Origin: an uncultured Alphaproteobacteria bacterium
Lineage (GTDB): Bacteria > Pseudomonadota > Alphaproteobacteria > Micavibrionales > Micavibrionaceae
Assembly (NCBI GenBank): GCA_937923625.1
Contig: CALDTV010000008.1
Span: 1-46,664, forward strand
Direction of reading: 5' to 3'
DNA: 46,664 nucleotides
The number at the start of each line of letters is the position of its first letter. The first letter of the stretch is position 1. Of the stretch, positions 1 to 46,664 are shown in pieces. The translations under genes were made by a program, and so were the position numbers. The notes below the pieces were generated by a model that saw only the letters and a program-made list of their open reading frames with translations, was not told the origin of the DNA and ran no database searches.

Positions 1-1188
1 CCCAAAAAAAAGCGGCCCTAAAAATGAAATTGATTTACCCGTTAAAGCGTAAAGCCCATAAGCCTGCGTAATCATTTTTGCAGGACACAGTTTGCTCACC
101 ATTGTACGGCTGGCTGCCTGAACAGGCCCCATGAAAATCCCTAAGCCCAATGATAAGCCAATGAAAATATATTTACTTTCGATCATCAAGATCACACCGC
201 CAATAACAATTAAACCAATAAGCGATACAATAATTGTGCTCTTTGATCCAAATTTATCATCTGCAAAAGCAAACGCAAACGCCCCCAGTCCCGCCGTTAC
301 ATTTAAACCAATTGCGAAAATTAAAATCTCCGTAAAATCCATGCCAAATTGGCCTGCGGCATAAACACCACCAATAGCAAACAACGTCACCAAGCCGTCG
401 CGATAGATTGCGCTTGCAATTAAAAAAGTCAGAAGGTTTTTATGCTTTTTTACATTCTTCGCACTATGGCTTAATTGCCGCAAGCCTTTGGATAGGGCAT
501 CCCAAAAACCTAGACGAGCAATCTCTACATCTTTGGTAAAAAGAAAAAGTGGAATCATAAAAATTAAAAACCACAACGCTATTAGCGGCCCCGTGATGCG
601 GATATTCTCAAAATTCTCTTTTGGCAGTGAAATGAACGGCGGCATGTCACCCAAACCAATAAAGCCGAACAGAGTAATCGCAAGGGCACTCAAACCTCCC
701 AAATAACCAAGCCCCCATGCCCAGCCAGAAACGCGACCAATCTTATCGGCGGGGGCAACATGTGGGAGCATTGCATTATAAAAAACTTGTGAGAGCTCCA
801 ATCCAATATTTGCAACCACCACCAAAGACAAAATCAGCAATATATGTCCCGCAGACCCGTTCGGCGTGGCGTACCATAAAAACGCCGTCGGAATAATACA
901 AAGTATTGATAACCAAAAAATCCATGTTTTGCGCGCCCCTGAATTATCTGCCACTGCTCCTAATAATGGCCCTAGAATAGCAATAAATAAACCAGACACC
1001 GCAATGGCAAAGCTCCATTGCGCACTCCCCTCTATTTCATCACCAACTACTTGGCGGGAAAAATACACGCTAAAAATAAAAGTCACGATAACGGTGCTAA
1101 AAGCCGTATTGGCCCAGTCATAAAGGCACCACGAAAAAACGCTTTTACGTGTATGAAGAGGGGATATTTGATTGTTTTTACTTGACAT
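1..1188 (-). CDS. UMF1-family MFS transporter, C-terminus cut by window edge
   Basis: I read this frame directly from the reverse complement; it is open from the ATG at 1188 to the left edge, about 396 codons, with no stop. The N-terminus has the motif WCLYDWANTAFSTVIVTF, the hallmark YDWANSAF signature of the UMF1/Atg22-like branch of the major facilitator superfamily. Many hydrophobic helices follow. A mid-protein hydrophilic loop (about residues 230-250, rich in Lys, His and Asn) matches the central cytoplasmic loop between the two six-helix halves. Near the edge the motif GPVQAASRTMV is also typical of UMF1 proteins. Function is probably efflux or uptake of a small solute across the inner membrane; the substrate cannot be told. 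The gene is divergent from the secreted-protein gene at 1276. Confidence 0.88.
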   Translation of the reverse strand, partial: MSSKNNQISPLHTRKSVFSWCLYDWANTAFSTVIVTFIFSVYFSRQVVGDEIEGSAQWSFAIAVSGLFIAILGPLLGAVADNSGARKTWIFWLSILCIIPTAFLWYATPNGSAGHILLILSLVVVANIGLELSQVFYNAMLPHVAPADKIGRVSGWAWGLGYLGGLSALAITLFGFIGLGDMPPFISLPKENFENIRITGPLIALWFLIFMIPLFLFTKDVEIARLGFWDALSKGLRQLSHSAKNVKKHKNLLTFLIASAIYRDGLVTLFAIGGVYAAGQFGMDFTEILIFAIGLNVTAGLGAFAFAFADDKFGSKSTIIVSLIGLIVIGGVILMIESKYIFIGLSLGLGIFMGPVQAASRTMVSKLCPAKMITQAYGLYALTGKSISFLGPLFFG

Positions 1189-1221
1189 AATTTAAAAAAG
1201 AGACTATTACATATGTATTCG

Positions 1222-1236
1222 TTAACAAAAGGTTAA
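1222..1236. promoter_or_regulatory. Possible CtrA-type site TTAA-N7-TTAA
   Basis: The divergent intergenic region contains TTAACAAAAGGTTAA, an exact TTAA-N7-TTAA, the consensus bound by the alphaproteobacterial cell-cycle regulator CtrA. It lies about 40 bp upstream of the ATG at 1276. The window encodes DivK and PleD, so CtrA-type control is plausible in this organism. The region is AT-rich, so a chance match is possible. Confidence 0.35.
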
Positions 1237-1275
1237 TTTTAGTCTTTGTTACAAAATTACAAATTGAGGTTTACT

Positions 1276-1812
1276 ATGATTCGTTTCTTTATTCTTCTCC
1301 TCCTACTTTCTCCTGCTTTCATCGCAGAAGCAAGCCAGCAAAAAATTACAAACCAACTTATTATTGAGAAGAATAAGCAAATGGCTAATTTGTTAAAAGC
1401 ACGTGACGCACGTAAAACAATTGATTTTCTTCACTCCCACGTAAGCGAACAAGCACAATTTAATATGATTTTCTCTAATAGCTTTATGCCAGAAACAGCG
1501 CAAGGACAAAGCATGACTATGAATAAAGAAAGCTACATAAAAAGCTTCATTGATGGCCTGCACTATGTTGATAATTATAATATCAATATACAAACAAAAA
1601 ATATTGAAATCTCTGAGAATGGTAAAATGGCCATGAGCGAAGAAGTCATGACCGAAGAGGGCGTGATGCTGAACCCTCATAAAGCGGGTGATGAAGGTGT
1701 TCCCTTTTTAAGTAAAACAACTTGCCATACGTTATACGCCTTGAAAGGCGATAAAATTCTTGCTGAGAAAGCAGAGTGTCTTACACAAACAGGAAAAATT
1801 AACGCAATTTAA
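1276..1812 (+). CDS. Secreted hypothetical protein (paralogue 1)
   Basis: A 178-aa protein. I chose the ATG at 1276 because it follows a GAGGT-like ribosome site and begins a clean signal peptide (MIRFFILLLLLSPAFIAEA). A TTG 30 bases upstream would put polar residues before it. The mature part is about 160 residues and mixed alpha/beta in character, with two cysteines near the C-terminus (CHTLYAL... and AECLTQ). Its overall plan resembles the next gene: signal peptide, an early helical segment, a central beta-like segment, and a final pair of Cys in a CxxxxA..K...AxC context. The fold may be NTF2/SnoaL-like (inference). Expected location is the periplasm or outside. No known function is recognised. 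Confidence 0.7.
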   Translation: MIRFFILLLLLSPAFIAEASQQKITNQLIIEKNKQMANLLKARDARKTIDFLHSHVSEQAQFNMIFSNSFMPETAQGQSMTMNKESYIKSFIDGLHYVDNYNINIQTKNIEISENGKMAMSEEVMTEEGVMLNPHKAGDEGVPFLSKTTCHTLYALKGDKILAEKAECLTQTGKINAI

Positions 1813-1849
1813 ACTTTTAAGCGTCTTTTCCACAGCCTTCAAAATAAAT

Positions 1850-1869
1850 AACATAATTTTTATTATGTT
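1850..1869. repeat. AT-rich perfect inverted repeat between paralogues
   Basis: AACATAAT, a TTTT loop, then ATTATGTT: an 8-bp perfect stem lying 38 bp after the stop at 1812. It may act as a weak terminator of the first gene or an operator for the second. There is no clean T-run after it, so I do not call it an intrinsic terminator. Confidence 0.4.
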
Positions 1870-1942
1870 TACTATTTCGTAACAAAATTCCTTTTTAATC
1901 ATAAGAGTAGTTTTACTATTCTAACAAAAAAGGGATCTTACT

Positions 1943-2545
1943 ATGAAAAAGTTTATTATGGGGGCGGCTATGGTGGTCGCATTATTTTCTACTTCAGCAC
2001 AAGCAAATGACCGTTTAAAGGTCAACGATGTACATAACTTCGTATCACAAATGAATGGCGCGATCATGGATGTTAATTCAGTACGCGGCCGTAGCACATT
2101 AGAGTCATTAATTTCGAGCCAAGCTGTATTTGAAGATAACGTCAATAATTATGGCCATAACACGCATTGGGTGAATGGCGTAAATAACTATAACTACTAT
2201 GGATACCGTTATCCATATTACCAAAACTATTCGACTGTTGGTTATCGTTCAGCAAATAAATGGGAAAAAATTTCTTTGCTTGAAAATAGAAAACGTACAA
2301 TTCCAGGGTATAAAGGATTTGTTGAGATCAATGATATGACAATTTCACCACTCGCAGACAGTGCAGTTGTAGATATTGATTTCAAAGAACAAAGCATGAC
2401 TTATGCGCCAGGTTACGCGCCTTACTACTACCACCATGCAAGCCTGAACACGCATTCTAAATGTAAAATGCAATTGGCAAAGCGTGACAACAAGGTGTTC
2501 ATGACACGTATGACTTGTAATACAAACACGAACTTACCAATGTAA
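1943..2545 (+). CDS. Secreted tyrosine-rich hypothetical protein (paralogue 2)
   Basis: A 200-aa protein with a Sec signal peptide (MKKFIMGAAMVVALFSTSAQA, cleavage after AQA near residue 21) and a good ribosome site (AGGGATC) before the ATG. Residues about 70-100 form a segment very rich in Tyr and Asn (YNYYGYRYPYYQNYS), and a second Tyr cluster occurs near residue 155 (YAPYYYHH). Two cysteines near the end (HSKCKMQL and RMTCNT) match those of the preceding protein, suggesting a tandem duplication with divergence. Such Tyr/Asn-rich stretches are common in surface or matrix-associated proteins, but no family is recognised. It is followed by a strong intrinsic terminator. Confidence 0.7.
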   Translation: MKKFIMGAAMVVALFSTSAQANDRLKVNDVHNFVSQMNGAIMDVNSVRGRSTLESLISSQAVFEDNVNNYGHNTHWVNGVNNYNYYGYRYPYYQNYSTVGYRSANKWEKISLLENRKRTIPGYKGFVEINDMTISPLADSAVVDIDFKEQSMTYAPGYAPYYYHHASLNTHSKCKMQLAKRDNKVFMTRMTCNTNTNLPM

Positions 2546-2573
2546 AATTGGGCGAAGAAAAAGATAATCTATT

Positions 2574-2600
2574 TAAAGGAGCCTTCATGGCTCCTTTTTT
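2574..2600 (+). terminator. Rho-independent terminator
   Basis: AAAGGAGCC, loop TTCAT, GGCTCCTTTTTT: a 6-8 bp GC-rich stem followed directly by a T-run, 30 bases after the stop of the tyrosine-rich secreted protein gene. Confidence 0.9.
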
Positions 2601-2679
2601 ACGTCATAAATCAACTTAAAGCCTTTATCGCGCCCTATTCTTACGATAAAACACGCTTTAGTAAATATAAGGCTTGAAA

Positions 2680-3828
2680 ATGACCATAGAAAATAAAACC
2701 GACAAATCGTCTATTTCCGACTGGACGGATAAGTATTTCACTAAATCTAGAAATGCTGTGAAATCTCCTCCTATCGTGACTTATGGGATTTTTGTACGTA
2801 GGCCGACTTTGATGGCGACTCGCTTGGCTACAGATTGGTTAAAAGAAGTTGCCCAAGCGCAAAATTTTTCCATTGAGATCAAAGAGAATTTTGAAGAAGG
2901 AGAATTTGTAGGAGCTGGTGATCCTATGTTGTACATCACGGGCCGTATGGATCATTTAATTGAATTAGAAACACATTTGCTACAAAAGATAGGGGCAAAT
3001 TGCGTCACCGCCATGAACGCCCATGATATGTGCTTGGCATTGCCTAAAGTAGAGTTTTTAGCCATGGATGCCCGTCATTGCGCAGGCATGGAAATGGCAA
3101 ATATGATGGCCTATGCCGCCAGCGTTGGTAGTCAAGCCGCTCAAGCACAAGGCGCAACAGGTTTTATTGGCAATGCGACAGATGCCACAGCACATTTTTT
3201 TAAAAATGAACAAGGCCTTGGCACTATGCCACACGCTTATATTGGTGCGTTTAACTCAACCTTGGATGCTGCCATCTCTTACCACGAACAATACCCCACA
3301 GAATCATTAACCTTTCTTGTTGATTATTTTGGTCAAGAAGTTCAAGACAGCTTGATGGTTTGCAAACATTTCGACGCTTTGGCAAAACAAGGAAATATCT
3401 CCATCCGTTTGGACACACATGGTGGTCGTTATATTGAAAAATTGGACAATCAGAAATCATATCATGTGCTTGACCGTAACGCCCCCGAAGCGTTTCGTGG
3501 CTATCGCTCGGAACAAGACCTTAAGCATTTAACAGGCATGGGCGTTTCTGCCGCAGCCATTTGGCACATGCGTGAAACACTAGATCAAGCAGGATATGAT
3601 AAGGTAAAAATTGTTGCCTCATCAGGATTTAACATCAGAAAATGCGACATCATGGCAAAAGCAAAAGCCCCTATTGATATAGTTGGCACAGGGTCTTTTT
3701 TACCTGATAAATGGAGTGAGACTTATGCCACAGCGGATATAATTTGTTACGATGGTGTATTTAAAGTTAAATCAGGGCGTGAATTTTTAATAAAAGATTA
3801 CCAAGAACGCTATGGCGATCAACAATAA
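2680..3828 (+). CDS. Nicotinate phosphoribosyltransferase-like protein
   Basis: A 382-aa protein. The ATG at 2680 is preferred to a TTG two codons upstream because it is properly spaced from TAAGG. It reads as a type II phosphoribosyltransferase of the nicotinate/quinolinate PRTase superfamily. The N-terminal beta region (GEFVGAGDPMLYITG, about residues 80-95) matches the functional-loop domain. The barrel motifs MDARHCAGMEM, ATGFIGNATDAT, RLDTHGGRY and IVASSGFN follow. The expected reaction is nicotinate plus PRPP (and ATP) to nicotinate mononucleotide, the Preiss-Handler step of NAD salvage in the cytoplasm. The family is clear; substrate specificity within it is inferred. It is a single gene convergent with the oxygenase at 3838. 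Confidence 0.8.
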   Translation: MTIENKTDKSSISDWTDKYFTKSRNAVKSPPIVTYGIFVRRPTLMATRLATDWLKEVAQAQNFSIEIKENFEEGEFVGAGDPMLYITGRMDHLIELETHLLQKIGANCVTAMNAHDMCLALPKVEFLAMDARHCAGMEMANMMAYAASVGSQAAQAQGATGFIGNATDATAHFFKNEQGLGTMPHAYIGAFNSTLDAAISYHEQYPTESLTFLVDYFGQEVQDSLMVCKHFDALAKQGNISIRLDTHGGRYIEKLDNQKSYHVLDRNAPEAFRGYRSEQDLKHLTGMGVSAAAIWHMRETLDQAGYDKVKIVASSGFNIRKCDIMAKAKAPIDIVGTGSFLPDKWSETYATADIICYDGVFKVKSGREFLIKDYQERYGDQQ

Positions 3829-3837
3829 ATATTTATT

Positions 3838-4743
3838 CTACGCCTTATCATCCAGGTGCAGATATGTTTCCTGATAACGCTTTGATAAATATTCACCCGC
3901 ACAAATTGGCGCCTGCCCTGCGCCAGTAATTTGCGTGTCGTAATTTGGATTAAAAAATAAAGGAATAGAAACACGTTCATGATTGCTACCAATCACACGG
4001 TGAAGAGTTGCTTTAATTTTTTTATTCGACCACAGCTCCAACATTTCACCAAAATTAATCACAAATGTTCCAGTTTGCGCAATCACTTCATACCAACGAC
4101 CGTCTTGTAATTTTACTTCCAGCCCCGCTTTTCCATCTGTTGCCAACAATGTCAAACAGCCATAATCCGTATGTGCCGCAATACCGAAATCTTCCGCTGT
4201 GGCTTCCGCAGGGCGCTTGGGGTAAAAATTACCTCTTAACAATGACATTGGCTTATCAAATTTTCCTTCAAAAAAGTCCGCATCTTCTTTAATTGCGACA
4301 GCAAGCGCTTGGAGCAGATCAAAAGCAACACCGCGTGCTTTTGCGGAATAATCCGTAATAATTTGTTGAAAATCATCTGGTTTTTGAGGCCATAAATTTG
4401 GCGCATAAACCGATAAGCCCGCTTGCGGGTCGGTTGGCTCCACCTCAACGCCGCAATCGAAAACTTCTTTGTAATCAGGATTTTTCTCAGGATTAACTTG
4501 TTCTGATTTTGACCGTCCCCAGCCACGATTGGAGCCTGTTAAAGCCATATCAACCTTTTCTTTATTCGCAATATCGCTATTAAAAAAAGCCAGATAAGTA
4601 TCAAGAACATTTTGAATTTCAGAAGGTGAAAAAGGCGTATTTTTTAAAAGAAAAAATCCAATATCTTGTGCCGCAGAACTCACTTGTTCCAAAACCGCTG
4701 GATCGCGACTCACTAATCGTTCAAAGTCTATCTCAGGAATCAC
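3838..4743 (-). CDS. 2-oxoglutarate/Fe(II)-dependent oxygenase, isopenicillin N synthase family
   Basis: A 301-aa protein with both family domains: the N-terminal non-haem dioxygenase part (IDFERLVSRDP, GFFLLKN, NRGWG) and the C-terminal 2OG-Fe(II) barrel. The iron ligands are visible: His191 and Asp193 in AAHTDYGCLTLL, and His248 in ATLHRVIG. Arg257 in ERVSIPLFF is the expected 2-oxoglutarate-binding residue. These enzymes hydroxylate or desaturate small molecules in the cytoplasm; the substrate is unknown. The gene ends 9 bp from the convergent PRTase gene and lies 20 bp beyond the sdhB stop, so it may be read through from the sdh operon. Confidence 0.88.
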   Translation of the reverse strand: MIPEIDFERLVSRDPAVLEQVSSAAQDIGFFLLKNTPFSPSEIQNVLDTYLAFFNSDIANKEKVDMALTGSNRGWGRSKSEQVNPEKNPDYKEVFDCGVEVEPTDPQAGLSVYAPNLWPQKPDDFQQIITDYSAKARGVAFDLLQALAVAIKEDADFFEGKFDKPMSLLRGNFYPKRPAEATAEDFGIAAHTDYGCLTLLATDGKAGLEVKLQDGRWYEVIAQTGTFVINFGEMLELWSNKKIKATLHRVIGSNHERVSIPLFFNPNYDTQITGAGQAPICAGEYLSKRYQETYLHLDDKA

Positions 4744-4763
4744 AAAATTTACCCCGTTAGCGT

Positions 4764-5558
4764 TTAACTATGGCGCTCGACTATCATCTTTTTTATCTCA
4801 GAAATAGATTTTGCAGGGTTAAGGTCTTTCGGGCACGCATTCGTACAATTCATAATCGTATGACAACGATACAGCTTAAATGGATCTTCAAGTTGATCAA
4901 GGCGCTCCCCCTTTGCCTCATCACGGCTATCGGTTAACCAACGCCATGCATTGAGCAACACAGCTGGCCCCATAAATTTATCAGGATTCCACCAATAAGA
5001 CGGACAAGAGGTCGAACAACAAAAGCATAAAATACAAGCCGCAGGGCCTTTTCCATCATCACCATTTAACTTTTGTGCATCTTCTGGGCTTTGCAATCGC
5101 TCACGCGATGGTGTCGCCGTGTCGGTTTTCATCCATGGTTCAATCGATTCATATTGTGCATAAGCGTGGGTTAAGTCAGGCACTAAATCTTTGACAACAG
5201 GCATGTGCGGCAAAGGCGTAATTTTCACATCGCCCTTCACTTCATTAATCGGCTTCAAACACGCCAAGGTATTACGCCCATCGATATTCATCGCGCATGA
5301 GCCACAAATCCCCTCACGGCAAGAACGACGGAACGTTAATGTACTATCGACGTTGTCCTTAATGTGAATAATCGCATCCAGCACCATCGGCCCACATTCA
5401 TCAAGATTAATATCATATTCATCCATCGTCGGATTTTCACCCTGATCTGGATCATAACGATAAACTTTAAAAGTCTTTTTATTCTCCGCGCCTTTTGCCG
5501 CATCAAATTTTTGACCTTTTTTAACTTTTGATTTTTTAGGAAGTGTAAATTGTACCAT
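4764..5558 (-). CDS. sdhB: Succinate dehydrogenase iron-sulfur subunit
   Basis: A 264-aa protein with the three FeS cluster motifs of complex II. The 2Fe-2S ligands are Cys80, Cys85, Cys88 and Cys100 (CREGICGSC...LAC). The 4Fe-4S motif is [12 protein letters not shown] from Cys175. The 3Fe-4S motif is [12 protein letters not shown] from Cys232. It passes electrons from SdhA flavin to ubiquinone at the inner membrane. Length is normal, with a basic N-terminal stretch ([10 protein letters not shown]). It is the last sdh gene, separated from sdhA by the unusual ORF at 5574-6206. AAAGAGA precedes its ATG. Confidence 0.98.
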
Positions 5559-5573
5559 GTCTATCTCTTTATT

Positions 5574-6206
5574 TTATGCTACTTCGGGCTCTAATGTTTC
5601 TTGGGTTTTACTTTTTTCTTCGGTGAGCTCTGAGCGTTTTGAATTTTCCTGATATTCTTTTTCTTTAAGGAGTTCTTTTCGCTTAGCATCTTGCGTGGCC
5701 TCTAACGCACTATCTATTTCAAGGGCAGAAATAGATGAATCCATCTCACCAATACTGGATTCTTCAACCGTTAAATCACTCTCTAAAGTGTTATCTAATG
5801 ATCTATTTCGGCTATCATTATCGGCAATTAAAACGTCAACATCCTCTGGCATATCAGCTTTAACATTTTTTAACTCCTCCCGTGCAGAAGAAATTGCTGC
5901 AGCACCGATAGCAGCCGCCACTTCGTCTTCTAGATCTTCAGCTTCTTCAAAGTCTCCTTTTATCTCATCAGATTTTTCATCTAAGTCGGTAAAACGTTCT
6001 AAAATTTCTTGCTGTTCACCATTAATGTCAACACCTTCTGGCAAGACAACAATTAATTGCACAACAAATGTTCCATCGTTTTCAATAACATGTGGAATGA
6101 GCTCAATACCCTCTATGTCTTTCAATAAATCAATCTTTGCCAACACCGCCTCATAGGCCGCGTCTTCGGTATTCATCGGTGGTCCAGAAAGACTAAATTT
6201 TGACAT
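5574..6206 (-). CDS. Acidic hypothetical protein inserted between sdhA and sdhB
   Basis: A 210-aa protein not recognised from any family. Its ATG overlaps the sdhA stop by one base (TAATG), and its stop lies 15 bp before sdhB. It therefore sits exactly in the operon and is probably translationally coupled. Residues 1-75 look like a small folded alpha/beta domain (hydrophobic stretch TFVVQLIVVLPEGV near residue 50). Residues about 75-115 are acidic and Ala-rich (AEDLEDEVAAAIGAAAIS). The C-terminal 95 residues are rich in Ser, Glu and Lys, low in hydrophobics and probably disordered or coiled (KRKELLKEKEYQ). There are no signal peptide, TM segments or cysteines. A role in assembly or regulation of complex II is a guess from position only. 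Confidence 0.75.
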   Translation of the reverse strand: MSKFSLSGPPMNTEDAAYEAVLAKIDLLKDIEGIELIPHVIENDGTFVVQLIVVLPEGVDINGEQQEILERFTDLDEKSDEIKGDFEEAEDLEDEVAAAIGAAAISSAREELKNVKADMPEDVDVLIADNDSRNRSLDNTLESDLTVEESSIGEMDSSISALEIDSALEATQDAKRKELLKEKEYQENSKRSELTEEKSKTQETLEPEVA

Positions 6207-8002
6207 TAATATACCCGTGCTTTAGGTGGGACGGCTTCGACTTCGCCGGTTAATGTCGTTAAAATAACGGGGCGGTAATTGATGTCAAATTCGCCCTTTT
6301 CACCAATCGTTATCGTTGTATGCTTCATCCATGTGTCATCATCACGCTCTGTGAAATCTTCACGCGCATGCGCACCGCGGGATTCTTTTCTGTTCTCCGC
6401 GCTCGCAAGGCTAGCGACAGATTGATAAAGAAGGTTATCCAGCTCAAGTGTCTCAACCAGATCCGTATTAAAGATCATTGAGCGGTCTTTAAGGCCAAGA
6501 TTGTCGCGCTCATTAAATATATCAACAATCTTATCAAGTCCTTCTTTTAGTACGTCGCCCGTTCTAAACACGGCCGCATGGTCTTGCATTACATGTTGCA
6601 TTTTACCGCGTAGCTCTGACGTGGAGGTTTTGCCTTTGGCATTTCTAAACTTATCCAAGCGATCTAGAATTTTTGCTGTCTTATCTTCGCTGATTGTTTT
6701 ATGCGGCATGCCAGGGCGGACTGTTTCCGCCGCCGTAATTGCCGCAGCGCGGCCAAACACAACCAAATCAAGCAATGAGTTTGATCCCAAACGGTTTGCG
6801 CCATGCACAGACACACAAGCAGACTCACCAATCGCCATTAATCCCGGCACAACCGCATTTGGATCATCTTTTGTTGGTTTAACCACTTCCGTACGGAAGT
6901 TGGTCGGAATACCGCCCATATTATAATGCACTGTAGGTAAAACAGGGATAGGTTCTTTGGTCACATCAACGCCCGCGAAAATTTTTGCCGTTTCCGCAAT
7001 TCCTGGCAAACGGGAATGGATAACTTCTGGTGCGAGATGCATTAAATTAAGATGAATGTGATCTTTCTTTTCACCAACACCGCGCCCTTCGCGGATTTCA
7101 ATCGTCATAGAACGTGACACGACATCACGTGACGCCAGATCTTTTGCGCTTGGGGCGTAACGCTCCATGAAACGTTCCCCCTCGCTGTTGGTTAAGTAGC
7201 CACCTTCTCCGCGGACACCTTCGGTGATCAAGCAACCTGCCCCATATATTCCTGTAGGGTGAAATTGCGTGAACTCCATATCTTGTAACGGTAAGCCAGC
7301 GCGCGCAACCATGCCACCGCCATCCCCCGTACAGGTATGTGCCGAAGTACAAGAAAAATATGCACGGCCATAACCGCCCGTTGCTAAAATAGTTTGATGG
7401 GCGCGGAAGCGATGCAGCTTTCCATCATCCAAATTCCAACACATAACACCAACACACGCGCCATCATCATCCATGATGAGATCAAGCGCAAAATATTCAA
7501 TGAAAAATTCAGCCTTATGCTTTAATGATTGTTGGTACAAAGTATGCAACATAGCATGTCCTGTACGGTCTGCGGCCGCGCAAGTCCGTTGCGCTGTTCC
7601 CTTACCGTAATGGGTCGTCATACCACCAAACGCGCGTTGATAAATCTTACCATCAGGAGTCCGAGAGAACGGCACACCAAAATGCTCAAGCTCAATCACA
7701 GAAGGAATTGCTTCGCGGCACATATACTCAATCGCGTCTTGATCCCCGAGCCAGTCAGAGCCCTTAATCGTGTCATACATGTGAAAGCGCCAATCATCTT
7801 CACCCATATTCCCCAATGCCGCAGAGATGCCCCCTTGCGCCGCCACTGTGTGCGAACGCGTTGGAAAAACTTTAGAGATTAGCGCGGTTTTCAACCCTTT
7901 TTCAGCGCAACCAAACCCAGCGCGCAATCCTGCACCGCCAGCGCCGACAACAACCACATCATATTCATGGTCAACAATTTCGTAATTTGAAGAATTCGTC
8001 AT
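6206..8002 (-). CDS. sdhA: Succinate dehydrogenase flavoprotein subunit
   Basis: A 598-aa protein of normal length. The FAD-binding Rossmann motif [12 protein letters not shown] is at residues 17-28, and the covalent-FAD histidine is His51 in [10 protein letters not shown]. Further family motifs are [20 protein letters not shown], the substrate-site segment [15 protein letters not shown] and the helical C-terminal domain ending with REDFTERDD. It oxidises succinate to fumarate in the TCA cycle on the cytoplasmic face of the inner membrane. It lies 3 bp after sdhD. The usual next gene, sdhB, is displaced by the acidic ORF. Confidence 0.98.
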
Positions 8003-8005
8003 AAT

Positions 8006-8401
8006 TTATATACCGCTCGTAAAGGCTATTTTTAAAATGGAAATAATTGTTGTCACACCAAGGGCAATAAAGAAAAGCTTCATCCCCACGACCTTAATCA
8101 TACGCAAGCATTTGCAAGAAATATAATCTTCAAACACGACCTGTAACTCTAATGCGAAATGTTTCAATGCGACCATAACAAACAAGATCGCCGCAACAAT
8201 GCTAACGGGGTGGGACATCCAAGCGATCACTTCGCTATAGCTAGCGCTTCTTAGGGAGACAATAGAATAGATCACCCACGCAACCAACGGGATGTTTACC
8301 AATGTTGTTATATCATGCGCCAGATTATGCATCGCACCATGGTGCGCGGAGCCTAGGCCTCTGGCTTTGCCCAAAGGAGATTGAATTAATTTATTCGGCA
8401 T
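8006..8401 (-). CDS. sdhD: Succinate dehydrogenase membrane anchor subunit
   Basis: A 131-aa membrane protein with three predicted TM helices. The opening (SPLGKARGLGSAHHGAMH) matches SdhD of alphaproteobacteria, and LKHFALELQVVFEDY corresponds to the conserved haem-ligand helix (His followed by LQVVIEDY). It anchors SdhAB and takes part in haem b and quinone binding. Its start overlaps the end of sdhC by 11 bp, indicating coupled translation. Confidence 0.93.
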   Translation of the reverse strand: MPNKLIQSPLGKARGLGSAHHGAMHNLAHDITTLVNIPLVAWVIYSIVSLRSASYSEVIAWMSHPVSIVAAILFVMVALKHFALELQVVFEDYISCKCLRMIKVVGMKLFFIALGVTTIISILKIAFTSGI

Positions 8402-8867
8402 TGATAAACTCCTCTTGAACCATTGTTTCCTCTATTGATGTGCTGACGGCTGTTTGCGTTGTTGGATTGGCCGTTTCATCGCACGTCACACACCAAAGTC
8501 CAATCGTCAAAACAGCCGAAAGGAGAAGAACAATGTTACCACTAATGATGCCCGCTTTTTGGTTCAGTCCAACACCAATATTCCATAGAACGTGGCGAAT
8601 GCCGTTGCCAATGTAGAAAAAAACAAAAAATGCCCATAATAATGCGACATATTTCGTCAACGGGTTGTCCAAAAACATCTTTGTTTGATCAAACAAAGAT
8701 GGATTCCAGACAATAGCGACAAACCAGCATAATAATGCAATGAGCGAAAGGCACAGACCAATCCCCACCATACGGCCAGAAATAGACATAATCGCATTGT
8801 AAGGCAGGCGATAAACCTGCAAATGCGGCGACAAGGGTCTTTCATGGATTTTTGGAGCTTCAGACAT
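8391..8867 (-). CDS. sdhC: Succinate dehydrogenase cytochrome b556 subunit
   Basis: A 158-aa protein. The motif RPLSPHLQVYRLP near the N-terminus and SISGRMVGIGL are the SdhC quinone-site signature; GNGIRHVLWNIG holds the haem-ligand histidine. Three TM helices are evident. It is about 25-30 residues longer than usual: after the last TM (LLLSAVLTIGLWCVTC) there is a polar Thr/Glu-rich tail (residues about 128-158) that overlaps the sdhD start. It is the first gene of the sdh operon, preceded by a 220-bp gap that must hold the promoter. Confidence 0.95.
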   Translation of the reverse strand: MSEAPKIHERPLSPHLQVYRLPYNAIMSISGRMVGIGLCLSLIALLCWFVAIVWNPSLFDQTKMFLDNPLTKYVALLWAFFVFFYIGNGIRHVLWNIGVGLNQKAGIISGNIVLLLSAVLTIGLWCVTCDETANPTTQTAVSTSIEETMVQEEFINAE

Positions 8868-9087
8868 ATTTAACCTTAGTGTTTATTGTGACTCAATAAT
8901 AGGGATTATCCCCTCTAATTCCAAGTTAAAAAGCATAATTTTGCCAAAGAGAATACTCTTGATGCAGATGTGTTCAACATCTCAAAAACGACAGCCGTTC
9001 GTCATTCCAGAGCATACTTTTGCTTTCACGAGAAGAGGCTTCGCGACTGCAACGCCCTCATTCGCTCCACAATGGCGTTAACAATGG

Positions 9088-10113
9088 TTATTTCAAATAA
9101 TCCTTAACCAACGTCTCCGCGATTTGGATTGAGTTTAGGGCGGCGCCTTTGCGCATGTTATCTGCCACGCACCAGAAATTTAGGCCGTTTTTGACTGATT
9201 TGTCGGCACGGATGCGAGAAATGAACACATCATCTTCACCCGCAATTTCGGCGGGTGTCACAAATTCCATTTCACTTTCACGGTCAATCACGGTCACCCC
9301 ATCGAAATCACGCCAAAGTTTTTGCGCTTCGGCAGGGGAAAGTGGGTTTTCAAGCTCTACATTGACCATTTCCGCATGGCCAATAAAGACAGGCAAACGC
9401 ACGCAATTGGCACAAACTTCAATCGCGGGATCAAGAATTTTTTTGGTTTCAACAACCATTTTCCACTCTTCTTTGGTCATGCCAGTGTCATCCCCCTCTT
9501 CGATAAATTTATCAATTTGTGGGATGCAGTTAAACGCAATTTGCTTCGGAAATACTTCGCTTTTAGGCTCATCATTCATAAAAAAGTGGCGGCTTTGATT
9601 AAACAGCTCATCCATCGCTTCTTTTCCTGCACCAGACACAGATTGATAGGTTGAAACGACAATACGTTTGATTTTTGCTGCATCATGCAAGGGCTTTAGT
9701 GCGACCAACATTTGAATGGTCGAACAATTCGGGTTTGCGATGATATTGCGCGCTGCATAGTCTTTTAAAGCATCTGGATTAACCTCTGGTACGACCAGCG
9801 GCACGTCCTCATCCATACGGAAATGGCTGGTGTTATCAATAACAATCGCGCCTGCGGCTGCCGCCTTTGGCGCGAATTCAGCCGACACCGCCCCACCGGG
9901 GGAAGAAAAGACAAAATCCGTTCCTTTGAAATCAAATTTGGCCAGATCTTGGATTTTTAAGTCCTGATCGCCAAAAGAGACTTCTTTGCCTGCGGAACGG
10001 CTGGAGGCCAATGCAACAACCTCACTCACGGGGAAGTTGCGCTCGTGCAGGATTTGCAACATCTCGCGCCCAACATTTCCACTTGCCCCAACAACCGCAA
10101 CTTTATAACTCAT
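9088..10113 (-). CDS. asd: Aspartate-semialdehyde dehydrogenase
   Basis: A 341-aa protein with the NADP-binding motif VGASGNVGREM at residues 8-18, the catalytic Cys130 in NPNCSTIQM, and RLPVFIGHAE holding the acid/base histidine. It reduces L-4-aspartyl phosphate to L-aspartate 4-semialdehyde, the branch point to lysine/diaminopimelate, methionine and threonine, in the cytoplasm. Length and motifs are standard. It appears to be a single-gene unit; the 220-bp gap upstream of sdhC lies beyond its stop. Confidence 0.97.
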   Translation of the reverse strand: MSYKVAVVGASGNVGREMLQILHERNFPVSEVVALASSRSAGKEVSFGDQDLKIQDLAKFDFKGTDFVFSSPGGAVSAEFAPKAAAAGAIVIDNTSHFRMDEDVPLVVPEVNPDALKDYAARNIIANPNCSTIQMLVALKPLHDAAKIKRIVVSTYQSVSGAGKEAMDELFNQSRHFFMNDEPKSEVFPKQIAFNCIPQIDKFIEEGDDTGMTKEEWKMVVETKKILDPAIEVCANCVRLPVFIGHAEMVNVELENPLSPAEAQKLWRDFDGVTVIDRESEMEFVTPAEIAGEDDVFISRIRADKSVKNGLNFWCVADNMRKGAALNSIQIAETLVKDYLK

Positions 10114-10229
10114 CTTGATCTGCCCTTTTCTTTACCCGCTTGACATGCACTATAAATTTGCATGCGCTCTAAATTTCGAAGCCTTATTTAATAGACTATT
10201 ACAACAATTTCAATAACAACCTCACTAAG

Positions 10230-10257
10230 GCGCGCTCTTAAGGGTAAAAAAGCGCGC
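10230..10257. repeat. GC-rich inverted repeat downstream of pilin-like gene
   Basis: GCGCGCT and AGCGCGC arms (7 bp, perfect) flank a 14-base spacer. It lies 25 bp past the stop of the pilin-like gene on the minus strand. It may fold in the mRNA 3' end, but no T-run follows on that strand, so it is not a standard terminator. Confidence 0.5.
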
Positions 10258-10281
10258 GTGCAGATTTTTAGGCAAAAGCCA

Positions 10282-11037
10282 CTATCTTTGTAATATCACA
10301 GAATAATAGACGTATTCGTTGTTATCTTTATCGAAAAAACAGCCCGATGAATGTTTTTTGAAAGCCGTACAGCTGGGCGAAGCATTTTTTAAATCTTCTT
10401 GATCCGTTATCGGAAAAATATACGCCCCATCAGCATTTTCACGAATATTCGCGCTGTTGGTTGAGATATCTAAATCTGGCACTATTGAATCCGTCGAAAT
10501 ACAGCCCATATTGCTGACGTTCATTTCCTTGTTCACATACGTACAAACAGCTTGATTAATATTTGGCAAAAAAGCGATCAAATCATTCCCTGCACCAGAA
10601 TCAGATACGCCTATTTCGGGGACATCCCAATTCGCATTCACGAACCACTGGGCGTTACCTTGAGATTGGTCTGTTTCTGCCATCACATCTTCAGGTGGAT
10701 TTTTATAGGGCGCTCCGCCGCCTTTAGGATGAAACAACAAAAGCTCTTCGGGGACATCGCCAAAATTATCTGGTCTATTAAACTTTATCGTTGAAACGCT
10801 TTTGCCAGAAAAAACCATCCGCACAACAGATGTCCTTAACGAAGCGGGATATTGCGTCATGGCCGCGCTGCTCAGGATCGCTTTTTCCGTATCCACGGCA
10901 TTTTGATTAGATCGTTTAGCTTGCGTTACCGCATAAGACAGCCCCGCAAAAAGGGCAATAGCAACAAGAATAAGAAATATAGCATTTCCATTTTCTGAAT
11001 CATTTTTCACGCGTTGAATGACACTAAACTTTTTCAC
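10282..11037 (-). CDS. Pilin-like / type IV prepilin-like secreted protein
   Basis: A 251-aa protein with a short charged N-terminus (MKKFSVIQRVKNDSENG) followed directly by one long hydrophobic helix (NAIFLILVAIALFAGLSYAVTQ) and a large soluble domain with four or more cysteines (VCTY, MGCIS, SCTAF, GCFF). This resembles a class of pilin-like proteins in which a Gly precedes the hydrophobic helix as a possible prepilin peptidase site. The expected Glu at +5 is not obvious, so processing is uncertain. The prepilin peptidase and two platform-like proteins encoded next to it support a pilus or type II-like role. It is likely anchored in the inner membrane with its domain outside. Confidence 0.6.
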   Translation of the reverse strand: MKKFSVIQRVKNDSENGNAIFLILVAIALFAGLSYAVTQAKRSNQNAVDTEKAILSSAAMTQYPASLRTSVVRMVFSGKSVSTIKFNRPDNFGDVPEELLLFHPKGGGAPYKNPPEDVMAETDQSQGNAQWFVNANWDVPEIGVSDSGAGNDLIAFLPNINQAVCTYVNKEMNVSNMGCISTDSIVPDLDISTNSANIRENADGAYIFPITDQEDLKNASPSCTAFKKHSSGCFFDKDNNEYVYYSVILQR

Positions 11038-11115
11038 AATTTTTTCCTTTTCAAAAAACCTCTAGATAATTAACACTTAAAAATGGCAGCGGACAACCAT
11101 ATAGTGCGTTATTAT

Positions 11116-11631
11116 CTATGTAGGTTTTTCCAATAAAACCTTCGTAATATTTAAAGCCGCAATCAATTTGTGCTCCTCATCGCATTCCCTGCCAATACAG
11201 AGTTTTTCAACCGATACATGCCATGCATTACCGCCATTTTGCCGCGCGCCATTCTGAATATAGCCTATAGATTCTCTAAATTCAGCAAAATGCCGTGTAC
11301 TGTTTGCGGCAATAATAATCGTAGAATTATCCATACGAAAATTAATATTTCGATAAGATTTCTTAGCGCGCTTCATAAAATCTTCAAGCGCGTCTCTGGA
11401 GACCTCGACATTTTTAAGGCTCGGGACCAAGGGCGTCAACGCCTCAACTTCTTGAAGCTCTTTTCTAAGCTCTATCATATTTTGCGTTTTAATTGAGGTA
11501 TAAACCCCCATCACAGCGGCAAAAGCCCAAATGATCGCCGCAGCCATTATAACTTTTTGCCCTACATGTTCTGGCAGTTCTTTGAAAAAACGCCCCATAC
11601 TCATAGAAGATTTTTTAAGTCCCCATGCCAT
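11116..11631 (-). CDS. Single-TM coiled-coil protein, PilO/GspM-like by architecture
   Basis: A 171-aa protein: short cytoplasmic N-terminus, one TM helix at about residues 27-47 (VIMAAAIIWAFAAVMGVY), a coiled-coil stretch (about 50-70, ELRKELQEVEAL), then a small alpha/beta domain with two cysteines (LCIGREC). This plan matches the PilO/GspM alignment-complex subunits of type IV pili and type II secretion. Sequence similarity is too weak for me to name it firmly. It is 1 bp from the stop of the upstream platform protein, so the two are co-transcribed. Confidence 0.5.
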   Translation of the reverse strand: MAWGLKKSSMSMGRFFKELPEHVGQKVIMAAAIIWAFAAVMGVYTSIKTQNMIELRKELQEVEALTPLVPSLKNVEVSRDALEDFMKRAKKSYRNINFRMDNSTIIIAANSTRHFAEFRESIGYIQNGARQNGGNAWHVSVEKLCIGRECDEEHKLIAALNITKVLLEKPT

Positions 11632-11632
11632 T

Positions 11633-12562
11633 TTAATGAACTCCCTTTATTCTTATAAAACCTTCACGTTCATCGCCCGTTTGAAGCTGACCTTTTATGG
11701 ACTTTGTGCCTTTTTTATATTTTTCAGGGACTAAAACTTCCCAAACCAATTTATCACCATCTACTTCATATTTTTGTAGCGTGCCCCCAATTACATCAAG
11801 ATCATCCAAAATTTCTTGGACACGCACCATATGCATAATCGGCTCGCTATGGGCTGTCTCATGGGCTTTTATGATAACGGCCTGTACGGCTTTATCCGCT
11901 TTTATTTTTGCCGCCATCAAATCACGGTCTAGATCGGCTGTTTTGATTAATTGAAAAGCTAAAAATGTTAGAATAAGTGCGCTCGTTACCAAGCCAGAAA
12001 CAACCAGTAGCCAAGCCGCATCACGGGAGATTTTTTCACTCATTAAAGCGAGATTCATCCACGGAACAGGCTTCGCGGTTTGACCATTTACTGTGACAAA
12101 ATTGGCGTCCATGCTTTGCATACGAGGCAATAAAGTGCGTGACGCGCCTAAGGATACTTGTAAACGGCCCGCATCAACATCCCATTTTAACGCAGAAGCC
12201 ATACCGTCTTGCTCGTATAAATAAACAGTCTCCTTATCCCAAAATTCAGAATTTTTTGGCAAAGCCGCCGCCAAAGGGCACCAGCTATCTGGGTTTGATG
12301 CCAAAACAACTGATGGGCAAGCAATATACCAGCAATGTTTATCTTCAACGCTGTAAACAAAATGAACTTTTTCTGTTGCGCATGCTTGAGAAGCCGCTTT
12401 CCAAACTGCTTCTTCTTCCGTACCCGCAACAAAGGGCACAGATCCCCCAACTAATTCGTTTGGCAAATAAGGGCTTAGTTTTTCTGTCGAGCGCACTTTT
12501 TGCTTCGCACGCTTATCATTGTGCTTCTCATGTAAGGATCTAAAATTTAAGGCTTTAAGCAT
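11633..12562 (-). CDS. Inner-membrane platform protein, PilN/GspL-like by architecture
   Basis: About 309 aa from the ATG at 12562. The open frame extends to a TTG at 12649, but that start has no visible ribosome site and would add 29 residues, so I prefer the ATG; the call is not certain. A soluble N-terminal part of about 185 residues is followed by one TM helix (AAWLLVVSGLVTSALILTF) and a periplasmic coiled coil (ADLDRDLMAAKIKADKAV) with a small C-terminal domain. This is the layout of GspL or fused PilM-PilN proteins. The downstream PilO/GspM-like partner and the nearby prepilin peptidase support the reading. Function is inferred from architecture and context. Confidence 0.5.
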   Translation of the reverse strand: MLKALNFRSLHEKHNDKRAKQKVRSTEKLSPYLPNELVGGSVPFVAGTEEEAVWKAASQACATEKVHFVYSVEDKHCWYIACPSVVLASNPDSWCPLAAALPKNSEFWDKETVYLYEQDGMASALKWDVDAGRLQVSLGASRTLLPRMQSMDANFVTVNGQTAKPVPWMNLALMSEKISRDAAWLLVVSGLVTSALILTFLAFQLIKTADLDRDLMAAKIKADKAVQAVIIKAHETAHSEPIMHMVRVQEILDDLDVIGGTLQKYEVDGDKLVWEVLVPEKYKKGTKSIKGQLQTGDEREGFIRIKGVH

Positions 12563-12696
12563 AAAAGGCTTTATTGTTCTTTTAAAAAGATTCAAAGGCG
12601 AATAGAATTTTACAAAACTTATATTAATCCACAATCGTATGATATACAATTGTTAGCACTCGCTGATTTACCGCAAGAAGAAAAGATTTTTAAGTT

Positions 12697-13218
12697 ATGG
12701 AATTAATTGCACTATTTTGTGTTTTAATGGCTTTGGGCTTACTTGCGCTGTTGTCATATATAGATTTAAAAACCTTCCTTCTACCGAACATTTATGTTGC
12801 GCCTTTTGCCTTACTCGGTATCGCCTTTCACGCATTTTTGGATTTTAACTATCTCTCTTTTCAAGAGGTGATAATTGGCAGTATTGCTGGGTACGCCTTT
12901 CCTTGGCTCATTCGTCTGGCTGGCAATAAATATTATGGGCAGGAATCGCTTGGACTGGGAGACGTCAAACTCCTCGCTGCTGGCGGTCTTTGGCTGGGTT
13001 TAGAAGGCGTTCTTTATGCCATGACATTGGGCGCTATCGCTGGTTTAATTCATGGGCTTGTCTATGCTAGCTTTCTCACCATCTTAAAAAATAAACCCTT
13101 TAGTATCCGTCGCCTGACCATTCCTGCGGGCCCTGGCTTTGCGATTGGCATTATTTTAGTCGGCGGCTGGCTCTATAAAAGCTTCATTCTATCAACAATT
13201 TATGATCTGTTTTTCTAA
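12697..13218 (+). CDS. Prepilin peptidase, A24 family, without methylase domain
   Basis: A 173-aa membrane protein with five or six TM helices. The two catalytic aspartates of this family are in SYIDLKTFLLPN (near residue 23) and GLGDVKLLAAGG (near residue 93). The N-terminal cysteine-rich methyltransferase region of PilD is absent, so it is CpaA-like in size. It cleaves prepilin leader peptides at the inner membrane. It is divergent from the platform genes at 11116-12562 with a shared promoter region of about 134 bp. It precedes pyrB, with which it has no functional link. Confidence 0.88.
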   Translation: MELIALFCVLMALGLLALLSYIDLKTFLLPNIYVAPFALLGIAFHAFLDFNYLSFQEVIIGSIAGYAFPWLIRLAGNKYYGQESLGLGDVKLLAAGGLWLGLEGVLYAMTLGAIAGLIHGLVYASFLTILKNKPFSIRRLTIPAGPGFAIGIILVGGWLYKSFILSTIYDLFF

Positions 13219-13262
13219 AATACTTGCCTATTACATGAACGCGGCCTTATAACTTATTTTTA

Positions 13263-14198
13263 ATGACAAAACCTTCATCCAATTTTGACCATGACCATTT
13301 AATCAGCATCGCTGATTTGAGTATCAATGATATCACAACAATATTAGATTTAGCGGCTTATTATGCGGCAAAACTTGAAGCGAAGGCCGATCTTTCGAAC
13401 GTGTTAAAGAACAAAGTTTTTCTCACATTGTTTTTTGAAGACTCAACCCGCACCTTGACCTCCTTTGAAATGGCGGCAAAGCGCCTTGGGGGACAAGTGA
13501 TTAACCTTAATCTAAAAACCAGTTCCTTGAATAAAGGGGAAACTTTTCACGACACCATCACAACGCTGAACGCCATGCACCCTGACGGCATGATCGTCCG
13601 CCATAGCGAATTTGGCGCGCCAAAAGTAATTTCCACCATGAGCGACTGCCCCGTGATTAACGCAGGCGATAGCTGGAATGAACACCCAACCCAAGCCCTC
13701 CTCGATGCTCTCGCCATGCGCAATCATTTTGGCAAGCTCGAAGGTTTAACCGTTGCCATTATTGGTGACATCGCCCATAGCCGCGTGGCCTCCTCCAACA
13801 TGAAACTCCTCACAAAAATGGGGGCGAGCGTTCGCATCATCGCACCGCCTATTCTCATGCCAGAAAAGCTTCCTTCAGAAAATATTGAAAAATTTACAGA
13901 CTTAAAATCTGGGATTAAAGGCGCAGATGTCATCATCACCATTCGCCCACAAAAAGAGCGTATGCAAAGTGCCTTAATTGAAGATAACACCTATTTTGAT
14001 GATTACGGCTTAAGTAAAGAAAAATTAGGTTGGGCAAAAGAAAGCGCTATCGTCCTCGACCCTGGGCCTTTCTTGCGCAATGTTCAAATATCCGATGACT
14101 TAGCGGATGATACAAAACAATTTCATTACCTAAAACAAGTTAGCGGCGGCGTCGCCACCCGCATGGCTGTACTAGATTTATTGGCGGGGAAAAAGTAA
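13263..14198 (+). CDS. pyrB: Aspartate carbamoyltransferase catalytic subunit
   Basis: A 311-aa protein with the carbamoyl-phosphate motif STRT at residues 61-64 (FFEDSTRTLTSFE), the HPTQALLDAL motif and the Arg-containing C-terminal loops (TIRPQKERM). It condenses carbamoyl phosphate with L-aspartate in pyrimidine synthesis. The usual HPGP-like segment reads LDPGPFLRN, a variant that remains recognisable. It starts 44 bp after the prepilin peptidase. pyrC, often the next gene in alphaproteobacteria, is not here; a palindromic repeat follows instead. Confidence 0.96.
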   Translation: MTKPSSNFDHDHLISIADLSINDITTILDLAAYYAAKLEAKADLSNVLKNKVFLTLFFEDSTRTLTSFEMAAKRLGGQVINLNLKTSSLNKGETFHDTITTLNAMHPDGMIVRHSEFGAPKVISTMSDCPVINAGDSWNEHPTQALLDALAMRNHFGKLEGLTVAIIGDIAHSRVASSNMKLLTKMGASVRIIAPPILMPEKLPSENIEKFTDLKSGIKGADVIITIRPQKERMQSALIEDNTYFDDYGLSKEKLGWAKESAIVLDPGPFLRNVQISDDLADDTKQFHYLKQVSGGVATRMAVLDLLAGKK

Positions 14199-14215
14199 TG
14201 CTTTACTTCCCTCTT

Positions 14216-14299
14216 CGTCATTGCGAGCGTAGCGAAGCAATCCAGAATATTGCGCCTCGCTCTAGATTGCCGCAGTCGCTCCGCTCCTTCGCAATGACG
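14216..14299. repeat. Palindromic dispersed-type repeat (CGTCATTGCGAG family)
   Basis: An 84-bp imperfect palindrome. The outer arms CGTCATTGCGA and TCGCAATGACG are perfect over 11 bp; inner arms GCAATCCAGA and TCTAGATTGC pair with one mismatch. The sequence CGTCATTGCGAG...GCAATC is a palindromic unit seen in many proteobacterial genomes, usually in multiple intergenic copies. It fills the gap between pyrB and plsY and would form a long mRNA hairpin there. A possible decayed relative lies near 8998-9080. Confidence 0.85.
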
Positions 14300-14313
14300 A
14301 AAAATGGGGATAA

Positions 14314-15015
14314 ATGATGACTTACGCCGCGGCGTTTATATTTGGATACTTGCTCGGCTCTATTCCTTTTGGCCTTGTGCTTTGTAAATTATTTGGCTAC
14401 GGCGATGTCCGAAAAATCGGCTCTGGCAATATTGGTGCTACCAATGTGTTGCGAACGGGCAATAAGTTATTGGCACTTGCCACTTTAATTCTTGATAGTG
14501 GTAAAGGCGCAATTGCCGTTCTAGTAGTATCAATATTTTTGGTTCAACCTGAATATGGAACGGGAATAGGAAGCTGCCTAAATCCAGAAACAAAGATATG
14601 GGAGAGATGTGGCCTTCCTGTAAAATCATCGGAAAACTCTCTCTTAATACCTTTATTAGCAGGCTTAGGCGCTCTTATTGGCCATTGCTACCCAATATGG
14701 CTAAAATTTAAAGGCGGCAAAGGCGTTGCGACCACGCTCGGTACATTATTGGTTGCTGTGCCACTCGTCGGAGTCATTGCTTGTGCTATCTGGTTACTTA
14801 TGGCCTCAATCTTCCGCATTTCTTCTTTGGCCGCCCTGATCGCTATTGGTTTAACCCCCATCATCTCACACACCTTATATCAAGACTCTAGTATCTCACT
14901 AATATGCGCCGTTATCGCAGTTCTGGTCTATTTCAAGCATCATGAAAACATCAAAAGAATTTTAACGGGTAAAGAACCCAAGATTGGCAAGAAGAAAAAA
15001 GAGCAGAAGAAATGA
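14314..15015 (+). CDS. plsY: Glycerol-3-phosphate acyltransferase
   Basis: A 233-aa membrane protein with the PlsY motifs GSGNIGATNVLRTG (near residue 36) and FKGGKGVATTLG (near residue 132), plus an N-terminal helix containing YLLGSIPFGL. It acylates glycerol 3-phosphate from acyl phosphate, the first step of phospholipid synthesis, in the inner membrane. It is about 30 residues longer than usual because of a polar insertion with two cysteines between TM segments (about residues 80-108). The last four bases overlap the dprA start (ATGA). Confidence 0.96.
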   Translation: MMTYAAAFIFGYLLGSIPFGLVLCKLFGYGDVRKIGSGNIGATNVLRTGNKLLALATLILDSGKGAIAVLVVSIFLVQPEYGTGIGSCLNPETKIWERCGLPVKSSENSLLIPLLAGLGALIGHCYPIWLKFKGGKGVATTLGTLLVAVPLVGVIACAIWLLMASIFRISSLAALIAIGLTPIISHTLYQDSSISLICAVIAVLVYFKHHENIKRILTGKEPKIGKKKKEQKK

Positions 15016-16154
15016 CTCAGGCTTCCTTACTAACACCCAGCATGTGCGAAGCCGAAAAACTTAACTGGCTGCGCCTTATCCGTACCGACAATGTTGGCCC
15101 AATCACTTTTTATAAATTGGTTGATTACTATGGCAGCGCGACAAAAGCTCTTGAAGCCCTCCCTGAGCTTTCTAAAAAAGGCGGGCGCAAAAAACCACTT
15201 GAAGCACCACCACTTTCATCTGTTGAAAAAGAATTAAGCGCCCTTCATAAACTCGGTGGTGACATCGTCTGCGCGGCGGATAAACCTTACCCACTTGCGC
15301 TTGCCGCAAACGATGATGCGCCGCCTGTTTTGTCTTATATTGGTAATATTGATCTTGTCCGTCCGCCATGCCTTGCAATGGTTGGCGCCCGAAACGCATC
15401 CTTAAATGGCAAAAAATTCGCCGCAAAATTAGCAAAAGAATTAGGCCAAAGCGGACAAATCATTGTTTCTGGCCTCGCTCGTGGTATTGATACCGCCGCG
15501 CATACAGGTGCACTTGATACAGGCACGATTGCCGTGGTTGCAGGCGGCATTGATGTTATTTACCCACGAGAAAACACCGACCTTTATAAACAAATTTGCG
15601 AACGCGGCCTCGTTTTTGCCGAAAGCCCGCTTGGCATGGAGCCAATTGCAAGGCATTTCCCAAAGCGAAACCGCATTGTTTCTGGCCTTTCCAGTGGCAC
15701 TATCGTGATTGAAGCCACCTTAAAATCAGGCTCCCTCATCACAGCCCGAATGGCAGGAGAACAAGGCCGCGATGTCTATGCTGTTCCCGGCTATCCGCAA
15801 GATCCCCGTGCGCAAGGGCCGAATAAATTAATCCAAGACGGGGCAATTTTAATTCAACACACCCAAGATATATTTCAAAATCTGGAGAATTTTAGCGGTG
15901 GCACAACTTTATTTGATGCCGCGCAAAGTCAATCTAACCTTGAGCTTGTCCCCAATAACCAAGACGAAAAAGAGGTTGAAGACATACGTACAGCACTGCT
16001 TAATCATCTATCACAAATGCCGCTTAGCGTTGACGAACTCGCCAGAACATGTCATGTGTCAATTCCAGAATTACAAATGGCCTTGCTAGAATTAGAGCTT
16101 GCAGGCCGTTTACAGCGGCTTCCGGGAAACCGTGTCGCACTCTTAGATGAATAA
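15012..16154 (+). CDS. dprA: DNA processing protein A
   Basis: A 380-aa protein. The N-terminal helical region (LRLIRTDNVGPITFYKL) is followed by the Rossmann-like DprA domain with MVGARNAS, SGLARGIDTAAH, VVAGGIDVIYPREN and GSLITARMAGEQGRDVYAVPG. The C-terminal 65 residues form a winged-helix (DML1-like) domain with SVDELARTCHVSI. It loads RecA on incoming single-stranded DNA during transformation and can act in other DNA uptake settings. It overlaps plsY by 4 bp and precedes topA by 12 bp, the normal alphaproteobacterial order. Confidence 0.96.
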   Translation: MTQASLLTPSMCEAEKLNWLRLIRTDNVGPITFYKLVDYYGSATKALEALPELSKKGGRKKPLEAPPLSSVEKELSALHKLGGDIVCAADKPYPLALAANDDAPPVLSYIGNIDLVRPPCLAMVGARNASLNGKKFAAKLAKELGQSGQIIVSGLARGIDTAAHTGALDTGTIAVVAGGIDVIYPRENTDLYKQICERGLVFAESPLGMEPIARHFPKRNRIVSGLSSGTIVIEATLKSGSLITARMAGEQGRDVYAVPGYPQDPRAQGPNKLIQDGAILIQHTQDIFQNLENFSGGTTLFDAAQSQSNLELVPNNQDEKEVEDIRTALLNHLSQMPLSVDELARTCHVSIPELQMALLELELAGRLQRLPGNRVALLDE

Positions 16155-16166
16155 GGATTTAAGCCA

Positions 16167-18746
16167 TTGAGCGCTTCAAATGTGGTAATTGTTGAGTCCC
16201 CTGCAAAGGCGAAGACTATTAATAAGTATCTTGGCAATGATTATGCCGTGATCGCGTCATATGGTCATGTTCGCGATCTTGTGAATAAAGATGGTTCCGT
16301 TCTACCCAACGAAGATTTTAAGATGGTTTGGCAACTGGGTGATCGCGCCAAGAAGAATGTCAATGACATCAAAAAATTGGTGAAAGCCGCCAATGTTGTC
16401 TGGCTCGCGACTGACCCCGACCGCGAGGGAGAGGCCATTTCATGGCACATCAATGAAATTTTAGCCGATGGTAAACTCTTAAAAGATAAAAAAATTCACC
16501 GTGTTGCTTTTAACGAAATCACCAAAAACGCCGTTCAAGCCGCGTTTGAGCAAGCGCGTGAATTGGATCAAGATTTGATTGATGCCTACATGGCGCGTCG
16601 CGCGCTTGATTATCTTGTTGGCTTCAACATCTCCCCTATTTTATGGCGTAAATTGCCAGGATCGCGTTCTGCGGGTCGTGTTCAATCTGTCGCACTGCGT
16701 CTTATTTGCGAACGCGAAGCCGAAATCGAAGCCTTCAACCCGCAAGAATATTGGTCATTAGAAACCCTCCTTAACACCAAAGATGGCGCGCCTTTTACGG
16801 CACGTTTAACGACCTTATCTGGTAACAAACTTGGCAAATTAGACATTGGAAGCGAGGCAGATTCAAACAAAGCCGCCGCACGCATTAAATCCAAGGATTT
16901 AAAAATCCATAAGATTGAAAAGAAACAGGCAAAGCGCCAACCCTATGCGCCGTTCATCACCTCCTCCATGCAAATGGAAGGCTCGCGCAAGCTCGGCATG
17001 TCTGCTTCGCAAACAATGCGCAATGCACAAATTCTTTATGAAGCTGGTTTAATCACTTACATGAGAACGGATGGCACAACGCTCTCCGCCGATGCCGTCA
17101 CGCAAGCGCGAAGCCTGATCAAAAAAGATTATGGCGACAAATATTTGCCTGATGCACCGCGCCTTTATAAATCCAAAGCCAAAAATGCCCAAGAAGCGCA
17201 TGAAGCGATCCGTCCCACGGATTTATCCAAGCTCCCGAAATCCATTAATGTTGATTTTGATGCAAAGCGTTTATACGAGCTGATTTGGAAACGTACAATG
17301 GCATCGCAGATGGAAAATGCGATCATGGATCAGGTCGCGATTGATATTTCAGACGGTACAGATGATGTTGTTTTGCGTGCCAATGGATCGGTTATTTCCT
17401 TTGATGGTTTCCTGACTTTATATATTGAAGAAAAAGACGAGGACGAGGAAGAAAGTGCGGATGATAAAAACCGCATTTTGCCCCCGATGAGCGAAGGCGA
17501 TAAAGTCCGCACCAACGAAGTTCGTGAAAACCAGCATTTCACCCAACCGCCACCACGTTATACCGAAGCATCACTCGTGAAGCGTATGGAAGAACTTGGT
17601 ATTGGACGACCATCGACTTACGCATCCGTTCTACAAGTTTTGCGTGATCGTAACTATGTGATCATGGATCGTAAACGCTTCGTTCCCGAAGATCGTGGTC
17701 GTTTGGTTACCTCCTTTTTGAAGAAATTCTTCGCCAAATATATGGATTACGACTTCACCGCGAATCTAGAAGAAGAGCTTGATGCCATCGCCGCAGGTCA
17801 CACACCGTGGAAAGAAGCACTGCGCCAATTCTGGATTGATTTCTCCAAAAACGTCGAGGATGTCAAACCACTCACGATTACCGAAGTGATTGATTACCTC
17901 AACGAAGAGCTTGGCATTCACTTCTTCCCTGAGCGCGAAGATGGTAGCCCACGCCGCGAATGTCCCGCCTGTAAAAAAGGCGAATTATCCTTAAAACTCG
18001 GTAAATTCGGCGCATTTATTGGTTGTTCCGATTACCCTGAATGTAAATTCACGCGCCCGCTTCTCTCTGGTGCAGATGGTGAAGGCGCAGAATTAGCCAA
18101 TGAGCCAAAAGAGCTGGGTAAATGTCCAGATACTGGCCGTGGCGTTTCCTTGCGTCGTGGCCCTTATGGCCCATATGTGCAGATTGATGCGCCGCCAGAA
18201 ACAAAAGAAGAAGCGGCAGCTTACGATGAAAAACTTGCCGCTTACGAAGAGCGCTATAAAAAACGCGTTGAAAAGGCCAAGGAAAAGAAAAAAGATATTC
18301 CTGTTCATAAGCCCCCAAAACGCCCTGCGAAAAAACCAAAGCGTCAGGGACTCCCCGCTGGTGTGGCAATTGATGATGTAACGCTTAAAAGTGCGCTGTC
18401 ATTGCTGTCCTTGCCGCGTGATGTGGGTGAGCATCCTGAATCAGGTAAAATGATTAAGGCGGGTATTGGCCGTTTTGGCCCCTTTGTCATGCATGACGGT
18501 AAATTTGCGTCCATTCCTAAAGATGAAGATGTCATGACCATTGGTATGAACCGCGCCGTTGACCTCATCGCGCAAAAGAAAGAACGCGACGCCGCCAAGG
18601 AAGCAGCCAAAGCCGCAAAAGAAGCCGCGCGCAAATCTGGTAAAAAGACAACGAAGAAATCTGCAAAGAAAGCTTCTAAAAAATCAGCAAAAAAGAAGGC
18701 CAAAAAGTCGTCTAAAAAATCAGCCAAGAAGTCTACAAAAACATAG
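16167..18746 (+). CDS. topA: DNA topoisomerase I
   Basis: An 859-aa protein with a TTG start; AAGGA lies 9 bases upstream and the first residues (SASNVVIVESPAKAKTINKYLG) are the normal TopA N-terminus. The TOPRIM acidic motif is DPDREGEAISWH. The catalytic Tyr298 is in GLITYMRTDG. After the core come a Cys4 zinc ribbon (ECPACKK...GCSDYPEC) and further C-terminal repeats (RRGPYGPYVQI, GRFGPFVMHDGKF). The last 45 residues are almost entirely Lys, Ser and Ala, a histone-like DNA-binding tail common in this class. It relaxes negative supercoils. Confidence 0.98.
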   Translation: MSASNVVIVESPAKAKTINKYLGNDYAVIASYGHVRDLVNKDGSVLPNEDFKMVWQLGDRAKKNVNDIKKLVKAANVVWLATDPDREGEAISWHINEILADGKLLKDKKIHRVAFNEITKNAVQAAFEQARELDQDLIDAYMARRALDYLVGFNISPILWRKLPGSRSAGRVQSVALRLICEREAEIEAFNPQEYWSLETLLNTKDGAPFTARLTTLSGNKLGKLDIGSEADSNKAAARIKSKDLKIHKIEKKQAKRQPYAPFITSSMQMEGSRKLGMSASQTMRNAQILYEAGLITYMRTDGTTLSADAVTQARSLIKKDYGDKYLPDAPRLYKSKAKNAQEAHEAIRPTDLSKLPKSINVDFDAKRLYELIWKRTMASQMENAIMDQVAIDISDGTDDVVLRANGSVISFDGFLTLYIEEKDEDEEESADDKNRILPPMSEGDKVRTNEVRENQHFTQPPPRYTEASLVKRMEELGIGRPSTYASVLQVLRDRNYVIMDRKRFVPEDRGRLVTSFLKKFFAKYMDYDFTANLEEELDAIAAGHTPWKEALRQFWIDFSKNVEDVKPLTITEVIDYLNEELGIHFFPEREDGSPRRECPACKKGELSLKLGKFGAFIGCSDYPECKFTRPLLSGADGEGAELANEPKELGKCPDTGRGVSLRRGPYGPYVQIDAPPETKEEAAAYDEKLAAYEERYKKRVEKAKEKKKDIPVHKPPKRPAKKPKRQGLPAGVAIDDVTLKSALSLLSLPRDVGEHPESGKMIKAGIGRFGPFVMHDGKFASIPKDEDVMTIGMNRAVDLIAQKKERDAAKEAAKAAKEAARKSGKKTTKKSAKKASKKSAKKKAKKSSKKSAKKSTKT

Positions 18747-19161
18747 CCCCGCCCCTGTTGTGACAAAGGCAACGAAAAATTACGTGAGATATTGCGCCTT
18801 TTTCTAACGTTATAGGCTTCAAAAAAGGTTTTTCCACGCGCGCACACGCAAAGCTTCGGGTCTCCTATCGTGTCATTTTCAAGCGTTATCACTTCGTTCC
18901 GTGTAGGGGCACCCCCCACCCCCTATTTAGAGAGCTAACGAATTGAAATATAAAGATTTTAACAAGCCGCTATATCAGTTCGTTTTTTGTTGAAATATAA
19001 GGAAAAGTAGCCTTAGGCCGCTTAAGATTGCTTTGCGATGTCTCCCGCCGTCATCAGTGATGACGTTTTAATCAAAAAAGCCTTGCCGTTCTTGATAACG
19101 GACAGTGTGACCATAATATCACAAAAATATGTTTCATGATGAATTTTTTATAACGGAATAT
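18747..19161. other. Non-coding gap between topA and epimerase gene
   Basis: About 415 bp between two convergent genes. I see no gene with a start, ribosome site and reasonable length on either strand. Two inverted repeats are present near 19049-19065 and 19083-19098. No tRNA-like fold was recognised. Confidence 0.6.
19049..19065. repeat. Near-perfect short palindrome in convergent gap
   Basis: CGTCATCA, one base, TGATGACG, followed by TTTT. A second small stem (CCGTT...AACGG) follows 17 bp later. It may be a terminator for topA or a protein-binding palindrome. The one-base loop makes a simple RNA hairpin less ideal. Confidence 0.5.
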
Positions 19162-20166
19162 TTAAAAATAAAATTCTTTGTACCACGTAACAAACTTCTT
19201 CAATCCTGTTTTTAAATCTGTTGTCGGTTTATAGCCGATGGCTTGGGTCAAGGCGTCAATATCAGCATAGGTTTCGATGACATCACCAGCTTGCATGGGC
19301 TTCATCTCTATCACGGCTTTTTTGCCTAATGCCACCTCCAAAATGCCGATCATATCCATGAGGGGGACGGGGTTATTATTGCCAATATTATAAATTCGAT
19401 ACGGTTCGTTATTTTCAATGTGAGTAGTTTTGCCCCCAACGCTGGTTTCGATTTCATCGTGTAACTCAAGCGTACCAACAACCCCATCAATGATATCATC
19501 AATATAAGTGAAATCGCGCTTCATTTTGCCGTTATTAAACACGTCAATAGGTTCGCCTTTCATGATCTGATTAGCGAATTTAAAATAGGCCATATCGGGG
19601 CGTCCCCATGGGCCATAAACGGTAAAAAAACGTAACCCCGTACAGGGCAGACCATATAAATGCGTATAGCTATGTGCCATAAGTTCGTTTGATTTTTTGG
19701 TTGCGGCGTACAAGCTGACAGGATGGTCAACATTGTCTTTTTCGTTAAACGGGACTTTGGTATTCGCGCCATACACTGAGGAAGAAGACGCAAAGACCAG
19801 ATGTTTTACGGCATGGTGCCGACAGCCTTCCAGAATATTCATAAAGCCATCAATATTGCTACGGATGTAAGCCCGTGGATTATCAAGCGAGTAACGCACC
19901 CCTGCTTGCGCGGCCATATTCACGACAATATCTGGCTTAAAATCGCTGAAAATCTTCTCTATCGCCGCATCATCGGCAAGGTCGGCTTGAATGAAGGTGA
20001 AATTATCCTGCTTTTTAAGCTCTGCAAGACGGGCGTGTTTTAAGGACACATCGTAATAATCATTCATGTTATCAATGCCCAACACCGCGGCATCTTGCCC
20101 GCCCAGCCGTTGTGCCAGATGAAAGCCAATAAATCCTGCCGCGCCTGTGATGAGTATTTTCTGCAT
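19162..20166 (-). CDS. NAD-dependent UDP-glucuronate 4-epimerase-like protein
   Basis: A 334-aa short-chain (extended) epimerase/dehydratase. I chose the ATG at 20166 because it has AGGA at proper spacing; an ATG two codons earlier lies right against it. The NAD motif ITGAAGFIGFHLA is at residues 5-17. The catalytic Ser triplet and YxxxK are in FASSSSVYGA and SLYAATKKSNE. GIDNMNDYYDVSLKHARL and FTVYGPWGRPDMA are specific to the UDP-glucuronate epimerase (CapI/LpsL) group. It supplies UDP-galacturonate for surface polysaccharide or LPS. It is divergent from rnr with a 61-bp gap. Confidence 0.88.
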   Translation of the reverse strand: MQKILITGAAGFIGFHLAQRLGGQDAAVLGIDNMNDYYDVSLKHARLAELKKQDNFTFIQADLADDAAIEKIFSDFKPDIVVNMAAQAGVRYSLDNPRAYIRSNIDGFMNILEGCRHHAVKHLVFASSSSVYGANTKVPFNEKDNVDHPVSLYAATKKSNELMAHSYTHLYGLPCTGLRFFTVYGPWGRPDMAYFKFANQIMKGEPIDVFNNGKMKRDFTYIDDIIDGVVGTLELHDEIETSVGGKTTHIENNEPYRIYNIGNNNPVPLMDMIGILEVALGKKAVIEMKPMQAGDVIETYADIDALTQAIGYKPTTDLKTGLKKFVTWYKEFYF

Positions 20167-20227
20167 AAGCATTCCTGCCGTTAATTACTTGATAGATAAG
20201 TTTGAAGCGAACCGTTACAGTCACCTT

Positions 20228-22519
20228 ATGACATTTCCGCATATAGATGAAGTTTATAAACACATAAAAGAATCAGGCACATCGCTTAGTAAGCGTGAGC
20301 TTGTTCGCGCTTTTGATATTAAAGGCGATGATCGAAAGCTTTTTAAACAATATATTAGGCAATTAGAGCAAGACGGTAAAATCGTCAAAGGCCCTGATAA
20401 AGCTTATAGCGTGCCAGGCAGCTTACCCAGCGTCACCATGGTGCAGATCACCCAAATTGATAAAGAGGGCGATGTTTTCGCCGAGCCATTGGAATGGGAT
20501 GTCGCCCTGCAAGGCGCAAAGCCACGGATAGAATTGCTTTCCAATGCGCCCGTTAAAGAAGGTGATCGCGCTTTGGTTAAACTCAAGAAGTTCACTGATA
20601 CGCTTTATTCTGCAGAGCTGATACGCCGCATTGATAAAGAACGCGCCACGGTTATGGGGCAAGTGGCGAAAACCGCGAAAGGTTATATCGTTCGCCCCAC
20701 CCACAAAAAAGCCAAATATGATTTTGATGTTTCTGAAGCCGATATGAACGGTGCAAAAACTGGTGATTTGGTGATTGGCGAGGTCATGCCATCGCGCGGG
20801 TTAAAACGTCGCCGCATTGAAATCACCCAAGTGCTTGGGCATCGCGATGATGTAAACGCCATTAGTTTAATTGCCATCCACGAAGCAGGATTGCATGAGA
20901 AATTCCTTGATAAAGTTATTGAAGAAACCAAGGGATTGAAAGTCCCCCCCATTGAAAACAAACATGGAAAGCGCGAAGATTTACGGCATATTCCCCTTGT
21001 GACAATTGATGGCGCGGATGCGCGCGATTTTGATGATGCGGTGTTTGCCGAAAAACGCCCCAAGAGTGAAGGCGGCGGATTTCATTTGATCGTCGCTATT
21101 GCCGATGTCTCGCATTATGTACGTCCTGACTCTGCGCTGGATCGTGAGGCTTATCGGCGTGGCAATTCGACCTATTTTCCTGACCATGTTGTGCCGATGC
21201 TGCCCGAAGCACTCTCAAATGATCTCTGTTCGCTCCGTCCCAACGAAGACCGCGCCTGTATGGGGTTTCATCTTTACATTAATGATGAAGGTGAACTGAC
21301 CAAGCATACGGTGTTTCGTGGGCTTATACGCTCTCATGCGCGGTTAATATACGACCAAGTGCAAGCGGCCAAAGATGGCGTGGTTGACGATATGACCAAG
21401 CCTTTGATGAAGGATGTGATTGAACCGTTATACGAAGCTTACGCGGTGTTAGATAAAGCGCGACGTAAGCGTGGTGCGCTGGATCTTGATCTGCCCGAAC
21501 GCCAGATCATGATTAACGATAAAGGCAAAATGACAGGGGTGCAAAAACGCGCGCGGTTAGACGCGCATAAGATGATTGAAGAGTTTATGATCCTCGCCAA
21601 TGTTGCAGCGGCGCAAGCTTTGGAGGCGAAAAAAGCACCTTGTATTTATCGTATTCATGACCGCCCTTCTGCGGAAAAATTAGATACAGCGCGCGAATTT
21701 TTAGAAGCCTTTGGTTTATCTTTGCCTAAAGGCCAAGTCGCCAAGCCCGCACAGATTAATGCGTTACTAGAAAAAGCATCAAAGCTGGAATATTCGCAGC
21801 TTATTTCCACGGTGATTTTACGCACGCAATCGCAGGCCGTTTACCACCCCGAAAATATTGGACATTTTGGCTTGGCGTTGCGCCGTTACGCACACTTTAC
21901 CTCCCCTATTCGTCGTTATGCGGATTTGTTGGTGCATCGCTCCCTCATCAAAGCTTATGGGCTGGGTGAAGGCGGTTTAAGCGAAGAAGAACGCGTCACG
22001 ATGACCGAAAAAGCAGAACATATTTCCACCACCGAACGGAACTCATCCGATGCCGAACGCTCCGCCGTTGACCGCTTTACGGCCGCATGGATGAGTGAAC
22101 GTATCGGCGCAGAATTTAGTGGTGTAATTAACGGCGTCACGCGTTTTGGGTTGTTCGTGACACTCGATGAAAATGGCGCCGATGGTCTCATCCCGATGCG
22201 GACATTGCCCGATGATTATTACATCCATGACGAAAAACAACATGCGTTGATTGGGCGGCGTCATAAGCGGGTTTACCGCCTTGGCGCGCGTATACAAATA
22301 CGCCTCAAAGAAGCCGATGGGCTAACGGGATCGTCTTTATTCGAAGTTGCAAATGATAAAAGTGCCGATATTGCAGGTGTTAAGTTCAAAAAAACCAAAA
22401 CTTACGGCAATAAATCCAAAGCCGAGACAAAAAATCGTAAAAAAGGCAAAAAACAGCCCAGAAAAACTAAATTTAGAGGAAAACCATCAAAAGGAAAAAA
22501 GCCGCCCCCAAAAGCCTAG
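20228..22519 (+). CDS. rnr: Ribonuclease R
   Basis: A 763-aa protein from the ATG at 20228. The frame opens at 20147, but that extension would run over the start of the divergent epimerase gene and has no family similarity. A winged-helix N-terminus (SLSKRELVRAFDIKGDDR) precedes the RNB domain with the metal-binding aspartates in IDGADARDFDDAVF, then RGNSTYFPDHVVPMLP, RIHDRPSAEKL and FTSPIRRYADLLVHR. The S1 domain (FSGVINGVTRFGLFVTLDENGADGL) and a Lys-rich tail end the protein. It degrades structured RNA 3' to 5' in the cytoplasm. Confidence 0.97.
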   Translation: MTFPHIDEVYKHIKESGTSLSKRELVRAFDIKGDDRKLFKQYIRQLEQDGKIVKGPDKAYSVPGSLPSVTMVQITQIDKEGDVFAEPLEWDVALQGAKPRIELLSNAPVKEGDRALVKLKKFTDTLYSAELIRRIDKERATVMGQVAKTAKGYIVRPTHKKAKYDFDVSEADMNGAKTGDLVIGEVMPSRGLKRRRIEITQVLGHRDDVNAISLIAIHEAGLHEKFLDKVIEETKGLKVPPIENKHGKREDLRHIPLVTIDGADARDFDDAVFAEKRPKSEGGGFHLIVAIADVSHYVRPDSALDREAYRRGNSTYFPDHVVPMLPEALSNDLCSLRPNEDRACMGFHLYINDEGELTKHTVFRGLIRSHARLIYDQVQAAKDGVVDDMTKPLMKDVIEPLYEAYAVLDKARRKRGALDLDLPERQIMINDKGKMTGVQKRARLDAHKMIEEFMILANVAAAQALEAKKAPCIYRIHDRPSAEKLDTAREFLEAFGLSLPKGQVAKPAQINALLEKASKLEYSQLISTVILRTQSQAVYHPENIGHFGLALRRYAHFTSPIRRYADLLVHRSLIKAYGLGEGGLSEEERVTMTEKAEHISTTERNSSDAERSAVDRFTAAWMSERIGAEFSGVINGVTRFGLFVTLDENGADGLIPMRTLPDDYYIHDEKQHALIGRRHKRVYRLGARIQIRLKEADGLTGSSLFEVANDKSADIAGVKFKKTKTYGNKSKAETKNRKKGKKQPRKTKFRGKPSKGKKPPPKA

Positions 22520-22522
22520 TAT

Positions 22523-22777
22523 CTAAAGGCTGTTATAATCTAATAGAGAGAGGCGCTTTATGATCCCTTCCTCAATGTTGTAAGCATGATTTGTGAATTC
22601 TATTTCAATCTTGTCCCAATTCTTACCTCCGACGATTCGAGCAGGCACTAAAAGTTTGTACCGCACGAAATAAATCCAATCGCTAGTTTCTTCAGTGTTT
22701 CTATCAGATAGGCATGCCATAGCGCACTTATGGTTATTGACAGCGGATTTGGTCGTTATTATCACTGGTTTTACCAA
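22523..22777 (-). CDS. Doubtful small ORF in rnr-rpmG gap
   Basis: An 84-aa frame starting with TTG, or 65 aa from an internal ATG at 22720. It has no signal peptide, TM segment or recognised domain; a Trp/aromatic segment (DWIYFVRYKLLVPARIVGG) gives it some protein-like character. No ribosome site is evident. It lies in a 335-bp gap that otherwise must hold the rpmG promoter. It may be a gene remnant or a chance frame. Confidence 0.3.
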   Translation of the reverse strand: MVKPVIITTKSAVNNHKCAMACLSDRNTEETSDWIYFVRYKLLVPARIVGGKNWDKIEIEFTNHAYNIEEGIIKRLSLLDYNSL

Positions 22778-22854
22778 TGATTATCGAAATTCATGGCTTG
22801 ACTTCGCGCTAAAAATCCTTATTTTCACGTCATTATTATATGAGGAATTAAAAA

Positions 22855-23064
22855 ATGGCTAAAAAAGCAAACGCAGTCAAAGTACGTATGGAAAGCTCCG
22901 CAGGTACAGGGTATCGCTATTACAAAAAGAAGAACCCGAAGACTCAGACTGAAAAAATGAAAATGATGAAATATGACCCTTGGGCCGTTGACGAAAAAAC
23001 TGGCAAAAGAGGCAAGCATGTTCTTTTTGAAGAAAAGAAAATGCCACCACACAAGAAAAACTAA
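22855..23064 (+). CDS. rpmG: 50S ribosomal protein L33
   Basis: A 69-aa basic protein beginning MAKKANAVKVRMESSAGTGY with KKKNPKTQTEKMKMMKYDP, the L33 core. It lacks zinc-binding cysteines, as usual in alphaproteobacteria. It is longer than the usual 55 residues: an insertion of about 7 residues after YDP (WAVDEKTGKRGKHV) and a short basic tail. AGGA precedes the ATG. A strong hairpin terminator follows. It sits beside pleD-divK as in other alphaproteobacteria. Confidence 0.96.
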   Translation: MAKKANAVKVRMESSAGTGYRYYKKKNPKTQTEKMKMMKYDPWAVDEKTGKRGKHVLFEEKKMPPHKKN

Positions 23065-23089
23065 TTTTTCTTAAGCATAAAAATTTCAA

Positions 23090-23116
23090 AAGGCGTCCTT
23101 CGGGACGCTTTTTTTA
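23090..23116 (+). terminator. Rho-independent terminator of rpmG (possibly bidirectional)
   Basis: GCGTCC, TTCG tetraloop, GGACGC, then a run of seven T, 28 bp after the rpmG stop. A-rich sequence on the left side could also serve the opposing pleD transcript. Confidence 0.93.
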
Positions 23117-23245
23117 TGATGATTTCACTTAAAAAAAGAGGGAATGATTACCGTTAAATTTATTATGGCCATACCAATCTTAGTTAAAAACAACTATCAG
23201 ATAATTTATGACGAAATAAAAACACACAAAAGATAGCAGGTCTGA

Positions 23246-24679
23246 TTAATCTTCAATAAAAAGACGTGGCTCAGGCTTAAAAGCAGCAGGTTCAAGACGA
23301 CCTTCGCCCTTAAAGAAACAGGCGTTACGCCCCCCTTCTTTGGCTTTATATAGCTCATCATCCGCCTCTTTCATCACAACTTCTGCTTCTGCGATTTCAC
23401 CAGGTTCGATAATCGTCCCCCCCAGCGATGTTGTAATATTTAAAGAACCACCTTCAGCGCTACATTTAAAAGGCTCATCAGCAATCGCAGCACGCAAACG
23501 TTCCGCAACCACAAAGGCCATGTCTTTTTTAACATCAGGAAGCAGTGCAACAAATTCCTCCCCGCCAACACGGGCAACCATATCAAATCCGCGTAATTTA
23601 TCCTGCAACCTTGCAGAAAACTCTTTTAATATTTCATCACCGACCCCATGCCCATGGGTGTCATTAACTTTCTTAAAATGGTCAATATCCATGATTAAAA
23701 CCGCAAGTGATTTCCGGCTTGTTTGGTTTTTTTGCAATAATTTTTGCAAGTGAACGTCAAAATAACGGCGGTTATACAGTCCTGTCAGGGAGTCAATCAA
23801 CGCCATGGACAAACTGATCTCATAGGAAGAGCGAAGGCGTTCTTGAAATCTGCGGCGCCTTACTTGGGTGCGCACACGCGCCAAAAGTTCATTACCATCC
23901 ACAGGGCGTAAAATATAATCATGCGCACCAATTTCAAGGCCATGGGCGATACGAGACATATCCTCATCCGCCGCGACCATCAAAATAGGAATTGAGCGGG
24001 TTCTATCACTAGAACGCAAATGCGAGCATAAACGCAAGCCATCTTCAGATTGTAAATTCAAACTGATAACCATCAGATCAAAACTATTCGCGGAAATTTG
24101 CGCCATAGCTTCTGCGCCCGTTTCAACAACGGTGACTGTGTCATTATCTTGTTTTAATGTTTCAATAAATTTATCACTGTCATATTTTTGGTCTTCAACG
24201 ACCAAGACATTCGCGTTTTCTACTGGCTCATCCATGACGTTGGCTTTTTCGTCACTCACCCCTAATTGTGTTGCAGTGTTTTCTCTAACACGCCACTCAT
24301 CAACCGTCATTTTCAACCGCACAAGCGAGCGCACACGCGCCATAAGGGCTGTATCATTTAAAGGCTTACTTAAAAAATCATCTGCTCCTGCCTCTAGGCC
24401 ACGTACACGATCCGATGCATCGGTGAGCGCCGTCACCATCACAACCGGAATATGAGCATAAGCTGTGTCTGATTTAATAATTTGACAAACCTCAAAGCCA
24501 TCCATCTCTGGCATCATCACATCCAGTAAAACAATATCAGGGCTGTCATTTTTGACACGCTCCAAGGCTTCTTTGCCACTGGTTGCGGTTAAGACTTCGT
24601 AATATTCACTCGCAAGCTTTGCTTCGAGCAATTTAACATTCGGCAAAATATCATCGACCACCAATACACGTGCAGACAT
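23246..24679 (-). CDS. pleD: PleD-like diguanylate cyclase (REC-REC-GGDEF)
   Basis: A 477-aa protein. The first receiver domain (residues 1-120) has the acidic pair DD and phospho-acceptor Asp in IVLLDVMMPEMDG. The second receiver (about 155-275) has FDLMVISLNLQSEDG in the equivalent place, lacking the phospho-acceptor Asp, as in a PleD adaptor domain. The GGDEF domain (about 300-455) has active motif GGEEF and an inhibitory RxxD site five residues before it (RGFD). It makes c-di-GMP from two GTP; in Caulobacter PleD drives the flagellum-to-stalk change. It follows divK by 18 bp. Confidence 0.96.
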   Translation of the reverse strand: MSARVLVVDDILPNVKLLEAKLASEYYEVLTATSGKEALERVKNDSPDIVLLDVMMPEMDGFEVCQIIKSDTAYAHIPVVMVTALTDASDRVRGLEAGADDFLSKPLNDTALMARVRSLVRLKMTVDEWRVRENTATQLGVSDEKANVMDEPVENANVLVVEDQKYDSDKFIETLKQDNDTVTVVETGAEAMAQISANSFDLMVISLNLQSEDGLRLCSHLRSSDRTRSIPILMVAADEDMSRIAHGLEIGAHDYILRPVDGNELLARVRTQVRRRRFQERLRSSYEISLSMALIDSLTGLYNRRYFDVHLQKLLQKNQTSRKSLAVLIMDIDHFKKVNDTHGHGVGDEILKEFSARLQDKLRGFDMVARVGGEEFVALLPDVKKDMAFVVAERLRAAIADEPFKCSAEGGSLNITTSLGGTIIEPGEIAEAEVVMKEADDELYKAKEGGRNACFFKGEGRLEPAAFKPEPRLFIED

Positions 24680-24697
24680 TTGTTTTAATCCCTCTTC

Positions 24698-25078
24698 TTA
24701 AGCCACTGGCTCAAGTTTTAAATGTTTTTGAACAACTTGTAAAAAATCCTTCACAGAAATTGGCTTAGAAATATAATCCTCACAACCTCCTTCACGAATT
24801 TTTTCTTCATCTCCCTTCATGGCAAAAGCTGTTACTGCCACTACAGGAATCGATTTTAACTCTTCATCTTTTTTCAACATTTTTGTCACATCCAAACCCG
24901 AAATTTCTGGCAACTGAATATCCATTAAAATTAGATCAGGTATATTTTCACGCGCCATTTCCAAAACAGTTCTGCCATCGCGCGTTTCGATTGTTTCAAT
25001 ATCGTGCGCTTCTAACAAATCACGGAACAATTTCATGTTCAGTTCATTATCTTCGACAATTAAAACTTTCTTTGGCAT
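24698..25078 (-). CDS. divK: Single-domain response regulator DivK
   Basis: A 126-aa stand-alone receiver. Phospho-acceptor Asp is in [13 protein letters not shown] (near residue 53), the acidic pair in [12 protein letters not shown], Thr in [11 protein letters not shown] and Lys in YISKPIS. The [13 protein letters not shown] and MKGDEEKI segments match DivK. It works with PleC/DivJ-type kinases and DivL to control CtrA. It is the first gene of the divK-pleD operon, which supports the name. Confidence 0.95.
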
Positions 25079-25190
25079 CTATGCTTTCTTCGTCTGAATG
25101 ACTTAGGTTGAAAAACTTGATAATAATAGCAGGGAAACTCTTTTTAAAATATTAAATTTTATTCTCATTTATTGAAGTTTTATTATTTTT

Positions 25191-26057
25191 TTATTTTTTG
25201 GCAGAAGAGCAGCTATCACCCTCAATTTTTTCAAGGGCTACAAGCTTTTGCGAGACGGAAAAATCATCATAATCGATGACCATGTCTGAAATAATGCCAT
25301 TATCATGAAATATCATACTCATCTCATAATCTGGTTCTTGTGATTCTTTGTTTAAAACTGGAAATACTGCCATACGAACATTCCATGCTTTTGTGTTTAA
25401 AAGCCCCATATCCAAAAATTCTGAGGGCTTTACCAATTGCATCGCATTAACAGGCTCGCCAATAAAAGTGTTTATCGTGACGGGGCCTTCGTCATCACTG
25501 CCATCGAACACGGTTGCTTTGAAAAAGTTTTTATCGCTTCTGGCTTTACGGATCATCTCAACACTGTGCCCCATAGGAAACATTGCATTTTCATTTAAAT
25601 CAAAGTTTAAATCTTCTGGGACAGTAAAAACCGCCTCTCCGCCTTTATCCGCAATGACGGCATTGCCACGAAATTCTTGATAAATATTGTTGTTACGCTT
25701 GCGCCGCGCAGAAAAATTGAAATCTTTACCATTAAAATTTTCATAGGTTGAAAAATCTGAGGTGATTTGCATGCCTGGTGCATCTGCATATTCATAAAAA
25801 AGGTTAAAGCGATGATCTGTTATCCATGCATCGCAAGTAGGCTTCCATTCATAAAACATCTGCCCGCTTATATTTATAATTTGTGATCCACTTCGCGTTG
25901 CCACAAGCGAGATATCATACAAAGCCTTGTGTGGCATTAATGACTCATTTGTCACTTTTTCGTTATTTTTCTCTAATGCCCCCAAGGCGTTCGTATTCGC
26001 GTTAGCGTGAGACGGCAAGGTCAATGAGAAAAGAAAGAGAAGTAAAAAAAGACGCAT
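25191..26057 (-). CDS. eipB: EipB-like periplasmic envelope integrity protein (DUF1849)
   Basis: A 288-aa protein with a signal peptide (MRLFLLLFLFSLTLPSHANA). The mature part has LMPHKALYDISLV, GQMFYEWKPTCDAW and repeated beta-type segments, matching the DUF1849/EipB family, which forms a beta-spiral in the periplasm. The two conserved cysteines that make a disulfide in Brucella EipB have counterparts here, in PTCDAW (near residue 75) and near the C-terminus (EGDSCSSAKK). EipB supports envelope integrity in alphaproteobacteria. It is transcribed alone, upstream of divK. Confidence 0.85.
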   Translation of the reverse strand: MRLFLLLFLFSLTLPSHANANTNALGALEKNNEKVTNESLMPHKALYDISLVATRSGSQIINISGQMFYEWKPTCDAWITDHRFNLFYEYADAPGMQITSDFSTYENFNGKDFNFSARRKRNNNIYQEFRGNAVIADKGGEAVFTVPEDLNFDLNENAMFPMGHSVEMIRKARSDKNFFKATVFDGSDDEGPVTINTFIGEPVNAMQLVKPSEFLDMGLLNTKAWNVRMAVFPVLNKESQEPDYEMSMIFHDNGIISDMVIDYDDFSVSQKLVALEKIEGDSCSSAKK

Positions 26058-26304
26058 GTGAAAAATTCTTGATGAAGTGAAAAACAGATAATTTCTTATA
26101 ACACGTTATTTAAAAAGAAAACACGGCAAAGCTTGCCTATTCTTATGTCATTATTGCCGACGACGCCCATAATTCCCCTCCTCTCCCTTCAAGACAAAAA
26201 CATCTATCTAATTGATTTATATAGAAAAATAAGTTTGGCATAAGCTTCGCATGGTAGAAAGTTAGGTAACGGATAAACGTTAAAAGTAACGAGGGAGATA
26301 AAAT

Positions 26305-27054
26305 ATGGGCGAACACACACAAAATAATCACGAAAATATATTTGGTACCAAATCTGCCCGCTTAAGATGGTTAAATGATGCCAATGAAATTTTTCCATAT
26401 TTAAACACTAAAGATTATAAAAATTCTCTAGATTCTGATGTCAATAACGTTGCGTTAAGGCTTTTAAAAGAAGCGCAAAACATCATTAGAGAAAACCGCG
26501 TTAAAATAGCAACGCAAGAAAAACAAATCAAACGTCTTGAAAAACTATCGCAAACAGACGGCCTGACAGGGATTGCAAATAGACGTGGATTTTCCCATGC
26601 TTTTGAAAGAGAAATCGACCGTGTAAACCGAGAAGAGTCAAAAGGCGGACTGCTCGTCATGATTGATCTTGATAACTTCAAATCAATCAACGATGTTCAC
26701 GGTCACCAAGCAGGTGACAAAGCCTTGCAACTTGTTGCAAAAACCCTAGACAGTGACACACGTACAATGGATATCGTTGGTCGCGTTGGTGGTGATGAAT
26801 TTGTTACCCTCTTCGTCAACACAACACGTAAGCAGGCATTAGAAAGAGCACAATTCCTTATCAAGAAGTTAAATAACTTGTCTTTTGTCTGGCAAGGTCA
26901 TGAGATTGATGTTCGTGCGTCGCTTGGCTTGAAAGAATATAAAAAAGGCAACACAACAAAACAAATTTTAGGCGCAGCAGATGCAGATATGTACAAAAAC
27001 AAAAAACAGCTAAAACATAGACCTATAAAACAAGACAACAAATCAATGTCTTAG
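26305..27054 (+). CDS. Stand-alone GGDEF diguanylate cyclase
   Basis: A 249-aa soluble protein. Residues 1-60 have no recognised domain; residues about 65-90 form a coiled coil (IRENRVKIATQEKQIKRLEKL) that leads into a GGDEF domain (about 88-240). Motifs: TDGLTGIANRRGF, MIDLDNFKSINDVHGHQAGD, active site RVGGDEFVTLF, and an inhibitory RxxD site (RTMD) five residues before it. It should be an active c-di-GMP synthase with product feedback. GAGGGAG precedes its ATG. It lies just upstream of the two-hairpin RNA element and the RTX gene. Confidence 0.94.
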   Translation: MGEHTQNNHENIFGTKSARLRWLNDANEIFPYLNTKDYKNSLDSDVNNVALRLLKEAQNIIRENRVKIATQEKQIKRLEKLSQTDGLTGIANRRGFSHAFEREIDRVNREESKGGLLVMIDLDNFKSINDVHGHQAGDKALQLVAKTLDSDTRTMDIVGRVGGDEFVTLFVNTTRKQALERAQFLIKKLNNLSFVWQGHEIDVRASLGLKEYKKGNTTKQILGAADADMYKNKKQLKHRPIKQDNKSMS

Positions 27055-27079
27055 TTAAATATAGGATTTATACCCTTTT

Positions 27080-27167
27080 CGTCTGCCGCCCTCCCTAACC
27101 GTGAACCTAGGCAGGCGATAAAAGAACCCGGTGATCTCCCCTAAAGATCCCGGGTTCGCTTTTATTT
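27080..27167 (+). ncRNA. Two-hairpin element: terminator, possible cuckoo/CcsR-like small RNA
   Basis: Hairpin 1 has an 8-bp stem (27080-27087 with 27110-27117, one G-U pair) and a loop beginning GCCCTCCCTAACC. Hairpin 2 has GAACCCGG/CCGGGTTC extended by GATCT/AGATC around loop CCCCTAA, followed by GCTTTTATTT, so it is also an intrinsic terminator for the cyclase gene 25 bp upstream. Two stacked hairpins with C-rich, anti-Shine-Dalgarno-like loops, the second a terminator, is the plan of the alphaproteobacterial cuckoo (CcsR) small RNAs. Terminator function is well supported; the small-RNA identity is inference. Confidence 0.55.
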
Positions 27168-27248
27168 CATCTCAAATTTTCTAATATTTTTTGTAATCAG
27201 CATATTAAACCCAATAAAATACGGTGCAATATTAACGAATTGTTAGCC

Positions 27249-27271
27249 CTACTATGGTATTTTTATAGTAG
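27249..27271. promoter_or_regulatory. Inverted repeat upstream of RTX gene, possible operator
   Basis: CTACTAT, a 9-base spacer, ATAGTAG: a perfect 7-bp dyad about 100 bp before the ATG of the RTX gene. A near CtrA-like sequence (TTAA-N7-TTAG) sits just upstream at 27232-27246. The rest of the gap (27168-27371) is AT-rich and presumably holds the RTX promoter. Confidence 0.4.
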
Positions 27272-27371
27272 ACAAATATTGTTTTTTATCAATTACTTAA
27301 TAATCACGCTGTTAATTATAGAAAATAATAAATTTTATTTATTGCGTAAAATAGCGATTACAGAGGGATAA

Positions 27372-30300
27372 ATGCCGGGAAGTTATACGATTGAGTTAGA
27401 ATTATTCAGCTTGCTGAATGGCAGTGTTGATGGTTTTGAGATCTATGCCGATGGCTCGTTGCTTGGGGGCTATAGCTCTATTGTTTCTTCGGCGGGATCA
27501 TCAATCTCTCTTACAATCTCATATGGCGGTGCCCTTCCAAGCTCCTTGGAATTTAGATTTAATGATACGGCTCCTGGCTCAACAGACAGAATAGAAATTC
27601 GCTCTGTTAAAATTAATGATAAATACGTCAATACTGGAAATTTCCTCTCAACGGATACGTTAAATGATGGCCAAACCGCAACAGTCGATGTAACAACGGC
27701 TGATTTTATTTTTGATGACAGCGAGCCAGCAGGATCAGAATTCACCACAGGCGCAACCCAAACTTTCACGACAGGCGCAGACAGATATCGCGGCCAGAAC
27801 GGCAGCAGTGATGAAGTATTTGATCTTTTAGACGGCAATGACAATGCCTACCTAGGTTCAGGCAATGACAAAGTTAATGGCGGCGCAGGGAACGATACCA
27901 TACGTGCAGGTGATGGAAATGATTTGGTTTCCGGCGGTGCGGGTAATGACCGTCTTTTTGGACAAGATGGCAATGACCAAATATATGGCGGTATAGGAAG
28001 AGACATCTTATTCGGCAACGATGGCGATGATGAGCTTTATGGCGGTGATGGAAATGATGCCTTAAGCGGACACAACGGTGAAGATTTACTCGTTGGTGGC
28101 AGCGGCAATGATCGTTTAAATGGCGGCGCAAATGATGATCAATTATTTGGCGGTGGCGACGATGATTTACTTGTTGGCGGCGCAGGAAACGATACGTTAG
28201 ATGGCGGCGATGGTGTTGATACAATTTTAGGCGGCCTTGGCGACGATATCATCAATGGCGGTGATGGTGCAGATAGAATTGTCGGAAGCCTTGGCGTTGA
28301 TATTATTCATGGCGACGCGGGTAATGATGCAATTTTTCTTTCTGGGAATGATTACGTTTCTGGCGAAGAAATTTATGGCGGTACAGGTATAGATGAGCTT
28401 GTTTTATCCAGTACAATGACCGTTGATTTTACAACAGGCGTCCTTGATGGCTTGGAAACACTTCGGGGCTCAGACGCCGACCAAGATGTCACCTATAACT
28501 TAGAACAAGCTTTAAACTTTACTACAATCAACTTTGCAGGCGGCAACGATACAAGTCGTATTCAAGTTTCAGGGAACGTGGATGCCACAGCCTTGGGCAC
28601 TCCCACAGTCACCAACGTTGAAAATGGATTTTTAACCGGATCAGCTGCAGATGATACGCTGACGATTTCTGGCGGGCAACTTGATGCGATTATATTTGGC
28701 GCAGGCACGATTGATTTTGGCGGTGGCACAGGGGATACACTCAATCTTACATCTGCCTCAACTGATTTGATCGCCTTGGCTGCAACAGATAGTAACCTTC
28801 AAGGATTAGAAGAGATTAATTTCTCAACAGCGGCAGGCGCAGCCACTTTAGATTTAACATCTCAAACCGAAGATTTTACCATCACAGGCTCTACGAATAA
28901 CGATAACCTTACGGCAGGCTTGGGAAGTGATACGATTGATGGCGGCGCAGGTGATGATACAATTGAGGGTGGTGCAGGCGATGATATCATTTACGGCGAT
29001 GGCGAAACAGAAATTCTTAATCAAATCACAAATTTAACGACGGGCAACTATGGCTTTATCGTTGGCGATGTCGCACAAAATTTTTATGTTGATTTTGATG
29101 GGACTGATTACTGGTTATTGGTTGGACGTGGACGCGAAGGGTGGGAATTCGATACGGATGGGCAAGGAAACCCAGCAGATGTCATTAATAATTTAGGATC
29201 AACAGCCGCGTTCGCGCCTGCAGCATATAGTGATACATTCGTGAACGACATTATTGGTCAAACAGCCAATACAGATCTAACCGATGTTGAAATTCGGATC
29301 AAACGTGCTGCAGATATAACAGGAACAAATTATCAGGAAGTAAGATGGAATTCAGTTTCTGAAACAGATTGGACATGGGACTTCGACGACAATCAATATA
29401 ACGTCTCCCACGAAGTACAGGCTTCAGTTTTAGGAGCGTCAGCAACACCCATTGTTGAGGACACACGTGATACGTTAAATTCTTCTGCTAACAACCACGA
29501 ACGCATTTTCACATGGGGTTGGGACGGACATAACTTTGAAAGGGGTTTTTCCTATGGCATAAGTATTGCTGGCGTAGATGGCGATGATCCGAACACATTT
29601 CTATGGGAAAATGCGAATGAAAATCATGCCATACCTTACACCGAAGTTTATATCCGCTTAGAAAATCCCATTAGTAGCGTTATCACAGGGAACGACACGA
29701 TCACTGGCGGTCTTGGTGCTGATATCATTGATGCTGGTGCAGGGAATGACACAATTAATCTTGCAAATGGTGATTTCGAAGCAGGTGAGGCAATCGCTGG
29801 CGGCTCAGGAACAGATGAACTCATCTTAACCAACGCCACAACAATTGATTTTACGACAGGTTCAATAGCGGGTCTTGAAATCCTTACAGGCTCTGCTGGT
29901 AATGATGATGTGACTATAAATATCAATGCGCTCGGACAATTTACAACAGTAGATCTAGGTGCAGGTACAGGAGATATAATAAGTACACAAATTAACGGTA
30001 TTTACAACGCAGTTACCGATGGTGTGCCAACAGTGACGAATGTAGAAAATGGTTTTCTTGTGGGCTCTGCCAATGCAGACACATTGGTTGCAGGTGAAAC
30101 AGAATTATCAAGCCTGATTTATGGCACGGGTACAATTGATTTTGGTGGCAACATTAATGACACCCTAACGCTGACAGAAACATCAAGCACATTAAACGCT
30201 TTGGGCGCAACGGATGGGGGTATTTTGAACCTTGAAATTGTAAATGCAACAACTGCGTTAGCCCCTGTAACCATTGACCTAAACGGCCAAAGCGAAGCAT

Positions 30301-32330
30301 TCACGGTAAATGCATCAAATAATGGTGACGACATTACAACAGGTAGTGGTGCAGACACCATTAACGGCGGAACAGCGGCAGATATTTTAACTGGTAATGC
30401 GGGTGCTGATACAATTAATGGTGGTGATGGAAATGATATAATTTATGCCAGTATTGGCACGGCCACTGATATTCTTAATCTTAACTTCGATAGCGGTCTA
30501 GACGGATTTGTCTACGCTGATGATATATTCCTTAATGCAAATCAAGCCGCCTACGCCAGTGGTGCGCGCATCACTAATGATGGCGGCATTACTAACGGAG
30601 CACTTGAGATAACTCTTGGAGGAATTGATGGAAATGATGTTGGCCCAATTTCTGGTGCATTTCAAAATAGCTTTGTCCTCACCTCTTCAATGACCGATGT
30701 TTCGCTTACTTTTTCTTACAGGGCGTTAAATTCCGGTGGAGCACCTTTTGAAATAAATGAAGATTTATTTTTGTTCGCGTCACTTGATGATCGCCTTCTT
30801 AGTAACAGCGCTGATGACTTTTTTGATTCACAGAACAATCCGATTGCGAATTTTGACACAGGCGCAACCTATCGTACAATCACTTTAGATTTAGGGGACT
30901 TAAACGCAGGCAGTCATACTCTCTCCTTAGGCGGCGCAATAAGCTTCAAAACAGAGGCTGGCGAAGAAGTAGAACTGCGCTTCGATGATTTAATCTTGAC
31001 TGGAACTGAAGTCGGTGACGTTGGCGTAACAAATATTCTTAACGGTGATGCTGGCGACGACATTATAACAGCCGGTGACGGCAACGACGTCATTGATGGC
31101 GGTGCAGATAATGACACTATCAATGGATTAGCCGGCGAAGATACTATAAATGGCGGATCAGGTAATGATTTAATAAATGCAGGTAACAATGACGATGACG
31201 TTGATGGCGGGTCAGGCGATGATGAAATAGATGCAGGTGATGGTGACGATATTGTTGATGGCGGATCAGGCAACGATATTATTAGTGGAGGAGCAGGCAA
31301 CGATATTCTCAGAGGTGGAGCCAACAATGATACAATATACGGTATCAGCGCACAAAACTCATCTTTATCCAATGCTACGAGCATATTGGTAAGTGATCTG
31401 TTCAGTGCTTCCTTCGAGGTAGACACAGAAGGATTTGTTTATGCGGATGGTGTTTTTGGTAGTGATGGCCCAGCATCTGATGCTGTCGCCGATGGAAGCT
31501 TTACGGCTTTAGATGGTAATACAACAGGCTCAAACAATGGGTCACTTGAAATTATCTTGGGAGGTAATGCAGGCGCAGTCAATAATATATCTGGCGCGTT
31601 TCAAGAAACAATCAATTTTGCCACTGCACAAACAAATGTTGTACTTACATTTGCTTACCGCGCTCTAGATAATATCGTTGATGGCGATCCATTTGATGCT
31701 AACGAAGATCTACAGCTTTTTGCGGATATTAATGGCACTAGCTATAGTAATGATGCAAATCCATATTTCTTTGAAATACTGGGAACAGCAGCAGGTACAT
31801 CATTTGATACAGGGTGGCAAACTATTTCCCTTAATGTAGGAAATTTGGCAGCGGGCAATCATACAATATCATTGGGCGCAAATTTATCGAGAAAAACTTT
31901 TGCTTCAGAACAATACGCCATCAGGTTTGATGATATTAATTTTGAATCAGACACAAGCGGAGTCGTTGCGGGAACAAATACGGGAACAACGAATACGCTA
32001 TATGGTGAAGACGGCTTAGACACGTTATTCGGTAGTACTGAGACAGATATATTTATCTTAGAGAGTAGCACTGCTTTTAACGATATAGATATCATCGAGA
32101 ACTTTAATATTAGTGAAGCTGACGCGATTGATATCAGTGATCTGTTAACAGGCTTTAACGGAAATATTTCTGAATATGTTCAACTCGTTGATAGCGGCAA
32201 TGATACCTTACTTCAGGTTGACAGCAATGGGACTGCAGGCGGCGCTGCGTTCACAACCGTTGCGCAGCTAAATAATTTTTCTGGCATTGATGAGGTTACA
32301 CTGTTCAACATTGGGAACATCATCGCTTAA
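27372..32330 (+). CDS. Giant RTX-type secreted protein with duplicated lectin-like modules
   Basis: A 1652-aa protein; AGAGGGA precedes the ATG. Residues about 1-75 resemble a Ca-dependent carbohydrate-binding module (FEIYADGSLLGG). A long block of GGxGxDxLx RTX repeats fills about 158-316, with shorter blocks near 510-545, 773-796, 990-1027, 1220-1325 and 1540-1567. Between them are two copies of module A (about 333-510 and 806-990, sharing DFTTG and PTVTNVENGFL), one unique segment (about 548-768, YWLLVGRGREGWEF) and two copies of module B (about 1036-1212 and 1343-1526, sharing GFVYAD, ISGAFQ and RFDD). The last 85 residues match the type I secretion target domain (NISEADAIDISDLL). No signal peptide and no T1SS genes are nearby. 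It is probably a calcium-dependent adhesin. Confidence 0.92.
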   Translation: MPGSYTIELELFSLLNGSVDGFEIYADGSLLGGYSSIVSSAGSSISLTISYGGALPSSLEFRFNDTAPGSTDRIEIRSVKINDKYVNTGNFLSTDTLNDGQTATVDVTTADFIFDDSEPAGSEFTTGATQTFTTGADRYRGQNGSSDEVFDLLDGNDNAYLGSGNDKVNGGAGNDTIRAGDGNDLVSGGAGNDRLFGQDGNDQIYGGIGRDILFGNDGDDELYGGDGNDALSGHNGEDLLVGGSGNDRLNGGANDDQLFGGGDDDLLVGGAGNDTLDGGDGVDTILGGLGDDIINGGDGADRIVGSLGVDIIHGDAGNDAIFLSGNDYVSGEEIYGGTGIDELVLSSTMTVDFTTGVLDGLETLRGSDADQDVTYNLEQALNFTTINFAGGNDTSRIQVSGNVDATALGTPTVTNVENGFLTGSAADDTLTISGGQLDAIIFGAGTIDFGGGTGDTLNLTSASTDLIALAATDSNLQGLEEINFSTAAGAATLDLTSQTEDFTITGSTNNDNLTAGLGSDTIDGGAGDDTIEGGAGDDIIYGDGETEILNQITNLTTGNYGFIVGDVAQNFYVDFDGTDYWLLVGRGREGWEFDTDGQGNPADVINNLGSTAAFAPAAYSDTFVNDIIGQTANTDLTDVEIRIKRAADITGTNYQEVRWNSVSETDWTWDFDDNQYNVSHEVQASVLGASATPIVEDTRDTLNSSANNHERIFTWGWDGHNFERGFSYGISIAGVDGDDPNTFLWENANENHAIPYTEVYIRLENPISSVITGNDTITGGLGADIIDAGAGNDTINLANGDFEAGEAIAGGSGTDELILTNATTIDFTTGSIAGLEILTGSAGNDDVTININALGQFTTVDLGAGTGDIISTQINGIYNAVTDGVPTVTNVENGFLVGSANADTLVAGETELSSLIYGTGTIDFGGNINDTLTLTETSSTLNALGATDGGILNLEIVNATTALAPVTIDLNGQSEAFTVNASNNGDDITTGSGADTINGGTAADILTGNAGADTINGGDGNDIIYASIGTATDILNLNFDSGLDGFVYADDIFLNANQAAYASGARITNDGGITNGALEITLGGIDGNDVGPISGAFQNSFVLTSSMTDVSLTFSYRALNSGGAPFEINEDLFLFASLDDRLLSNSADDFFDSQNNPIANFDTGATYRTITLDLGDLNAGSHTLSLGGAISFKTEAGEEVELRFDDLILTGTEVGDVGVTNILNGDAGDDIITAGDGNDVIDGGADNDTINGLAGEDTINGGSGNDLINAGNNDDDVDGGSGDDEIDAGDGDDIVDGGSGNDIISGGAGNDILRGGANNDTIYGISAQNSSLSNATSILVSDLFSASFEVDTEGFVYADGVFGSDGPASDAVADGSFTALDGNTTGSNNGSLEIILGGNAGAVNNISGAFQETINFATAQTNVVLTFAYRALDNIVDGDPFDANEDLQLFADINGTSYSNDANPYFFEILGTAAGTSFDTGWQTISLNVGNLAAGNHTISLGANLSRKTFASEQYAIRFDDINFESDTSGVVAGTNTGTTNTLYGEDGLDTLFGSTETDIFILESSTAFNDIDIIENFNISEADAIDISDLLTGFNGNISEYVQLVDSGNDTLLQVDSNGTAGGAAFTTVAQLNNFSGIDEVTLFNIGNIIA

Positions 32331-32441
32331 GATTATATCCTCTTTACTCTTTTATTTCAGGAAAATTTTCAAATTACTATTCCTAAGATGCTGTGCTGAT
32401 AGTTTAATGAAGCTTAAATAAAATAAGTTATCTCAATTTTG

Positions 32442-34013
32442 TTACGCAAATAATCCAGAAGAATTTCCGAATAGAGATAAAATACTTTGCTGACTTTGGC
32501 TTCCCAGACTTAGCGCGGTGGTTCCCAATGAAATGCGCGTTTGCGAAGCAAGTAAATTTGCCCCTTCTTCTGCTTGATCAGCAATTAAAAGATCCATCGC
32601 GCCAGATTTATGATTATTAATAAGATTACGCGAAAAATCTTGACGCGTTTCTATGATGTTCAAATCATTAGCCAATGATGTGCCATACTCACGCACGTCT
32701 GCAATCGCTTGACGAATACGGTTGATAGCATCTTCAACCTGTGATGGTTTTTGAAAATTAATATCATCTAAACCTAATGACTTAATACTAAATGCTTCTC
32801 CATCAACTTTTAATTTGCTCTTATTATCTTGATCAAATTTAACGACAAGATCTTCTTTGTTCAATAAATTGACACCACGATATTGTGTGTCTTCAACAAC
32901 TCCTTGTATCTGTTCCAAAAACACCTGCATATCTTGGCGGAAAGATTCAGACAAAGGTAAGGATGTTGCCTCGTACCTTTCTTGTAATTCAGCTTGCGGG
33001 ATAATCGAATTATAAATAGCAAGGTCAGAAATTTGTCCGGTAAAAGCAAACGTCCCATTGCCACGCGCTGGCGCATTCCCCGGTCCGTCATCATGAAAAT
33101 AAAGATTTTGGTTAATTGCGCCAATACCATTCGCATTCGGGTGGTTTCCAATGAACGCGCCACCAAGATCCTCTGATCCAAACGCTTCACCATTTAGATA
33201 TCCTGTAAAACGGCTATTTGGGCCATCTTGCGTAAAGGCAACGTGATAACTTTCACCCGCGTTAATTGGCACACTAATATCTAACGGGCCATACCCGCCA
33301 TTCGAGGTTGTACGCCCCGTTACGCGCAACAAACCATCATCAATATAAATACTTAAGCTGTTAACCGTTCCCCCCTCTTCCCACAGAACTTGGCGTCCAG
33401 CGGTGCTATCCGCATTAAAGATCAATTCCACGGTCCGTTCGGGGAATGGTCCTCCTTGGTTGATAGAGTCATCGTTAGGAACAGCGACATATTGCCCTGA
33501 GCCACTAAATTTTGCCGGTAAGCCACCCGCGCCGTAAAACAAAATTTCATCGCCTTGCGTGACGCCATTTTGATAAATACCATCACCCCCAGCGCCCAAC
33601 GTTCCTAAATTGACAGCCGTCGCCCCGTCTGCATCCCCTAAGCGGAAATAGCCAACAGGCGCATCTTCTAAAATAGCATCGGGCAAGGCGGATCCTGTTT
33701 TTTCTAAGGTATCGCGTGCTTCAATCGCTTTTAACTCTGCAAGATTTAAAATATTTTCCAACGTTTCTGTACCAGCAACGGCCTGACGAATTGTTTGTAC
33801 CCCAAGACTGAGGCCGTCTAAGAGTTTACTATAATCATTTGCACGATTTGTGAGCGAAGCGGCGGTGAAAAAGTTTGTGGGTTGGTCAGTAATATCGTTG
33901 ACCCTAAGCCCCGTCGCCAAACGCTCTGACGTTTTGTCAGCAGAAAGCCTCGACTGCTGAATGCTAGTCAAAGTTGTTTTCATTGCTGCGCCTAGGACGA
34001 TCCTATCAACCAT
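32442..34013 (-). CDS. Flagellin with inserted LamG/concanavalin A-like domain
   Basis: A 523-aa protein. Residues 1-108 are the flagellin D0/D1 N-terminal helices (SADKTSERLATGLRVND, ANDYSKLLDGLSLGVQTIRQA). Residues about 352-523 are the C-terminal half (EYGTSLANDLNIIETRQDFSRN, ending GTTALSLGSQSQQSILSLF). Between them, residues about 112-347 read as a LamG/laminin-like jelly roll: VGYFRLGD, YVAVPNDDSIN, YHVAFTQDG, GYLNG, and the closing FTGQISDLAIYN typical of LamG_3. The filament would display a lectin-like domain on its surface. A sigma-54 promoter lies upstream. No other flagellar gene is in the window. Confidence 0.9.
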   Translation of the reverse strand: MVDRIVLGAAMKTTLTSIQQSRLSADKTSERLATGLRVNDITDQPTNFFTAASLTNRANDYSKLLDGLSLGVQTIRQAVAGTETLENILNLAELKAIEARDTLEKTGSALPDAILEDAPVGYFRLGDADGATAVNLGTLGAGGDGIYQNGVTQGDEILFYGAGGLPAKFSGSGQYVAVPNDDSINQGGPFPERTVELIFNADSTAGRQVLWEEGGTVNSLSIYIDDGLLRVTGRTTSNGGYGPLDISVPINAGESYHVAFTQDGPNSRFTGYLNGEAFGSEDLGGAFIGNHPNANGIGAINQNLYFHDDGPGNAPARGNGTFAFTGQISDLAIYNSIIPQAELQERYEATSLPLSESFRQDMQVFLEQIQGVVEDTQYRGVNLLNKEDLVVKFDQDNKSKLKVDGEAFSIKSLGLDDINFQKPSQVEDAINRIRQAIADVREYGTSLANDLNIIETRQDFSRNLINNHKSGAMDLLIADQAEEGANLLASQTRISLGTTALSLGSQSQQSILSLFGNSSGLFA

Positions 34014-34058
34014 TACTCTTTTTACTTTCCCGTAAAATTTCCTTCAATATTCTATCAA

Positions 34059-34074
34059 AGCAATATGTGTGCCA
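34059..34074 (-). promoter_or_regulatory. Sigma-54 promoter of the flagellin gene
   Basis: On the minus strand TGGCACACATATTGCT matches the -24/-12 consensus TGGCAC-N5-TTGC with exact GG-N10-GC spacing. It lies 46 bp upstream of the flagellin ATG, so transcription would start near 34048 with a leader of about 35 bases. Sigma-54 control of flagellins is well known in Caulobacter and relatives. Confidence 0.85.
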
Positions 34075-34218
34075 CATAATGCCTAGATATTATCAAAAAT
34101 ATCCGCATCACGAAAGACGCACATCTCTACCTTAAGTTTACCCTTTTTTAGTTAAATTTTAGTTATTTTTTAACGAGTTATGGAATAATAAAGAGGGGTT
34201 TGGGGCGTATTTAGTGAC

Positions 34219-34377
34219 TTAAGAGCCCTTATTCAGCCACAGTAATAAAAGCGGAATCCAAATGAAAGAGAGCGTTAAAATGCCTTTAACGCTTTGATAG
34301 CCGACCCAAACCCAAAATAGCTTCTTCCCAGAGCCTTTAAAATTTGGTTTCTTTAGTTTCTTAAGATTTATTGCCAT
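34219..34377 (-). CDS. Small membrane protein, 52 aa
   Basis: Found by reading the 457-bp gap between the flagellin and the SDR gene. The protein is basic at the start (MAINLKKLKKPNFKGSGKK), then LFWVWVGYQSVKGILTLSFI and a hydrophobic end (WIPLLLLWLNKGS): one TM helix or hairpin, positive inside. GGAAATGAAGCT before the ATG offers a ribosome site. The WVGYQSVKG core looks like a short conserved membrane protein, but I cannot name the family or function. Confidence 0.65.
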   Translation of the reverse strand: MAINLKKLKKPNFKGSGKKLFWVWVGYQSVKGILTLSFIWIPLLLLWLNKGS

Positions 34378-34470
34378 AGCTTCATTTCCGTACAGAACAG
34401 GTAAATCATTGCGCTATTTAGGTCAATTATAGTCTTACAAGCGATACCAAACGATGTTAATAATGGCGTT

Positions 34471-35217
34471 ATGATCAATCTATCCAGCTTTCCAAGTAAT
34501 CTTAATATTATTATTTTTGGCGCCTCTGGCGGTATTGGCGGCGCTTTCGTCGATCATCTTGCGAAACATGAGAATGTGGACAAAATTCACGCCATATCAC
34601 GCGGTGAGCAAACCTATGACAGCAATAAAATAATCCCGCATTTTGCAGATATAACCCAAGAGGCCTCTTTAGAGGAACTTGCTGAAAAAATAGGTAAGAA
34701 TCCGCCGCTTGATATCATTATCGTTGCAACAGGCATGTTACATGACACAAACGGAACAACGCCTGAAAAAAGCTTACGGGACATAAATACGAATAATTTT
34801 GAAAAAATATTCAGCATTAATACACATGCCCCGGCACTGATTATGAAGTATTTTTTGCCTATGCTAAACCGTGAAACAAAATCTGTTTTTGCCGCGCTAT
34901 CTGCCCGTGTTGGCAGTATCTCTGACAATCAGCTTGGCGGCTGGTATAGCTATCGTGCGTCTAAGGCTGCGCTTAATATGTTGATTAAAAATGCCTCTAT
35001 TGAAGTGGCACGCCGTCAGAAAAATGCTTGTATCATAGGCCTGCACCCCGGGACGGTTGAGACCAATCTATCTGCGCCTTTTCAAAGCAATGTTCCATCA
35101 AAAAAATTATTTACACCTGAATTTTCAACACAGCAGATGCTTCATGTCATCAATGATGTAACAAGTGATAATAGCGGTAACCTTTTTGCCTATGATGGCG
35201 AAATTATTCCTGTATAA
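34471..35217 (+). CDS. Short-chain dehydrogenase/reductase
   Basis: A 248-aa SDR. The cofactor motif is IFGASGGIGGAF (residues 15-26), and catalytic Ser and YxxxK are in SARVG and WYSYRASKAALN. The segment IGLHPGTVETNLSAPF and the closing DGEIIPV resemble the C-factor (CsgA)-like SDR group. It is an NAD(P)-dependent oxidoreductase of unknown substrate in the cytoplasm. It is the first of four closely packed plus-strand genes, 13 bp before the MTA phosphorylase. Confidence 0.88.
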   Translation: MINLSSFPSNLNIIIFGASGGIGGAFVDHLAKHENVDKIHAISRGEQTYDSNKIIPHFADITQEASLEELAEKIGKNPPLDIIIVATGMLHDTNGTTPEKSLRDINTNNFEKIFSINTHAPALIMKYFLPMLNRETKSVFAALSARVGSISDNQLGGWYSYRASKAALNMLIKNASIEVARRQKNACIIGLHPGTVETNLSAPFQSNVPSKKLFTPEFSTQQMLHVINDVTSDNSGNLFAYDGEIIPV

Positions 35218-35230
35218 TAACGGAGCAAGC

Positions 35231-36091
35231 ATGGCACAAGAACATTTGGCAATTATTGGCGGCACAGGCCTCTATCAATTAGAGAGCTTAAGTAACGTGC
35301 AAGAACATATCGTTAACACCCCTTTCGGGAAGCCGTCTGCGCCCATCATAGAGGCAAAAATAGGTGATCAAGCCATTTTATTTTTACCCCGTCATGGCCG
35401 CTCACACGAATTCTTACCCCATGAAGTAAATTATCGTGCAAATATTTATGCTCTCAAAAAATTAGGCGCGCGTTCTATTCTAAGTATCTCAGCAACAGGT
35501 TCTTTGCGAGAGGATTTAGCTCCTGGCACCATGGCATTGGTATCACAATATTTTGATCATACCCGTGGTAAACGTGATTACAGCTTTTTTGGCAATGGCG
35601 TCAGCGGACATATCATGGCGGCAAAGCCCACCTGCCCCGCTCTTGCAGATGATATTATCAACGTCGCAAAGCAGCATGACATTGCACTACATACAAACAC
35701 AACCTACGCTTGCGTTGAAGGTCCGCGCCTCGGCACACAAGCGGAGAGCTTTTTTCTTAAAAATGCTGTGAAGGCTGACTTGGTTGGGATGACAAATGTT
35801 CCTGAGGCTTTCCTTGCGCGTGAAGCGCAAATGGGTTACGTCACGCTTGGGATTGTGACAGATTACGATTGCTGGATGGAAGATGAAACACGGCATGCCG
35901 ATATGGCTGATATATTTCGTATCTACGGGGAAACTATTTCAAAAGTAAAACTCATTATAGAAACACTTGGTCATAGTGGTATATCTCAAGCACCTGATTG
36001 GATCCGCAACGCCATTCAACATGCTGTCATGACTCCAGAAGAGAAATTATCAAGCGATCAAAAAGAATGGTTGAGTGTTCTTCGTGCCTAA
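35231..36091 (+). CDS. mtnP: S-methyl-5'-thioadenosine phosphorylase-like protein
   Basis: A 286-aa protein from the ATG at 35231 (GGAG spaced correctly; longer upstream frame rejected because it runs into the SDR gene). Motifs of the MTAP/PNP family: IIGGTGLYQLESL, LPRHGRSHEFLPHEVNYRAN, CVEGPRLGTQAE, DLVGMTNVPEAFLAREAQMGY and VTDYDCW. It splits methylthioadenosine, or a related 5'-deoxyadenosine derivative, with phosphate into adenine and a sugar 1-phosphate. It is embedded with transferase and radical-SAM genes, so the physiological substrate may be a modified deoxyadenosine rather than MTA. Confidence 0.9.
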   Translation: MAQEHLAIIGGTGLYQLESLSNVQEHIVNTPFGKPSAPIIEAKIGDQAILFLPRHGRSHEFLPHEVNYRANIYALKKLGARSILSISATGSLREDLAPGTMALVSQYFDHTRGKRDYSFFGNGVSGHIMAAKPTCPALADDIINVAKQHDIALHTNTTYACVEGPRLGTQAESFFLKNAVKADLVGMTNVPEAFLAREAQMGYVTLGIVTDYDCWMEDETRHADMADIFRIYGETISKVKLIIETLGHSGISQAPDWIRNAIQHAVMTPEEKLSSDQKEWLSVLRA

Positions 36092-36692
36092 AATTTCCGT
36101 TATCATTCCTCATCACCATGCTGAGTCCGAACATAAAAAACTGATAAGTTTTTTTGAACAATTAAATGATATTGATCTGGAGATTATCCCTACGACAGGA
36201 TCAAGTCGTGCAAATGCCATGAATAACGGAGCCATAAAAGCAAAATATCCATATCTTTGGTTTGTTCATGCTGACACCAATTTACAGCCAACACAGATAA
36301 ACGCGCTTAAAAAATCATTAAGCGATTACCCTAGGCGTATTCATTATTTCGACCTTAAATTTGATGGCGGTTTTTTAACAAAAATAAATGCGATTGGCGC
36401 CAATATTCGCTCTAGAACTCTCAAACTACCATGGGGAGATCAGGCTTTTTGCCTTTCCATCAATAATTTTGAACAACTCGGAAAATTTAATGAAAACGTT
36501 ACATATGGCGAAGATCACTTGCTTATTTGGAAAGCGCATCAAAACAAAATAAAATTAAAGCGTGTTTCCACTGCCATCGTCAGTAGTGCAAGAGAATATA
36601 ACAAACAAGGCTGGTTTAATTTAACCTTAAAACGTCAATATTTATGGCTTAAACAAGCCGCCCCGGAATTTATAAAATGGATAAAATCATGA
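36075..36692 (+). CDS. Family 2 glycosyltransferase, rSAM/selenodomain-associated type 2-like
   Basis: A 205-aa GT-A protein, overlapping the mtnP end by 17 bp. The start is GTG, either at 36075 or at 36084 just before PKISVIIP. Motifs: ISVIIPHHHAE, TTGSSRANAMNNGA, the metal/sugar-binding LWFVHADTNL, and GDQAFCLS; TYGEDHLLIW holds the acidic base region. Size and motifs match the TIGR04283 group, glycosyltransferases found near radical SAM genes such as arsenosugar loci. Acceptor and donor are unknown. It lies in the cytoplasm or at the membrane face. Confidence 0.85.
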   Translation: MFFVPKISVIIPHHHAESEHKKLISFFEQLNDIDLEIIPTTGSSRANAMNNGAIKAKYPYLWFVHADTNLQPTQINALKKSLSDYPRRIHYFDLKFDGGFLTKINAIGANIRSRTLKLPWGDQAFCLSINNFEQLGKFNENVTYGEDHLLIWKAHQNKIKLKRVSTAIVSSAREYNKQGWFNLTLKRQYLWLKQAAPEFIKWIKS

Positions 36693-37348
36693 GCAAAAAT
36701 GTTATTGCTGTTTTTGCAAAAACACCAACTTTAAGCCCCGTTAAAACACGGCTTGCCGCAACTATTGGTAAAGAAAAAGCTGCTGAGATATATAAAATTT
36801 GTGTTGATTGCGCCCAAATGACATTTGAAACATTTTCCCACCAAAATTCAGACTGGCAGGTTATTTGGGCATTAGGAGAAGAAAATGCCATAGAGCATGA
36901 TTTTTGGCTGAACCGTCCATTTGATAAAATATGGACGGGTGATGGCGCGTTAGGAACACGGCTTCATACTATTTATACAAAGCTCAAGAAAAATCATGAC
37001 GCTGTTGTCTTAACCAGCACAGATAGCCCACAATTATCACCCATAGATTTTGCAAGTGCGGCAGCAGAAATTAAAAGTACGGGCAGTGTTATCGGCCCTG
37101 CGCATGATGGTGGTTATTATTTATTTGGTGACACAGTAAATATTCCCCAAAATCTGTGGGAAGCAGTTCCCTATTCTGTTGAGGACACGCGCGTTGAATT
37201 TTTGAGACTATTAAATAAAGAGATAGCGCACCTGACGAAAAAATCAGATTTAGACACAATTGATGATATTCAAACCATCCTCAATGAAATGCCAGAAAAT
37301 AAAAATAGCGCGCAAGAAAAACTCATAGAAATGTTTAAATCGTTATAG
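36689..37348 (+). CDS. GT-A/nucleotidyltransferase-like protein, rSAM/selenodomain-associated type 1-like
   Basis: A 219-aa protein; I chose the ATG at 36689 because it forms an ATGA overlap with the previous stop. An ATG four codons upstream is possible. Motifs: VIAVFAKTPTLSPVKTRLA, VVLTSTDSPQLSP and VIGPAHDGGYYLFGD, those of the TIGR04282 group (CofC/MobA-like fold). This family almost always pairs with TIGR04283 transferases, as here. It ends by overlapping the convergent metallophosphoesterase-like gene by 14 bp. Confidence 0.87.
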   Translation: MSKNVIAVFAKTPTLSPVKTRLAATIGKEKAAEIYKICVDCAQMTFETFSHQNSDWQVIWALGEENAIEHDFWLNRPFDKIWTGDGALGTRLHTIYTKLKKNHDAVVLTSTDSPQLSPIDFASAAAEIKSTGSVIGPAHDGGYYLFGDTVNIPQNLWEAVPYSVEDTRVEFLRLLNKEIAHLTKKSDLDTIDDIQTILNEMPENKNSAQEKLIEMFKSL

Positions 37349-38168
37349 TTTTTTCTTCCAATGGCTTACCTGTCTGTGATTTTTCATGGTCAGGCAAAAT
37401 ATCTGTTGAGGGCCATAGACCTGTTTGAATTGTTTCCGCATATTCAACCAAGCCATTATCAACCATCACTTTTGCTGCTGTTTCATGATCATATTCTAGC
37501 GCCTGATGGGTGATTTTCCCGTCTGAAATAATGCTATACCATACGCGCGGCGTGCCATCATTCGCAGGCGATCCTATCGCACCTGCATTGTGCCATATTT
37601 TATTATTTATTTTTTTGGTAAATGGAATGCCGCTATGACCAGATAAAATAATATCGACATCTAACTTTTCAAATTGTTTTTGAAAAATATGCTCTGATGT
37701 TGTGGGGAAAATAAATTCATTTACCTCATCCACAGATCCATGAAGCACATGATATTTTTTTCCCTCATGTTGAAATTCAATGCGCGTGGGTAATTCTCCC
37801 ATCCATGTTGCTAAATCTTCTGTTATTTGCGCTTTACAAAAATTATACCATTTCGCAGAGAGAATGTTACAGGTACTCGTTTCATCAAAACCACAGCCAC
37901 AGTCATTCTTATCTGCCGCAAGACTCTGCTCACAATTTCCTTGAATAATACGAATACCCGATGATTTTATCAGCTCAGCCGTTTCACGAGGGTTGCCACA
38001 ATAAGCGGTTATATCGCCCGTACAAATTATATTAGAATCGCGAAACCCTAGAGTTTCTGCGTGTTTTAAAAGAGCGCTGGTTGCCTGTAAATTACTATAA
38101 GGGCCTCCAAAAATTAATAAAGCGCCGCTTAATTCTCCTATATTTTCAACCTTAAATGCTTCAACCAT
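37335..38168 (-). CDS. Metallophosphoesterase-like protein with degenerate first metal motif
   Basis: A 277-aa protein with the calcineurin-like order of motifs: CTGDITAYCGNP (near 49), IIQGNCEQS (near 75), LHGS (His143), LSGHSGIPF (near 175) and HNAGAIGSP (near 193). The usual first motif DxHGN is replaced by FGGPYSNL (residues 20-27), so the first Asp and His ligands are missing, and GNHE reads GNCE. A Cys-rich stretch (NDCGCGF...STC) is near 90-100. Its ATG overlaps the radical SAM stop by 8 bp (coupled translation). It may bind metal differently or act on an unusual substrate. Confidence 0.82.
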   Translation of the reverse strand: MVEAFKVENIGELSGALLIFGGPYSNLQATSALLKHAETLGFRDSNIICTGDITAYCGNPRETAELIKSSGIRIIQGNCEQSLAADKNDCGCGFDETSTCNILSAKWYNFCKAQITEDLATWMGELPTRIEFQHEGKKYHVLHGSVDEVNEFIFPTTSEHIFQKQFEKLDVDIILSGHSGIPFTKKINNKIWHNAGAIGSPANDGTPRVWYSIISDGKITHQALEYDHETAAKVMVDNGLVEYAETIQTGLWPSTDILPDHEKSQTGKPLEEKTITI

Positions 38169-39102
38169 TTTCTTTTACGCTACATGCGCCGCCACCAAGA
38201 ACACAAAATTTTGAGCAATGCGCATGGTTTAAATAAACACGCTTTGTGCTCTCTTTTAATGTTGATGCGAATTCGAATTCTTCTTCATAAGGCAGTAACG
38301 TACAAGCAATCACAGAAGGTTTTTCTTGCCCCTTGCGCTTAACAATCATACGTGAATTTGAACACATGATATCTGATTGTTTTATGCCTAAAATATCCCA
38401 ACATCCTTCCGTTATTTCAGGAACATCCGCACCTTCATCCATTTCGGGGAAGAGTACGAGTGCTGATTTATCGTAAGCATCAAGCTTGATATTATATTTC
38501 TTAAAAAACGCAGCATAGCCATCACGCAGTTCTTGCTCGTCTTCATTCCATCGCGTACGCCCTGCAATATCAATAGTAAAATCGTTATCGGATAACCATT
38601 GCAGGCCTTTCAACATCGGCTCCCACGCGCCTTTTCCACGCTCTTCTTCATGCAAAGATAAATCATAATGATCAACAGATACCCGCATAATAAGCTGCGG
38701 TTTGTATTTTTTATTTATCTCTATGAGTTGATCAGTAAAGCGCATCATCGGGCGCATCGCATTCGTTAACATGATCATATTAAACCCACGCGAGAGAACC
38801 TCTTCCATAATTTTAATCATATCACGATTCATGAATGGCTCACCGCCAGTCACACCAATTTCAGAAGTCCCTAAACCATCATTTTTAATTTCATCAAGAT
38901 AGGCAACGACCTCATCATAAGTAATATAAGAAAGGCGATCATTTTTGGGAGAGGATTCAATGTAACAATTTGCGCACTCAATATTGCAAAGCGTGCCTGA
39001 ATTAATCCAAAGCGTTTCCAACTTCTTCATATCAACAAAGGCGCGCTTTTCACCCTTTGCTGTTACACGGTAATCATCAAATTTTTCTGCTGCTTTAGTC
39101 AC
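38161..39102 (-). CDS. Radical SAM enzyme of unknown product
   Basis: A 313-aa protein. The radical SAM cluster motif CNIECANCY provides Cys39, Cys43 and Cys46; GGEP at residues 86-89 binds SAM. Six further cysteines lie in the last 80 residues (234, 247, 267, 296, 300, 307; HCSKFCVLGGGAC), suggesting an auxiliary FeS cluster as in SPASM/twitch enzymes. The opening LWINSGTLCN and YIESSPKNDRL differ from ArsS, the arsenosugar radical SAM protein. It probably makes a 5'-deoxyadenosyl or rearranged product handled by the neighbouring phosphorylase and transferases (inference). Confidence 0.88.
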   Translation of the reverse strand: MTKAAEKFDDYRVTAKGEKRAFVDMKKLETLWINSGTLCNIECANCYIESSPKNDRLSYITYDEVVAYLDEIKNDGLGTSEIGVTGGEPFMNRDMIKIMEEVLSRGFNMIMLTNAMRPMMRFTDQLIEINKKYKPQLIMRVSVDHYDLSLHEEERGKGAWEPMLKGLQWLSDNDFTIDIAGRTRWNEDEQELRDGYAAFFKKYNIKLDAYDKSALVLFPEMDEGADVPEITEGCWDILGIKQSDIMCSNSRMIVKRKGQEKPSVIACTLLPYEEEFEFASTLKESTKRVYLNHAHCSKFCVLGGGACSVKENG

Positions 39103-39122
39103 GAATACACTCTCGTTTTTTT

Positions 39123-40577
39123 TTAGAATGGAAGAAATCTATCAATCTTGGCAATAAAACCCACTATTTTTCTTACTTTTGGTGAAAAAATCTTGGGCGT
39201 AAAATAACTGCCTGCTACACGTTTATTAACTTCACTAACGGTCGGATAAGCGACAATCAGCTGTGCAATATCTTTTACCTTCAAACCTTTTGAAATGGCC
39301 AATGACCAAGGCATTAGCAATTCGCCCGCTTGTTTTCCCACAATAGTCGCCCCTAAAATCTTGCCTTTGGGGGTAATAATGACCTTTATAAAGCCTTCCG
39401 TTGCACGTTCGGACTGTGCGCGGTCATTTTCATTATAATGCCATTTCAAAAGTTGAAAATTTCCTGCGCCTAATTTCTTCGTTGCGATTGTTTCATTCAT
39501 GCCCACATTTGCAACTTCAGGGTCGGTATAAGTCACCCACGGCACAGCGTTATAATTTGCCTTAGCTGGCATTTTAAAAAGTGCGCGTTGAATAACTATT
39601 CCTGCTTGATACCCAGCAATATGTGTAAACTGAAAAGTATTGGTCGCATCACCAATCGCAAAAATCTTCTTGGTGGACGTGCGCATTGCTTTATCCACCA
39701 TAATGCCACGCCTGTCTGTTTGAATATTCGCTTTTTCAAGGTTAAGTTTTTCAATTGCCGCCCGTTGCCCGGTTGCCATTAAAAGATGTGAGCCTTTTAT
39801 CGCAATCATTTCACCATCTTTGGTTTTAACGTTAACAATAATATCAGATTTATCTTTTGAGATATCCTCTGTTGCCGTGTTCTCATAGAGATTAATACCA
39901 TCCGCAATAAATTTTTGACGCGCAACATCCACAATATCAGGATCATCATGCTCCATAATAGAACCAAGAGAAACAAGACTTACCTCTGCGCCTAAATGCC
40001 TAAATGCTTGAGCCATTTCACAACCAATGGGCCCGCCGCCAACAACGATAAGGTGATCGGGTAAATCCGTCAGGTCAAAAATATTCTCATTTGTTAAATA
40101 ATCAACTGTGTCTAACCCTTTTATAGGCGGCACAAAGGGAACAGAGCCAGTAGCAATAACAAAATAACGGGCGCGAATTTTAATATTTCCTGCCTGCACT
40201 TCTGTTGGAGAATTAAATGTGCCGTATTCGCTTATGACATTCACACCAAAACTTTCAAAACGTTCTACGGAGTCATGCGGTGCTATCGTTCCGATAACAC
40301 CATGAATATGTTTATGTACCCCTGACATATCAATTTTCACCCCATTAGAGGACACGCCAAAAGATTCTGCCCCGCGCCGAATATCATTCGCCTTATGCGC
40401 AGCGGCTAAAATCGCTTTGGATGGCACGCAACCGACATTCAAACAATCTCCGCCCATTTTATGCCCTTCCAGCAGCACGACGTCCGCCCCCATCTGCGCT
40501 GCTCCAGAAGCCACGGACAATCCCCCTGAGCCTGCACCGATCACACAAATATCAGGTGTTAAAATTGTTTCAGTCAT
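39123..40577 (-). CDS. FAD-dependent pyridine nucleotide-disulfide oxidoreductase, MerA/Lpd-like
   Basis: A 484-aa protein. FAD motif VIGAGSGGLSVA at residues 12-23, redox-active disulfide Cys45/Cys50 in GGDCLNVGCVPSK, NAD motif VVGGGPIGCEMA, and IFAIGDAT. The C-terminal dimer domain has AYPTVSE where lipoamide dehydrogenase has a catalytic HPT, so a tyrosine takes the place of the His, closer to mercuric reductase-like enzymes. It does not carry an N-terminal HMA domain or a C-terminal Cys pair. Members of this group often sit with TVP38 and DUF547 genes, as here. Confidence 0.92.
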   Translation of the reverse strand: MTETILTPDICVIGAGSGGLSVASGAAQMGADVVLLEGHKMGGDCLNVGCVPSKAILAAAHKANDIRRGAESFGVSSNGVKIDMSGVHKHIHGVIGTIAPHDSVERFESFGVNVISEYGTFNSPTEVQAGNIKIRARYFVIATGSVPFVPPIKGLDTVDYLTNENIFDLTDLPDHLIVVGGGPIGCEMAQAFRHLGAEVSLVSLGSIMEHDDPDIVDVARQKFIADGINLYENTATEDISKDKSDIIVNVKTKDGEMIAIKGSHLLMATGQRAAIEKLNLEKANIQTDRRGIMVDKAMRTSTKKIFAIGDATNTFQFTHIAGYQAGIVIQRALFKMPAKANYNAVPWVTYTDPEVANVGMNETIATKKLGAGNFQLLKWHYNENDRAQSERATEGFIKVIITPKGKILGATIVGKQAGELLMPWSLAISKGLKVKDIAQLIVAYPTVSEVNKRVAGSYFTPKIFSPKVRKIVGFIAKIDRFLPF

Positions 40578-40703
40578 TTGTTTTTCTTTCTGTTCGAATT
40601 CGCATTATGGAGGATTGCAAACGGTTGTCGCAACCTAATTTTGCACATCGTTTTTTATTTCGTTGCAATTCTACTCCTCGAAGTGATGGTAAATTTATCA
40701 ATA

Positions 40704-41435
40704 TTATTGTTTATTAAGCGACCAATCATAAGCAAAAAATTCAATTTTTGTTTGATCGTTAATTTCTGATTTATAACCTTGTGTCCAAGTCTTTAGATTT
40801 CCATTATTGAAATCTTCTTTATACCAGTCCATCACTTTAGATAGCTTCACTTTATTGCTATCTGGAATAAAAACATATCCTTTGGTTTTATTTGTTAACG
40901 TTTTACGCACTTGATCTTCAAGCTGTGAATTTAATTTGGTCGCCGTATATGCTTCCGCACGTAAATCAGGGCAGGACTTAGCGGCGCAGTTCACTGCAAA
41001 ATGAATGCGCGCATCGCCAAATTTACGAATAATGTCATGCTCAATATTATCAAGCGAGTATTCTTTGCCATTTACTGTCCATTTGTACTTTTTCCACGGG
41101 CTTGATAAAGCACCGCCTAAATCTTTAATGCTATCACGCTCATTTTCTTTAATAAGCAAATCCACCGTAAAAAAGTTATAGGCATTTATCCAAAATGCTA
41201 ATTTTTCTTTGTCACTCCCGAGCGTGTTAGGGTTCACAGCAGTGATGGATTCTAGCACTTTTTTATGGCGCGTATCTTTATGCCATGCGTCATAATCAAC
41301 ACCATTATATTGAAGGCCAGATTTTGTGACAGGCTTTACATATGCTTTCAGCAATCCATCTAAATCCATTTCGTAAGCCTGTGAAGAGGGTGTAAAAGCC
41401 ACCATCAAAAATGCTAAGAGTAAGTATTTCATCAT
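40704..41435 (-). CDS. Secreted DUF547 protein
   Basis: A 243-aa protein with a signal peptide (MMKYLLLAFLMVAFTPSSQA). The DUF547 core is present: KLAFWINAYNFFTVDLL, LDNIEHDIIRKFGDARIHFAVNCAAKSCP. The conserved His and Cys in the last motif suggest a thiol-type catalytic or binding site, but the family has no firm function. It is expected in the periplasm. It lies between the TVP38 gene (17 bp upstream) and the flavoprotein gene, and probably belongs to the same transcript. Confidence 0.9.
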   Translation of the reverse strand: MMKYLLLAFLMVAFTPSSQAYEMDLDGLLKAYVKPVTKSGLQYNGVDYDAWHKDTRHKKVLESITAVNPNTLGSDKEKLAFWINAYNFFTVDLLIKENERDSIKDLGGALSSPWKKYKWTVNGKEYSLDNIEHDIIRKFGDARIHFAVNCAAKSCPDLRAEAYTATKLNSQLEDQVRKTLTNKTKGYVFIPDSNKVKLSKVMDWYKEDFNNGNLKTWTQGYKSEINDQTKIEFFAYDWSLNKQ

Positions 41436-41452
41436 AATGTTTTCTTTCTTTT

Positions 41453-42142
41453 TTATTTGTTGTTTTTACCAGATTTTATTTGTTTATACAGCGTTGGGAT
41501 GAGGGCAAAAACACCCAAAATTCCAAAAGCAATAAGCATTTCTATAGAGACGAGGTCGCTGACCTTATCAATTTCGCCCAATTGTTTACCAAAATAAACA
41601 AAAGCAGCAGAGCCAGGGATAATTCCTACAAATGTTGTCCATGCGAACGTGCGTAGAGGAACGTTAAACAAAGCAGGAGCAATATTAACCAACACAAAAG
41701 GAAAAATTGGCACCAGCCGCATGAAAAGCAAATATCCAACCGCATTTTCCTTCATGTTCCCTTCAATTTTCTTATAAAAGCTTCCGGCACGCTCGCGCAG
41801 GCTATTTCCCAACGATGTCTTTGCAATAATAAAGATAATGCTTGCGCCGATAGTTGCCGCAGTGACAACAAACAGCGTTCCCTGCACCAATCCAAACAAA
41901 AATCCACCTAAAAGCGTTAGAAATGTTGCAATTGGTAAAGATAAAGCAACTGCGGCGGTGTAAAGCCCCATAAATATGAGAGGCGCCAAAACTGGTTGTT
42001 TTTCAACATAGTTAAGAAAGCTCTCTTTTTGTGCTTGAATCTTCTCCAAGGACACATATTCGTGCAAATTGAAGTGAAAGGCGGCGCCCATTAAAGCAAT
42101 AAGCAATATTAAAGGGGCAAATCGTATAATTTTTTGTGACAT
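41453..42142 (-). CDS. TVP38/TMEM64-family membrane protein
   Basis: A 229-aa inner-membrane protein with about six hydrophobic segments. Features of the TVP38/DedA-like (VTT) fold: ALSLPIATFLTLLGGFLFG, KTSLGNSLRERAG and FMRLVPIFPFVLVNIAPALF, followed by GIIPGSAAFVYFG. The role is uncertain; related proteins act in lipid or small-molecule transport. It is the first gene of the minus-strand operon running to 37335 and is divergent from gdhA. Confidence 0.9.
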   Translation of the reverse strand: MSQKIIRFAPLILLIALMGAAFHFNLHEYVSLEKIQAQKESFLNYVEKQPVLAPLIFMGLYTAAVALSLPIATFLTLLGGFLFGLVQGTLFVVTAATIGASIIFIIAKTSLGNSLRERAGSFYKKIEGNMKENAVGYLLFMRLVPIFPFVLVNIAPALFNVPLRTFAWTTFVGIIPGSAAFVYFGKQLGEIDKVSDLVSIEMLIAFGILGVFALIPTLYKQIKSGKNNK

Positions 42143-42236
42143 ATTGGTGTTTTTTCTTAAAATGTTATCGCTATTTTATAGTAATTCTGCGAAATAGATG
42201 AATTGGTTACATTAAAGCATTATTTAGGAGTACAAA

Positions 42237-43562
42237 ATGCAAGCTGTTCAGACAATATTGAAAGATATAAGTGACAAATACCCGCATGAGAGGGACTTTC
42301 ATCAAGCCGTGAAAGAAGTATTTGAGGACGTCATACCTTATATTGAAAACAATGACGATATTGAAAAATTAAGCATTTTAGAGCGTATGGTAGAACCAGA
42401 TCGGGTTATACAGTTTCGCGTCTCATGGCAAAATCAGAAAGGCGAAATTGAAGTGAACCGCGGTTGGCGCGTGCAGTTTAACAATGCGATTGGCCCTTAT
42501 AAAGGCGGATTAAGATTTCATCCTTCTGTCTCGCTCGACACGTTTAAATTTCTTGGGTTTGAACAAACGTTTAAAAACGCATTGACCAGCCTGCCAATGG
42601 GTGGCGGAAAAGGCGGCGCAGATTTTGATTCAAAAGGCCGCAGCGATGCAGACATCATGAGCTTTTGCCATGCGTTCATGTTGGAGCTTCATAAGCATAT
42701 TGGCCCTGATTATGATGTGCCCGCAGGCGATATCGGCGTTGGCGGTCGCGAAATTGGTTACATGTTTGGCATGTATAAAAAACTAAGTGGCCGCTTTGAT
42801 GGTGCGTTAACAGGCAAAAGCCCTAGCTTTGGCGGTAGCCTCATCCGTAAAGAAGCAACGGGTTACGGCGCTATTTATTTCCTTGAAAATGCGTTGAAGC
42901 ATAACGGCGAAGATTTAAAAGGCAAGAGTTGCGTTATTTCTGGCGCAGGCAATGTTGCCCTTCATGCGGCGAAAAAACTAATTGAAAAAGAAGCAAAAGT
43001 TTTAAGCCTTTCAGACAGCAAAGGCAGCCTTTACTTCAAAGACGGCATGAGCAAAGACCAATTAGAGGAACTATTTGAGCTTAAAGAAATAAAGCGTGGC
43101 CGTTTGAGCGAATACAGCCAAGGGGATTACCGTGACGGACAAGAGCCTTGGGATATTGAGTGTGAAATTGCTGTGCCTTGCGCCACGCAAAATGAAATAT
43201 CAGAAGAGGAAGCAAAAACGCTTATCAAAAACAAAACAAAATGGATCGTTGAAGGGGCAAATATGCCAACCACAGCGCAAGCTGTAAAAATATTACACGC
43301 AGAAGGCGTATCCGTCCTTCCTGGCAAAGCCGTAAATGCCGGCGGCGTGAGTGTTTCAGGTTTAGAGCGCACACAAAATGCAACTTATCTTCCATGGACA
43401 GCTGAGAAAGTAGATGAAAAGCTTAAAGAAATCATGAAAGATATTCACGATCTTTGCGTCGATGGAAGCGTCAATCAGGAAAAAATAAATTATGTTCAGG
43501 GTGCAAATATTGCAGGATTTAAACGTGTAGCAGAAGCCATGATGGCATATGGATCATTGTAA
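42237..43562 (+). CDS. gdhA: Glutamate dehydrogenase (NADP-type)
   Basis: A 441-aa protein of the short hexameric class. Motifs: GWRVQFNNAIGPYKGGLRFHPSV (substrate binding), SLPMGGGKGG with the catalytic Lys, PAGDIGVGGREIGYMFG with the catalytic Asp, and ISGAGNVALHAA as the nucleotide fold. It interconverts glutamate and 2-oxoglutarate plus ammonia. TTAGGAG precedes the ATG. It is divergent from the TVP38 gene and ends 2 bp from the convergent MgtC gene. Confidence 0.97.
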   Translation: MQAVQTILKDISDKYPHERDFHQAVKEVFEDVIPYIENNDDIEKLSILERMVEPDRVIQFRVSWQNQKGEIEVNRGWRVQFNNAIGPYKGGLRFHPSVSLDTFKFLGFEQTFKNALTSLPMGGGKGGADFDSKGRSDADIMSFCHAFMLELHKHIGPDYDVPAGDIGVGGREIGYMFGMYKKLSGRFDGALTGKSPSFGGSLIRKEATGYGAIYFLENALKHNGEDLKGKSCVISGAGNVALHAAKKLIEKEAKVLSLSDSKGSLYFKDGMSKDQLEELFELKEIKRGRLSEYSQGDYRDGQEPWDIECEIAVPCATQNEISEEEAKTLIKNKTKWIVEGANMPTTAQAVKILHAEGVSVLPGKAVNAGGVSVSGLERTQNATYLPWTAEKVDEKLKEIMKDIHDLCVDGSVNQEKINYVQGANIAGFKRVAEAMMAYGSL

Positions 43563-43564
43563 CT

Positions 43565-44050
43565 CTATTTTTCCTTGTCGGATTTTCCTTGAAAGGCATT
43601 CATGCAAAATCCACCAATGATTAAAATCGCCGCGACCGCCGCAAAAGCGATAAACGCAAGAGTATAAAAACCAAAGCCAAGGGTTAAACCAATTCCCCCC
43701 GCGGCCCAAATACTAGCGCCAGTGGCGCTACCTATTATTTGCTTATCGCCATGCTGTATGATCGCACCTGCGCCCAAAAATCCAATCCCCGTTAATGTAC
43801 CAGAGATTATTTTGCCCAAATCAATTGAAACACCATGATCGTTAGCGGATAAGTCTACATATATTTCCTGCCCCAACATCGCAATAACACAGCTTGTGAC
43901 GGCAACAATCATAAATGCCCGAAAATCTATAGGTTTATTTTTTCGGTCACGGTCCAGCCCCAATATTAAACCAAAAAGAATAGCCAAGAAAACGCGAAGA
44001 CTCGCTTCTTGCCACGAGACCATTGATAAATTGAGGTAATCATCTAACAT
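43565..44050 (-). CDS. MgtC/SapB-family membrane protein
   Basis: A 161-aa protein with four or five TM helices. The family signature is clear: RVFLAILFGLILGLDRDRKNKPIDFRAFM, then TGIGFLGAGAIIQHG and TGASIWAAGGIGLTLG. The C-terminal ACT-like domain of virulence MgtC is absent. Related proteins adapt cells to low magnesium or regulate membrane ATPases; function here is not determined. It is convergent with gdhA. Confidence 0.93.
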   Translation of the reverse strand: MLDDYLNLSMVSWQEASLRVFLAILFGLILGLDRDRKNKPIDFRAFMIVAVTSCVIAMLGQEIYVDLSANDHGVSIDLGKIISGTLTGIGFLGAGAIIQHGDKQIIGSATGASIWAAGGIGLTLGFGFYTLAFIAFAAVAAILIIGGFCMNAFQGKSDKEK

Positions 44051-44103
44051 AACCCTAGCATAAATTGCTTTGCCCTCTTATGCTACAAACAATTTCAAGG
44101 AAC

Positions 44104-44367
44104 ATGAAAAAGATGTCTTATGAAGATGACGAAGATGACGAAGATGATGATGTAAAAATTGTTGATTGCAATGGAGCAGAACTGAGCGATGGAAACTCCG
44201 TCACCCTAATCAAAGATTTAAAGGTAAAAGGTGCGGGTCAGACTTTAAAACGGGGAACTTTAATTAAGAATATTCGTACGAACCCTAATAATCCCGAAGA
44301 AATTGATTGTTCGACCAAACAAATTAAAGGGCTTGTGTTAAAAACTTGTTTTGTAAAGAAAGCTTAA
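44104..44367 (+). CDS. PhnA/YjdM-like protein lacking the zinc ribbon
   Basis: An 87-aa protein; the start is the ATG at 44104 (AAGG four bases before) or at 44113. After an acidic run (YEDDEDDEDDD) the sequence VKIVDCNGAELSDGNSVTLIKD followed by KVKGAGQTLKRGT and IKGLVLKTCFVKKA is the C-terminal PhnA/YjdM domain. The N-terminal zinc ribbon usual in YjdM is missing. The old link to alkylphosphonate use is not established. It ends 2 bp before the SOUL lipoprotein gene. Confidence 0.85.
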   Translation: MKKMSYEDDEDDEDDDVKIVDCNGAELSDGNSVTLIKDLKVKGAGQTLKRGTLIKNIRTNPNNPEEIDCSTKQIKGLVLKTCFVKKA

Positions 44368-44369
44368 AA

Positions 44370-45011
44370 ATGATGAAAATTATTCCAGTCTTATTCCTAT
44401 CAATCTTATTAGCGGGGTGTTCCGTGTTTGGATCTGAAAGCGTAAAAATAGCGCCATATAAAATTATTTTAACGGCACAAGAAAATCCAAAAATTCAAGT
44501 CCGCGAATATAATAACATGGTCTTAGCCTCTACAGCCATGACAAGTGACAACGAACGCAACAGCGCTTTTCGTGAATTATTCGGTTATATTTCTGGTGAC
44601 AACGTTGACGCATCAAAAATTTCCATGACCGCACCCGTCTTCATGGATAAAGAAAACGATAAAACGGGTGAGAAGATATCAATGACCGCCCCTGTTTTTA
44701 TGGATGACAAGAATGCACAAGAACCAATGATGTCTTTTGTATTACCTGCAAAATATACATTTGAAACCGCGCCCAAACCAACCAACCCAAAAGTCATTTT
44801 AAGGGAAGTAAATGATTATATGGTTGCAACAATCCAATTTAGCGGTCGTTTAAGCAAAGAAAATACAGAAAAACATCGTAAAATTTTAGAAGAATGGATC
44901 GAAAATAGTGACTATTCCGTTACCGGCCCATACCAAACGGCAGGCTATAACGCACCATTTACGCTTCCAGCTTTACGCCGTAACGAAGTGCTTATTCCCG
45001 TAAAGAAATAA
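44370..45011 (+). CDS. SOUL haem-binding family lipoprotein
   Basis: A 213-aa protein from the ATG at 44370. Signal peptide with lipobox LLAGC (Cys near residue 17) predicts lipid anchoring to the outer or inner membrane. The SOUL/HBP features are present: IQVREYNNMVLAST, two ISMTAPVFMD motifs, MMSFVLPAKYTFE, RKILEEWI. The family binds haem or porphyrin in eukaryotes; in bacteria its role is not known. It overlaps no gene and follows the PhnA-like gene, likely in one transcript. Confidence 0.9.
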   Translation: MMKIIPVLFLSILLAGCSVFGSESVKIAPYKIILTAQENPKIQVREYNNMVLASTAMTSDNERNSAFRELFGYISGDNVDASKISMTAPVFMDKENDKTGEKISMTAPVFMDDKNAQEPMMSFVLPAKYTFETAPKPTNPKVILREVNDYMVATIQFSGRLSKENTEKHRKILEEWIENSDYSVTGPYQTAGYNAPFTLPALRRNEVLIPVKK

Positions 45012-45014
45012 ATT

Positions 45015-45821
45015 TTAAAGACTATTTAAAAATTTTAACGTCGCGGAGAATTTGAGATTATCGGGCATATCATTGTGCCCATACCCCTTCAGGCGATAAA
45101 TCTGTTTCGGCTCGTTCGCGGCGCCCAGCAAAACCTTTCCCAACAACGGTGGAATAATATTATCTTCCGTTCCCTGCATAATTAAAAGTGGCGCCGATAC
45201 GTTTTCAATTTTCGACAAACTATCAAATTTATCTTTCATCAATAAACGGACAGGCACAAAGAAAAAACGTTTTGCCGCGACATCAGGCAAGCTTGTGTAT
45301 GGGGACTCAAGAATAAGCGCAGCAACTTTCTTATATTCAGACGCTATTTGCACCGCAACACCTGTCCCAATTGATTCACCATATAAGATAATATCTTCTT
45401 CAACGACACCTAAAGCTTTTACCGCATTAATCCACGCACGCGCATCACTGTAAAATCCCTGCTCTGACGGTTTGCCATCATTACCACTATAACCGCGATA
45501 TCCCGCCAACAAAAACCCATAGCCAGCTTGCGCATAAGGGGCTGCTTTATATAATAATTGTTCAATATTTGACGCATTGCCATGGAAAAAGACTATCACC
45601 CCTTTCCCTTCATCAGGCTGGCGCATCCACCCTGTTAGGCTTATAGAATCTTCTGTTTTTGTGACAATTTCAAACACGCCTTGCGCTTTATAAGGCGTCA
45701 CATCAGGCTTAACAGGAGAAGGGAAAAATATCATTGATCGCTGCATAACAAACAGCAACGCCAATAATAAAAGATAGACCAAGACGGTCGAAAAGATTAT
45801 TTTTACAAACATGATAAGCAA
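45015..45821 (-). CDS. Alpha/beta hydrolase, BEM46/ABHD13-like, membrane-anchored
   Basis: A 268-aa protein with an N-terminal TM anchor (residues about 5-28) and MQRSMIFFPSPV after it, typical of this group. The oxyanion region is VIVFFHGNASN, the nucleophile is Ser in LYGESIGTGVA, Asp in MQGTEDNIIPP, and His in KGYGHNDMP. It is a serine hydrolase; the substrate is unknown. It is convergent with the SOUL gene and lies 4 bp after the DUF2256 stop, so it is probably co-transcribed with it. Confidence 0.92.
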   Translation of the reverse strand: MLIMFVKIIFSTVLVYLLLLALLFVMQRSMIFFPSPVKPDVTPYKAQGVFEIVTKTEDSISLTGWMRQPDEGKGVIVFFHGNASNIEQLLYKAAPYAQAGYGFLLAGYRGYSGNDGKPSEQGFYSDARAWINAVKALGVVEEDIILYGESIGTGVAVQIASEYKKVAALILESPYTSLPDVAAKRFFFVPVRLLMKDKFDSLSKIENVSAPLLIMQGTEDNIIPPLLGKVLLGAANEPKQIYRLKGYGHNDMPDNLKFSATLKFLNSL

Positions 45822-45825
45822 AGCC

Positions 45826-45975
45826 TTATTTGTTATTTCGACAACGATCCGAACAATATTTTACGTCATCCCAAACTTTTTCCCATTTTTTACGCCATGC
45901 AAATGGTTTATCGCATACCACACATATTTTACTTGGTAAGTTTTTCTTATTGCCTTTAAATTCTTTAGACGACAT
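45826..45975 (-). CDS. DUF2256 zinc-ribbon-like protein
   Basis: A 49-aa protein starting at the ATG at 45975; a longer frame upstream overlaps the photolyase in another frame and is rejected. Four cysteines in KICVVCDKPFAWRKKW and VKYCSDRCR form a likely zinc site. DUF2256 is commonly encoded next to, or fused with, FeS-type photolyase/cryptochrome proteins, and here its start overlaps the photolyase end by 11 bp. Confidence 0.92.
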   Translation of the reverse strand: MSSKEFKGNKKNLPSKICVVCDKPFAWRKKWEKVWDDVKYCSDRCRNNK

Positions 45976-46664
45976 CGCCCTTATCCATTTTTTTGAAAAA
46001 ACGTGCGGCGTCTTGTTTAATCGCCTCGATCTTTTCTTCACCCATACGGTTCAGCGTCCCATAAGCATTATTCAGACGGGGATTGCCCTTTACCTTATCT
46101 TTATTCCGTATGAAAAAATCCCAATACAGGTAATTAAAGGGGCATGCCTCCTCCCCGTTTTTCTTCGTCACTTTATATTTACAGCCACCGCAATAATCAG
46201 ACATGCGATTAATATACGCACCGCCTGCCGCATAAGGCTTAGAACCCAAATAGCCCCCATCAGCAAATAAAATCATGCCTGTGACATTGGGCAGCTCCAC
46301 CCATTGATAGGCATCCGCATAGACAACCATAAACCAGTCATTGACCTCATCAGGATCAAGCCCCGCAATAAGCGCAAAATTCCCCAACACCATCAGCCGT
46401 TGAATATGATGCGCGTACGCATTCGCCGATGTTTCCTTGACGCATTGCCGCAGGCAATTCATGTGCGTATCACCGCCCCAATAAAGCCAAGGTAATTTAC
46501 GTTTTGCGTCTAAAAAATTCTCCCTTTCATAGTCCGGCATTTTAAGCCAATAAATCCCACGCACATATTCGCGCCAGCCTAATATCTGCCGAATAAACCC
46601 CTCAACCGCGTTCAGCGGTGCGTTATCTTCGTGATAGGCTTTTTCCGCCGCGTGAATACACTCC
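45965..46664 (-). CDS. Cryptochrome/photolyase-related protein (FeS-BCP, PhrB-like), N-terminus cut
   Basis: The frame is open to the right edge; I extended it past the GTG at 46564 by translating the last 100 bases, which give APLNAVEGFIRQILGWREYVRG, the typical motif of the deoxyribodipyrimidine photolyase-related (PF04244) group. About 233 C-terminal residues are present; further motifs are IYWLKMPDYERENF, HHIQRLMVLGNFALIAG and DAYQWVELPNV. Cysteines in HMNCLRQ, YCGGCKY and EACPFNY match the 4Fe-4S ligands of PhrB. Such proteins repair (6-4) photoproducts with FAD and light. Confidence 0.93.
   Translation of the reverse strand, partial: ECIHAAEKAYHEDNAPLNAVEGFIRQILGWREYVRGIYWLKMPDYERENFLDAKRKLPWLYWGGDTHMNCLRQCVKETSANAYAHHIQRLMVLGNFALIAGLDPDEVNDWFMVVYADAYQWVELPNVTGMILFADGGYLGSKPYAAGGAYINRMSDYCGGCKYKVTKKNGEEACPFNYLYWDFFIRNKDKVKGNPRLNNAYGTLNRMGEEKIEAIKQDAARFFKKMDKGDVV

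Follow-up and report, generated by a model that had tools for sequence, protein, structure and literature searches.

The stretch of DNA analysed, here called the window, comprises 46,664 nucleotides of an uncultured alphaproteobacterium of the family Micavibrionaceae. A reading frame of 523 amino acids with the start codon ATG is located on the minus strand at 32442-34013, and its product is a true flagellin that carries a LamG-type lectin module inside the D1 domain. The features of the locus are:

32442..34013, minus strand: flagellin with LamG insert, 523 aa (ORF list, Pfam, AlphaFold)
33702..34013, minus strand: D0 N-terminal helix and ND1a helix, residues 1-104 (Flagellin_N at 12-102; helices 9-34 and 45-104)
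32961..33698, minus strand: LamG / concanavalin-A-like insert with linkers, residues 106-351 (PF13385 at 171-343; AlphaFold; Foldseek)
32442..32960, minus strand: ND1b helix 352-378, beta hairpin 384-407, CD1 helix 423-476, D0 C-terminal helix 480-520 and stop (alignments, AlphaFold)
34060..34074, minus strand: exact sigma54-type -24/-12 element TGGCAC-N5-TTGC, 61 to 47 nt upstream of the ATG (pattern search; weak)
27372..32330, plus strand: RTX protein of 1652 aa, convergent neighbour of the flagellin, context only (16 HemolysinCabind stretches)

The N-terminal D0/D1 part was recognized by Flagellin_N (PF00669) at residues 12-102 (1.1e-8; 35.7 bits, cut-off 26.6) and the insert by Laminin_G_3 (PF13385) at residues 171-343 (6.8e-9; 36.5 bits, cut-off 27.6). 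Flagellin_C (PF00700) matched residues 431-515 below its cut-off (9.7e-4; 19.9 bits, cut-off 23). Together with helices 423-476 and 480-520 and the match of the C-terminal part (334-511) of a profile of 29 LamG flagellins to Caulobacter FljM (69.5 bits, i-E 2e-18), it identifies the C-terminal D1/D0 helical region of a bacterial flagellin. Profiles built from the four flagellins of the own genome, the window gene included, delimited the flagellin core to residues 1-106 and 351-522. A peptidase family, the mark of a flagellinolysin, was absent from the four Pfam families found at E-values up to 1.

The upstream element corresponds to TGGCAC-N5-TTGC, which we take to be the sigma54 -24/-12 consensus, and rpoN is present in the genome. 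With one mismatch allowed, five matches were obtained in the window versus 4.17 expected; the exact pattern occurred twice in the genome, and so did a backwards control. Upstream of flagellin genes, the exact pattern was present in 4 of 73 and the relaxed one in 8 of 73 cases, compared to 3 of 188 other reading frames for both, and five of eight LamG orthologues on the genus level had the relaxed pattern. As a general signal of flagellin genes a sigma54 promoter is weak.

The type I secretion target domain of the convergent RTX protein scored 41.2 bits (cut-off 17.6), and no LamG was found in this protein by Pfam. No flagellar gene was among the nine neighbouring ORFs of the window that were scanned. 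Arsenosugar-biosynthesis-like genes were observed at 35165-39102, all below curated cut-offs: an MTAP-like phosphorylase, TIGR04283 and TIGR04282 glycosyltransferases and an ArsS-like radical SAM protein.

Structure and position of the insert

An AlphaFold model of the full protein, computed from 29 aligned full-length LamG flagellins, reached a mean pLDDT of 83.9 and a pTM of 0.69. In this model the helices and the hairpin listed above flank beta strands at residues 121-334. Modelled alone from an alignment of 49 LamG sequences, the insert reached a pLDDT of 94.2 and a pTM of 0.92. The best Foldseek E-values belonged to jelly rolls from the binding domains of clostridial neurotoxins and from the NTNH partners of these toxins. 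CBM40 sialic-acid modules, pentraxins and trypanosome sialidases were also matched, as was domain 4 of the arabinanase AbnA, which had the highest target TM-score (0.69) among the 50 matches listed. On the sequence level, the LamG flagellin profile of the relatives matched a pentraxin (8.8e-5) and sialidase B (about 2e-4) over the insert. By sequence family and fold, the insert is a complete concanavalin-A-like (LamG) jelly roll of lectin type. A sequence-only reading of the window had described ordinary flagellin ends around a central LamG/concanavalin A-like jelly roll; Pfam, the core profiles, AlphaFold and Foldseek all agree with it. The structural matches of the modelled insert suggest a jelly-roll lectin fold and no particular ligand. 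Fifteen polar or tyrosine columns were at least 85 % identical in the alignment of 49 LamG sequences, e.g., N185, E196, R207, E212 and H291. Sugar binding is plausible, judged from the predicted fold and by analogy to a sister flagellin with a C-type lectin, but LamG domains can also be structural, which counts against a glycan-binding reading.

Insert-free flagellins of order-level relatives (L015, L016, L017; 272-275 aa) aligned straight across the junction. In two comparisons with Caulobacter flagellins, the N-terminal match stopped near residue 102-107 and a second match restarted at 91-94 or 109-112; against Salmonella FliC (1ucu), the part behind the insert spanned residues 99-188 with 88 profile positions. 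These alignments place the module between ND1a and ND1b. The usual site of the outer domains D2/D3, after the ND1b/hairpin part, is without an extra domain, and alignment and AlphaFold model rule it out as the location of the insert. The earlier placement of the insert within D1 holds, with the site corrected to the ND1a-ND1b loop. In a filament, the module would face outward.

This socket is not unique to the order. A class-level search, a sample drawn by one family rather than a census, yielded 31 flagellins, four from this order and 27 from outside. Among the latter, 18 had an insert at ND1a-ND1b, with a length of about 99 to 488 residues, and nine had none. In a Pfam scan of ten outside flagellins with socket inserts, the socket contained DUF1522, Flagellin_IN or nothing named, and in none of the ten a lectin family.

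Occurrence in the order

With profiles spanning the junctions of core and insert, at least 33 LamG flagellin genes were counted among 142 genomes of the order, spread over at least 26 of them, the own genome included. C-type-lectin flagellins numbered at least eight in at least eight of these genomes (in G009 as a frame of 332 aa only) and flagellins with a third module at least 13 in at least 13; any of the three types was present in at least 32 of the 142 genomes. Incomplete genes do not enter these counts, namely the LamG flagellins truncated by the ends of contigs in G007:C81 and G061:C116 and one third-module flagellin in G075. Among the matches listed, there are complete genomes of the order devoid of all three types, e.g., G014. 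On the genus level, nine of ten genomes contained the LamG flagellin; the remaining genome is 77 % complete.

Across the class, a search of 385 genomes at E-values up to 1e-20 revealed the full architecture, among the matches listed, only in G000, G009, G016 and G019. All four belong to this order, which includes Micavibrio, and the own genome is one of them. In at least five genomes outside the order, ORFs of 659-2220 aa matched over the LamG part only. The clade specificity raised by the sequence-only reading is supported by these matches. Among named records, 28 loci on 27 contigs, partly from the same genomes as the set of 142, share the architecture; these are mostly metagenome-assembled genomes of Alphaproteobacteria, several labelled Micavibrio sp. 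or Micavibrionaceae, one Pseudomonadota and one Cytophagales. On the last (L119, WGNT01000012.1), a LamG flagellin is accompanied by another flagellin, 558 aa long; this represents either a mis-binned contig or a transfer.

The recurrence in at least 26 of 142 genomes and at the 28 named loci also settles whether the reading frame could be chimeric, a mis-assembly having been named at the outset as what would overturn the assignment. Nothing was found in favour of a mis-assembly or chance product, the many copies rule it out, and we regard its probability as practically nil.

A family of modular flagellins

The own genome (2.05 Mb, 99.8 % complete) had five Flagellin_N matches, which we read from sequence as four flagellins and a putative FlgL-like protein (L002). 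Of the four, L001 is of the Flagellin_IN type and L003 of the C-type-lectin type; the window gene and L005 (LamG in Pfam, 3.3e-13) are both of the LamG type. L003 matched Lectin_C (PF00059) with 4.4e-9 and contains the EPN and WND motifs of C-type lectins, letters that presumably represent a calcium/mannose-type site. Six such flagellins were found among the own genome and its relatives, and EPN and WND were invariant in all five that were aligned.

By insert, 73 flagellins of the own genome and relatives comprised 33 of the Flagellin_IN type, 21 LamG, six C-type lectin, six with an unnamed beta module, four singletons (Gly_rich_2, another LamG, a short Flagellin_IN and one unnamed) and three without insert; the set consists of Flagellin_N loci and 60 regions chosen among the matches listed, mostly long frames, leaves out FlgL-like proteins and some order-level matches, and hence is no complete census. 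On a core tree calculated by a quick method for 71 of them, two with a short C-terminal match being dropped, the insert types needed ten changes with seven as the least possible number, which indicates mostly inherited insert types with a few swaps or gains. The third beta module, which is about 170 residues long, was observed in L052, L060, L064, L066, L072, L083 and L105, without Pfam match in the four that were scanned. The Gly_rich_2 insert (1.5e-22) of L061:1222-2937, minus strand, occupies the same ND1a-ND1b socket. At L055:2478-3461, plus strand, a C-type-lectin flagellin frame stops at 327 aa with a short core match, possibly a broken gene or an assembly error. The order has modular flagellins, in which one D0/D1 frame with one socket presents alternatively a LamG, a C-type lectin or an unnamed beta module. 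In one respect this makes the lectin interpretation stronger than it was initially, because more than one class of lectin occupies the same socket within a single group of bacteria.

The modules are shared with other large proteins. RTX proteins of relatives (693-1415 aa) carry the LamG subtype of the flagellin, with 36-42 % identity between flagellin and RTX modules in 16 comparisons; HemolysinCabind repeats were present in all five LamG-bearing RTX proteins scanned, one of which also had Lectin_C. The C-type-lectin and third-module profiles likewise matched many large ORFs. In the own genome, Pfam gave three LamG_3 matches, of which the two above cut-off were flagellins, and a single Lectin_C match, also a flagellin. 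A confinement of its lectins to flagellins was nevertheless ruled out by an ORF of 905 aa on contig C24 with a flagellin-type LamG (5e-21) and one of 1726 aa on C22 with the third beta module.

Constraint on insert and core

In seven genomes of the genus, the insert of the LamG flagellin was on average 70 % identical, the core 53 % (N-terminal) and 58 % (C-terminal), and the insert exceeded the core in all 21 genome pairs, which are not independent of each other. The Flagellin_IN paralogue of the same genomes displayed the opposite: 54 % for the insert versus 86 % and 79 % for the core, with the insert above the core in none of the 21 pairs. Among five C-type-lectin flagellins, the insert (66 %) was above both core parts (53 % and 50 %) in nine of ten pairs. 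The LamG insert does not, however, reach the conservation seen in the core of the Flagellin_IN paralogue, so that a fast core accounts for the contrast as much as a slow insert does. Ratios of dN/dS were set aside, the synonymous sites being near saturation (pS 0.63-0.79). A constrained module on a loose core points to ligand binding and a minor role in the filament, although the fast evolution of the core could also reflect a relaxed use of the gene. The earlier expectation of thousands of copies on the flagellum finds no support here: being one of four flagellins, and changing far more rapidly in its core than the Flagellin_IN paralogue does, the window gene more likely encodes a minor filament protein.

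Function of the LamG flagellin

We consider the gene product to be probably a minor flagellin that displays a glycan-binding LamG module at ND1a-ND1b for the recognition of prey or surfaces. After export, the protein would join the Flagellin_IN flagellin in the filament as a minor component, with the module exposed to the medium. There, the module may bind to a glycan of prey cells or of particles, and may aid the swimming cell in recognizing or holding its target. Excerpts of a report on M. aeruginosavorus (PMC3189940) describe a single polar flagellum, flagellar genes that are active during the attack phase and silent after attachment, and a lectin-like domain on one RTX-family protein. Carbohydrate receptors in the interaction of Micavibrio with its prey are attributed there to an early study, and the authors call for further study. 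A wider version of this proposal is quite possible, though we hold it with less than even confidence: a combinatorial lectin flagellum of bacteria of this order, in which a Flagellin_IN flagellin is accompanied by several flagellins presenting different lectin modules at one socket, drawn from a pool common to the RTX adhesins, and which would serve as multivalent glycan sensor or grappling organelle for choosing and holding a target.

The LamG insert may instead be purely structural, an outer domain that binds nothing and gives the filament its shape or stiffness. Outer domains of other flagellins form sheaths and screws that tune motility, according to the relevant parts of PMC8931119, and the same socket accommodates DUF1522 or Flagellin_IN in other Alphaproteobacteria. 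This is unlikely in our view, as different lectin classes occupy the socket and recur in RTX proteins, the LamG is more conserved than the packing core, opposite to the Flagellin_IN paralogue, and EPN/WND are kept in the C-type-lectin flagellins. An evasion of phages or grazers by variation of the filament surface would be in line with the several insert types and the few exchanges or gains seen in the core tree, yet inserts of the same type surpass their core in conservation instead of being hypervariable, for LamG as for C-type lectins, so that escape as the main role is very improbable.

Copy number is where the preferred reading, a minor glycan-binding subunit, overlaps with another, namely a flagellin-derived secreted adhesin or a low-copy protein at the filament tip or near the hook rather than a general subunit. 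The fast D0/D1 core relative to the Flagellin_IN paralogue and the lack of flagellar genes among the scanned neighbours speak for such a protein. The protein has, however, retained the two D0 helices along with the elements of D1, all of them modelled, and at five loci of relatives (L103, L106, L108, L112, L113) the LamG flagellin gene directly precedes a flagellin gene without LamG. We see this alternative as possible, but rather doubtful.

Related systems and implications

Flagellinolysins, as described in portions of PMC5595980 and PMC7643111, likewise carry a foreign functional domain in a flagellin, by which the filament gains a function other than motility. Their metallopeptidase resides in the central hypervariable region, according to the portion of PMC5595980 concerned, whereas here a LamG is located in the ND1a-ND1b loop and sister genes have other lectin classes. 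Flagellins of NCBIfam PRK12688 (e.g., L180, 759 aa, with DUF1522) use the same socket for an extra domain, but the ten scanned flagellins from outside the order had no lectin. Caulobacter FljK-FljN, whose filaments are solved, were the best core sequence matches among solved structures, yet their chains of 270-273 aa have the socket without insert. The LamG-bearing RTX proteins of the order share the LamG subtype, but are RTX repeat proteins and not flagellins. A literature search in open-licence papers found no LamG or C-type-lectin flagellins.

A natural D1 socket for inserts of about 99 to 488 residues is useful for the understanding and the engineering of filaments. Flagellins with lectin modules make the idea that a flagellum reads the surface of the prey directly testable with small purified domains, and this bears on prey recognition by epibiotic predators such as Micavibrio. 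The swimming tail of this relative of Micavibrio may double as a sugar-reading organelle.
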